Origin: a bacterium
GTDB taxonomy: Bacteria > Hydrothermota > Tepidihabitantia > SM23-42 > JAOAFX01
Assembly: GCA_036382775.1 (NCBI GenBank)
Contig: DASVHD010000033.1
Location: 1 to 42,989, forward strand
Direction of reading: 5' to 3'
DNA: 42,989 bases
The notes below the pieces were generated by a model that was not told the DNA's origin, searched no databases, and worked only from the letters and a program-made list of their open reading frames with translations. Within the stretch, counting starts at the first letter, position 1. Each line of letters opens with the position of its first letter. The translations under genes and the position numbers were made by a program. This document shows positions 1 to 42,989 of this stretch, piece by piece.

Positions 1-2781
1 TACCTGGAAACCCCAACCGTACTCCATGACCACGCTGCCGGTCAAACCACCCACATACCACTTCGGCGAAAGCAGCTCTTCATTGTTACTGATATTCCCG
101 CTGCCCGCATCGTCATCCGAATAGTAAGCGTAGTAACTGCCGTAATCCGGCGGCGTGTACGAACCCATATCCGAGGTCGTACCAACAACCCACTGATAGG
201 CGTCGCCGTTGCCGTTGACCACGGTCCAGCCCGAAGGCATGCTGGCGCTGGCAAAGGGCTGTACCTGCAGCGTCTCCACGACCACAGAACCAGCCGCCAC
301 TAAAACCACGCTGTCGCCCTGGATTACGGTACTGTTGAACGTGTTGAACCCGAACTGCGCCGCGGTGGTCTGATACCAGGAACAGGTATTGGCAGGAAGA
401 CTAGTATCGACCGTGAACGACCGTGATGTTGTGTAACTCGTCCAGTACCCGGAACCCGATGGATCCGTGCACTTCACCTTCCACCAGTAGGTCGAACCGT
501 TGGCCAGGTTGAACGGGAAATTGAAATTAACAATGGCCCCGCTCGCGTAATTGGCCGTGGTCGAGCTTTCCGGACTGGCAAAGGCCGGATCCGTATCCCA
601 CATTACCCGGTACCGGATCTGGTCACCGTCGGGATCCGTGGATGTGAACGTCAAAGCCGGGTTGAGGTCGGGCAAACGGCCGAAATCCAGCGGTTTGGTG
701 ACCGTCGGTGTCGCCGGCATGCCCGCATCCTGAACAAGCACGAAAGATTCATAAGGCTTGTAATCGTGTTTGGTGACCGTCACCCACATCGTATCTCCGG
801 GATTCGTGGGCGATATGCTGAGCGATACATTGCCGCTGGCATTGGTATATGCGGCCGCGTGAACCTGTGGCGTTTGAGTATATATCCAAACGCACACGAG
901 CGCGTCCTGCAAATTCGTTACGCCGTCATTGTCCTTCACGTTGACGGCGAAGCTCGTGGGTGACGGCGGCACGAATGGATCATGGGTCACTTGCAGTGTA
1001 TCCGGGATATCGGTCCAGGTATCGAGCGAAGGATCGTTGAATACGTGGTAAGCCTCGAAATAGTATCGCTTCATCGATGAACCCGTGTGATTTTCTATCC
1101 AGTATAATCCCCATTGCGTATAACGGCCGCGCTCATACATGCGGCCGGGGATGCTGTCGGTATAGACCGCGTCAAAATAACGGCGCTGCAGCCAGTCATC
1201 TTCGTCCCAGTAGGTCGAAGGCACGCTACCGTAATAAGACAACCCACCCTTGCCGGCGATCCGGTCCCAGACTTCGCCGAAGCAATTGCTGCCGTACTGA
1301 TAATCACCCGCAAGACAGCAATGACCGGCAGGCATCGAATACATATCTAGATTGGTCGTTCCGTTAAGCTCGGGGATCGTGAAATCGCCGCTTGAACTGA
1401 TCGCCCAGTAGGTCTGGCTGCCATGTGCCGTGTAAACGCACCATGCCGTACCCGCGTTGATCCGGGCAACGATCCTGGCTTCCTGTTCGCTGCTGGCAAT
1501 GACCAGCGTGTCAACCTGGTATCCGTAAGGCAGCATCAGCGCGCGGCAGTACGCGTTAGTGGCGATACCGACGGGCTGATACCCTGCGTCATAACCGGCG
1601 ATCAAGCAGGCTCTCTTCAGCCACGCAGTCCCAGCGCTCCCGAAAATAGCGCGTTCATACCGGAGCGCTTTATTGATCGAGATATTACCCTCGGTCGTAT
1701 CCAACACGCAGATCCGCCCGTTGAACATATCGGGCAGGTATCCAGATTCGTTAGTCTCGGCATAATAAAGATCGGTCTGATCGGCCGAAGATGAACCGGT
1801 CGCCGACGCCGGCAGCGCGATCGACCCGGAATTCGGGTCACCAATTATCGTCAGGAAGGTCGCCTTGGGACTCTGGAGCCGGATCGTGTCGCTGATCTGC
1901 GTTGCGGTCCAGCCCGCGGCATTCCACATGCGTATATTATAGCCCTTCTTCATTTTCCAGTTGCGCAGCTTGTTCGCCAGGGTTAATGCTTGACCATTGT
2001 AAAATATGTCATAGTAGATCGGCAGCGGGGGCACGGCCATGAGGTACTCAGGGTAATTCACGACCATTGTCCGGATATAGTGCTCCCACACCGTCGAGTA
2101 GTCCCGTACAATCCCCGAAACAGTAGCCGGGATATTTGCGCCGACAAAATCAATTTTTACTTTTATCCGCGTATAAACCCTGATCTTACCTTTTACGGGA
2201 TTGTATTGCACGGGGTAAAATTGCACGGTCGCCAGCCGATGGCCGCGCGCCAATCCGCCACCTTCAAATAAACCAGTAAGCCGCTCTGGATAGAAAGCAT
2301 CTTTTGCATACGTAGCTTCGTTAAGAACGAAGTTTGCCGTGGCGCCCTCTGTCTTCGGCACGCTTGCAAGAGCCGGCGCGATCCGCTGATCGATACCGAG
2401 CTCAGCCAGGCTGTATTCATTGTAATCCGAGCTCAGGATCTGAACCTGTATCTCCGCGCCATGGGGCACATCCAGCACCGCGGTCACCATGGGCAGTTTT
2501 GGATTGCCGATCTCACTGAGAAAAGCATATTCATCTATCTTCAATACCGTGAACCGTTCTCTGCCCGTATCGGTCATTGTTGCGGCATCGTAATCTGATG
2601 CCTCCGCGCCAAAGATATCGACATCAAGCGTAACCGAATTGTCAAGCTGCGATTCGACCTTGACTTCGGTTTCCCGTATCGCCCTGTCGCCAGTGAACGG
2701 GATCCATGCCGCCTGCACGAACGAACACAGCGCGAGCATGACGATCACCGGTTGTGCGATCATCAAGACCCTTGTTTTCAT
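1..2781 (-). CDS. Secreted gingipain-like cysteine protease (peptidase C25), C-terminus beyond window
   Basis: An open frame of 927 codons runs from ATG at 2781 to the left edge with no stop. GGAGG lies about 8 nt upstream of the start. Residues 1-24 form a signal peptide: basic start, hydrophobic core, VQA cleavage site. A C25-type propeptide follows (about 30-220), then a caspase-fold catalytic domain with the His of YTAHGS (about H453) and the Cys of HCCLAGDY (about C489, equivalent to ACVNGDF in gingipains). After that come an Ig-like domain (about 590-670), a fibronectin-III-like segment with the WWKVK motif, and a cleaved-adhesin-like domain near 840-920. The family is exported, often by type IX secretion in Bacteroidetes, and cleaves proteins outside the cell. 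Any sorting tail would lie outside the window. The function is well supported; the substrate is unknown. Confidence 0.9.
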   Translation of the reverse strand, partial: MKTRVLMIAQPVIVMLALCSFVQAAWIPFTGDRAIRETEVKVESQLDNSVTLDVDIFGAEASDYDAATMTDTGRERFTVLKIDEYAFLSEIGNPKLPMVTAVLDVPHGAEIQVQILSSDYNEYSLAELGIDQRIAPALASVPKTEGATANFVLNEATYAKDAFYPERLTGLFEGGGLARGHRLATVQFYPVQYNPVKGKIRVYTRIKVKIDFVGANIPATVSGIVRDYSTVWEHYIRTMVVNYPEYLMAVPPLPIYYDIFYNGQALTLANKLRNWKMKKGYNIRMWNAAGWTATQISDTIRLQSPKATFLTIIGDPNSGSIALPASATGSSSADQTDLYYAETNESGYLPDMFNGRICVLDTTEGNISINKALRYERAIFGSAGTAWLKRACLIAGYDAGYQPVGIATNAYCRALMLPYGYQVDTLVIASSEQEARIVARINAGTAWCVYTAHGSQTYWAISSSGDFTIPELNGTTNLDMYSMPAGHCCLAGDYQYGSNCFGEVWDRIAGKGGLSYYGSVPSTYWDEDDWLQRRYFDAVYTDSIPGRMYERGRYTQWGLYWIENHTGSSMKRYYFEAYHVFNDPSLDTWTDIPDTLQVTHDPFVPPSPTSFAVNVKDNDGVTNLQDALVCVWIYTQTPQVHAAAYTNASGNVSLSISPTNPGDTMWVTVTKHDYKPYESFVLVQDAGMPATPTVTKPLDFGRLPDLNPALTFTSTDPDGDQIRYRVMWDTDPAFASPESSTTANYASGAIVNFNFPFNLANGSTYWWKVKCTDPSGSGYWTSYTTSRSFTVDTSLPANTCSWYQTTAAQFGFNTFNSTVIQGDSVVLVAAGSVVVETLQVQPFASASMPSGWTVVNGNGDAYQWVVGTTSDMGSYTPPDYGSYYAYYSDDDAGSGNISNNEELLSPKWYVGGLTGSVVMEYGWGFQV

Positions 2782-3032
2782 CAAAGCCTCCTTAGCTTTT
2801 TATAATAATGAAACTAACTATTATTTTCGAGCTAATCGCCATAAGCCATTAGCCAAAAACCGTAAAAATGGGGAGGGGGCCCAAAAGGGGGTTAAAAAAT
2901 AGGAGGTGTCTTATTGGGCCGCCCTCCAAGCCTTATTAGGACTTAAACCTCGAAATATCGTATTTTCCCGCATGGTTGTAATATAATATTATAATGAATA
3001 ATGGTTGATTGTCAAGGGTACAATCATGAGAC
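2782..3032. other. Intergenic region between divergent genes
   Basis: AT-rich spacer between the minus-strand protease gene and the plus-strand unknown gene. It holds the protease ribosome binding site just right of 2781. No convincing ORF or RNA gene was seen. A promoter for the protease probably lies here, but no single -35/-10 pair stands out. Confidence 0.5.
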
Positions 3033-3061
3033 TTGACTTTTGATATTCTTTATGCTAATAT
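3033..3061 (+). promoter_or_regulatory. Sigma70-type promoter, leaderless start
   Basis: TTGACT (3033-3038), a 17-nt spacer and TAATAT (3056-3061). The ATG at 3067 is only 5 nt past the -10 box and has no Shine-Dalgarno sequence, so transcription and translation probably begin at about the same base. Confidence 0.65.
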
Positions 3062-3066
3062 ATAGA

Positions 3067-4020
3067 ATGAAGTTCCCGAAAGGGCGGCCAATTCTTGAAA
3101 ACACACGTCTCGAATTCATCAACCTTGACAGCGTGTTAACGGCATCAAAGCGGGAACGAGCCCATAAAATATCGGGTTATATCTCCATTATTTACCCGGA
3201 TTCCGAAGAGCTTATTTTCCTTAAGCAGGGCGAACCGTTCAATGCCGCCCGCATCAACCAGAAGGAAAGAAAGATCATACCCATCAGTGAAGTTATTGAA
3301 AAAGCTAAAAAAGCGACTTCCGGCATCCTTTCAGAATATGCGACCGATGATGTCCTCCTCAATCTGATGATCAGTTCCGTCACACTGGAACCCATCAAGG
3401 CGGATGTTGACCTCTCCCGGCTCCAGCTCAAGACCTTCTTGGACAAACTCAAGGTCACGAATTTTGAAGGGTTCATCTGGATCAGGATGGGATTGGACGA
3501 GTCGTTCATTCATTTTGGCAAGGGCGCGATCCAGGGATGTTATGTCGCCGGCAGCGCCGAGAAATTGCAGGATGATAACGCGATCATCAATTTTTTATCC
3601 AAAGACAATATCCGGATATCGATCTTTGATAAGATCGAAGCCATAACCCTGACCCAGGCTACACCGGCCCAGGTCGAAATGTTCTGCAAGATCTACTCAT
3701 CCCTGCTCAAATCCTATGCCGTGCCGATCGGCCAGACCATGGTCTTGAAGACCGTCATGATCGCGCGTACAACAGCTCAAAAAGAATTCCCTTTTATCGA
3801 GGAATTCAAAATAGCGGCCGATCTGCAACTCAGCGGAAAATTAATAATCGAACCAAAGGTCCTGGCCCGCGGCATGGCGCGGTGGTTCGATCTGATCTTT
3901 GAATCATTTTCCACCCTGCTGGGAAAGGAGAGCGAGGTCATTGCCAAAAAGGTATTGAGTGATTACCGGTTCGCTTTGAAATCACTGAATTTCTTCGACT
4001 ACACAAAGTTAAAAGTTTAA
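3067..4020 (+). CDS. Unknown protein, 317-318 aa
   Basis: I do not recognise this protein family. The frame is open from a TTG at 3040, but the promoter -10 box ends at 3061, so the ATG at 3067 (MKFPKGRP) is the likely start. The protein is soluble, with no signal peptide or membrane helix. The first half is a mixed alpha/beta region with an IIYPDSEELIFLKQGEP strand pair, reminiscent of DUF4388-type or roadblock-like sensor domains. The second half is helical. The stop codon TAA overlaps the rsmI start by 1 nt, so the two are co-transcribed and probably translationally coupled. That places it with a housekeeping translation gene but does not reveal a role. Confidence 0.75.
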   Translation: MKFPKGRPILENTRLEFINLDSVLTASKRERAHKISGYISIIYPDSEELIFLKQGEPFNAARINQKERKIIPISEVIEKAKKATSGILSEYATDDVLLNLMISSVTLEPIKADVDLSRLQLKTFLDKLKVTNFEGFIWIRMGLDESFIHFGKGAIQGCYVAGSAEKLQDDNAIINFLSKDNIRISIFDKIEAITLTQATPAQVEMFCKIYSSLLKSYAVPIGQTMVLKTVMIARTTAQKEFPFIEEFKIAADLQLSGKLIIEPKVLARGMARWFDLIFESFSTLLGKESEVIAKKVLSDYRFALKSLNFFDYTKLKV

Positions 4021-4685
4021 TGCCCCTCTATATCGTCGCAACTCCCATCGGGAATCTTGAGGATATCACGCAACGGGCAGCCGCCTTGCTGCGGTCTGCC
4101 GACCTCATCGCTTGCGAAGACACGAGAAAGACCTCCGTTCTTTTGCGGCGCTACGGGATCAAAACGCCGTGCCTATCGTATCACGAGCACAATGAAAGAA
4201 GACGCACTCCCTACATTCTGTCCCAGCTGCAAGAGGGGAAAACCATAGCACTTGTCAGCAACGCGGGCACACCGCTAATATCGGACCCAGGGTATATCCT
4301 CGTAACGGAAGCGATAAAGACAAACGTCGATGTTTATCCGCTCCCGGGACCCTCTGCCCTGCTCGCGGCGCTCTGTGTTTCCGGGCTTCCCATCCATAAG
4401 TTCGTGTTCGAGGGATTCTTGCCAAAAAAGAAAGCGGCGCGCCGGAAACTCCTGGCATCACTGAAAAATGAACAACGAACGGTCGTATTCTTTGAATCGC
4501 CGTACCGTATAATCGACGTGCTGCGGGATATCCAGGAGATCCTCGGAGAACGGCGGATCGCCGTCGCGCGCGAACTAACCAAGATCCATGAAAGCGTTTA
4601 TCGCGGCACCGCAAAGACGGTGCTCGAAAACCTTAAGACCGTCAAAGGTGAATTCACGATCATGATCGATGGTGACCATGAATAA
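4020..4685 (+). CDS. rsmI: 16S rRNA (cytidine-1402-2'-O)-methyltransferase RsmI
   Basis: A 221-aa SAM-dependent tetrapyrrole-methylase-fold enzyme that 2'-O-methylates C1402 in the decoding centre of 16S rRNA. Family motifs in order: LYIVATPIGNLEDIT at the N-terminus, ACEDTRKTS (about 33-41), YHEHNE, LVSNAGTPLISDPGY (about 80-94), PLPGPSALLAAL, FEGFLPKK and FFESPYRI (about 160). The length is a little short of E. coli RsmI (about 286 aa) because the C-terminal extension is absent. The ATG shares one base with the upstream TAA, and the end overlaps the CDP-alcohol transferase start. Identification is secure. Confidence 0.96.
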   Translation: MPLYIVATPIGNLEDITQRAAALLRSADLIACEDTRKTSVLLRRYGIKTPCLSYHEHNERRRTPYILSQLQEGKTIALVSNAGTPLISDPGYILVTEAIKTNVDVYPLPGPSALLAALCVSGLPIHKFVFEGFLPKKKAARRKLLASLKNEQRTVVFFESPYRIIDVLRDIQEILGERRIAVARELTKIHESVYRGTAKTVLENLKTVKGEFTIMIDGDHE

Positions 4686-5262
4686 GATCAAGGAACTCGG
4701 ACGCAGATTCTTTGTCAGGCCGGTAGCACGGGTATTGATCGCCGCCCGCATCCATCCCAATTACATAACCGTCAGCAGCCTCTTTTTCGGCATCATCGCG
4801 TTTTTCCTGTATTTTCGCGGATCTTTTCTCCTGGCCGCGGTATTCGTTTTTTTATCGGGCATCCTGGATACGTTTGACGGCGAGGTTGCCCGGCGACTGA
4901 AAGTTGTTTCCAAGGTTGGCGCATTCCTCGATTCCACGATCGACCGTGTCAACGAATTCCTGGCATACATGGGAATGTTCTGTTTCTATATGAGACATCA
5001 GCCATCGGTCACATACTGGGTGCTGGTCGCTATTTTTGGCTCGCTCATGGTCAGTTATACGCGGGCGCGCGCTGAAGGGATCGGCATATCTCCGCAGGTC
5101 GGCATGTTCGAGCGGTTCACGCGTCTCGTGTTCATTATCGCCGGTTCGGTGTTCGGACCGGGTATTATGGTTTATGGCCTTATCATCCTCGCGGTGGGAA
5201 CCATCGGCACAATGATCCAGCGGATCATTTATGTCCTGGTTCACCGCGATCCCGGAGCCTGA
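4669..5262 (+). CDS. CDP-alcohol phosphatidyltransferase family membrane enzyme
   Basis: An integral membrane enzyme of about 195 aa that transfers a phosphatidyl or archaetidyl group from a CDP-lipid to an alcohol, a phospholipid headgroup step. The signature D-x2-DG-x2-AR-x8-G-x3-D-x3-D is complete, beginning at DTFDGEVAR (about residue 67) and ending at DSTIDR. Several hydrophobic helices flank it. The start is either ATG 4669 or ATG 4678; both overlap the end of rsmI. The acceptor (glycerol-3-phosphate, inositol phosphate or other) cannot be read from sequence alone. The gap to hflX is 17 nt, so it belongs to the same operon. Confidence 0.9.
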   Translation: MVTMNKIKELGRRFFVRPVARVLIAARIHPNYITVSSLFFGIIAFFLYFRGSFLLAAVFVFLSGILDTFDGEVARRLKVVSKVGAFLDSTIDRVNEFLAYMGMFCFYMRHQPSVTYWVLVAIFGSLMVSYTRARAEGIGISPQVGMFERFTRLVFIIAGSVFGPGIMVYGLIILAVGTIGTMIQRIIYVLVHRDPGA

Positions 5263-5279
5263 CCGCGATCACACCAGCA

Positions 5280-6374
5280 GTGTACAGCAGTGATCCAAGG
5301 TCCCGGGAAAGGGTCCTCCTGGTCGGTGTCGGCGACCGCCGCGCTCAACGTTGGTTGATCGCCCGGTCGCTCGAAGAACTTTCCAGCCTGACCCAAACCG
5401 CGGGCGGCGAAACGATCGAGAGTTTTATCCAGATCGTACCCCGATACAACCCGGCAACGCTGATGGGGATGGGCAAAGCCCATGAATTCGCCCAGATCGC
5501 GCAGCAGCACGCGATCGACCTTTTTATCTTCGATGCCGAGCTCTCCGCCGCGCAGATCAGGACCCTTGAGGAAGTCACCGGCGTGCGAGTGATCGACCGT
5601 ACGACCCTGATCCTTGATATTTTTGCCAAGCACGCCCGGACCAAAGAAGCTAAACTTCAAGTTGAACTCGCCCAGCTCGAATACCGCCTGCCCAGGCTGG
5701 TCGGCACCCGCACGGAATTGTCCAGGCTGGGCGGAGGGATCGGTACGCGTGGCCCGGGCGAAAGGAAACTTGAGGTCGACCGGCGTCGGATAAAAGACCG
5801 GATCGCCGTATTGAAGGACTCGCTCAAAAAGATCGAGCGGGCTAAAGCGGTGCAGCGCAAAGGCCGGAGTGGCATGCCGCGGATCGCCGTGGTCGGCTAC
5901 ACAAACGCCGGGAAGTCATCGCTCGTCAACGTCCTGGCCAGGACCAAGCTGTTGACCTCCGAGCACCTGTTCTCAACCCTGGATTCCAACACATCTTTGA
6001 TGTTCGTGCCGCCGCGCCATCGCATGCTGATCAGTGATACAGTGGGGTTCCTCAGAAACCTACCCCATGGTCTCATCGCATCGTTCCATGCCACGCTGGC
6101 TGAAGTACTGGACGCGGACATCCTCATCCATATCGCCGACGCCACTGCCGAAGACCTCGACTCCAAGATCGGGACCGTGGAACAGGTCCTGGAGGAGATC
6201 GGCGCGCACGTAAAACCCCAGATCCTCGTTTTCAACAAGATCGACCGGCTGTTCCCGGAGGAAAAGGTCCGCCTGGCGGAAAAATTCCCCCGAGCGCTGT
6301 TCGTCTCGGCGTTGGAGAAAACCGGGATGACCGAGCTCAAAGAATGGCTGAAAAGATTTTTCATACCGGATTGA
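5280..6374 (+). CDS. hflX: Ribosome-associated GTPase HflX
   Basis: A 364-aa GTPase of the HflX family, which binds the 50S subunit and helps rescue or split stalled ribosomes. The N-terminal HflX domain includes NPATLMGMGKAHE and the glycine-rich GGGIGTRGPGE linker (about 155-165). The G domain follows, with the P-loop GYTNAGKSSL near residue 206, DTVGFLRNLP (G3) and NKIDRL (G4). The C-terminus is short. The start is GTG at 5280; no better ATG exists upstream in frame. The promoter of the next gene starts inside the hflX stop region. Confidence 0.95.
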   Translation: MYSSDPRSRERVLLVGVGDRRAQRWLIARSLEELSSLTQTAGGETIESFIQIVPRYNPATLMGMGKAHEFAQIAQQHAIDLFIFDAELSAAQIRTLEEVTGVRVIDRTTLILDIFAKHARTKEAKLQVELAQLEYRLPRLVGTRTELSRLGGGIGTRGPGERKLEVDRRRIKDRIAVLKDSLKKIERAKAVQRKGRSGMPRIAVVGYTNAGKSSLVNVLARTKLLTSEHLFSTLDSNTSLMFVPPRHRMLISDTVGFLRNLPHGLIASFHATLAEVLDADILIHIADATAEDLDSKIGTVEQVLEEIGAHVKPQILVFNKIDRLFPEEKVRLAEKFPRALFVSALEKTGMTELKEWLKRFFIPD

Positions 6375-6398
6375 CACCGGCATCCGGATAACTAATAT
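6371..6398 (+). promoter_or_regulatory. Sigma70-type promoter overlapping hflX stop, leaderless start
   Basis: TTGACA (6371-6376) contains the hflX stop TGA. A 16-nt spacer and TAATAT (6393-6398) follow. The ATG of the cyclase-STAND gene at 6404 is 5 nt past the -10 box and has no Shine-Dalgarno sequence. Confidence 0.65.
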
Positions 6399-6403
6399 TA
6401 CCC

Positions 6404-9319
6404 ATGCCCGTTTTTCTTTTTACCGACATCGAGGAATCAGCGCAGAAATGGGAAAGGTTCCCGGCATCGATGAAGAGCGCGATCGAACGGCACAACGAGC
6501 TCCTGAGATCGACGATCGAAAAGCACGGGGGCGAGATCATCAAGAACACCGGCGACGGATTTTTCGCGGTATTCGAAGGCGGGGCGCCGCTCCAAGCGGC
6601 CCTTGACATCCAGACCGGCATCCAGAAGACCGACTGGAAAGAACTCGGCGAACTGCGCGTGCGCGTCGGCATGCACGCGGGGTTCGTGGAAAAAAAGGGT
6701 GAAGATTATTTCGGCCCGATCATCAACCGCACGGCGCGGATCATGTCCGTCGCGTGGGGCGGTCAGATCGTGCTGACGCCCCAGGTCAGCCAGGTCGCGG
6801 GCCTGCCTCCTCATGCGACGATCGTCGACCTGGGCTTGCACGTCCTCAAGGACCTAAGCGAACCACAGTCTTTGTACGGGCTGCTGCACCCTGATCTGGT
6901 GCTTAAGGAATTCCCGCCGTTGCGGTCGCTGTCCCAGCAACCGAACAACCTGCCCCTGCAAACCACGCCGTTCCTCGGGCGCGAAGAAGAATTACCCGAC
7001 ATCACGAAACTGCTGGCCAGCGATACGGTCCGGCTCGTCACCATCATCGGCCCGGGCGGCATCGGCAAGACCCGCCTGGCCCTCCAGGCTGCCGCTGAAG
7101 CGATCGAGCATTTCCGCCACGGCGTCTATCTTATCGGACTGGCGCCGCTGGACCGTCCCGAGCTCGTAATCTCGGCGATCGCCAACGCCGTCAAATTTTC
7201 TTTTTACAGCGGTAAGGATGAAAAGGAACAACTGTTTGATTTCCTCCGGGAAAAAGAGATCCTGCTTATCATGGACAATTTCGAACATCTTTTATCCGCG
7301 GTGACGATCGTCGGCGAGATCCTGAAAGCGGCGGATAAAGTCAAGATCCTCGTAACCTCCCGAGAACTGCTCAATCTCAAGGGCGAATGGCTGATGCAGA
7401 TCGCCGGCATGAAAGTGCCGTCCGGCGATGCCGTGGATATCGAAGGGTACAGCGCCATCCAGCTCTTCATGTACAACGCGCAGCGGGTGAATGCGCAGGA
7501 CACCTTTTCCGACGAGGAGAAAAAGTCTATCGTGCGCATCTGCCAGTTGATCGCGGGCATGCCGCTCGGGATCGAGATCGCTTCCTCCTGGTTGCGGACG
7601 CTGTCCTGTCAGGAGATCGCGCAAGAGATCGAAAAGAACATCGATTTTCTGACAACTTCCATGCGCGACGTCCCGGAAAGGCACCGGAGCGTGCGCGCCA
7701 TTTTCGATTACTCGTGGAACCTTATCGGCCCCGAAGAAAAAAAGACCCTGGCGCGCCTTTCCGTGTTCAGGAGCTCATTCGCCCGCGAAGCGGCTCAGGA
7801 GATCGGCCAAATATCGCTACCTGCCCTCGTTGCGCTCGTCGACAAATCGCTGCTCCGCAAGAACGCGTCGGGACGATACGAATGGATCGACATCCTGCGG
7901 CAGTATGCGTTCAGAAAACTGGCCATGGACGGCGCCGAGCACGATTCAACGATGCAACGCTTTGCCCGTTACTACGCGCAGTACCTGGCGACGCGTCAGC
8001 AGGAGATCGATAAAAAAAGTCAGCTCGAGATCATGGCCGACCTCGATCTGGAGATCGAGAACATCCGGGCGGCGCTCAACTGGGCGCTCGAAAAGAACAA
8101 CCGCCCGGTGATCGTTGATTCGCTGGCCGCCTATGCATCATACACTGCGACCCGCGGTTTCTACCTGGAAGGCGAGCAAAATTTCAAACGGATATGCGAG
8201 CTGTTAAAACCAGACGCGGAAAATCTCGCTCGTGCCACAAGCCGGTACGCCGTGTTTCTGACCCGCCTGGGCAATTTTGATAAAGCAAGGGTCTTATTGC
8301 ACGAAAGTGTCGCTTATTTTCCCAGTCACCGTAATGACCCGGAACTCGCCTACGCCAGCAATGCCGCCGGGAACGTTGAAAATGTGCTGGGGAATTACGA
8401 TGATGCACTGCCGCATTATAAAACGGCCCAAGACTGCTTTCAGTCGGTCGGGGATAAGTACGGCCTTATCGGCTGCCTGAATAATATCGGCGTCATCCAC
8501 TACCGCAGGGGTCAGTGGCTGCCGGCCAAGGAAACTTTTCAGAAATGCCTGGCCATGAGCCGGGAACTCGATTTTGAAAAGGGCAAAGCAACAGCCGCCG
8601 GCAACCTCGGGCTGGTGGAGATCGAGCTTGGTAATTTCGATGAAGCGGTGAACCTGCTCCAGGAAAGTTTGGAGTTCGACCGGAAACTGCATGACCCTTT
8701 CAGCATGGCGAACGCGACGCACAATCTGGGATTTGCCTACAAGGCGCTTGAAATGAACGCGCGCGCGCAGGAATACTATCAGAAAAGCCTGGAAATGCGC
8801 AAGATGCTCGGCGACCACCACGGCGTGGCTCTCTCCTACAACAGCCTGGGATCGACCGCGATGGCGCTTAAAGATTACCCGCGCGCGATCGGACTGCTCA
8901 ACGAAAGTGTCGCTCAATACCGGGCGCTCGGGGACGCGCGCGGCATACTGATGCCGCTGATGAACCTTGCTGAATTATACTGCGTGCTCAAAGATCTCGT
9001 GGCCGCATCGGAAAAATTTAGCGAGATCGTGCAGCGTTCCCTCGAGATCCGCGATGCGGGCATGTTCCAGGAAGCAGTGTATGGTCTGGCGAACATCGCC
9101 TCCACTACGGGCAAGACCGAAACCGCGGTCATTGCTTTAAATTACCTTACGCTCCAGGAGCATCTTGACGATGACCTGAAATACCGCGTTTCGCAATTAC
9201 TGGCATCGCTGGAACCGGGTATACCGGCCGATACCAGGCAGGCGCTAACTACGAAAGCATCACGCCTGACCGACGTTGACATGGCGGCACTGCTGAAAGA
9301 GGCGAAAACATCCCAGTAA
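6404..9319 (+). CDS. Class III nucleotide cyclase fused to STAND ATPase and TPR repeats
   Basis: A 971-aa cytoplasmic signalling protein. Residues 1-170 are a class III adenylate/guanylate cyclase domain with both metal Asp residues (FTDIE, D8; NTGDG, about D52), a Lys three residues before the second GD motif, and the transition-state pair in GPIINRTAR. It therefore looks catalytically complete. Residues about 195-500 form a STAND/NB-ARC ATPase: Walker A GPGGIGKT (about 216-223), Walker B LLIMDNFEH (about 287-295), a VTSRE sensor and GMPLG (about 384). Residues about 545-910 are tandem TPR repeats. Such proteins are thought to couple ligand sensing by TPRs to ATP-driven assembly and cyclic nucleotide output. 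It has its own promoter. The ligand and cyclic nucleotide product are unknown. Confidence 0.92.
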   Translation: MPVFLFTDIEESAQKWERFPASMKSAIERHNELLRSTIEKHGGEIIKNTGDGFFAVFEGGAPLQAALDIQTGIQKTDWKELGELRVRVGMHAGFVEKKGEDYFGPIINRTARIMSVAWGGQIVLTPQVSQVAGLPPHATIVDLGLHVLKDLSEPQSLYGLLHPDLVLKEFPPLRSLSQQPNNLPLQTTPFLGREEELPDITKLLASDTVRLVTIIGPGGIGKTRLALQAAAEAIEHFRHGVYLIGLAPLDRPELVISAIANAVKFSFYSGKDEKEQLFDFLREKEILLIMDNFEHLLSAVTIVGEILKAADKVKILVTSRELLNLKGEWLMQIAGMKVPSGDAVDIEGYSAIQLFMYNAQRVNAQDTFSDEEKKSIVRICQLIAGMPLGIEIASSWLRTLSCQEIAQEIEKNIDFLTTSMRDVPERHRSVRAIFDYSWNLIGPEEKKTLARLSVFRSSFAREAAQEIGQISLPALVALVDKSLLRKNASGRYEWIDILRQYAFRKLAMDGAEHDSTMQRFARYYAQYLATRQQEIDKKSQLEIMADLDLEIENIRAALNWALEKNNRPVIVDSLAAYASYTATRGFYLEGEQNFKRICELLKPDAENLARATSRYAVFLTRLGNFDKARVLLHESVAYFPSHRNDPELAYASNAAGNVENVLGNYDDALPHYKTAQDCFQSVGDKYGLIGCLNNIGVIHYRRGQWLPAKETFQKCLAMSRELDFEKGKATAAGNLGLVEIELGNFDEAVNLLQESLEFDRKLHDPFSMANATHNLGFAYKALEMNARAQEYYQKSLEMRKMLGDHHGVALSYNSLGSTAMALKDYPRAIGLLNESVAQYRALGDARGILMPLMNLAELYCVLKDLVAASEKFSEIVQRSLEIRDAGMFQEAVYGLANIASTTGKTETAVIALNYLTLQEHLDDDLKYRVSQLLASLEPGIPADTRQALTTKASRLTDVDMAALLKEAKTSQ

Positions 9320-9331
9320 CACGAGGCCTGT

Positions 9332-11212
9332 TTGTTCAATATAAGCGACCTCTCATATAGTATCGGCGAGCGAACGCTTTTCTCCGGCGTGACCGTCACC
9401 ATGAACCGCCATGACCGTTTTGGCCTGGTGGGCGCCAACGGAACGGGCAAGACCACGCTCCTCCGCATTATTATCGGCGACGTCTCCCCGACCAGCGGCA
9501 CGGTCTCGCGGCCTGCGACCTTCACCATCGGGTACCTTCCGCAGGAAGAAATGGTGCTGCGCGGCAACACGGTCCTCGATGAAGTGCTCCGCGATTATAA
9601 CGTCCTCCTGGCGCGCATCCGCGAAATTGAAAAACGCATGGCCGCCGCTCCCCGCGCGACCGAAATCATCCGGGAGTATGAACGAGCCCACGACGAGTTC
9701 CATCATCACGGCGGTTACGACTTCGAATCCCGCGCCCGGAAGGTCGCGGTCGGCCTGGGTTTCACTGCCGAGGACTTTGCCCGGGCCGTGGAGCAGTTCT
9801 CCAGCGGCTGGCAGATGAGGATAGTCCTGGCGCGGCTTCTCCTGCTCGATCCCGACCTCCTGCTCCTGGACGAACCGACCAACCACCTGGACATCGAATC
9901 GATCCAATGGCTCGAAGAGTACCTTGAGAAGTATCAAGGCGCGATCCTGGTTGTTTCGCACGACCGGTATTTTCTGGACCGGGTTTTGAATACCTCCGAC
10001 GGGATATCGGGTATTTGGGAACTCGATTTCGGTCGGTTCGAGCGCTATCGCGCGAATTATTCCGCGTATCTCCAGGAATCGCAGGCGCGCAAACAACGCA
10101 TCATCCAGCTTGCCAAAACCCAGCAGCGCAAGATCGTCGAGATCAAGGACTTCATCGCCCGGAACAAGGCGAACAAGAAAAAGGCCGGGGTCGTGAAGAG
10201 CCGGGAAAAGTACCTGGAGCGCATGGAGATCATCGAGGTGGAAGCGGAGCGAAAAAAGATCCGGGTTAGCTTTCCGGTCGAACCGATCTTCAGCCGGCAG
10301 GTGGTGCAGCTGAACAGCATCAGCAAGGTATATGGCGGCAAAACCGTCCTGCATAACATCAGCACGGTCATCGAAAGGGGCAACAAGATCGCGCTGATCG
10401 GCAAGAACGGCGCTGGCAAGTCGACGCTCTGCCGGATCATCGCCGGCATCGAAGAACCGACCACCGGCGAGCGGAAAGCGAGCGACAAGGTTATGATCGG
10501 CGCTTTTTCGCACGAGATCATGCTGGGGCTTGACCCGTCCAGCACCGTTATCGAGGAAGCGCAGAAACACGCGCCGCCCCAGATCTGCCAGAACATCCGT
10601 GGCTATCTCGGCTTGTTCCTTTTTTCCGGTGATGACGTCTTCAAGAAAGTCAACGTGCTCTCAGGCGGTGAAAAGACCAGGCTGGTCATGCTCAAGACCA
10701 TGATCAAACCGTCCAACATGCTGGTTCTCGACGAACCGACCTTTCACCTGGACCGCGATTCGGTCGATTCGATCCGGCAGGCGGTCCAATTTTACGAAGG
10801 CACGCTCATCTTCGTGACCCATGACCGTGACCTCATCGCTTCATTCGCCGACCGGGTCCTTGAGATCAAGAACGGCGCACTCCTTGATTATCCGGGCGAT
10901 TTTTCCTATTACCTGTGGAAACGCGATCACCCTGCGGCAGGAGCTGTCCCCCAACCGGCGCTTGCAGGCGCTGAAGCCAAAGTTAAAAAGGAAGGAAAAC
11001 AATTGACCACAGCCGAGAAGATAAAAAGACAGATCATGGTCAAAGAAGAGCGCCGCAGCAAGCTCCGCGATACGTTCTCCCGGCCAGGATTCATTGAGAA
11101 CCCCCGCAAATCCAAAAAATTCTTTGAGGAATACCAGCGCCTCTCCGCCGAGATCGAGGACCTGGAGAAACTGCTGGCCGCCCAACAAGATGATGTACCT
11201 GTTAAACAGTAA
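9332..11212 (+). CDS. ABC-F family ATPase
   Basis: A 626-aa soluble protein with two ABC ATPase domains and no membrane helices, the ABC-F layout that acts on ribosomes (translation factor or antibiotic protection) rather than in transport. Domain 1 has Walker A GANGTGKTT (about 34-42), signature FSSGWQMR and Walker B LLLLDEPTNHLD. The charged linker contains ARNKANKKKAG. Domain 2 has GKNGAGKST, LSGGEKTRL and VLDEPTFHLD, with Phe replacing the usual Asn. The C-terminal 80 residues are a basic coiled coil. The start is TTG at 9332 with ACGAGG just upstream. The last 23 nt overlap the next gene. The subfamily (Uup/YdiF-like or resistance type) is not settled. Confidence 0.93.
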   Translation: MFNISDLSYSIGERTLFSGVTVTMNRHDRFGLVGANGTGKTTLLRIIIGDVSPTSGTVSRPATFTIGYLPQEEMVLRGNTVLDEVLRDYNVLLARIREIEKRMAAAPRATEIIREYERAHDEFHHHGGYDFESRARKVAVGLGFTAEDFARAVEQFSSGWQMRIVLARLLLLDPDLLLLDEPTNHLDIESIQWLEEYLEKYQGAILVVSHDRYFLDRVLNTSDGISGIWELDFGRFERYRANYSAYLQESQARKQRIIQLAKTQQRKIVEIKDFIARNKANKKKAGVVKSREKYLERMEIIEVEAERKKIRVSFPVEPIFSRQVVQLNSISKVYGGKTVLHNISTVIERGNKIALIGKNGAGKSTLCRIIAGIEEPTTGERKASDKVMIGAFSHEIMLGLDPSSTVIEEAQKHAPPQICQNIRGYLGLFLFSGDDVFKKVNVLSGGEKTRLVMLKTMIKPSNMLVLDEPTFHLDRDSVDSIRQAVQFYEGTLIFVTHDRDLIASFADRVLEIKNGALLDYPGDFSYYLWKRDHPAAGAVPQPALAGAEAKVKKEGKQLTTAEKIKRQIMVKEERRSKLRDTFSRPGFIENPRKSKKFFEEYQRLSAEIEDLEKLLAAQQDDVPVKQ

Positions 11213-13586
11213 AGACCGATCCGGGATCACTGCCGCCGCGGTCGGCCGGAAAGCTTACAACCTCTTTTTACTGCATGAACATTTCCTGGTCCCCGAATTT
11301 GTGGTCATGCCAATTATGGCTTATGATGAATATCAAGCAGGGCAAATGATACCCCGGCAGCTCCAGGATGAACTGCGGGATCTTTTAACAGAATGGTTAA
11401 GGGATGGACCCCTGGCAATACGTTCCTCGGCCACGTCTGAGGACCTGCCTGGTCTTTCATTCGCCGGACTGTATACCACTGTCCTCAATGTCCAGACCGC
11501 AGATCAGGGACTATCAGCGGTCGAAAAGGTCTGGGCTTCGCTCAATGCCGAGCGGGTCGCCAGTTACTGTAAGAAAATGCACGCGGAGATCGGAAAGATG
11601 GCGGTCATTGTCCAGCGCCAGCTGGATCCCGATATCAGCGGTGTGCTGGTGACGCAGAGCCCGTTCAATGTCAACGAGATCCTGATCGAATGCTGTGAGG
11701 GTCTCGGCGAAAAACTCGTTTCCGGCGCGATCACGCCTCAACGTTTCCGGATAAAGGCGAACAACATCATTGAACAACCAGATAAACCGATGCTTACCAA
11801 AAAGGAACTCGCCGAACTGACCGATGCCGGAAAAAGAATAGAAAAACTTTTCCGCGCGCCACAGGACATAGAGTGGGCGTTTGAAAAAAACAAGTTGTAT
11901 ATTTTACAGTCAAGACCGGTATTCGTATATTCCTCGATCCCGCGCCGGCATTGCACGGTCTGGTGCAACGTGAACGTGCGCGAGACCATCCCTGATCCCG
12001 TCTCGCCGCTCATGTGGTCGCTGTTCGAAAAGCATCTCTTCCCCATGATCATCCTTGACTCCTTCAAATTCCCGGTCAGCCGGGAACGGTTCAAGGAATA
12101 CTCACCGGTGGATAATATTTCCGGCCGGCTTTACTGGAACATGAACAACGCGATCGCCTACGGAAGACCGGTCGGTCCCCTGATAGACACGATGGGGATG
12201 GAAAAGAACCTGGACCCGCAGATGGCCACGGCATTAAAGGCCATCGACGTCAAGAAGCTGCCGGAACTGCTCCCCCCTTTCCAGGCCACGATGTACGGGC
12301 TGCGATCCCTGCGGCATTTGACCTTCCTGATCGTCATGAGCCTGATTTCACCGGGATCGATAAAAAGGAAATTCGGACATGAGCTTAACAATGAATTCAT
12401 TGACCGCGTGAAAAAGATCCGGCTTGCCGACGATCTCGCCGATGGTCTGAAAGTGGTCGAGAGCAACATCGCGTTCCCGGATTTCGCCAGCCGGTATTTC
12501 ACCGGCATATTCCTTAGCATTTTTTACCTGATCTTACTCCAGAAACTGCTCGGCCTGAGAATGGGAACGGCGGGTGAAGCGCTGGCGCGCAGGGCGATCA
12601 CCGGTCTGATCGATAAAACCGGGGAGATGACCATCGCCGTCGAGGAACTGGCCGCGACCGCGGCAGTAAGAAGGACTGAAACGGGGATTAAAACGCTAAA
12701 AGACCTGTATGAGCGCGACACGGAATTCAAAAAAGCGTTCGACGCCTTTATCAAGAGTTTCGGCCACCGCGGTCCGGCCGAATTCGACATCGCGAGCAAG
12801 ACCTATCGCGAGGATCCTGGCATTGTTTTCGCCATGATTGAAAATCCCCGCAAGGCCAGGAACAGAAAGCAGGAGAAAAAGCACATCATTGATGATATGC
12901 TGAAATCCCTGAAACCGGTCGAACGGAGGGTCCTGCGCTTCTTCCTGCCACGCATGGAAATGTATATACCGATGCGGGAGAACGGCAAGCATTACTATTT
13001 TCTACAACAGGAAAAGCTCAAGGAACAGCTGCTAATGATGAGCCGCGCGCTCATTGCAAAAGGCGCGCTCGTTCAGGAGCGCGATATTTTCTTTTTATCC
13101 CTGGATGATATGTCGGACATTGTCAAGAACAAGCTGTCCCCTGCGCAGATCCTGGAGCTCGTCGAATCCAGGAAAAAAGAATGGGAACAATTCAGGGTCG
13201 CGCCGGTGCCCGACATAATATACGGCAGCGGCGAGCGCGTGACGGCTGAAGTAAAACAGACAGGCACGCTCCACGGAGAACCGTTAAGCTTTGGCGTCGT
13301 CAGGGCAAAGATATGCATCATCGGCGACATAAAAGAAGGCGGCAAACTTAAAAGCGGTGAGATCATGGTAACCAATCACTCAGATCCTGGCTGGACGCCT
13401 CTGTTCACGGTCGCGTCCGGCGTGATCGTCGAGGTCGGAGGTTTGATCTGCCATGCGGCAATGGTGGCGCGGGAACTCGGCATACCCGCAGTCGTGCTCA
13501 AAGGCGCGACCGAGATCATCAAGGACGGTCAGGAAATAGAGCTGGACGCAAACACGGGAAGAGTGACGATACTAAGCAAATCCTAA
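11190..13586 (+). CDS. PEP-synthase-like phosphotransferase (rifampicin phosphotransferase architecture)
   Basis: About 798 aa. The frame is open from further upstream, but ATG 11190/11193 inside the end of the ABC-F gene is the natural start (MMYLLNSKDRSG). The N-terminal 300 residues are a PEP/pyruvate-binding ATP-grasp domain with AIRSSATSEDLPGLSFAG and the ATP-site segment QDIEWAFE. The middle (about 300-700) is helical. The C-terminal swivelling domain carries the phosphoryl-carrier His in GGLICHAAMVARELGIPAVV (about H755). The PEP/pyruvate TIM barrel of true PEP synthase is missing, so the layout matches rifampicin phosphotransferase and related enzymes that phosphorylate a small molecule using ATP. 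The substrate is unknown. The gene is translationally coupled to the ABC-F gene. Confidence 0.87.
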   Translation: MMYLLNSKDRSGITAAAVGRKAYNLFLLHEHFLVPEFVVMPIMAYDEYQAGQMIPRQLQDELRDLLTEWLRDGPLAIRSSATSEDLPGLSFAGLYTTVLNVQTADQGLSAVEKVWASLNAERVASYCKKMHAEIGKMAVIVQRQLDPDISGVLVTQSPFNVNEILIECCEGLGEKLVSGAITPQRFRIKANNIIEQPDKPMLTKKELAELTDAGKRIEKLFRAPQDIEWAFEKNKLYILQSRPVFVYSSIPRRHCTVWCNVNVRETIPDPVSPLMWSLFEKHLFPMIILDSFKFPVSRERFKEYSPVDNISGRLYWNMNNAIAYGRPVGPLIDTMGMEKNLDPQMATALKAIDVKKLPELLPPFQATMYGLRSLRHLTFLIVMSLISPGSIKRKFGHELNNEFIDRVKKIRLADDLADGLKVVESNIAFPDFASRYFTGIFLSIFYLILLQKLLGLRMGTAGEALARRAITGLIDKTGEMTIAVEELAATAAVRRTETGIKTLKDLYERDTEFKKAFDAFIKSFGHRGPAEFDIASKTYREDPGIVFAMIENPRKARNRKQEKKHIIDDMLKSLKPVERRVLRFFLPRMEMYIPMRENGKHYYFLQQEKLKEQLLMMSRALIAKGALVQERDIFFLSLDDMSDIVKNKLSPAQILELVESRKKEWEQFRVAPVPDIIYGSGERVTAEVKQTGTLHGEPLSFGVVRAKICIIGDIKEGGKLKSGEIMVTNHSDPGWTPLFTVASGVIVEVGGLICHAAMVARELGIPAVVLKGATEIIKDGQEIELDANTGRVTILSKS

Positions 13587-13622
13587 ATTCGAAATAATAA
13601 ATTCTAAACAATATCGAAGCAC

Positions 13623-13723
13623 AAATCCCCCTCTCCCTTACCCTCCTCCCATAGGGGCACCAATTATCACAAGATTCTTTTCCACGTTGCCCTCGAGGGG
13701 GGAGGATATAGGTGGGGGTTATT
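13623..13723. repeat. Imperfect inverted repeat, MITE-like
   Basis: The left arm begins AAATCCCCCTCTCCC (from 13623). The right arm ends GGTGGGGGTTATTT (to about 13725). The arms are roughly complementary with mismatches and lie about 45 nt apart. They resemble miniature repeats scattered in other genomes; no transposase is linked. Confidence 0.4.
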
Positions 13724-13784
13724 TAATATTCTGTTATTGTGTAATTGAGTGATTATAAATTTGTTAGGATTTCGTGCTTCACAG

Positions 13785-13850
13785 CTGTAGTCACAGGCTT
13801 CAGCCTGCGGACTTTTTATGGTTTTTGTAGTGGCAGACCTCGGTCTGCTG
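13785..13850. repeat. Pair of REP-like palindromes
   Basis: Two related units, each introduced by TGTAGT. The first has stem CAGGC/GCCTG (13794-13807). The second has stem GCAGACC/GGTCTGC with a TC loop (13833-13848). The repeated layout suggests a dispersed REP-type element. Confidence 0.5.
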
Positions 13851-13863
13851 GATTTCTTCTTCA

Positions 13864-13891
13864 TTGACAAGTATTGAAAAATGGATTTAAT
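13864..13891 (+). promoter_or_regulatory. Promoter of the restriction cassette
   Basis: TTGACA (13864-13869), a 16-nt spacer and TTTAAT (13886-13891). A strong GAGGAGG ribosome binding site then lies 8-9 nt before ATG 13914, so this mRNA has a normal, short leader. Confidence 0.6.
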
Positions 13892-13913
13892 TAGGCATGA
13901 GGAGGTTTTTTAA

Positions 13914-14207
13914 ATGAAATATTGGCAGCATCCGGGCGGGAAATTACGCGACAAAGGAGCGGACACGCTTACCGATGCAGAGCTTTTAGCCATTCTTATA
14001 TCTTCTGGCATAAAGGGTAAACCAGCGGAAAAAATAGCTCAAGAAATTCTTAATCGCTTCGGTTCTTTCAAGGGTATGGCTAATCAGCCATTGAGCAAAT
14101 TACTTGAGATTAAAGGTCTGGGTGATGTAAAAACTATTAGAATCGCGGCAGCCTTTGAAATCGCCAAAAGAATAGTAGGGCAGGTAATAAAAGAGAATGA
14201 AAAGTAA
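13914..14207 (+). CDS. RadC N-terminal (helix-hairpin-helix) domain-only protein
   Basis: A 97-aa protein that matches only the N-terminal region of RadC/UPF0758: LTDAELLAILISSGIKGK, then a helix-hairpin-helix LLEIKGLGDVKTIRIAAAFE. RadC is normally about 220 aa with a C-terminal JAB/MPN metalloprotease-like domain, which is absent here. The gene has a perfect ribosome binding site and its last 11 nt overlap the type IIG gene, so it looks like a functional free-standing DNA-binding partner rather than decay. Its role with the methylase is inferred from position only. Confidence 0.82.
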   Translation: MKYWQHPGGKLRDKGADTLTDAELLAILISSGIKGKPAEKIAQEILNRFGSFKGMANQPLSKLLEIKGLGDVKTIRIAAAFEIAKRIVGQVIKENEK

Positions 14208-17200
14208 AATAAAAGGAAAAACAGCAAGAATACCAAGTCCGTTTGACACAACCATTCATAAAACAGAGCCGACGGCTGTGGCGGTTCTGATGCATTGGAT
14301 GCGAGAGATCATCGAAAAAGAAAATATTGACCTGGGGCCACCGGACGTGGAAACTACTGGAGCGGATAGGAAAAAACCGGATGCGGTCATCTATGAATCA
14401 AGGCGCAGTCAGAATGTTCTGTGCGTGATTGAGGCAAAGGCACCTTATTATGACGTCTTTGATGAAAAAGAACTGAAAAAACCTGCGTGGGAAAAAGCAA
14501 ATCAGAGAAAAGCCAGATATTTTGCCACGACTAATTTCAAGAAACTCATTTGGTTTGATACTAGAAAAACAAATGAACTTGCATCTGAAGAACAGCAAAT
14601 TGTCAATAAATATAATCTATCAGAAATCGAGAACCTCGATGAGATCGAACAAGCGAATTTCAGCGAACCCATTAAAAGAGGATTGAAAAGCTTTCTTATT
14701 GAGCTCTATGAGGTTCATAATAAGAAAAAAACAATACCAAAGCAGGCTATAGACGAGTTTTTAGTACTAAGACTTCAGGAAAAAATAAGAGTTCTTGCTA
14801 AGTATTATAAACGAATAATTGATGACAAATGCCATAAAGACACGTCGTTTAAGCAAACGCTTAAAAAATGGTTTATCGAACAAGGTTGGAATTTTACTAT
14901 GCTTGATTCGGATTTCGAAAAAGCTGCAAGGCAGACCGCTTATCTGTTAATCAACAAAATTTTATTCTATGATCTTCTTCAGGCCAAACGACCAGGCGAC
15001 CTTGACCCGCTTGATATTCCGGATAGCCTAACTAAAGGCGAATTGCTGCAGACTACGCTGCAGGGCTATTTTAAGCAAGTTTTAAAAATTGATTATGAAA
15101 CCATCTATACCACTGACTTTATTGACACTCAAGCTTTCCCCGACCAAAAGGAAGTTGTAAAAGAAATCAGGGAATTGATTAATGTTCTAAAAAGATACGA
15201 CTTTTCAAAAATAAGATATGAAATTATTGGCAGAATTTTTGAACAGCTTATTCCACCGGATGAAAGACACAACCTTGGTCAGTATTTCACAAATCCTGAT
15301 ATCGTCGATCTTATTTTGCGGTTTTGTCACCATCATGAGGATGATAAAGTCCTTGACCCGGCGTGCGGAGCCGGGACATTCCTTGTCCGTGCCTATCAGC
15401 ATAAAGTACTAATGAACCAACGAAAGGAACATCAGGACTTACTCGATACGCTCTGGGGAGTTGACATCGCTAAATTCCCGGCCCATCTCTCCACGATCAA
15501 CCTTGCAATTAATAAATTAGAGGCAGGCAAAAACTACCCTAATATTATCAAAGATGACTTCTTTGCACTGCTCATGGTGCATGATGGTTTTGAAGCGCCT
15601 GAAACCTGGCGAAAAACAAGGGCAGTCACTCTTGGTATTGAAGAAAGAGAGATCACCTATCCACGCTGGTTCGATTTGGTAATCGGCAATCCTCCTTATA
15701 CACGACAGGAAGAGATACCTGATATCGGCGTTGACAAACAAAGACTCATAGATAGCGCCTTAAAAGATCCATCGGGACGCAAAATAGCGGAAATCGGCAG
15801 GCGTGCGGGTATCCATTCATACTTCTTCGTTCACGGGACCAAATTTTTGAAAGATGGCGGGCATTTCGGTTTTATCGTATCAGATTCCTGGCTTGATGCA
15901 GATTATGGTAAAGGTTTGCAGGAGTTTTTTCTTGGCAATCATAAAATCATAGCCATCATTGCGTCCAAAATAGAGAGGTGGTTTGCAGCAGCGGACATCA
16001 ACACATGCATCGTGATACTGCAGAAATGCAAAGACAAGAAAGCGCGTGATGAGAATATCGTTCGCTTTGTTTATCTCAAAACGCCATTACGTAGTTTTAT
16101 TCCACCGGCACAGGATATGTGGGAAAAACAGGTTACGCGTCGGGATGAGGTTGATAAACTGAAAAAAACTATACTAGGACACAGCGATTTCTATGAAAAT
16201 GACGAATTAAGAATCTATCCCAAAAAACAGAATGAATTATGGGAAGAAGGATATGATCGCGAAACAAGAGACTATATCGGCTCAAAATGGGGAAAATATC
16301 TGAGGGCACCAGCGATATTCTTTAGGATATTAGAAAAAGGAAAAGGCAAACTTGTGCCATTGAAAGAAATTGCTGATGTGCGATTTGGTATTAAAACTGG
16401 TGCGAATAAATTTTTCTATTTAACCGAAGAAGAGATAAAAAACAAAAAAATTGAGAAAGAATTCTGGATGCATAAAGATAAAAAAGGCAAATGGGTACCG
16501 GATAAAGTTTTTGTGAAGGCAAATGAATTACGCAAGCCTATAGTCGAGCCTAGTTTACTCAGATATAATGTTCTCTTTATAAACAAACATAAGGAAAAAC
16601 TTAATGGAACAAACATCTTACGGTATATAAATAAGGGCCAGCAAGCAGGTTATAATCAGCGACCAACTTGTGCAACCCGTGAGCCAGGCAGACCATGGTT
16701 TGATCTTGGCGAAAACATAGACGATATTATTGCTTTTCCTGAACGTATAAGAATGCGTCATATAGTTTTTTATAATCCTGAAAGAATTGCGCTAAATAAG
16801 AATTTATACGGTGTTGAGCCCCGCACCAAAAGTGCTTCAATTTTAATTGCATTAGTATTGAATTCTACGCTAACCGCTTTTTATAGCGAGCTATTTGCCC
16901 GACAACCTGGTGGTGGAGGAGGACCATTAGACATAGATGTATATGTGGCTGCTGCAACTAATATACCATCATTGGATTGTTTGAAAAAATTCAAGAATAA
17001 AATTAGGCGAATTAAGATTTTAGACAGACCAATAGATAATATCATCGCTGAAATCGGAGCATCATCGCCCGAGAAAGCATCCCTTGATAAAATAAAACCT
17101 GACCGCAGGGAATTGGATAAGATCATCATGGGCAATATTCTTGGATTAACCGATGAAGAACAGCTTGAGGTTTATAAAGCAGTCATTGATTTGGTTAAGT

Positions 17201-17307
17201 CAAGAATTGAAAAAGCAAAAAGTGTTGAGAAGCAGGACAAAGCAAAGGACGGGGTGAATATAAATGCATTGAAAAAAATTATTGTGGAGCAAATCGAAAA
17301 GGAGTGA
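14197..17307 (+). CDS. Type IIG-like restriction endonuclease/N6-adenine methyltransferase fusion
   Basis: A 1036-aa single-chain restriction-modification enzyme. The N-terminal nuclease-like domain has a PD-(D/E)XK pattern (PDAVI with D62; IEAK with E79 and K81). A helical connector (about 150-370) precedes a gamma-class N6-adenine methyltransferase: motif I DPACGAGTF (387-395) and motif IV NPPY (498-501). The C-terminal half is a target-recognition region, including VPLKEIADVRFGIKTG (about 725-740) and a late glycine-rich PGGGGGP loop. This order matches Eco57I/MmeI-like enzymes that recognise, methylate and cut with one polypeptide. The recognition site cannot be predicted. It overlaps the RadC-like gene by 11 nt. 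It is AT-rich compared with the core genes, which suggests transfer. Confidence 0.9.
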   Translation: MKSKIKGKTARIPSPFDTTIHKTEPTAVAVLMHWMREIIEKENIDLGPPDVETTGADRKKPDAVIYESRRSQNVLCVIEAKAPYYDVFDEKELKKPAWEKANQRKARYFATTNFKKLIWFDTRKTNELASEEQQIVNKYNLSEIENLDEIEQANFSEPIKRGLKSFLIELYEVHNKKKTIPKQAIDEFLVLRLQEKIRVLAKYYKRIIDDKCHKDTSFKQTLKKWFIEQGWNFTMLDSDFEKAARQTAYLLINKILFYDLLQAKRPGDLDPLDIPDSLTKGELLQTTLQGYFKQVLKIDYETIYTTDFIDTQAFPDQKEVVKEIRELINVLKRYDFSKIRYEIIGRIFEQLIPPDERHNLGQYFTNPDIVDLILRFCHHHEDDKVLDPACGAGTFLVRAYQHKVLMNQRKEHQDLLDTLWGVDIAKFPAHLSTINLAINKLEAGKNYPNIIKDDFFALLMVHDGFEAPETWRKTRAVTLGIEEREITYPRWFDLVIGNPPYTRQEEIPDIGVDKQRLIDSALKDPSGRKIAEIGRRAGIHSYFFVHGTKFLKDGGHFGFIVSDSWLDADYGKGLQEFFLGNHKIIAIIASKIERWFAAADINTCIVILQKCKDKKARDENIVRFVYLKTPLRSFIPPAQDMWEKQVTRRDEVDKLKKTILGHSDFYENDELRIYPKKQNELWEEGYDRETRDYIGSKWGKYLRAPAIFFRILEKGKGKLVPLKEIADVRFGIKTGANKFFYLTEEEIKNKKIEKEFWMHKDKKGKWVPDKVFVKANELRKPIVEPSLLRYNVLFINKHKEKLNGTNILRYINKGQQAGYNQRPTCATREPGRPWFDLGENIDDIIAFPERIRMRHIVFYNPERIALNKNLYGVEPRTKSASILIALVLNSTLTAFYSELFARQPGGGGGPLDIDVYVAAATNIPSLDCLKKFKNKIRRIKILDRPIDNIIAEIGASSPEKASLDKIKPDRRELDKIIMGNILGLTDEEQLEVYKAVIDLVKSRIEKAKSVEKQDKAKDGVNINALKKIIVEQIEKE

Positions 17308-17322
17308 AATAGGCAGGTAATA

Positions 17323-17700
17323 ATGAAAACAATCGGGGCGTTTTATAAAGAAAAGATATTATCATTGCCCAAGAAAACGATAAGCAAGAGAGAGCTACCA
17401 TCAAATTCAGATGATGTCAAGGTGGAAAAGGATTTGTTTGGCTGGAAGGTTATCGCCGGCAAAAATCATATAGTTTGCCGTTCCGATGTTGAAGCGCGTT
17501 ACCTCAAGGTTTTTATCGATGCCGGTATGATGGAAATTTTTGTCCCCAAAGACGATAAATATTTGCATGAGATATTACCCGAACTGGAACGCCTCAAATC
17601 GAGAATCGACGAAATTATTGATTCGTATATAGACGGTATCCTTGACCGCAAAATCCGGGAGCAAGTAAGAAACGAAGTCTATATAGAGATCACCAAGTAG
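17323..17700 (+). CDS. Unknown 125-aa protein of the restriction cassette
   Basis: I do not recognise this family. It is small, charged and soluble, with a predicted mixed N-terminal half (FGWKVIAGKNHIVCRS) and a helical C-terminal half ending in IREQVRNEVYIEITK. It starts 15 nt after the type IIG gene and ends 6 nt before the next gene, so it is almost certainly co-transcribed with both. An accessory role in the restriction system is an inference from gene order. Confidence 0.7.
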   Translation: MKTIGAFYKEKILSLPKKTISKRELPSNSDDVKVEKDLFGWKVIAGKNHIVCRSDVEARYLKVFIDAGMMEIFVPKDDKYLHEILPELERLKSRIDEIIDSYIDGILDRKIREQVRNEVYIEITK

Positions 17701-17706
17701 TACGAA

Positions 17707-18345
17707 ATGGTTGAGTCGAGCGTTGTCAAGCATTTTTGGTCATTTCTCAATAGATATTTCAAAGAAACAGAAATTATCCATCATCATCCATTCACAATTA
17801 TAGTTAATAATGATAAAAGAACTGTAAAACCAGATTTTTATATTAATGGTAACCAAAGATTACTTTTTGAATTTAAAGAATTGAAAGAATCAGATGATCC
17901 CAATAGCCATTTAGGAAGACGGCTTGATTTTATCAATAAGTCAACAGAGGAACCGACCTCTCAATTTGTGAGATCCATTAGTCCGTATATAAAAAATAAA
18001 ATTTTTGAGGCGGCCGATCAATTGAAACCGGCAGAAGAACTTAAATGTCCTGCTGTTTTGGTTGTGCATTCAGGAGTCCCGGGTATATGTTGTGAATTTA
18101 ATGACGGAACTTTTATGGAGGCGATGTATCATCCTGCACGTAAGGACGAAAGCGCGCGGACACCCGCAGAAATATTTCCTTACATAAGCGCAGTAGCGAA
18201 TTTCAGGTGTGACACTAATAATGTCTATCATATTAAATTCTATCATAATTATTATGCTACCTGCAAATTGCCATCTGATGCACTCGACGGCTCTGAATGC
18301 GAACATTATGATGATTTTGAAGGGTGGATTGAAGATAGTGACTAG
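17707..18345 (+). CDS. Unknown 212-aa protein with PD-(D/E)XK-like motif
   Basis: Not assigned to a named family. Residues about 35-60 contain VKPDFYINGNQRLLFEFKE, which fits the D-x(n)-E-x-K core of PD-(D/E)XK nucleases, preceded by a helix and HHHPF. The rest is mixed alpha/beta with several Cys/His residues (VPGICCEF, CEHYDD) but no clear zinc finger. There are no signal peptide or membrane helices. It ends the four-gene cassette. A nuclease role is plausible but unproven. Confidence 0.68.
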   Translation: MVESSVVKHFWSFLNRYFKETEIIHHHPFTIIVNNDKRTVKPDFYINGNQRLLFEFKELKESDDPNSHLGRRLDFINKSTEEPTSQFVRSISPYIKNKIFEAADQLKPAEELKCPAVLVVHSGVPGICCEFNDGTFMEAMYHPARKDESARTPAEIFPYISAVANFRCDTNNVYHIKFYHNYYATCKLPSDALDGSECEHYDDFEGWIEDSD

Positions 18346-18664
18346 CGGAAAACCAATAACCGTTTTTCATGAAGAAATTCGAATTAATGAATCCTAAGCA
18401 ACAATAAGACATGAACTATTCCTGCGGAATGGAAGCAAACCATTAAAAGCTGGAAGTAAATGCATTGCATTGGAATTGAGACTGCGCCTGGGAATGCCTG
18501 AGATTGCTTCGCACAAGAACTACTCGCAATGACAGAATTCGTTTAGATCATTGGGATTTAGGATTTTGAATTTGTTCAGGGTTTTGATATTAGGAACTCG
18601 GCTTTAAATTATCCCCATCAATAAAAATATATGGAAGATGTGAAAAGACATATCTGTTCCCCCC
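18346..18664. other. Intergenic region with dispersed-repeat fragment
   Basis: No gene seen. Around 18500-18535 the sequence GAGATTGCTTCGC ... CTCGCAATGAC resembles a small repeat with partly complementary ends (ATTGC/GCAAT) that occurs in many bacterial and archaeal genomes. The rest is unremarkable and marks the return from AT-rich cassette to GC-rich core. Confidence 0.4.
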
Positions 18665-18692
18665 TTGACAAGTAACAATACGTGTTTATACT
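18665..18692 (+). promoter_or_regulatory. Promoter of the exported repeat protein
   Basis: TTGACA (18665-18670), a 16-nt spacer and TATACT (18687-18692). The leader is about 55 nt and ends in AAGGAGG before ATG 18757, so this gene is not leaderless. Confidence 0.65.
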
Positions 18693-18756
18693 TAAACATC
18701 AATAAAGTTTTATTAGAAGCGGATATCTGAGAAAAGGAAAAGGATAAGGAGGCATA

Positions 18757-20100
18757 ATGAGCGTTATTATGGTGGGTCTTCTCTTTCTAACCGGTGTGAA
18801 TTTCCCGATCTGTACCGAAAGTACAAATAGCCAATACTACCCTGCTATATTATTCGCCAACAACCAGTTCTACGCTTTCTGGGCGGACGCCCGTTATTAC
18901 AACGCCGATTACACCTACTGTCTTTATGGCGCACGCGTCACGAACACCGGGACAGTTCTTGATGTCGACGGCAAGATGCTGTTCCGCGACAGCTGCATAT
19001 CCAAGCCCAATGTCGCCCATGACGGCGCCAACTGCATGGCGGTCTTCCGCAACGGATGCTGAAGTTACGGCGATATCGTGGGGGTGCGTGTCACTCCCAA
19101 CTGCGACAGCATTAATTCGATCACCATATCCGCCGCGACCGGTATTCAATTCCTGGCCGACGTGGCATTCGGCGGCGGCATCTACATGGTCATCTGGAGC
19201 GACGCCCGCGCTGGCAGCGGTTACCAGATCTACGCAGCCCGGGTCACGCCGGCTGGCTCAGTGCTTGATCCAAGCGGCATCCAGATCGGACCCGCGACCG
19301 CTTCATACCAGTATTTTCCGTCCATTGTCTATGACGGAACAAGGTTTTTCTCCGTCTGGGGATATTATTTATCACCGTACGCAGTAACCGGCAGGTTTAT
19401 TAATACCAATGGTACGCCTTACGGCGACACGATCCAGCTGGCGGCGGCGTCAACCTATGTCTATGGGACGCGCCTTGCTTATAGCGGTTCAAATTACCTC
19501 GTGTCCTGGATGGAATACGGCGGCGCCAATCTGCTTAAAGGGTTGATCGTATCGACCAGCGGCACGCCGATCGGCAGCCCGTTCACGATCGCCGATACGG
19601 TTATGTACATGTCGTCGGGATTGCGCTGGGACGGAGGCAAATACCTCGTCACATACTGCCGTGCAAGCGGCGGCTATTACCAGGTTTTTGGCCGATATTA
19701 TGACGTTGCGGGTTCGCCCGTGGGTGCTCCGTTCAATATTTCCAACACGCCCTACAACTGCTACTATGCCGATTTTGTTCCGGGTAACGGACGTTTCCTG
19801 AACCTCTGGTCAGAATATCGATCAACCTACGATATTTATGGAAACGTGGACTTTCTGATCGATGTTGAGGAAGGCGCGGATAATGGCAGGCAGACCGACC
19901 TTAAACTCAGGACCAGCATCGTGCAGAATTCGATCGAAATTATCGGCGCTGGTGACCGGCAGATCAGGATCTATGACCGCACCGGCCGTCTGTTAGGCTC
20001 GACGAACAACGGATGCTTTAACTGTACAGGGCTTGAAAGTGGGGTTTATTTTGTCAAAGCGTCTACCGGAGAACAGTTCAAGGTCATAAAGGTCAAATAA
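18757..20100 (+). pseudogene. Exported repeat protein with Por-like C-terminal tail, interrupted by in-frame TGA
   Basis: One reading frame of 447 codons is broken only by TGA at 19060-19062 (codon 102). Before it lies a short hydrophobic export signal (MSVIMVGLLFLTG). On both sides are repeats of roughly 45-60 residues with the pattern WxDAR...YGARVTxxGxVLD, typical of secreted beta-propeller-like proteins. The last 50 residues (QIRIYDRTGRLL ... GVYFVKA ... KVIKVK) resemble a type-IX/Por sorting domain. The repeat pattern continues smoothly across the TGA. A stop mutation or sequencing error is therefore most likely; readthrough or selenocysteine is the alternative. If the TGA is real, a separate 340-aa piece could start at GTG 19078 but would lack a signal peptide. 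Confidence 0.8.
19080..19098 (+). other. Hairpin 17 nt after the in-frame TGA
   Basis: GGGGGTG (19080-19086) can pair with CACTCCC (19092-19098) around the loop CGTGT, with one G-U pair. Its distance from the TGA and the G near the start of the loop fall within the loose pattern described for bacterial SECIS elements, but such hairpins also occur by chance in GC-rich genes. Confidence 0.35.
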
Positions 20101-20120
20101 CTGCGTATACGAACCCATGC

Positions 20121-20151
20121 AAAAAGGGCATTCTTTACGAATGCCCTTTTT
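20121..20151. terminator. Bidirectional rho-independent terminator
   Basis: A perfect 13-bp stem, AAAAAGGGCATTC / GAATGCCCTTTTT, with a TTTAC loop. The A-tract on one side and T-tract on the other let it terminate both the plus-strand repeat-protein gene and the minus-strand flavodoxin operon, which converge here. Confidence 0.92.
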
Positions 20152-20205
20152 GTTTTAGTGCGATTGTTTCACAGTAATAATTCAACATTTAACCATTTAT
20201 TTACT

Positions 20206-20691
20206 TTATCCAAATATTTTTTTAGTCAGCCTCGCGATCTTGTGACCATAGATCTCGCAGATCACCGCCGCCTTTTTATCCGGCGCTCCCAGCGCCGCCG
20301 GTCCGTAGTGACAGTCGCTGGCATCACCCTGGACGATCATGCCGTGGATCTGGAACGCCTTGAGTATCGACAGGATAGTCGTCTCGGCACCGCAGGCGAT
20401 CCCGCCGCTGGACGTGAACGCGCCGCCGACCTTGCCGGTCAGTCTTCCGTGAACCTTGACGCTGTCATCGAAAAATTTCTTCACTTCGGCAGACATCATT
20501 CCGTAATACGTCGGCGAACCGATGATGATGCCGTGGTATTTCAGTAATTCAGATGGCTTGACCCTGCGAACATCCTTGACCACTGTTTCCGCGCCTTCCT
20601 TTTTCACGCCCTTCGCGATCAGGTTCGCCATCTTTTTGGTATTCCCGCTTCTCGAATAATACCCGATCAGTATTTTGAACTGTTTAGACAT
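20206..20691 (-). CDS. Flavodoxin-like / NAD(P)H:quinone oxidoreductase-type flavoprotein
   Basis: A 161-aa flavodoxin-fold protein. The FMN phosphate loop is YYSRSGNTKKMA (about 11-22). GSPTYYGMMSAEVKKFFD (about 57-75) and FTSSGGIACGAETT (about 92-105) line the isoalloxazine, as in WrbA/flavodoxin-like reductases. It likely carries or transfers electrons using FMN in the cytoplasm. AAAGGAG precedes ATG 20691. It is the last gene of the UbiA-UppP-flavodoxin operon, 12 nt after uppP. The electron partner is unknown; a link to quinone or prenyl-lipid chemistry is suggested only by the neighbours. Confidence 0.85.
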   Translation of the reverse strand: MSKQFKILIGYYSRSGNTKKMANLIAKGVKKEGAETVVKDVRRVKPSELLKYHGIIIGSPTYYGMMSAEVKKFFDDSVKVHGRLTGKVGGAFTSSGGIACGAETTILSILKAFQIHGMIVQGDASDCHYGPAALGAPDKKAAVICEIYGHKIARLTKKIFG

Positions 20692-20703
20692 AAAGATCTC
20701 CTT

Positions 20704-21453
20704 TCACAGCAGTAGCAGCATTAAAGCACTAATCAATAGGCAATAAAATCCAAAAATATAAAAATGTTTTTTTACTAACCCGCTCAACAAACGCAGCGCG
20801 ACCAGACCCACTACCAGACTTACCAGAAGCCCCGCGAACATTTCAACCGGATGGCCGAAACCGCTAGTGCCTTTGAGTTCAAGGAGATTTGCGCCTAGGA
20901 TCGCCGGCAATGACATGATGAAAGAAAACTTGAATGCCTGGACCGGTTCGACACCGGAGAACATCGCCGATGATATGGTCAGACCCGAACGCGATAGTCC
21001 CGGAAAAACCGCAAACATTTGTCCAACCCCGATCACTATCGCCTGGATAAATCCGACACGCTTCGTACCTTTTGACACGAGCGACGTGAATAGGACGCAG
21101 GCGCCGCTCAGGCCCAAAAATACCGCGATGATCTTCAGATCCGAAAAAGTGGACTCTATTGTTGAACGGAAAAAAAGCGCGAACAACCCTATTGGAATAT
21201 TGGCGATGACAATGAACAGCAGATACCGCAGACTATCCCGGTCGCGCCTGAACACGCCGGCGATCAGTTCTGCGAGCGGTTTACGGAAATAGATAACGGT
21301 CGCCAGGAACGTCCCGAGATGCAGAAATGCCGCCATTACGACCGGTTCTTCGATCTTGAAATAATGCTCCAGTATTGCCAGGTGCCCGGAGCTCGAGACC
21401 GGCAGGAACTCGGTCAATCCCTGAACAATACCCAGCAGGATAACCTTGATCAT
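20704..21453 (-). CDS. uppP: Undecaprenyl-diphosphate phosphatase
   Basis: A 249-aa polytopic membrane protein (BacA/UppP) that dephosphorylates undecaprenyl pyrophosphate to recycle the lipid carrier for cell-wall synthesis; overexpression gives bacitracin resistance. Both catalytic motifs are present: QGLTEFLPVSSSGHL (about 10-24) and FPGLSRSG (about 146-153). Seven to eight hydrophobic helices follow the family pattern, and the length is close to typical (about 270). The ATG overlaps the UbiA stop (ATGA), so translation is coupled. Confidence 0.96.
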   Translation of the reverse strand: MIKVILLGIVQGLTEFLPVSSSGHLAILEHYFKIEEPVVMAAFLHLGTFLATVIYFRKPLAELIAGVFRRDRDSLRYLLFIVIANIPIGLFALFFRSTIESTFSDLKIIAVFLGLSGACVLFTSLVSKGTKRVGFIQAIVIGVGQMFAVFPGLSRSGLTISSAMFSGVEPVQAFKFSFIMSLPAILGANLLELKGTSGFGHPVEMFAGLLVSLVVGLVALRLLSGLVKKHFYIFGFYCLLISALMLLLL

Positions 21454-22262
21454 CCCAGCATGAACCCCAGCAGCCCGACACCCATGGCGACCTTCAGTAG
21501 CGCGCTCATGAACACGAGCTCTTTATGTTCCGGTGCCTTAATGAGCCTGACAATAACGACGATAAGGACAGGGTATGAACCGACCACGACCAGTATCAGA
21601 TACGCGATATTCAATATTTTGAGAAAAAACGGCACCGGGACCGCTATGCACAGCAGGATCAAACACAGAGCCCCCAGCATGAGTGCTTTTTCCTGACCCA
21701 TTGCCATAGGTAGCGAGGTTGCGCCAGCGGTACGGTCGCCCTCGATATCAAGAGCATCCTTTATTATCTCGCGCGGTACGTGAATGAGCAGGGCGAAAAT
21801 AAATGGGATCACGCAGTACCAATTAGCAGATATCAGGCCGCCGAGCGCGAAGCTCAAGCCCGCCAGGACCGCCACTAAAAAATTTCCGATCACGGTTTTC
21901 TTTAAAAACATCGCGTAGAGGATCAAACCTGCGATCGTGGCCCCGACCATAATAAATACTTTCCAACCTAGAAAAAAAGCCGCGATCAAAGCGGCAACGC
22001 CGATGACATTGACGATGATAAGCGCGATATTTTTGCGCGCTCTTCCCGATACCAGCGGCCGATTGGGGTTGTTGATACGGTCGATCCCGATATCCATGAG
22101 GTCATTGACGATGTTGCCGAATGCGCAGACGAAAAAAGCGACGCCGGCCGCGCTCACCAGCGCCCAGTTCCATGATATGCTCTGTCCCACCCACGCGCCG
22201 ACCAGGACCGACACGAACGTTATCGCGCAGTTCACCGGTCGCACGAGCCGTATATAACCCAC
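21450..22262 (-). CDS. UbiA-family prenyltransferase (DGGGP-synthase-like)
   Basis: About 270 aa with eight or nine hydrophobic helices. The two Asp-rich motifs that bind Mg and prenyl diphosphate are NDLMDIGIDRINNPNRP (about 52-68) and DALDIEGDR (about 170). The sequence resembles the branch containing digeranylgeranylglyceryl phosphate synthase, but quinone or other prenyl acceptors are possible. The frame is open from TTG 22268, but that TTG lies inside the promoter -10 box. GTG 22262 (VGYIRLVRP) sits at the predicted transcription start and is the better choice. First gene of the operon with uppP. Confidence 0.88.
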   Translation of the reverse strand: MGYIRLVRPVNCAITFVSVLVGAWVGQSISWNWALVSAAGVAFFVCAFGNIVNDLMDIGIDRINNPNRPLVSGRARKNIALIIVNVIGVAALIAAFFLGWKVFIMVGATIAGLILYAMFLKKTVIGNFLVAVLAGLSFALGGLISANWYCVIPFIFALLIHVPREIIKDALDIEGDRTAGATSLPMAMGQEKALMLGALCLILLCIAVPVPFFLKILNIAYLILVVVGSYPVLIVVIVRLIKAPEHKELVFMSALLKVAMGVGLLGFMLG

Positions 22263-22267
22263 GGGCA

Positions 22268-22295
22268 ATTGTATCTAGGGCGCCGATGATGTCAA
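22268..22295 (-). promoter_or_regulatory. Promoter of the UbiA-UppP-flavodoxin operon, leaderless start
   Basis: Read on the minus strand: TTGACA (22295-22290), a 16-nt spacer and TACAAT (22273-22268). GTG 22262 follows after 5 nt with no ribosome binding site. Confidence 0.65.
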
Positions 22296-22328
22296 TGGAG
22301 ATCAAAACCCAGCGCTGCCATTGTTTTA

Positions 22329-22462
22329 CCCTTCGAGTAATCCCGAGTTTATCGAGGGAGCATCGATACCGTTTTTGCCCAAATCTATGATTTGGCTGCA
22401 AAACCGAGTATCCCACAAAGCGGGAGAAGTACCTTATAATGAAGTTCTCGACAAGCTCGAAC
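22329..22462. repeat. Small palindromic repeats in the uppP-ruvX spacer
   Basis: An imperfect palindrome at 22329-22357 (CCCTTCGAG ... TATCGAGGG) and a second at 22445-22462 (TTCTCGACAAGCTCGAAC) resemble dispersed REP-type elements. No coding frame covers the 280-nt gap between the two divergent operons. Confidence 0.35.
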
Positions 22463-22483
22463 AGTAATTAAGATTCTCTAACA

Positions 22484-22511
22484 TTGACATATCAAATAAA
22501 TTTACTATAAT
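22484..22511 (+). promoter_or_regulatory. Consensus sigma70-type promoter of the ruvX operon
   Basis: Both boxes match consensus: TTGACA (22484-22489), a 16-nt spacer and TATAAT (22506-22511). A leader of about 30 nt precedes ATG 22549. It is the only clear promoter for the five-gene run up to 30011. Confidence 0.8.
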
Positions 22512-22548
22512 AACGTTTGTAGCACCAAAAAAACGAAAGCGAGATAAA

Positions 22549-22968
22549 ATGAAGATCATGGCTATCGATTACGGCACATCCAGCGTGGGCGTCGCGCTTA
22601 CCGATCCCCTGGCGGTGATCGCCCAGCCGTATCTGACCATCAAATATTCTTCGAAGAGATCTCTCATCGACCGACTTAAGTCGATCATCAAAGAAAACGA
22701 AGTCCGGCTCGTCCTCATCGGTAATCCCATATCGCACCAGGGCACCGCCACCGCGCTCTCGGAAGAGATCGCGGCTTTTGCCGGTAAGCTCGCCAGGTCA
22801 ACGGGTATCGAGGTAAAGCTCTGGGACGAGCGTCTCACATCTAAGTATGCTGATGCACGGCTGCGTGAACTCGGCATGACGCGCCGGCAGCGAGCCAAAA
22901 AGATCGACCAGGTCGCCGCCGCGATCATCCTGGAGGAATACCTGCAATCCTGTCCAAGCACAGCATAA
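22549..22968 (+). CDS. ruvX: Putative Holliday junction resolvase / pre-16S rRNA nuclease RuvX (YqgF)
   Basis: A 139-aa RNase H-fold protein. Family motifs: AIDYGTSSVGVAL with the first catalytic Asp, LVLIGNP, LWDERLTS with the catalytic Glu, and KIDQVAAAIILEEYL with the last catalytic Asp. The length is typical. In E. coli YqgF is needed for 16S 5'-end maturation, and Holliday junction cleavage is reported for homologues. It is followed after 12 nt by mltG; ruvX-mltG adjacency is common in bacteria. Confidence 0.95.
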   Translation: MKIMAIDYGTSSVGVALTDPLAVIAQPYLTIKYSSKRSLIDRLKSIIKENEVRLVLIGNPISHQGTATALSEEIAAFAGKLARSTGIEVKLWDERLTSKYADARLRELGMTRRQRAKKIDQVAAAIILEEYLQSCPSTA

Positions 22969-22980
22969 GAAACGAAAAAT

Positions 22981-23952
22981 ATGAGAAAAGGCTTTGTCAT
23001 TGCGATCGTCGTCTTTGCCCTCTTTATTGTATGGATCCAGCCGTTCGACCTGGGCAAGCAGGAAGTCACGATCTCGAAGGGCGCGACCGCGCATGAGATC
23101 ATGAGCGTCCTTGCGTCAAAACATATCATCCGCAGCCGGAACGAAATACTGCTATGGCTTAGGCTTCTGAACCAGGAAAAAACATTGAAGTTCGGCACCT
23201 ACGAACTGGCGCGATACAAAAACCCGCTGTATTATATCCGTGAACTTTCGTTCAGCGCGGAAAAGGAGATCGTCGTCACGATCCCCGAGGGTCTCACGAT
23301 CGACGAAACCGCTGCGATCCTTGAGTCAAGGGCTTTGATCGACCGAGATATTTTCACAAAGCTGTGCGCTGACCGGAAGTTCATAAAAGAAAAGGGTTAT
23401 GATGCTGCCACGCTGGAAGGTTACCTGTTCCCCGACACTTATTTTTTCAGCGAATCACAGAATGAAACCACTATCTGCCGGATAATGTTAAGGAATTTCA
23501 CAAACCACATGCGCGAATTGAAACTGAATGCCTCGGATTCGCTCCGGGAGATCCTGATCATCGCGTCGCTGGTCGAAAAAGAGGCCCGATTCGATGATGA
23601 ACGGCCGCTGATCGCCGGCGTCTTTGTCAACCGCCTGAAGATCCGCCGTCCCCTGGAATCGTGCGCCACCGTGATCTACGCCCTCAAAGCAAGCGGGAAC
23701 CCGCGCTTTGCCAACTACACGGCGCTGCTGGAAAAGGATCTGAAATTCGAATCCCCTTACAATACCTACCTGCACCCGGGCATGCCGCCCGGACCGATCT
23801 GCTCGCCCGGAGTCAGCTCGATCCAGGCCGCGCGGCAGCCGGCTTCAACCGATTACCTGTATTTCGTTCTAATGGACAACGGCCGTCATTATTTTTCCCG
23901 TTCTTATAAAGAACACCTGGCAGCCAAGGACAAGTACCGTGCTCAGGACTGA
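22981..23952 (+). CDS. mltG: Endolytic murein transglycosylase MltG
   Basis: A 323-aa inner-membrane enzyme that cuts nascent peptidoglycan strands and helps set glycan length. A single N-terminal transmembrane helix (about 5-20) is followed by a LysM-like segment and the YceG/MltG catalytic domain: LEGYLFPDTYFF, IIASLVEKEA with the catalytic Glu (about 200), ESCATVIYAL and SPYNTYLHPGMPPGPI. It overlaps the next gene by 14 nt. Confidence 0.95.
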   Translation: MRKGFVIAIVVFALFIVWIQPFDLGKQEVTISKGATAHEIMSVLASKHIIRSRNEILLWLRLLNQEKTLKFGTYELARYKNPLYYIRELSFSAEKEIVVTIPEGLTIDETAAILESRALIDRDIFTKLCADRKFIKEKGYDAATLEGYLFPDTYFFSESQNETTICRIMLRNFTNHMRELKLNASDSLREILIIASLVEKEARFDDERPLIAGVFVNRLKIRRPLESCATVIYALKASGNPRFANYTALLEKDLKFESPYNTYLHPGMPPGPICSPGVSSIQAARQPASTDYLYFVLMDNGRHYFSRSYKEHLAAKDKYRAQD

Positions 23953-26356
23953 TTTCGAAGATATCATAATTCAGCATACACCTTACTATGAAAGCCTCGA
24001 CCAGATGAACCGCGATCGCGCGAGCTTCAATAAATATTTCGGTATCCTTCACACTCTCGCCCGGAACGACGGCCTGGTAAATGCCTTCCATCAGCGCGGC
24101 GGGAAGGAAATGGTCTTTCTGGGGAGAAAGATCTTCGTCCTCCAGAACGAGTTCGTCACCAGTTATCTCAAATTCCTGCAGGACGAATCACATTCGACGA
24201 AATGGGAGGAATTTTTCGACCGCTACAGCAAAAGCCTTTTTGATATATATGAGCGATTCACCCAGGGCGATCCGTTCAAGATCGTTATCTTCGAGATCGT
24301 GAACCGCAAGCTGCTGCGCGACCTGCTCACTAAGTACACCACCAGCGTCCCCTACGACATCAAGGTCTCGGCGCTGGAGCGTTTCGGTTCGGTCGTCAAC
24401 CAGCTTTTTAACTACGTCCGGAATTCACTGACCCGGAACGTCATCATCCCGGATTCGCTTATCGTCAATTCCTACGAAAAGATCCCGTTGATGCCCAGGT
24501 GCTCTCGTAGCGAAGCGCTCAAGCTTTTATCCAAACAGCTGTTGCAGCGGGGAATGCCCGAGGTGCTGTTCAACGCCATATTCAAAGCGGTCACAACATC
24601 GTACTACTCGGAGCAAAAGTCCAAGGTCCTTTTCGATCTGGAACACAAGGAGCACCTCAATCAGGCGGTGATCAAGGAGATCTTCAATTCCGGATACTTC
24701 TTCCCCGATGAAAAAACCGCCGAGGAAGTGCTGGCGTTGATCCGGCGCCGGACCCAGGCAATGTCGGAAGCCAACACCGCTAAGAAAACCGCGGTCGAAA
24801 GCAAGATCAAGGAACTGGAAAGCAAGATCGATAAAAGGTTAAAAGAGTCGACCGTAGATCTGACAAGATCAGTACGCGATTTCTCGACCGAAGAGGCCCT
24901 TGACGGCCGTGTGCAGAACCTGAAGCGCGAAATGTTGTCGTTCGCCTACAGCCTGAAAAACCTGCGCCGCGAGCTACAGGATTACCAGCTCCGCGAGACC
25001 GAGTTTGACGGCCTGATCCGCCTGCGTTCCTCCGATCTTTCGAAGTTCATCACCAAGAACGACTGGGATCCTTTCATTATCCTCCTGCTCAACAAATACA
25101 AACCGATCGATGACGAGACAATGCAGGTCATCATCAAGGAGGTCGGCGGCGAGATCAAGGGCGACAAAAATGCGATGACGATCGTCAGCAGCCTGAAGAT
25201 CCCGGGGTTTCTCAAGGACAAATATAACACGACCGAGATCAACAAACGGTTCATCATGGTCCTCGACGAGATCATACTGCCGCTTATCCAGTCGTTCTTA
25301 CTGGAAGAGCTGATCGAATACTACCCCAAGATCACCGGCACGGTCTCGCAGGAAACGGTCCGTCACCTTGCTGAAGAAGCAATGGCCGGGCAGGTATCGA
25401 TGATCGAGAAGGATATTGAGCAAACGCCAAGACCGGAAGAGGCGCCGGCGCTCAATATCGAGCACTACAAGAAACAAATCTCCGTGCTTGTCTATGACAT
25501 CCGAGGATCCACGTTCATGGGGACGAAATTGCAGGATGCCCGTAAAGAAAACGAGATCCGGAACCTGTTCCAGGAATCAATGCTCGCGACGATCGAAAAA
25601 TACGGCGGCATCCCCATCAAGGATACGGGCGATGGCGGTATTGCACTTTTCACTCAAAATCATTATGAGATCACCAATGGCAAAACGACTGAACTCGAGC
25701 CCGGCAGCGCGGTCTCGACCATGCGCTGCGCTCTGGAAATGACCCAGGGCGCGCGGCGCTTCATCGAAGAGAACATCACCAGGTACAAGGATTGGTTTAA
25801 GACCGCTGAAGAGCGGAAAATCGATTTTGAAGGAGCGACCTATGCCACCCTGCCGCCGTCTTACCAGGCGATATTCCAGATCGGCGTGGGTATCGCTTCG
25901 GGAACCTATCCCCGGGAAGTCTTCCTCGACCGGAACGCTTTCGGGGAACTGGACCTCACGGGCATGCTGGTGCGTGAAGCTTCTTTCTACTGCAAGGTCA
26001 AAGCCAAAGACAAATCCACCGTGATCTGCGACGATTCGACCGTCTATAACCTGCTGCTCAATATTGAAAAGTTCTCTTTTCTTGGCGACAGCGAACTCAA
26101 GACCAACCTTTTAAACCTTGACATCGAGCAGGGACTTGAATACTGGATCAACCAGCGCACCACCCGGCGGGGTTTCATTCTCGACCTTTACCGCATCTTC
26201 GCGACCAACCTGGGACAGGAAGTATGCCACCCTGGAAGCCTGAAGATCCTTCTCGGGATCGATGACATCGCCATCGACGAGACCGGCGAGATAAAAGACG
26301 GCAAGGGCGGACGCGGCAAGTTTTTATTTGAACTATCACAAGAGGTGCCAAAATGA
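23939..26356 (+). CDS. Large protein with atypical class III cyclase domain (first of tandem pair)
   Basis: 805 aa, start GTG 23939 inside the end of mltG. Residues about 1-490 are helical, with a coiled coil near 275-350 (alternating charged residues around KELESKIDKRLKE), and no membrane helix. Residues about 510-740 are a class III nucleotidyl cyclase-like domain. The metal-binding Asp residues are present (VYDIRGST, D520; KDTGDGG, D565, with K561). A long insert of roughly 70 residues precedes GVGIASG. Where canonical enzymes have GxxVNxAAR this one reads GMLVREAS, so the transition-state Asn and Arg are both altered in the best alignment (R679 falls at the Asn position). It may be inactive, use another residue, or work as a heterodimer with the next gene. 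Confidence 0.85.
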   Translation: MLRTDFEDIIIQHTPYYESLDQMNRDRASFNKYFGILHTLARNDGLVNAFHQRGGKEMVFLGRKIFVLQNEFVTSYLKFLQDESHSTKWEEFFDRYSKSLFDIYERFTQGDPFKIVIFEIVNRKLLRDLLTKYTTSVPYDIKVSALERFGSVVNQLFNYVRNSLTRNVIIPDSLIVNSYEKIPLMPRCSRSEALKLLSKQLLQRGMPEVLFNAIFKAVTTSYYSEQKSKVLFDLEHKEHLNQAVIKEIFNSGYFFPDEKTAEEVLALIRRRTQAMSEANTAKKTAVESKIKELESKIDKRLKESTVDLTRSVRDFSTEEALDGRVQNLKREMLSFAYSLKNLRRELQDYQLRETEFDGLIRLRSSDLSKFITKNDWDPFIILLLNKYKPIDDETMQVIIKEVGGEIKGDKNAMTIVSSLKIPGFLKDKYNTTEINKRFIMVLDEIILPLIQSFLLEELIEYYPKITGTVSQETVRHLAEEAMAGQVSMIEKDIEQTPRPEEAPALNIEHYKKQISVLVYDIRGSTFMGTKLQDARKENEIRNLFQESMLATIEKYGGIPIKDTGDGGIALFTQNHYEITNGKTTELEPGSAVSTMRCALEMTQGARRFIEENITRYKDWFKTAEERKIDFEGATYATLPPSYQAIFQIGVGIASGTYPREVFLDRNAFGELDLTGMLVREASFYCKVKAKDKSTVICDDSTVYNLLLNIEKFSFLGDSELKTNLLNLDIEQGLEYWINQRTTRRGFILDLYRIFATNLGQEVCHPGSLKILLGIDDIAIDETGEIKDGKGGRGKFLFELSQEVPK

Positions 26357-28623
26357 ACAAAGTGACGATCGTGAACCTTCAGGACTACGTCGAAGAAACC
26401 AGCCAGTACATGAAACTCGTACGTGAGCGCATTATCGACGAGGCTGACTACGAGATTAAATTTCAGGCGGTCAAAGAAGGATTGGCGTGCCTCAAGATCT
26501 CCGATGAACCGTTGAAGCCGTTTGAAGGGCGGAAAAACCTCGTCATCCACCTCGGAGCACAGCTGCCGCAATACACCGGCGCCGAACTGCCCCTTTACAT
26601 CGGTCTAAAAAAAACAAATACCCCCCTGCCTGAAAACCTGGCTGAAAAATGCCCGAAGGATATCACCGCGCTGCTTGACCAGATGAAGTCCTACAAATAC
26701 ATCAATGAATACGCCAACGACCTGGTACGCTATTCGCTGTCGCCCGACATATTCCTGGCGATCCATAGATCGATCCTGAACTGCCGCGTCGAATCGCTAA
26801 TGCCCACGCTCCTTTCCGACCTGGAACGGGTGACTTTCAAAACCCTGGATGACATTGTTAAAAAGATCCCGTCCGTTTATCTTCAGTACTTGACCCCGCC
26901 ATCGTTGGGCAAGCTTATCAAGAAGATCGCGTCACTCCTGCAGGCGGACAAAGCGCGGATGAGCGACGAACTCAAGAACATCGATCTGTATGCGTCGCGC
27001 CTTAAGGAACAGATGAACGGCCTTTACCAGGAGACGAATGCCGGGTTGCAGGAGATCATGCAGAACGACGTCGAAAAGGGTTCTGATGTCGACAAGATCA
27101 CGCAGCGGATCGCCAATCTTTTCGGACGCGTTGAGCGCCTTTTCCTCGGCAACATCTATCACCTCAAAGAATACGAATCAAAACGGGAGGGACTGCAGAA
27201 ACTCATCAACGCCGAAGAAGAACTGAAGTACTGGGCGGATAAAAAGGTCATCGACCGCCGGAAAAAGATCAGCGAGATCTACGATGAATACCTTTTTGTC
27301 AGCAAGTACGGAACCCTGACCCAGCCGGAAGACCGCCTTTTTGTCAAGAACCTTACCCAGGCGTTCGAAGAGCTCCACCACCAGAAAAGCAAGGACCTGC
27401 CACTGCTCAATAAATTCGAACACAAGGCGCTGCTGGGTGTGGAACTGGATTTTGAAGCGGTCAGGCAAGCCTACGATGATTTCACAATAAAAACGATCGT
27501 CCCGCATTTTCTCGCGCAGTGTCTTTTCGACCTCGTGCAGTGCCTGCCGCCGAAAGGGAACGAGCCGCTCAAGGTTATCCAGGACATCGGCAACCTACGG
27601 GTGATGAACCTGCAGGGAACTAACGTCCTTGAGGTCCGTGACCGGCCGGCGCAGCCGCCGAAAGAGATCGTCTCCTACGTGGAGAATTTTCGCAAATCCA
27701 TCACCGTTCTGGTCTATGACATCAGGGGTTCTTCCTACATGGGGATCAAACTCCATGATGCGCAGAAAGAACAAAAGATCAAGTACAAGTTCGCCAAGGA
27801 AATGGCGGAGATAGCAAAAAAATACAACGCGTTCCTGCTGAAAGACACCGGCGACGGCGGCATTGTCTGGTTCGCGGAGAATTCGGGTTCGCTCTACGAC
27901 CATCTTTACGCGGAATCCGTCACCGGCCGCGGCACCAAGCTGAGATATTCCATATTCTCCGGCGGCGAGTTCGAGCTCAGCCCGGCGGCGGACTCGGCAA
28001 AAAGGGCGATCCTGTGCGCGCGGGATATGGTCTTGAAAGCCGAGGAATTCATCAAGGCGAATTTCATGCATTACCGGGAATGGTTCGCGGCGATCACGGA
28101 ACGGACCATGGAAGTCGAAGGCGTCACGTACGCCCTGCTGCCGCCTGAATTCAAAAGCCTCTTCCGGATCGGCATCGGCCTGAGCACCGGTATCCCCGGA
28201 ACTGACGTCGTCATTGCCGCGAATTCTTACGGGGACCCGGACCTCGTGGGTCCGATCCTGGCCGATGCCCATCTATACTCCATGGAGCGCCAGCCGGGCC
28301 GGTCCGTGATCATCTGCGATATGCCGACGTACATAAACCATATGCTCAACGTCGAGACCTTTGAGTACCCGATCCAGGAAAACGATTTTGAACGCTATGT
28401 CAAACTCGTCGAGGAAACAAAGAAGACCTACCACCCTTACGTGTTCGCGGATTACAAGATATCGGTCGTGCCGCGCGGCACGCATGTGCTGGAAGAAGTG
28501 AACAAGCAAAAGGCGCTCACGGATGAAAAGATCCCGGCCTTTTTTATCGGCGAGGACAAGATCATCTACAACGAACAGCGGATGAAGATAAAACCGCTCT
28601 TTGAGATCCTTAACATCCAATGA
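26353..28623 (+). CDS. Large protein with atypical class III cyclase domain (second of tandem pair)
   Basis: 756 aa, coupled to the previous gene by an ATGA overlap. It is a diverged paralogue with the same layout. A helical N-terminal region (about 1-430) contains a probable coiled coil. A cyclase-like domain starts near 440 with VYDIRGSS (D456) and KDTGDGG (K497, D501). A long insert precedes LPPEFKSLFRIGIGLSTG. The catalytic-loop equivalent reads GPILADAHLY, so neither the transition-state Asn nor Arg is present (A637 at the Asn position). Both paralogues share the insert and the motif LLPPxFxxxFxIGxG/LPPSYQAIFQIGVG, so they form one subfamily. Product unknown. Confidence 0.85.
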   Translation: MNKVTIVNLQDYVEETSQYMKLVRERIIDEADYEIKFQAVKEGLACLKISDEPLKPFEGRKNLVIHLGAQLPQYTGAELPLYIGLKKTNTPLPENLAEKCPKDITALLDQMKSYKYINEYANDLVRYSLSPDIFLAIHRSILNCRVESLMPTLLSDLERVTFKTLDDIVKKIPSVYLQYLTPPSLGKLIKKIASLLQADKARMSDELKNIDLYASRLKEQMNGLYQETNAGLQEIMQNDVEKGSDVDKITQRIANLFGRVERLFLGNIYHLKEYESKREGLQKLINAEEELKYWADKKVIDRRKKISEIYDEYLFVSKYGTLTQPEDRLFVKNLTQAFEELHHQKSKDLPLLNKFEHKALLGVELDFEAVRQAYDDFTIKTIVPHFLAQCLFDLVQCLPPKGNEPLKVIQDIGNLRVMNLQGTNVLEVRDRPAQPPKEIVSYVENFRKSITVLVYDIRGSSYMGIKLHDAQKEQKIKYKFAKEMAEIAKKYNAFLLKDTGDGGIVWFAENSGSLYDHLYAESVTGRGTKLRYSIFSGGEFELSPAADSAKRAILCARDMVLKAEEFIKANFMHYREWFAAITERTMEVEGVTYALLPPEFKSLFRIGIGLSTGIPGTDVVIAANSYGDPDLVGPILADAHLYSMERQPGRSVIICDMPTYINHMLNVETFEYPIQENDFERYVKLVEETKKTYHPYVFADYKISVVPRGTHVLEEVNKQKALTDEKIPAFFIGEDKIIYNEQRMKIKPLFEILNIQ

Positions 28624-30011
28624 AAGCCCTGATCTACGATCCCAAGCCCGACACGCATGTCCGGCTGGCAAAGCAGCTGAGGCAACTCGGCATTGAAGCG
28701 TTCGTCGTCACAACCCTGAAAAAAATGCTCACCGAAAGCAGAAAACACCGTTACGACCTTCAGATCCTTGATGAGATCGCGCTTCGCAAGGCCACTCATC
28801 TTGAGCGTCTGTGCACGGAATTTCCCGTCATCATCATCACCAATAAGTCATCGAAGATCGACTACGAGAAAATGATCCTTACCGGGATAACCGGCTTTCT
28901 TACCCGCCCGTTCCGGCCATCGCTGCTCAAGCGCGTCGTGAACAAAGCCCTGAACAAGCGCCAGCGGGTCCTTGACAGCATGAAGAACGTCGCGTCCCTG
29001 CAGCGCAAGATCAAAGAGCTTAAGACCCTGAACGAAGTTGTCCAGGCGATCAATTCTTCCCTTGAACCGAAAGCCATTTTCCAAACGATCATGGATAAGA
29101 CCGCCGACGTCATCAAAGCCGAAGCCTGGTCCGTGCTGCTGCTCGACCCCAAGACCAACGAGCTCACTTTTGAAGCGGCCGCAGGCGAAGCCGGGCAGAA
29201 ACTACTGGGCTTGAGGATAAAGGTCGGCCAGGGCGTCGCCGGATGGGTCGCCCAGCACAACAAATCGCTGGTCGTGGCCGATGTCGCCAAGGATCCCCGG
29301 TTCTATGATGGTTTCGACAGAAAAACTAAGTTTATCACAAAATCGATCCTGTGCGTACCCATGAGGCACCGGAACCAGTTCATGGGGGTCGTGGAAGTCA
29401 TCAACAAGATCGGCGGCGAGCCATTTACCCAGGATGACCTTGAGGTGTTCGAGAACCTCGTGGCTCACATCGCGATCGCCCTGGAGAATGCCAGTGTCTA
29501 TGCAAAAATGGAACAGACAAGTTTGACCGACGACTTGACAAAACTGTACAACATCAGGTACGGCAACCAGTTCCTCGACATTTACCTGTCCAAACCCACC
29601 CAACGCCAGGCCAAACTTTCGTTGATCTTCCTGGACATCGACTATTTCAAGCTCGTGGACGACAACTATGGCCACCTGGTAGGCAGCGAGACCCTGAAAC
29701 TGATCGGCGACCGGATCAAGCGCTCGATCCGGGACAAAGATGTGGCGGTGCGGTACGGCGGTGACGAGTACATAGTCATCCTGCCCGGGACCGACAAGGA
29801 AACCGCCGCTTATATTGCCGACCGTATCCGCCAGGAGATCAGCCGCGAGCCGTTCCCGGCAAGCGGCAAGAAGACTTTCCATGTTTCGGTCACGCTGGGC
29901 GTAGCGACCTACCCGGACGATGCCCGCAACCGCGACGAGCTCATCGGCGCGGCGGACCGGGCGATGTACAACGGCAAGACCACGGGCCGGAACAAGGTCG
30001 TGCTGGCGTAA
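28620..30011 (+). CDS. Receiver-GAF-GGDEF diguanylate cyclase
   Basis: 463 aa, coupled by ATGA to the previous gene. Residues 1-118 are a receiver-like domain: D7, a candidate phospho-acceptor Asp at about 51 (LQILDEIAL) and T74. The conserved Lys of the KPF loop is Arg (TRPF, 95-98), so phosphorylation signalling may be altered. Residues about 135-295 are a GAF sensor (GQGVAGWVA, VPMRHRNQFMGVVEVINK). Residues about 300-463 are a GGDEF domain with active-site GGDEY (380-384) and an RxxD inhibitory site, RDKD (371-374), five residues upstream. It should make cyclic-di-GMP with product feedback. It ends the ruvX operon. Confidence 0.93.
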   Translation: MKALIYDPKPDTHVRLAKQLRQLGIEAFVVTTLKKMLTESRKHRYDLQILDEIALRKATHLERLCTEFPVIIITNKSSKIDYEKMILTGITGFLTRPFRPSLLKRVVNKALNKRQRVLDSMKNVASLQRKIKELKTLNEVVQAINSSLEPKAIFQTIMDKTADVIKAEAWSVLLLDPKTNELTFEAAAGEAGQKLLGLRIKVGQGVAGWVAQHNKSLVVADVAKDPRFYDGFDRKTKFITKSILCVPMRHRNQFMGVVEVINKIGGEPFTQDDLEVFENLVAHIAIALENASVYAKMEQTSLTDDLTKLYNIRYGNQFLDIYLSKPTQRQAKLSLIFLDIDYFKLVDDNYGHLVGSETLKLIGDRIKRSIRDKDVAVRYGGDEYIVILPGTDKETAAYIADRIRQEISREPFPASGKKTFHVSVTLGVATYPDDARNRDELIGAADRAMYNGKTTGRNKVVLA

Positions 30012-30144
30012 TTTTTTTCGCAAACAAACTTTTTTATTAGCGCAAAATCAAAACTGCAGATGTTTTACGAAACACTTTGGAATTTAGAATTTCACCTGAA
30101 ATTTCATAAGAAAATCGGCATAAAACTATAAAAAGTATGGCAGA
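30012..30144. other. Spacer at the core/accessory boundary
   Basis: T-rich region after the GGDEF gene where composition drops sharply. No tRNA, attachment-site duplicate or convincing terminator hairpin was seen. Confidence 0.4.
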
Positions 30145-30437
30145 TCAGTTTGTTCCGTGTATTGCACTGATCACAGTTGCATGATATTTACAAAGCAATG
30201 AAATGACATCCTTATATAAACTCTGACGGTTGCCCTTAATGTAATCACGTAAGCTATCTTCTCGCGGCGGTGACCATTTAAGCTCTACAAAAGGTGGAAT
30301 TCCGTGCTTACCTTTAATATATCTTAAATCATTGATAAGAGCTTTGATGTTTTTTCATCAATACAAAAACCACCATGTCCGTAGTATCTACACTCTTTTT
30401 GATTTTGATAGGAATCATCCAAAAAAAGAATTCGCAT
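30145..30437 (-). pseudogene. Broken DUF3800-family gene
   Basis: An ATG at 30437, with AAAGGA just upstream, opens MRILFLDDSYQNQ ... YYGHGGFCIDEK, a DUF3800 start with the Asp-rich strand. The frame stops at 30324-30326. Adding one base in the A6 run (30350-30355 on the plus strand is T6) restores a continuous sequence: NIKALINDLRYIKGKHGIPP, then VELKWSPPRE, then YKDVISLLCKYHATVISAI. That is about 97 residues in all before TGA at 30145. Full DUF3800 proteins are usually 200-300 aa, so this copy is both frameshifted and truncated. DUF3800 genes often sit in defence or mobile regions. Confidence 0.6.
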
Positions 30438-30569
30438 AAATCCTTTTTTTAATCTACTGGTCACATTTATCAAACTAACATAATATAATAGTCAATATTT
30501 TTAGGAATGACTAACATATATCAAGCCCCTTTATGTCCAAAATAGAGGGGAGCAGTGCGATTGATTCCC

Positions 30570-31184
30570 TTACTTTTCTAATTTCTTATGTGTTTTTTTC
30601 CTTCGTGATTGGTATTTATTAAATTTCTCAGTCAAAACATATATATAATCCGTAATTGCCAAAGCGAAATCCAATATATCTTGGGCATCTTGTTTTAGTA
30701 TTATTTCCTCAGTTGCGTGAGCCCCAATGTTTCCTTCTTGTCTTAATGCTTCACCCCAGCTATATAGACGATCATCTATTAGTTCTTTTTCTTTTAATTT
30801 TTTAAGACCTTCATATAATGTTTTTTTACCAGTTTTATCTTTACAAATTGCTTCTAATGCTCTGCGACACATAACAGCACTTGCTGGATACACATTCGCC
30901 TTTAAGCATTTTTGAGCGTCTCTTAAAGAATCCCTCACCAATTGCGGGATATCACCATGAAAGACGTGCGGTGGTTCAGGCCAAAGTCGCCATGGATTTT
31001 CCCATTTCGACTCGCCTCCACCACAATACATTTCTTCTGAATAACCCACCAATACATTATTACATGAAGGACATTCAAGAAAAGTATACATACAGGGTTC
31101 ACATTCATCAGTCGGTGGATAGACTCGTTTAGCAAGTACTTTTGCATCAACTTTTGCTTCGCATGCAGGGCATTCAATTATCAT
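30570..31184 (-). CDS. DUF4145 protein with N-terminal zinc ribbon
   Basis: 204 aa. Four cysteines (C5, C8, C38, C41; CPAC ... CPSC) make a zinc ribbon. The C-terminal half (about 85-195) is a DUF4145 helical domain: YPASAVMCRRALEAICKD, then GNIGAHATEEI. DUF4145 domains recur in restriction and other conflict genes, where they are thought to be RNA- or protein-binding HEPN-like helical modules, but no catalytic R-x4-6-H motif is evident here. GAGGAGGAG lies right before the ATG. It has its own promoter and stands alone. Confidence 0.83.
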   Translation of the reverse strand: MIIECPACEAKVDAKVLAKRVYPPTDECEPCMYTFLECPSCNNVLVGYSEEMYCGGGESKWENPWRLWPEPPHVFHGDIPQLVRDSLRDAQKCLKANVYPASAVMCRRALEAICKDKTGKKTLYEGLKKLKEKELIDDRLYSWGEALRQEGNIGAHATEEIILKQDAQDILDFALAITDYIYVLTEKFNKYQSRRKKTHKKLEK

Positions 31185-31200
31185 GGTCTCCTCCTCCCCT

Positions 31201-31228
31201 ATTATGGTTAAATTTGAGGGGATGTCAA
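31201..31228 (-). promoter_or_regulatory. Promoter of the DUF4145 gene
   Basis: On the minus strand: TTGACA (31228-31223), a 16-nt spacer and CATAAT (31206-31201). The ribosome binding site follows within a short leader. Confidence 0.6.
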
Positions 31229-31235
31229 TAATTAT

Positions 31236-31475
31236 TTACTTGAAAAGCCCCAGTAGGTCTGTAGAGTCATATCCAGGTTGCATTTTATTATATTGAACAA
31301 TTAAATCCAAGGTTTTATAAAATAGGCTGTCACTAATAATTTCTTTTGTACTATATTTTTTTTGCTTTAATATCATTGATCTAACAATAATCATCAAGAT
31401 AAGTATGAGGACCAAAATAATCAGGTATAGATATTTTTAAAAAATACAATTTAATTTTATATTTTCATTTTTCAT
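31236..31475 (-). pseudogene. Possible small membrane protein ORF with in-frame TAA
   Basis: ATG 31475 gives 12 codons, then TAA (31439-31437). The same frame then stays open for 66 codons to TAA at 31236. The second part starts with a strong hydrophobic stretch (YLYLIILVLILILMIIV), followed by a charged tail ending DLLGLFK. The stop lies among T6/A5 runs, so it may reflect a point change or sequencing error. No family was recognised. Confidence 0.3.
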
Positions 31476-31503
31476 TCTTTGGATAGTCCGTTTTAACGTC
31501 TCA

Positions 31504-31617
31504 TTAATTAAAAATTTCCGCATCAATTATCAATTCTTCAGATGTATTCAATGCTGCCTTACATCCTTTTTTTATCTTATTTAAGTTTAGAATAGGATAT
31601 TTGTCATACTTACGCAT
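31504..31617 (-). pseudogene. AbiV-like N-terminal fragment
   Basis: A 37-codon ORF starting 7 nt after the preceding gene. IKKGCKAALNTSEELIIDAEI resembles the first helix of the AbiV abortive-infection family, in which a G-x-A-x-x-N-A-x-x-L-x-x-DA pattern is typical. The frame then stops, and the following frames do not clearly continue the family. Treat it as a remnant or a very short peptide. Confidence 0.3.
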
Positions 31618-31624
31618 GTTTCAC

Positions 31625-31909
31625 TCATTGATTACTAATAAAAAATAGATTATCGCCTTGATTCATTATCTTCATCGTCATATCAACATTCCCCGATAAA
31701 ATACAATACGCCTTCCCGTCTTCCACCGCCCCAGCTGTCTTATACTCCCCTGTCACCTGTCCCCCGTATCGATCATCCTGCCATTCCGCCAAACCTTTTC
31801 CACTCACCATTGGCAGTATAGCTGATATGTCGGTGCCGTGTGGATCCTCTATACGCTTACGCTGGATATCACTATTGGTAAGGGGGTAATAGAGGAGTTC
31901 GATTGTCAT
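31625..31909 (-). CDS. Small protein, copy A of duplicated family flanking the restriction-modification pair
   Basis: About 94 aa, starting at ATG 31909 (MTIELLYYP), 7 nt after the restriction enzyme stop. A longer frame from TTG 31924 is open, but its homologue at 34303 aligns from this ATG. The shared core is ILPMVSGKGLAEWQDDRYGG, followed by YKTAGAV and YCILSGNV. No known family was recognised. The predicted fold is beta-rich with one helix. It is probably co-transcribed with the restriction enzyme and methyltransferase. A regulatory or antitoxin-like role is only a guess from position. Confidence 0.75.
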   Translation of the reverse strand: MTIELLYYPLTNSDIQRKRIEDPHGTDISAILPMVSGKGLAEWQDDRYGGQVTGEYKTAGAVEDGKAYCILSGNVDMTMKIMNQGDNLFFISNQ

Positions 31910-31916
31910 CTGTAGT

Positions 31917-33005
31917 TCAAACAAATAATTTCATATCCACATTTTGCATACATTTTTTAATATATTTGATACTTTCTTCATTAGTGTATTTAAGAAGATC
32001 ATGCGAATAAGACAATTTTTTATATAAAATTGTGGCGATTTCCTTTACCCAATATGTCATGCTCATTTGCACTATATCGCCATTTATTGCTTTCGCCATT
32101 TCCCTAATTCTACTCCCTTCACCAATTCTATCGACAATTATTATTGTTGACATGTAGTACTTCTGTCGTCCATATTCAATTTCTCTTTCAAAACGAGATA
32201 CTTTATCTAGAGAAATTTCTGTATTACCAGGACCAATAAATCCAATATCAAATCTTGCACCGACACCTGGTTTTAATAATACTGTAGCATCGCTTTCTCT
32301 CTTATTGTTTCTTTCAGATAACCAAAATAATTTACTGCTAATGTTTTTGTTAGATTCATTTCGTATATTGAATCCTAATATTGTTAACAAAGATCCTAAA
32401 ATTAGTTTTTCAAAAAACTTTCCATACATCGATTTTTCAGAACCACGAATAGATAAAGTTTGAGTACCGATAGCTGTAAATAATTGTAATAATTCTGGCC
32501 ATTTCAGAAAATATTTTTGATTATTTTTGTCTATTAGTTCGGTTGTAATTTCTCCAAATGTATTAATAGATTCTTTAACACTTTTTTGTAAGGCTTCGTT
32601 CAAATCATTCAAATATGGTAATAATTCTGTATCATCGCTACGCAATACATTTTGTATACCCTTTCCAGTTAATCCAATAATCCAATTCAGAAATATTTTG
32701 CTTTCTTTATCAAGATGAACATTTTTTAATTCATCTGCTACAAGATCATTAAGATTATTGCAAAAATCTTCTATATTATTTAAACAATGAATATAAGTAA
32801 TAAGCATTGATGCATTCGATAAATTTAATCTTCTTCTTGTTAAGCTTTCAGTTAAAGCACGAACATTGCCTCCAGACAGAACTGATATTACGACATTTCT
32901 TATTACATCATCTCCAAGTTTATCGATAATTTCTTTGCCCGAATAATTGGAAAGGTCTTTGCCAATTTTGGGTATATAATGCGATATTGTTCGTTTTTTA
33001 TCCAT
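31917..33005 (-). CDS. Probable type II restriction endonuclease
   Basis: About 362 aa from ATG 33005; a TTG at 33020 is also in frame. The ATG overlaps the methyltransferase stop by 8 nt, the usual tight pairing of a restriction gene with its methylase. The N-terminal 190 residues are helical. The C-terminal part has ESDATVLLKPG, RFDIGFIGPGNTEIS and a strand STIIIVDRIGEGSRI, which fits a PD-(D/E)XK-like core, although the catalytic Lys is not certain. The overall size and pairing with an N4-cytosine-type methylase recall CfrBI-like systems. The call depends mainly on context. Confidence 0.72.
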   Translation of the reverse strand: MDKKRTISHYIPKIGKDLSNYSGKEIIDKLGDDVIRNVVISVLSGGNVRALTESLTRRRLNLSNASMLITYIHCLNNIEDFCNNLNDLVADELKNVHLDKESKIFLNWIIGLTGKGIQNVLRSDDTELLPYLNDLNEALQKSVKESINTFGEITTELIDKNNQKYFLKWPELLQLFTAIGTQTLSIRGSEKSMYGKFFEKLILGSLLTILGFNIRNESNKNISSKLFWLSERNNKRESDATVLLKPGVGARFDIGFIGPGNTEISLDKVSRFEREIEYGRQKYYMSTIIIVDRIGEGSRIREMAKAINGDIVQMSMTYWVKEIATILYKKLSYSHDLLKYTNEESIKYIKKCMQNVDMKLFV

Positions 33006-34197
33006 TTTTTTTATCTTCAAAGTTTAAATATTCCTGTGTCTTTGTTGGTGGTGAAGTATTGATCCAATTTATTATATCAATTTTGCCTGATGTCCAACTT
33101 ATAGATAATTTTTTTATCTCATCGACATAATGTGAATTAATTTCAAAAAGAACAAAGCGCCTATTTGTTCTAACGGCAGCCGAACCTACTGTACCGATAC
33201 CAGCAAATGGATCTAATACAACATCATTTATAAATGAATAATACTTTATTACTTTTTCAGCTAATACCAGAGGAAAGATTGCAGGATGTTTCTTAGAGTA
33301 GGATGGATGTATCTTCCAAATGTTCGTCACATCATACCCATCATCTATTTTAGAATCTTTAACATTCTTTTGATTGGGATGTTTCCTTATATGCCAATCA
33401 ATAAGTTTCTCAGTTGCTTTTCTATATACTAAAATATATTCTGTAACAGGAACTGGTTTATACTGTAAAGGATTGCGGTCCGCAGCGAACCTTCTTCCTC
33501 TCCCGGTTGCCCACCCCGCACCTTCTGGTTTTACCCATATAATATCATCAACAAATTCATAACCCACTTCATTGAATAATCGATGAAAATCAAAGGGAAC
33601 CGCAATGCGCTTCGAAGATTCATTTCTACTGGATCGTCTTATTAAAATTGGCGATATATTAATAACAAAAAATCTACCTTCGTTAAGTACTCGATGGCAT
33701 TGTTTTAGTATTCTTTTCATTTTCTCCAAATAATCATTATAAGATATATAGTCAGCATATTCCGGTCTCGCATTATAGTATGGTGGAGATGTAAAAATTA
33801 AATCTACTGATTCAGCTGGTGTCTCTTGAAGCAATACTTCGGAATCGCCCAAACCCACAGTATTACGAAGATTCGATATTTTCGGTAAATCACCATTAGA
33901 AATTCTGAATTTTTTTCTTTTTTTTCTTCCCAGTAGTCGATCTTCCAATACTTCCTTTTTTGTGGATTTGGATGTGACAATTAAGCTAGTTATAGCATCT
34001 ATTACCACCTCACCAATCATTTCATCATTACTTTTTAAGGGAACTCTCCATATATGATAGCGGTCATCAATTTCCGGCAAACCAAAATCTACAACTGTAT
34101 CTAAAGAGATATTCCTAAGATAAATTAATGCTATGCTTTTTGCCTGTTTGACATTATTAACAATATAAGTTCTACTTAGTAATTTCTTTCGTATCAT
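32998..34197 (-). CDS. Beta-class DNA methyltransferase (N4-cytosine type)
   Basis: 399 aa. Catalytic motif IV comes first, TSPPYYN (136-142); TSPPY is typical of N4-cytosine methylases. The SAM-binding motif I DPFAGIGTVGSA is near residue 340, giving the beta-class order. An additional N-terminal region (about 1-95) has no recognised fold. DIIWVKPEG and the RNPLQYKPVPVTEYILV block are typical of this group. It protects DNA from the adjacent nuclease. ATG 34197 lies 8 nt past its -10 box, so the mRNA is nearly leaderless. Confidence 0.9.
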   Translation of the reverse strand: MIRKKLLSRTYIVNNVKQAKSIALIYLRNISLDTVVDFGLPEIDDRYHIWRVPLKSNDEMIGEVVIDAITSLIVTSKSTKKEVLEDRLLGRKKRKKFRISNGDLPKISNLRNTVGLGDSEVLLQETPAESVDLIFTSPPYYNARPEYADYISYNDYLEKMKRILKQCHRVLNEGRFFVINISPILIRRSSRNESSKRIAVPFDFHRLFNEVGYEFVDDIIWVKPEGAGWATGRGRRFAADRNPLQYKPVPVTEYILVYRKATEKLIDWHIRKHPNQKNVKDSKIDDGYDVTNIWKIHPSYSKKHPAIFPLVLAEKVIKYYSFINDVVLDPFAGIGTVGSAAVRTNRRFVLFEINSHYVDEIKKLSISWTSGKIDIINWINTSPPTKTQEYLNFEDKKNG

Positions 34198-34205
34198 ATT
34201 CTATT

Positions 34206-34234
34206 ATTGTACTATATTGTTAAATGAATGTCAA
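34206..34234 (-). promoter_or_regulatory. Promoter of the methyltransferase-endonuclease operon
   Basis: On the minus strand: TTGACA (34234-34229), a 17-nt spacer and TACAAT (34211-34206). The start codon is 8 nt further on. The large palindrome lies directly upstream of the -35 box. Confidence 0.7.
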
Positions 34235-34237
34235 TCC

Positions 34238-34265
34238 CTTATAAATAATAGATATTATTTATAAG
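34238..34265. promoter_or_regulatory. 28-nt perfect palindrome, candidate operator
   Basis: CTTATAAATAAT (34238-34249), spacer AGAT, ATTATTTATAAG (34254-34265): 12-bp arms without mismatch. It lies between the divergent methyltransferase promoter and the promoter of the small protein, 3 nt from each -35 box. A dimeric regulator bound here could control both directions, as controller proteins do in other restriction systems. Confidence 0.6.
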
Positions 34266-34268
34266 ACC

Positions 34269-34296
34269 TTGATTAATTCGCATGGATATATATAAT
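34269..34296 (+). promoter_or_regulatory. Promoter of small protein copy B, leaderless start
   Basis: TTGATT (34269-34274), a 16-nt spacer and TATAAT (34291-34296). ATG 34303 follows after 6 nt. Confidence 0.65.
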
Positions 34297-34302
34297 ATAG
34301 AT

Positions 34303-34578
34303 ATGAAAATTGAAGTACTATATATCCCAGCGCGAGAAGCAAATGCTAAAAATAAAATTATCAGAAAACATATTGATGTTCCACCCGAAACAAGAATTGA
34401 GGACATTCTTCCTCTTTTTTCAGCAAAGGGTTTAGCTGTTTGGCATGAGGATAAATATGGTGGCCTACTCATAGAAAATTACCATGAGGCTGGTCCAATT
34501 ATGAATAATACGAAATATGCAATATTATCAGCAAATATTGAAGAAACCATAAAAAAGTTAAATGCTTATCATGATTAA
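34303..34578 (+). CDS. Small protein, copy B of duplicated family
   Basis: 91 aa from ATG 34303 (MKIEVLYIP). The frame is also open from ATG 34282, but the -10 box and the alignment with copy A both favour 34303. It shares ILPLFSAKGLAVWHEDKYGG and YHEAGPI ... YAILSANIEET with the protein at 31625-31909. It is transcribed away from the methyltransferase from the shared, palindrome-containing region. No known family was recognised. Its divergent position matches that of regulators of restriction-modification genes, but no helix-turn-helix is visible. Confidence 0.75.
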   Translation: MKIEVLYIPAREANAKNKIIRKHIDVPPETRIEDILPLFSAKGLAVWHEDKYGGLLIENYHEAGPIMNNTKYAILSANIEETIKKLNAYHD

Positions 34579-34678
34579 GAAACTCATTATAGTGATTAGC
34601 AAGTGCATAATATTCATTCTTGATATTAGAAATGTTTTACGTAGAATATTTTATCGAATGTTACAATAATCCATTTAT

Positions 34679-35281
34679 CTAACTCTTTTTTTCATGTTTT
34701 TTCTGATCGCCTTTCAGTATATCATTTAATAAATTTTTTATAATTAGCAGATATGCATTATCACGTTCATTTTTTGTTAAATTACTTGCTATTTGTATCG
34801 TTGTCAACAGTTCCTGAGTATGAATAAGTTGATCATGAAACTTATTTATCTGCTTTAGAGCTTCACTGTATAACCAAAAAAAAGAACCAGCGATAATTTC
34901 AACAATTGCCCCTGCAATTGTTGAATAGGCGATTATACTTGTTTTCTCAGGCGTCATGTATGTAATTATAACACCACCTGCAAATAAAATAAAACCTAGA
35001 AAACATATTAGCAATGCAGCAGTAAACGCACTACGAGCTTGCTGCTTGTTAATTGTATAGTACCCTGTAAGTTCAGCAACATTACGCCGCATTGCAGCTA
35101 TCACGTCATCAGGCTGACTTTCTAGCTCAGCTAATTTTATATCACTTATTTGTTTTGTTATTACTTGTTCTTGCATAATGTTCCTACTATTTACAAGCCG
35201 ACCTACAAATGTAAATATCACAATACTTGCAATTGCGCATACCAATAATATGCTGGTCAGAAATAATAGCATTGCATTCAT
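34679..35281 (-). CDS. Membrane protein with TRADD-N-associated-type domain
   Basis: 200 aa with three hydrophobic helices (about 4-26, 87-109, 115-138). The block YYTINKQQARSAF, then GFILFAGGV, then AGAIVEIIAGSFFWLYSEALKQINKFHDQL matches the two-helix membrane domain that comparative work has linked to TRADD-N domains in bacterial conflict systems. The C-terminal 60 residues are charged and helical and face the cytoplasm if the helices are oriented in the usual way. GAAAGGAG precedes ATG 35281. It is the third gene after the caspase-like protease, so a role as membrane effector or anchor is plausible but inferred. Confidence 0.7.
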   Translation of the reverse strand: MNAMLLFLTSILLVCAIASIVIFTFVGRLVNSRNIMQEQVITKQISDIKLAELESQPDDVIAAMRRNVAELTGYYTINKQQARSAFTAALLICFLGFILFAGGVIITYMTPEKTSIIAYSTIAGAIVEIIAGSFFWLYSEALKQINKFHDQLIHTQELLTTIQIASNLTKNERDNAYLLIIKNLLNDILKGDQKKHEKKS

Positions 35282-35294
35282 TATTCTCCTTTCA

Positions 35295-35330
35295 AAAAGG
35301 CAAAGTTAATTATAAATTGTTTTGCCTTGT
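35295..35330. other. Small hairpin upstream of the membrane-protein gene
   Basis: AAGGCAAA and TTTGCCTT are complementary 8-nt arms in the 67-nt gap between the small basic protein gene and the membrane-protein gene. They could fold in the mRNA close to the ribosome binding site. An attenuator role is speculative. Confidence 0.3.
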
Positions 35331-35348
35331 CACATAATTTACAAATAT

Positions 35349-35633
35349 TTATTTACTATGCGTAATCTTAATGATTTCACCTTTTTCATCAATTGTCACT
35401 ACAAGATATCTCTCAATTTTTGCGGCATCAGCGGTTTTTATTGCTTTTGTAAACCGTAGACTAGTGATTCTTTTCCTTTGCATTAGCATCCCAATAGCGA
35501 GTTTCTTACGGATTTGTGCTTGACTCTGTACAGGAATTATTTTCTGTACAATTTTGGGAATAACGCCTTTAAATTCAGGGAATTTTTTTATTATATCCTG
35601 CGCTATTTGGCTTAATCTTTTTGTATCAAGCAT
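35349..35633 (-). CDS. Small basic protein between protease and membrane-protein genes
   Basis: 94 aa, strongly basic and mainly helical at the N-terminus (KRLSQIAQDIIKKFPEFKG), ending in two beta strands (YLVVTIDEKGEIIKITHSK). No family was recognised. A very good ribosome binding site, GGAGGAGG, lies 34 nt after the protease stop. It could be an adaptor, substrate or inhibitor of the protease; the sequence gives no further clue. Confidence 0.65.
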   Translation of the reverse strand: MLDTKRLSQIAQDIIKKFPEFKGVIPKIVQKIIPVQSQAQIRKKLAIGMLMQRKRITSLRFTKAIKTADAAKIERYLVVTIDEKGEIIKITHSK

Positions 35634-35667
35634 CCTACCTCCTCCCCATAATAATATTTTCTCTCAT

Positions 35668-36735
35668 TTATTTTGTATTCAACCTTATTGTTGGGTCCCC
35701 ATATAAAACAAATTGAAGCAATGTCTTTTGATCATCATCATCCAAAAATCCATGTCGTCGTATAGATTTGCGAGCGATATCACTTTTTGCATTCTTTAGG
35801 CTTTCACCAATAGCAACACCCTGCTTGACATATTCAAAAAAGTATTTCACCAGCAAATCAGCTTCACTAGAGGGTGGTGTTGCAGGTCCATAGGCTATCG
35901 TTGTAGATCCACAAAAACATAACACGTCATTTTGGTTTAGGAATTTCAAGCTTATTGCATTTTTATCTGACTTTTTTATAATGTACGCACCATAACATGC
36001 TTCGGAAGCTACGACGCCACCTGCATTCACAACATTATCCGGCTTTAAAGCAATGGGATATTCATCACCATCCTGACCATACCAGTTTGCAGATTCATTA
36101 CTACCATGGACATTGAAATATAAGTAGTCTTTATCATTTAACCATACTGCTTTGATAAAATCACTGGTTACCGGTGGCGATACTTTTAAATCCTTAACTT
36201 TTCCTATTTGTCGATATACATTTTCTGAAGCTTTTTCCCACATTCTAGCTGTCAGCCCAAATGCTTTCCTAGTCCGATGCCCTGACTTTTTTTGGAGTAA
36301 TTTGATAATGAAGTCTGTATCTTTATTATCAGGGATACGAGCACAAATGCGCTCAGGTATTAAAAAATCATCATCTCTTGATGCGTAAGGATTATCAGAC
36401 AAAACCCATGCATCACTATCATCACATGGATTAGTCAATCGGAAAAAGGGAACAACTGCATCGCCACCGATTATCAATAATATATTTATTATCCCCCATT
36501 TTTTTTCAACATCAAGAATGAACTTACGTATTGCTTTAGCACTTTTTCTGACTGGTCTTATTTTGAATTTATTGGGTACATCATAATATAGTAAACATGT
36601 ATCATAATCAGCTCTTCTTTCAGCACAATAAACCTTGAGCACCTTTTCAAAAGCTATAATATTACTACAATTTTTTTGGAGTGCCACTTTCCCACTTAAA
36701 ATTAACATTCGCTTACAATCATTTTTTAATAACAT
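35668..36735 (-). CDS. Intracellular caspase-like (C25/clan CD) protease
   Basis: 355 aa without signal peptide or membrane helix. It carries the gingipain/caspase-type fold: LLIIGGDAVVPFF (about 86-98), SDNPYASRDDD (about 113-123) and ERICARIP (about 128-135). The catalytic His is in LYFNVHGS (H210) and the catalytic Cys in SEACYGAY (C247). FCGSTTIAYGP and YGDPTIRL close the domain. Secreted C25 enzymes have a signal peptide and propeptide; this one has neither, so it should act in the cytoplasm. First gene of a three-gene operon with a small basic protein and a TRADD-N-associated-type membrane protein. Start ATG 36735 is 6 nt past its -10 box. Confidence 0.85.
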   Translation of the reverse strand: MLLKNDCKRMLILSGKVALQKNCSNIIAFEKVLKVYCAERRADYDTCLLYYDVPNKFKIRPVRKSAKAIRKFILDVEKKWGIINILLIIGGDAVVPFFRLTNPCDDSDAWVLSDNPYASRDDDFLIPERICARIPDNKDTDFIIKLLQKKSGHRTRKAFGLTARMWEKASENVYRQIGKVKDLKVSPPVTSDFIKAVWLNDKDYLYFNVHGSNESANWYGQDGDEYPIALKPDNVVNAGGVVASEACYGAYIIKKSDKNAISLKFLNQNDVLCFCGSTTIAYGPATPPSSEADLLVKYFFEYVKQGVAIGESLKNAKSDIARKSIRRHGFLDDDDQKTLLQFVLYGDPTIRLNTK

Positions 36736-36741
36736 GGGGGG

Positions 36742-36769
36742 ATTATATTCAAATCGTCCGATTAGTCAA
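36742..36769 (-). promoter_or_regulatory. Promoter of the caspase-like protease operon, leaderless start
   Basis: On the minus strand: TTGACT (36769-36764), a 16-nt spacer and TATAAT (36747-36742). Six C residues and then ATG follow, with no ribosome binding site. Confidence 0.7.
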
Positions 36770-36782
36770 GAAGGAGATATAT

Positions 36783-36863
36783 ATGTTAAGGAAGATACAA
36801 CAGCAATCGTTAATAGAATCTCCTATTTTATATTGCCCTTTTCCCTATCATAACTACATCTAA
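36783..36863 (+). CDS. Possible 26-aa peptide divergent from the protease operon
   Basis: AAGGAG (36771-36776) lies 6 nt before ATG 36783. The ORF encodes MLRKIQQQSLIES ... PYHNYI and stops at 36863. The ribosome binding site is excellent, but it overlaps the protease promoter on the other strand and no promoter for this ORF was found. A short peptide gene is possible; chance is also likely. Confidence 0.25.
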   Translation: MLRKIQQQSLIESPILYCPFPYHNYI

Positions 36864-36931
36864 TAACCTAACAAGTCTTCTATAATTTCATAGTATATTT
36901 AATCCAAGTTTCAGAAATATATCTTTAATGA

Positions 36932-37302
36932 GAGGATGGTGCCAGGGCGCGGGCGATCTTAGGGCGTTTAATAAAGACCCTGGCCGATAGTTATCCGGGT
37001 GCGGCGCGCAGTTTGGAAGATGATTTAGCAGACACCTTGCCCGTGATTGATTTAGGGTTGCCCAGGGCATTTCGGCAATCCTTGCAGACCACAAATCTGA
37101 TTGAGAGTGTTTTTCGGACGTGCGTCAGGTGTCGAAGTACGTGAAGCGATGGCGTAACGGTCGGATGGCTGAACGCTGGGTGGTACTGGATCTGATCGAG
37201 GCTGAAAAAAGGACCCGTAAGATCAGAGGCTATCGCGATCTACCCAGGTTAGTCGCAGCCTTAAAGCAAAACAAGGCTCTTGACAACCCGGTGGTTGCAT
37301 AA
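36932..37302 (+). pseudogene. IS256-family transposase remnant (C-terminal part)
   Basis: The first frame reads ARAILGRLIKTLADSYPGAARSL, then LGLPRAFRQSLQTTNLIESVF, up to a TGA at 37142. A one-base shift near 37120 continues as VKRWRNGRMAERWVVL, then RKIRGYRDLPRLVAAL. These are the conserved last 120 residues of IS256/Mutator transposases (STNLIES and RW motifs). The N-terminal two thirds are missing. It is more GC-rich than its surroundings and shows past insertion next to the protease operon. Confidence 0.85.
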
Positions 37303-37387
37303 TATCATATATTATGAATAGAGTTTGTTACCGAATTTCAACAGTGAACTGGACAACCCCGGGTATCCCTCGAAAAAAGGATAAGAA

Positions 37388-38803
37388 ATGACAAACGATG
37401 AAAATAAATTCGAAAAGTTTCTTTTATCGGAATATGAGAATATTGTAAAGGCACATTTTAAATCTATAGAAAGTATAACGTCATTTTTTAGACATTATTT
37501 GCTTATAATGGCTCTGCCACTTTCAGCAGTGGCTGTATTACTTAGACTGACTTCCTTACCAGAAGCCTTACAATTATGTGAGAAATTCAAAGATTTCTTA
37601 ATTATCGTTCTTTTATCATTTGTATTTATTGGAATACTTGTATCAATATATATAATCAATCATCGATTTGATGCAATTCTCTATGCAAGAACAGTAAATG
37701 GGATAAGAAAATATTTTTACGATAATTCTAAAATAGACATAAATTTTAAGCTGCATATGAGATCCTTACCCCAATGTCCTTATATTCCAAAATATTATGA
37801 ACCTTGGTTTTTCTTTCCAGTAGTAATGGTATTTGCAATAATAAACTCATTGTATGCTTGTGCAGCATTGTATATTTTTCTAAATATTCCTGCTTCGAAC
37901 GATTTAAAATCATTGTCTTTTGGAATAGGGTGTATGATAATCTATGTATGTTTATGGTTAATACATACCCTTATTTATGAAATACTCGCAAGACGTAGAG
38001 AAACCAAATATTTGAAATCAAATATTTTGGGTATTGATATTGATGGAGTTCTAAATAAACATAGAGAGCAATTTTGTAATTTACTTAGAGAAAAAACAAA
38101 TAATATTATTAGTATCAAGCCCGAAGACATTCACTATATGCCCGTTCACAAAGATCCTAATCTAAATGTGACTCGCGATCATGAGCTGGCTGTTTTTAAT
38201 GATCCTCAATATTGGAAAGACATGCCTATAATTGAACATGCCTACGATTCAATAAGAGATTTACGCAATAAATTTAAATTAAAAATTTATGTATTTACAT
38301 GGAGGGGATGGCCTGAGCATAGTAACGAACAAGAATTATTACAATACATTGATATATTCTTAGGGGTTTGTAATAGTTTTTCATTTTCAAGATTATTATT
38401 TAAGATATTGCGAATACTTTCATTAAAAAAATATATTATATTAAAAAAGGAAATACCTCTCAAGCAAATTACAAATGAATGGTTAAAGGCTAATCAAATA
38501 AAATATGATAGATTAATTTTTGAAAAAGGTAATGATTATTCATCTGACCCTCGTGGACATTTTAATAATAGATTTTATTTATCCAGAGAAAAAAATATAA
38601 GGTTTTTTGTTGAAGACGACATAGAAAAAGCGGTAAAACTTTCTTATATCTGCGATGTTGTTTTTCTGCTATCTCATCCGTACAATGAACCCCTTGAATG
38701 TTTGCCTGATAAAGAAAAAGAAATGAGAAATAATTTGCCTTCAAACATTATACGAGTCCAAAACTGGAAAGAAATATATGATCATATTAAACGGATTTCT
38801 TGA
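37388..38803 (+). CDS. Four-helix membrane protein fused to HAD-type phosphatase domain
   Basis: 471 aa. Four hydrophobic helices (about 36-55, 68-90, 141-166, 175-200) are followed by a cytoplasmic HAD-superfamily domain. Motif I is GIDIDGVL (D217, D219), motif II is in VFTWRG (T304), the motif III Lys is in EKGND (K380) and motif IV is FFVEDD (409-411). The domain resembles 5'-nucleotidase-type HAD enzymes, so a phosphorylated metabolite or nucleotide is the likely substrate. AAAGGA precedes the ATG. The gene is strongly AT-rich and stands alone between an IS remnant and a repeat region. The specific function is unknown. Confidence 0.75.
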   Translation: MTNDENKFEKFLLSEYENIVKAHFKSIESITSFFRHYLLIMALPLSAVAVLLRLTSLPEALQLCEKFKDFLIIVLLSFVFIGILVSIYIINHRFDAILYARTVNGIRKYFYDNSKIDINFKLHMRSLPQCPYIPKYYEPWFFFPVVMVFAIINSLYACAALYIFLNIPASNDLKSLSFGIGCMIIYVCLWLIHTLIYEILARRRETKYLKSNILGIDIDGVLNKHREQFCNLLREKTNNIISIKPEDIHYMPVHKDPNLNVTRDHELAVFNDPQYWKDMPIIEHAYDSIRDLRNKFKLKIYVFTWRGWPEHSNEQELLQYIDIFLGVCNSFSFSRLLFKILRILSLKKYIILKKEIPLKQITNEWLKANQIKYDRLIFEKGNDYSSDPRGHFNNRFYLSREKNIRFFVEDDIEKAVKLSYICDVVFLLSHPYNEPLECLPDKEKEMRNNLPSNIIRVQNWKEIYDHIKRIS

Positions 38804-38870
38804 TTTTCTTTATTTGTTGATAACTTTTAATAATACTTAATTTGCTTTTGATTTTCTATGTTCATTTATT

Positions 38871-39117
38871 AACGACTGCGAATTTTATATTTATGATTTA
38901 GTCATTTTGTGGAACCAATAACACAGCCAGGAGTACACCATTCTTTTAATCCTCAGCATTTGGCAGGACTAAGTGACACAAACTTGTCTACTTACTTCTC
39001 ACGGTCATCAAAAGGCAGTGTGTTGACGAATGCGAATTTTTATATATATGTTATTATCACTTGGTCATGCTTAATGACACAACTATGATGGCTCCATTCT
39101 CTTATCCTTCAACAAGC
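38871..39117. repeat. Two degenerate direct repeats, period about 154 nt
   Basis: Copy 1 (about 38871-38960) and copy 2 (about 39024-39117) both start ACGA-TGCGAATTTTTATAT, pass through a GTCAT box and AA(T)GACACA/AATAACACA, and end CCATTCT...TTATCCT. No coding frame spans them. They fill the gap between two convergent genes and might be a structured RNA or old duplication. Confidence 0.45.
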
Positions 39118-39153
39118 AGATATTAGATCATTTTTGAACAAATAATACTTATA

Positions 39154-39498
39154 TTACTTATATTGTAGCGGTCTCAATTTACCACGCAACATTAAATCTC
39201 TATTAGAAATTTTGAAAAAACCAACACTATTTCCTACCACTAAAGCCAATACAGGAATAGCATTTTTTCTTTTCGCAGACATTACTAATTTTTTTTCATC
39301 GTCTATTGTCAACCGTGCATAAGAAATGGAAATTTTTCTTGTTGATTTTACTTGAATTGCCCACTTTCTGCGACCTTTCACTGCCATAACATCAATGGGT
39401 CCTCTACTTCCTCTTGCTATCGACCATTGATATTTACGTCTCTTAAGAAACTCACCGACTTGAAATTCTTTTCTTCTTCCATACTGGTAATGAGACAT
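39154..39498 (-). CDS. Hjc-like PD-(D/E)XK nuclease
   Basis: 114 aa. It resembles archaeal Holliday-junction resolvase Hjc and small restriction-like nucleases: GRRKEFQVGEFLKRR with an early Glu, IARGSRGPIDVMAV with the active-site Asp, then AIQVKSTR, where Gln replaces the usual Glu of E-x-K. Substitution by Gln is known in some active PD-(D/E)XK families. The last gene of a four-gene minus-strand operon, it starts 14 nt after the Mrr-like gene stop with GGAGG before the ATG. Confidence 0.8.
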   Translation of the reverse strand: MSHYQYGRRKEFQVGEFLKRRKYQWSIARGSRGPIDVMAVKGRRKWAIQVKSTRKISISYARLTIDDEKKLVMSAKRKNAIPVLALVVGNSVGFFKISNRDLMLRGKLRPLQYK

Positions 39499-39512
39499 TC
39501 ATACCTCCAAAC

Positions 39513-40376
39513 CTAAGATCTATTAGTCCATCTTGAAATAAATAATTCTTTATTGAATTTTAACTCCCCCTTTTTATCTTGCGAAAACCAATTTTTATCA
39601 ATAGGTAATTTAGTAAGATCCTCTATAATCTGTTCACCATTTTTTAATATTATCCATTCTTTTTGAGCAAAATTTGCAGCCCTCCGCGTGAATGATGAGG
39701 TAGCATAAAATATGCCCAAAATAGGCCCTTCGTTTTTCGTGAACCAAATGGGCAAATCGACTTGCCCATTTCTTGTTTCGTCATAGTATGTCTTGAATGA
39801 TCGAACCAAACCTGGCTCTACTTTTTTTGAGTATCGTTTTGCTTGTCCAATTACTTTTATCTGATATTTTTTGGGAATAATTCCCAATGAGATTTCTTTG
39901 TCGATATTATATAAACCGATAAAGTCTATTCCTTCTTGATTCGTTTTGGTCTGTTTTACTGGATTCACACCAGAAATCTTTAGTAAATCAACACATAGTT
40001 TTTCAAATCCCTGCCAAGGCATACTACACATTGTTCTTAAAATAGTTGCTCTACATTTTCTGAAATTTGCCAACCAAAGACTTTCATTATGTATGAGGCT
40101 ATAGCTAATAATCATGTGCGGTAGTGACTCACACAGTTCATACTCAGCTCCTACGCCTCTGGAATCGCAAACTTCCTTTCGCGTTACAAAATATGATTCA
40201 ACCTTTGGTAGTATATCATCAAGACTATCTGTGATTTCAAGTGGGCTTTGTCCAGGATACATTTTCTCTATTTTCTTGGTGCAATAGTCTTTGAGATTAA
40301 TTTTATCCTCTTTCATCTTCATTATTTCATCGTACACCTCTCTTGCTACTTTTACAGTTGGCAAATTAATACTCAT
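39513..40376 (-). CDS. Mrr-like restriction endonuclease
   Basis: 287 aa. The N-terminal 110 residues are of unknown type. The Mrr_cat-like domain (about 115-265) has WQGFEKLCVDLL with the helix Glu, QEGIDFIG with the catalytic Asp, VIGQAKRYSKKVEPGLVRSF with Q-x-K, and ATSSFTRRAANFA, all typical of Mrr/type IV-like nucleases. Mrr proteins often cut modified DNA. The start is 4 nt after the ParB-like gene stop; AAGGAAATGAAG acts as ribosome binding site. Confidence 0.87.
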   Translation of the reverse strand: MSINLPTVKVAREVYDEIMKMKEDKINLKDYCTKKIEKMYPGQSPLEITDSLDDILPKVESYFVTRKEVCDSRGVGAEYELCESLPHMIISYSLIHNESLWLANFRKCRATILRTMCSMPWQGFEKLCVDLLKISGVNPVKQTKTNQEGIDFIGLYNIDKEISLGIIPKKYQIKVIGQAKRYSKKVEPGLVRSFKTYYDETRNGQVDLPIWFTKNEGPILGIFYATSSFTRRAANFAQKEWIILKNGEQIIEDLTKLPIDKNWFSQDKKGELKFNKELFISRWTNRS

Positions 40377-40380
40377 GACT

Positions 40381-41523
40381 TCATTTCCTTGTGAGATTAT
40401 TTATTTGTAGGCGTGATGTGTTAATCATCTTTCTTAATATCTCGACAAGATTGACTCTCTGGAGTCTTTCTTCCTTCGATTTAGGTGACTGTAATTTAGG
40501 TATCGGTAGTGTATTTATGACTTGTTCTGCATCACGTAAATGCTTGATAATATCTGTGATATCAATTGGCATTCTTTTTGTTTCTTCTTGATGGAGTTCG
40601 TTTGCACATTGAATAAGATTAAGTTCACCATTACTGAACTTATCAAACAGCTTTTTGTATTCTGGCTGTACGAGCTTTGCTAATGTGTCTCGGGTAGTTG
40701 GAGAAATATCAATCCTTGGTTTTACGTCTTCTTGAGATGTTGCCCAAGAAAGATACTTTCTCAAATTATCAGTCTTAGTAAATTTGCGGGATGTATCATC
40801 CCAACCTAACCATATCTTCAATCCTTCTTTTACCATAATTATTTCATCAAAATGCCCAAATTTGTCTGGCGTGAGCATATCACCATATTCATCATCTTGT
40901 TTTGCCTGTTCAAATGCATAATATGAACGAATCAAGTGTGTAAGTTCCTTAGCAGGTTTTATTCCAAAAAGTGAAGCAATATCTTGCAACTCTTTACTAC
41001 TCGCTTTTTCGAAATCTGCAAAAAATTTTGCTTTCGGGTACCGTTCCCAAGACTTGATACCAGGCGTATGTCTAAAACCTTGAATAATCCAGGCAATATC
41101 GGGATTACTACCCGTGTATTTCAATGCCTCAAATTTTTCTATGCCGCCAATTATCTGCTTAGCCAGTGTTTTGATTCCTTTTTCATGATTTTCCTTTAGG
41201 GTTTTGAGTGCTGCAACTCTTCTGTTGCCTTCAACAACAACATATTTATCAGCAACCAGTGGCCTTAATACAATTCTATCAACGATCCAAAAGCCAGAAG
41301 TGCTTATGCTTTCAGTTAAATCCACAATACCCTTACTTTTTATTTGACTCATATATTCGTTCTGTATATTAGGTTCAACTATTCTACTATCTAATATTTT
41401 CTCTTTTCCAGGAATTTCGAGTCTGGGATTATTAGGATCAAGATAGATTTGTTCTATCTTTACTCTTTCTACTTTCATATTTAATAGTTCGGCGTAAATT
41501 GTTGTTTCCTTATTTCTTGGCAT
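40381..41523 (-). CDS. ParB-like (Srx/ParB-fold) protein
   Basis: 380 aa. Residues about 20-125 form a ParB/Srx-like domain: IYLDPNNPRL, IVDLTESISTSGF, then VVVEGNRRVAALKTL, the phosphate-binding box shared by ParB CTPases and related DNA-modification proteins. The remaining 250 residues are helical and not recognised. There is no ParA partner and no plasmid gene nearby, so chromosome partition is unlikely. Similar domains occur in DNA-modification and restriction systems. GAGGAGG precedes the ATG. Confidence 0.8.
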   Translation of the reverse strand: MPRNKETTIYAELLNMKVERVKIEQIYLDPNNPRLEIPGKEKILDSRIVEPNIQNEYMSQIKSKGIVDLTESISTSGFWIVDRIVLRPLVADKYVVVEGNRRVAALKTLKENHEKGIKTLAKQIIGGIEKFEALKYTGSNPDIAWIIQGFRHTPGIKSWERYPKAKFFADFEKASSKELQDIASLFGIKPAKELTHLIRSYYAFEQAKQDDEYGDMLTPDKFGHFDEIIMVKEGLKIWLGWDDTSRKFTKTDNLRKYLSWATSQEDVKPRIDISPTTRDTLAKLVQPEYKKLFDKFSNGELNLIQCANELHQEETKRMPIDITDIIKHLRDAEQVINTLPIPKLQSPKSKEERLQRVNLVEILRKMINTSRLQINNLTRK

Positions 41524-41583
41524 GAAGCACCTCCTCTTATATTTTCGTTATCCTTAATGTTGTACTAATATCTTTGATCTTCA

Positions 41584-42717
41584 TCATTTATTCTTCTTTT
41601 TCTTTTTTTTGTCGCTTTCATAAATCTTACACATTTTTTCCTTAAATTCCTTGGCGTTTTTTCCGAAAAGAGCTGTGAATGCTTCGCGATTTCTTCTAAT
41701 CATTCCGTAAGAGTAAAAGAACATTAAACACAGTTTTACAGCGCGAAGTATAGGTTTTTCCCAACGGGGTGATACAAAGTGATTTTCAATACTATTAATA
41801 GATCGATATCGCATTGGATAAGATAATACACCAAGTTTGTTCAATTCATTTATTCGATAGAAAAAATAATCCGGTGTATCATTAGGATCTTCTGAATTAT
41901 ATAAAACATAAACTCTGATATCATTAAATCCAATTTTTTCTGCTGTTTTTATCGCGGATTGTATATACCCCTCTTCTGAATGATTATCGAAAGCAAAACG
42001 TAAAGGTTTGATTCTTACTGTTGATAATAATTTGGCTTTTTCTTTGTCAAAAAGCCTGCAATCCAAACCTTGATTGAAATCAAATATTTTGTTAAGACGC
42101 TTTAAATTTTCGACATCAGTCACAAATCGTGGCGAAAACAACCAATTATTATCCCAAAAAATAATCCTCTCTTTTGAAATATCTATATCTTTTTCCCAAT
42201 CTTCTTTAATAAAAAATTGTGGTTCGTGACATCTAACTGCGCAAAACATGCATTTTCTTTTGCATCCTCTCGACGTAAATGTTATTGAACACCGTAACTT
42301 AGGAAATAACGAATAATCTGGAGCAACATGTTCAGCACCGTCTAAAAGACCAAGATGGGGGTTTATACCCGTTTGCTCTTTTATGACGTTTGGTAGCAAA
42401 GTGGCAAATATACCCCCAACTTTAATTTCAGCATGTGGATATTGCGATTGAAAATGTTTGATAGATTCTATAACTGTGATTGCATGATAAGTGAATAATG
42501 TTGTTATGTATATTTTGTCATAATTTTTTTTGAGTTTAACCTGATTACTACCAAAAAAGTCATGGTTATTATTATTGTCCTTTATGAAATCAACAACATC
42601 TCCTTTGTTTTTATGCCAAGTAGATATTTTCATTAATCCTAAAGGAGGATAGTGACTCTCATACCCAGGTTCAATCAATAAAATATTCTTTCTCTTATGA
42701 TGTCGTTTCAATATCAT
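41584..42717 (-). CDS. Radical SAM protein with B12-binding-like N-terminus
   Basis: About 377 aa; start ATG 42717 (GTG 42723 is also open). The radical SAM cluster motif CxxxCxxC lies at C154, C158 and C161 (TSRGCKRKCMFC). The N-terminal 140 residues (LLIEPGYESHYPPLGLMKIS, KVGGIFATLLP) look like a cobalamin-binding-type Rossmann fold, although the His of DxHxxG is not visible. The C-terminus ends in a Lys-rich tail. The reaction is unknown. It is first in the operon with the ParB-like, Mrr-like and Hjc-like genes, with a 60-nt gap to the ParB-like gene. Confidence 0.87.
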   Translation of the reverse strand: MILKRHHKRKNILLIEPGYESHYPPLGLMKISTWHKNKGDVVDFIKDNNNNHDFFGSNQVKLKKNYDKIYITTLFTYHAITVIESIKHFQSQYPHAEIKVGGIFATLLPNVIKEQTGINPHLGLLDGAEHVAPDYSLFPKLRCSITFTSRGCKRKCMFCAVRCHEPQFFIKEDWEKDIDISKERIIFWDNNWLFSPRFVTDVENLKRLNKIFDFNQGLDCRLFDKEKAKLLSTVRIKPLRFAFDNHSEEGYIQSAIKTAEKIGFNDIRVYVLYNSEDPNDTPDYFFYRINELNKLGVLSYPMRYRSINSIENHFVSPRWEKPILRAVKLCLMFFYSYGMIRRNREAFTALFGKNAKEFKEKMCKIYESDKKKKKKNK

Positions 42718-42723
42718 TGTCAC

Positions 42724-42864
42724 AAATTAATCATTTCTTTGTCTTATTATTTCATGGGTATTTTTAAATAACTTTGCGCGTTCATTTGAGTATAATTCAT
42801 GCTCCTCGTTTACTATTTGACATATCCGCATATTGCTTAGACAGTATTGCGGAATGCTCCCCGT
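42724..42864. other. Spacer between divergent genes, probable IS left end
   Basis: No gene. Around 42852 the sequence changes to GGAATGCTCCCC, then CTTGGACATG, and becomes more GC-rich. That fits the left terminal repeat of the insertion sequence starting here. The right end is outside the window. Confidence 0.4.
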
Positions 42865-42893
42865 TTGACTTGGACATGAATATAAGGTATACT
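42865..42893 (+). promoter_or_regulatory. Promoter of the IS transposase gene
   Basis: TTGACT (42865-42870), a 17-nt spacer and TATACT (42888-42893). A short leader with AAAGGAG before ATG 42919 follows. Confidence 0.6.
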
Positions 42894-42918
42894 TGCGGGC
42901 TTGGAAAGGAGTTTTACG

Positions 42919-42989
42919 ATGAACCGCAAGATTTGGACGCTCGAGGAAAAGCTTGGGGTGGTATTGGCGATGTTAAAGGGCGAGGAATC
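42919..42989 (+). CDS. IS3-type transposase OrfA, N-terminus only
   Basis: The frame starting MNRKIWTLEEKLGVVLAMLK is open to the right edge (about 23 codons). K/RxWTxEEKLxxVLxxLKGEE is the usual start of the helix-turn-helix OrfA protein of IS3-like elements. The rest lies outside the window, so family assignment is tentative. Confidence 0.65.
   Translation, partial: MNRKIWTLEEKLGVVLAMLKGEE

What the first reader, a model, noticed from the sequence alone, without database searches (positions are those of the whole stretch)
39154..42723. Radical SAM-ParB-Mrr-Hjc operon: possible DNA modification/restriction system
Four minus-strand genes with small gaps (60, 4 and 14 nt): a radical SAM enzyme, a ParB-fold protein without ParA, an Mrr-type nuclease and an Hjc-type nuclease. 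Combining a radical SAM enzyme with two PD-(D/E)XK nucleases suggests chemical marking of DNA plus cleavage of DNA with or without the mark, by analogy with phosphorothioate and deazaguanine systems. The specific combination is not one I recognise.
Basis: partly seen in the sequence, partly recalled or inferred. Interest (0 to 1): 0.7.

Follow-up and report, generated by a model that had tools for sequence, protein, structure and literature searches.

The report
Radical-SAM-linked ParB–nuclease defence cassette
A four-gene cassette in an uncultured bacterium pairs a known type of DNA-cutting defence module (ParB-like protein plus Mrr nuclease) with a radical SAM enzyme in the position where relatives keep a DNA-marking enzyme, which hints that radical chemistry may be used to mark 'self' DNA; the marking itself is not shown.

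Summary
In detail: four minus-strand genes (rSAM, ParB-fold, Mrr, small Hjc-like) with gaps of 60, 4 and 14 nt, in a low-GC island next to a CfrBI-type R-M pair. They are not one conserved operon. ParB–Mrr is the conserved core. More distant relatives (ParB–PD-(D/E)XK pairs in P2-like phages and Chloroflexota) carry a DNA methyltransferase next door in 42 of 43 loci. Of 11 close ParB–Mrr loci with readable flanks, 7 stand alone, one has an N4/N6 methylase and two have an rSAM; a twelfth sits by dndCDE. The two rSAM cases are this window and a Nitrososphaerota archaeon, where a DndB/DpdB-like protein sits beside the rSAM. Their rSAMs belong to different clades, so the association arose twice. 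The rSAM family recurs beside ParB-fold, DndB/DpdB-like and GHKL proteins and models as a cobalamin-type (class B) rSAM. Best reading: a restriction cassette of the PD-λ-5/ParB–nuclease kind with an rSAM in the modification slot. Main doubts: most close ParB–Mrr pairs lack any modification gene, and the window rSAM's nearest relatives sit with a GHKL ATPase, not ParB–Mrr. The Hjc-like gene is unique to this locus. The marking chemistry is untested.

The parts
41584..42723 (-). Radical SAM enzyme, 379 aa: N-terminal B12-binding-like Rossmann domain, rSAM barrel, C-terminal helical part. Proposed modification enzyme
42241..42264 (-). CxxxCxxC motif (C154, C158, C161) for the [4Fe-4S] cluster, invariant in 40 family members
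   Evidence: coordinates
40381..41523 (-). ParB/Srx-fold protein, 380 aa (PDC-M38A / PD-Lambda-5_A N-domain family); model resembles CTP-binding ParB/Noc/KorB
41218..41232 (-). EGNRR (residues 98-102), ParB P-motif/Box II, invariant in 25 relatives
39513..40376 (-). Mrr_cat nuclease, 287 aa, directly downstream of this ParB family in its close relatives
39837..39926 (-). PD-(D/E)XK core D151...Q178-x-K180 (with E125), D/Q/K invariant in 12 relatives
39154..39498 (-). Small Hjc/YraN-like PD-(D/E)XK protein, 114 aa; accessory, no relative found in 147 genomes of the phylum or next to other ParB–Mrr pairs
39346..39393 (-). Putative nuclease core D36...Q49-V-K51 of the Hjc-like protein
   Evidence: sequence
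42919..42989 (+). Start of an IS-orfA-like reading frame (MNRKIWTLEEKLGVVLAMLKGEE) cut by the contig end; boundary, not part of the cassette

Best explanation
A restriction-type anti-phage cassette carried on a laterally acquired island. ParB and Mrr form the cutting half: the ParB-fold protein (NTP-binding N-domain plus helix-turn-helix-like middle domain) loads onto or scans DNA and licenses the Mrr PD-(D/E)XK nuclease. The radical SAM enzyme, a class B/cobalamin-type fold, takes the place of the DNA-modification enzyme that relatives carry (m5C, m6A or N4/N6 methylases, or dndCDE) and marks host DNA by C-H chemistry, for example a C-methylation, so that ParB–Mrr spares self and cuts unmarked DNA. 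The Hjc-like protein is an accessory nuclease gained locally. Shown: gene identities, the conserved ParB–nuclease pairing, exchange of modification partner across relatives, recurrent placement of this rSAM family beside ParB/DndB/DpdB-like genes, and the rSAM and ParB folds as models. Inferred: that the rSAM acts on DNA, that the mark protects, and the division of labour. Not known: the chemical product and the target sequence.
For: ParB–Mrr adjacency in relatives from WOR-3, Nitrososphaerota, Anaerolineae/Chloroflexi and prophages; in the phylum ParB and Mrr occur in the same 2 of 147 genomes and no others. Catalytic residues kept. The more distant partner 'P300' is related to this Mrr by profile comparison (E 2e-5). 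P300-type pairs have a C5 or D12 methylase within 1.5 kb in 42 of 43 distinct loci with readable flanks. Mrr-type pairs: N4/N6 methylase in an archaeon (L139), a cysteine desulfurase plus DndE/D/C in a Chloroflexota genome (L140), DndB/DpdB-like + rSAM in an archaeon (L116). The window and L116 rSAMs fall in different clades, so the pairing arose twice. rSAM family neighbours over 87 distinct loci: DndB-like gene at -1 in 6, ParB at -1 in 12, GHKL at +1 in 7, against 0-3 at most other positions. PD-λ-5, which shares the ParB family, is experimentally anti-phage and described as a compact RM+Abi system (PMC9519451). Low-GC island with other R-M genes. rSAM model closest to class B enzymes TsrM, AprD4, MgmA, MiaB.
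Against: 7 of 11 Mrr-type pairs with readable flanks have no modification gene within 1.5 kb. The rSAM's closest relatives (62%, 47-48%, 45%) lie with a GHKL ATPase and not with ParB–Mrr, so it may belong to a different system; that GHKL, the 315-aa partner and DndB were not found in this genome, though only the DndB search had positive controls. A 60-nt gap separates rSAM and ParB. The phage ParB–rSAM cases are essentially one clade, so the count of 12 is not independent. The archaeal ParB reading frame is broken near its N-terminus. No DNA-recognition domain was identified in the rSAM. Class B rSAMs are known to act on peptides, proteins, tRNA and small molecules; I know of none shown to act on DNA.
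Confidence: 0.42

Rival explanations
1. ParB–Mrr is a self-contained anti-phage effector that needs no partner modification gene: it senses modified or otherwise foreign DNA (Type IV-like), or is triggered through NTP binding by ParB. The rSAM is a neighbour from another defence system (GHKL-type) brought together in the same mobile island.
For: 7 of 11 Mrr-type pairs with readable flanks stand alone, including four loci on viral contigs, one of them among tail-morphogenesis genes (L246), and three Anaerolineae/Chloroflexi loci between ABC-transporter genes. Nearest rSAM relatives sit with GHKL ATPase, not ParB–Mrr. 60-nt gap; IS element at the contig end.
Against: Two rSAMs from different clades beside ParB–Mrr (window and L116) is hard to explain by chance placement; homologous P300-type pairs almost always have a modification enzyme; the genome holds no GHKL or 315-aa partner detectable with single-protein queries. 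No Mrr_N domain found.
Confidence: 0.33
2. The rSAM marks incoming phage DNA or RNA, or makes a small-molecule antiviral, and ParB–Mrr cleaves what is marked (mark-and-destroy), rather than marking self.
For: Mrr-type nucleases include modification-dependent enzymes (established knowledge); the best restriction-enzyme hit of the Mrr profile in the PDB is 4f0p, annotated only as restriction endonuclease, which I recall as the modification-dependent MspJI, at E 0.1 (not significant).
Against: Partners of homologous pairs are self-marking enzymes (methylases, Dnd); no known precedent for an enzyme that marks foreign DNA only.
Confidence: 0.1
3. The rSAM is a metabolic or RNA-modifying enzyme (MiaB/RimO-like) unrelated to defence.
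For: Profile hits to RimO at E about 1e-3 and MiaB at 0.07 and a structural match to MiaB.
Against: No NCBIfam family reaches its cut-off; no MiaB-type family reported by Pfam; family members sit beside DNA-modification and defence genes or phage packaging genes.
Confidence: 0.1

Closest known systems
PD-λ-5 (Vassallo et al. 2022, PMC9519451)
   Same: ParB N-domain family (PD-Lambda-5_A 4.2e-14); two-part ParB + modification-gene logic; experimentally anti-phage, described as a compact RM+Abi system
   Different: PD-λ-5_A models are mostly about 430-610 positions and the partner is a D12 methylase; here ParB is 380 aa with a separate Mrr nuclease and an rSAM instead of a methylase
ParB–P300–C5/D12 methylase loci of P2-like phages (e.g. 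Wphi gp98–gp96–Mth) and Chloroflexota; PADLOC candidate PDC-M38A
   Same: ParB family (PDC-M38A 9.2e-44), adjacent PD-(D/E)XK-type partner related to this Mrr
   Different: Methylase present in 42 of 43 loci; none here next to the pair
DndBCDE and Dpd (DpdA/DpdB) DNA-modification systems
   Same: ParB-superfamily protein beside a non-methylase DNA-modification enzyme; in L116 and alphaproteobacterial plasmids the rSAM itself sits next to a DndB/DpdB-like protein
   Different: No DndB (PF14072) found in this genome; none of the window genes near the cassette that were scanned matched Dnd or Dpd models
Class B radical SAM enzymes (TsrM, AprD4, MgmA, MiaB)
   Same: B12-binding-like Rossmann domain plus rSAM barrel in the model
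   Different: 10-13% identity, TM about 0.5-0.66; substrates of those are amino acids/peptides, sugars, protein or tRNA; cobalamin binding untested here
Mrr / Type IV restriction nucleases
   Same: Mrr_cat domain with D...QxK core
   Different: No Mrr_N domain detected; ParB partner gene in all relatives seen

Membership tests
PD-λ-5 | Component A with ParB N-domain and a long C-terminal part (models mostly about 430-610 positions) | tested here: not met
   ParB N-domain matches (residues 22-221, 4.2e-14), but the protein is 380 aa and the C-terminal part does not match
PD-λ-5 | Component B: adjacent D12-type DNA methylase | tested here: not met
   No D12 methylase adjacent; nearest methylase is the N4/N6 enzyme of the CfrBI-type pair, 5.3 kb away
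ParB–PD-(D/E)XK–modification systems (Wphi gp98/gp96/Mth type) | ParB gene immediately followed by a PD-(D/E)XK-type gene | tested here: met
   4-nt gap; same order in the close relatives; partner families related at E 2e-5
ParB–PD-(D/E)XK–modification systems (Wphi gp98/gp96/Mth type) | Neighbouring DNA-modification gene | tested here: inconclusive
   rSAM occupies the place; whether it modifies DNA is unknown
Dnd phosphorothioation | DndC/D/E and DndB | tested here: not met
   DndB not found in the genome by PF14072 with working controls; DndC/D/E looked for only among the scanned window proteins, none matched
Dpd 7-deazaguanine system | DpdA (TGT) and DpdB | tested here: inconclusive
   DpdB-type PF14072 not found in the genome; DpdA was not searched genome-wide
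Radical SAM superfamily | CxxxCxxC cluster motif in a TIM-like barrel | tested here: met
   Invariant in 40 members; model pLDDT 93
Cobalamin-dependent (class B) radical SAM | N-terminal B12-binding domain that binds cobalamin | tested here: inconclusive
   Weak B12-binding Pfam hit and a structural match to TsrM; AprD4, to my knowledge cobalamin-free, matches too
Mrr nucleases | Mrr_cat domain with catalytic D and QxK | tested here: met
   PF04471 48 bits against cut-off 21; D151/Q178/K180 invariant in 12 relatives
Archaeal Hjc resolvase | Score above the curated family cut-off | tested here: not met
   17.5 against 21.1 (Pfam), 20.4 against 70 (NCBIfam)
ParAB partition | Neighbouring ParA | tested here: not met
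   No ParA among the neighbouring ORFs scanned

The most novel reading that the evidence does not exclude
A restriction-modification system whose protective mark is put on DNA by a radical SAM (possibly cobalamin-dependent, C-methylating) enzyme, and more widely a family of DNA-modifying radical SAM enzymes in phages, plasmids and archaea that pair with ParB/DndB/DpdB-like proteins.
Probability: 0.38. Interest if true: 0.87.

Novelty: new variant of a known kind. Interest (0 to 1): 0.62.

Why it matters
Known self-marks of host defence systems are methylation, phosphorothioation and 7-deazaguanines. A radical SAM marker would add a new chemistry and give a testable function to a large unassigned phage and plasmid enzyme family: 450 candidate stretches in IMG/VR passed the tblastn check. 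Independently of the rSAM, the work joins PD-λ-5, the Wphi gp98/gp96/Mth loci and the ParB–Mrr pairs into one ParB–nuclease family with exchangeable modification partners, which gives clear experiments in laboratory strains.

Tried and rejected
Single-protein viral scan with the rSAM found nothing; ParB and Mrr tblastn against plasmids and Mrr against phages found nothing. BLASTP of the window Mrr against phage partners showed no similarity; only profile comparison did. A four-gene conserved operon was rejected: the Hjc-like gene is unique and the rSAM is separate in its nearest relatives. Partition function rejected: no ParA, nuclease partner. The G945 archaeal hits were contig-broken fragments of no use. 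Two alignments were too diverse to scan with. I considered, without weight, that the CfrBI-type methylase protects against ParB–Mrr; it has its own restriction enzyme. The literature library held no paper that I found joining radical SAM with ParB–Mrr or with DGQHR/DndB in defence; Iyer et al. 2013 on base modification was not held, so an earlier prediction there cannot be excluded.
Full report
OBSERVATION. The window is a whole contig of a 3.06-Mb, 51-contig genome. From about 30 kb the GC content falls from 48-58% over most of the left part to 31-36%; the low-GC part also carries a CfrBI-type restriction enzyme and its methylase. The cassette therefore lies in what looks like an acquired defence island. 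The contig ends 266 nt upstream of the rSAM inside an IS-orfA-like frame, so nothing can be said of the next gene. The genome's nearest ParB–Mrr relative within its phylum, G130, encodes the same matches as a record titled candidate division WOR-3, so the host is probably of that phylum (inference).

THE PROTEINS. The rSAM (379 aa) keeps CxxxCxxC in all 40 family members aligned. Its AlphaFold2 model (pLDDT 93) matches class B radical SAM structures best: TsrM E 4e-11, AprD4, MgmA, MiaB, CysS. Pfam gives weak B12-binding and Radical_SAM hits. No NCBIfam family comes near its cut-off, so it is in no family with a curated product. The ParB-fold protein has an invariant EGNRR in 25 relatives, corresponding to the Box II motif whose arginine is needed for NTP binding in this fold (PMC12704722). 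Its model (pLDDT 88) matches Noc, ParB and KorB. Mrr has the D151...Q178-x-K180 core, invariant in 12 relatives. The Hjc-like protein is below every curated cut-off and has no relative in 147 genomes of the phylum.

THE CORE IS ParB–Mrr. A scan of 84,980 species' genomes with the ParB profile returned seven loci; in the six close ones ParB is directly followed by Mrr. In the window's phylum ParB and Mrr occur in the same two of 147 genomes. More distant ParBs in P2-like phages, prophages and Chloroflexota are followed by a roughly 300-aa protein (P300) whose profile aligns with Mrr over the D...QxK core (E 2e-5, probability 77%); direct BLASTP did not detect this.

MODIFICATION PARTNERS. Among 56 distinct ParB–nuclease loci, P300-type pairs have a C5 (33) or D12 (9) methylase within 1.5 kb in 42 of 43 loci with readable flanks, usually convergent and nearly touching. 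Mrr-type pairs, the window's own type, are less regular. Counting the window, whose upstream flank is only 1.5 kb, 10 in that count have readable flanks and one further locus, L140, was left out of the count because its ParB frame is split; that makes 11. Seven have no modification gene within 1.5 kb, one has an N4/N6 methylase (L139, archaeon), one has DndB/DpdB-like + rSAM (L116, archaeon), one is the window, and L140 has a convergent cysteine desulfurase–DndE–DndD–DndC set. The summary and other fields speak of 11 loci plus a twelfth; read them as 10 plus L140. PD-λ-5, a tested anti-phage system described as a compact RM+Abi (PMC9519451), has the same ParB N-domain family with a longer C-terminus plus a D12 methylase.

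THE rSAM. In L116 (Nitrososphaerota) ParB (33%) and Mrr (23%) are convergent with a DndB/DpdB-like protein (PF14072 57.3 bits, cut-off 29.1; PADLOC DpdB 1.4e-11) and an rSAM 34% identical to this one. The archaeal ParB frame is broken near its start. Over 87 distinct rSAM loci a DndB-like gene sits at -1 in 6, a ParB at -1 in 12, and a GHKL ATPase at +1 in 7, against 0-3 at most other positions. Alphaproteobacterial plasmids carry DndB-like–rSAM–GHKL. Phages carry ParB_N–rSAM, in most cases followed by terminase genes. The tree qualifies these counts: the phage ParB–rSAM cases on it are one clade, while DndB and GHKL links occur on several branches. It also shows that the window rSAM groups with three GHKL-linked relatives (support 100/100) and that L116 lies in another clade. 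The rSAM/ParB–Mrr link was therefore made twice. That is evidence of functional affinity, but also of a loose, shuffling association. The genome shows no DndB by PF14072 with working controls, and no hit to the GHKL or 315-aa partner with single-protein queries, which had no positive control.

MECHANISM. Best supported (0.42): the rSAM marks host DNA, and ParB, an NTP-dependent DNA-binding clamp or scanner by fold, directs Mrr to unmarked DNA. Shown here are the module structure and the exchange of modification partners. Inferred are the rSAM's substrate, the protective sense of the mark and ParB's role. The main rival (0.33) is a self-sufficient ParB–Mrr effector with an rSAM neighbour; the seven stand-alone pairs keep it strong.

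NOVELTY. The cutting half is a new member of a known kind. The rSAM in the modification place was found in no paper that I reached in the held library, a limited library; one likely source (Iyer et al. 2013) was not held. I rate it a new variant of a known kind, with a real chance (0.38) of being a new DNA-marking chemistry.

Noticed in passing
window 31917-34197 (-): CfrBI-type restriction enzyme (PF09516 67.9 bits) and its N4/N6 methylase, overlapping ends, in the same low-GC island.
   Followed up: partly
window 14197-17307 (+): 1036-aa Type IIG-like restriction-methylase (PADLOC 6.5e-36, Eco57I/N6_Mtase) in a second low-GC patch (14-18 kb, 36-40% GC), followed by two small proteins without matches.
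   Followed up: no
window 35668-36735 (-): Peptidase C25-family domain protein above the Pfam cut-off (30.5 bits against 23), near a CyanoTRADD-associated TM protein (34679-35281).
   Followed up: no
L149 4903-10795: Around the closest rSAM (62%): GHKL ATPase, 315-aa unknown, rSAM, SPL-like second rSAM (PF20903), TcmP-like protein (PADLOC candidate PDC-M30A 8e-60). Looks like a distinct uncharacterised defence cluster.
   Followed up: partly
L041, L042, L043, L046: Alphaproteobacterial plasmids with DndB/DpdB-like – rSAM – GHKL ATPase, some with ParB, helicase or PIN genes near: a probable uncharacterised modification/defence system in cultured strains.
   Followed up: partly
L161-L166, L171, L177, L180, L183: Phage genes in order ParB_N protein – rSAM, mostly followed by terminase genes, resembling the place of ParB–methylase fusions in other phages.
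   Followed up: partly
L140 6995-14264: ParB–Mrr convergent with a dnd set (cysteine desulfurase, DndE, DndD, DndC): possible restriction partner for phosphorothioation other than DndFGH.
   Followed up: partly
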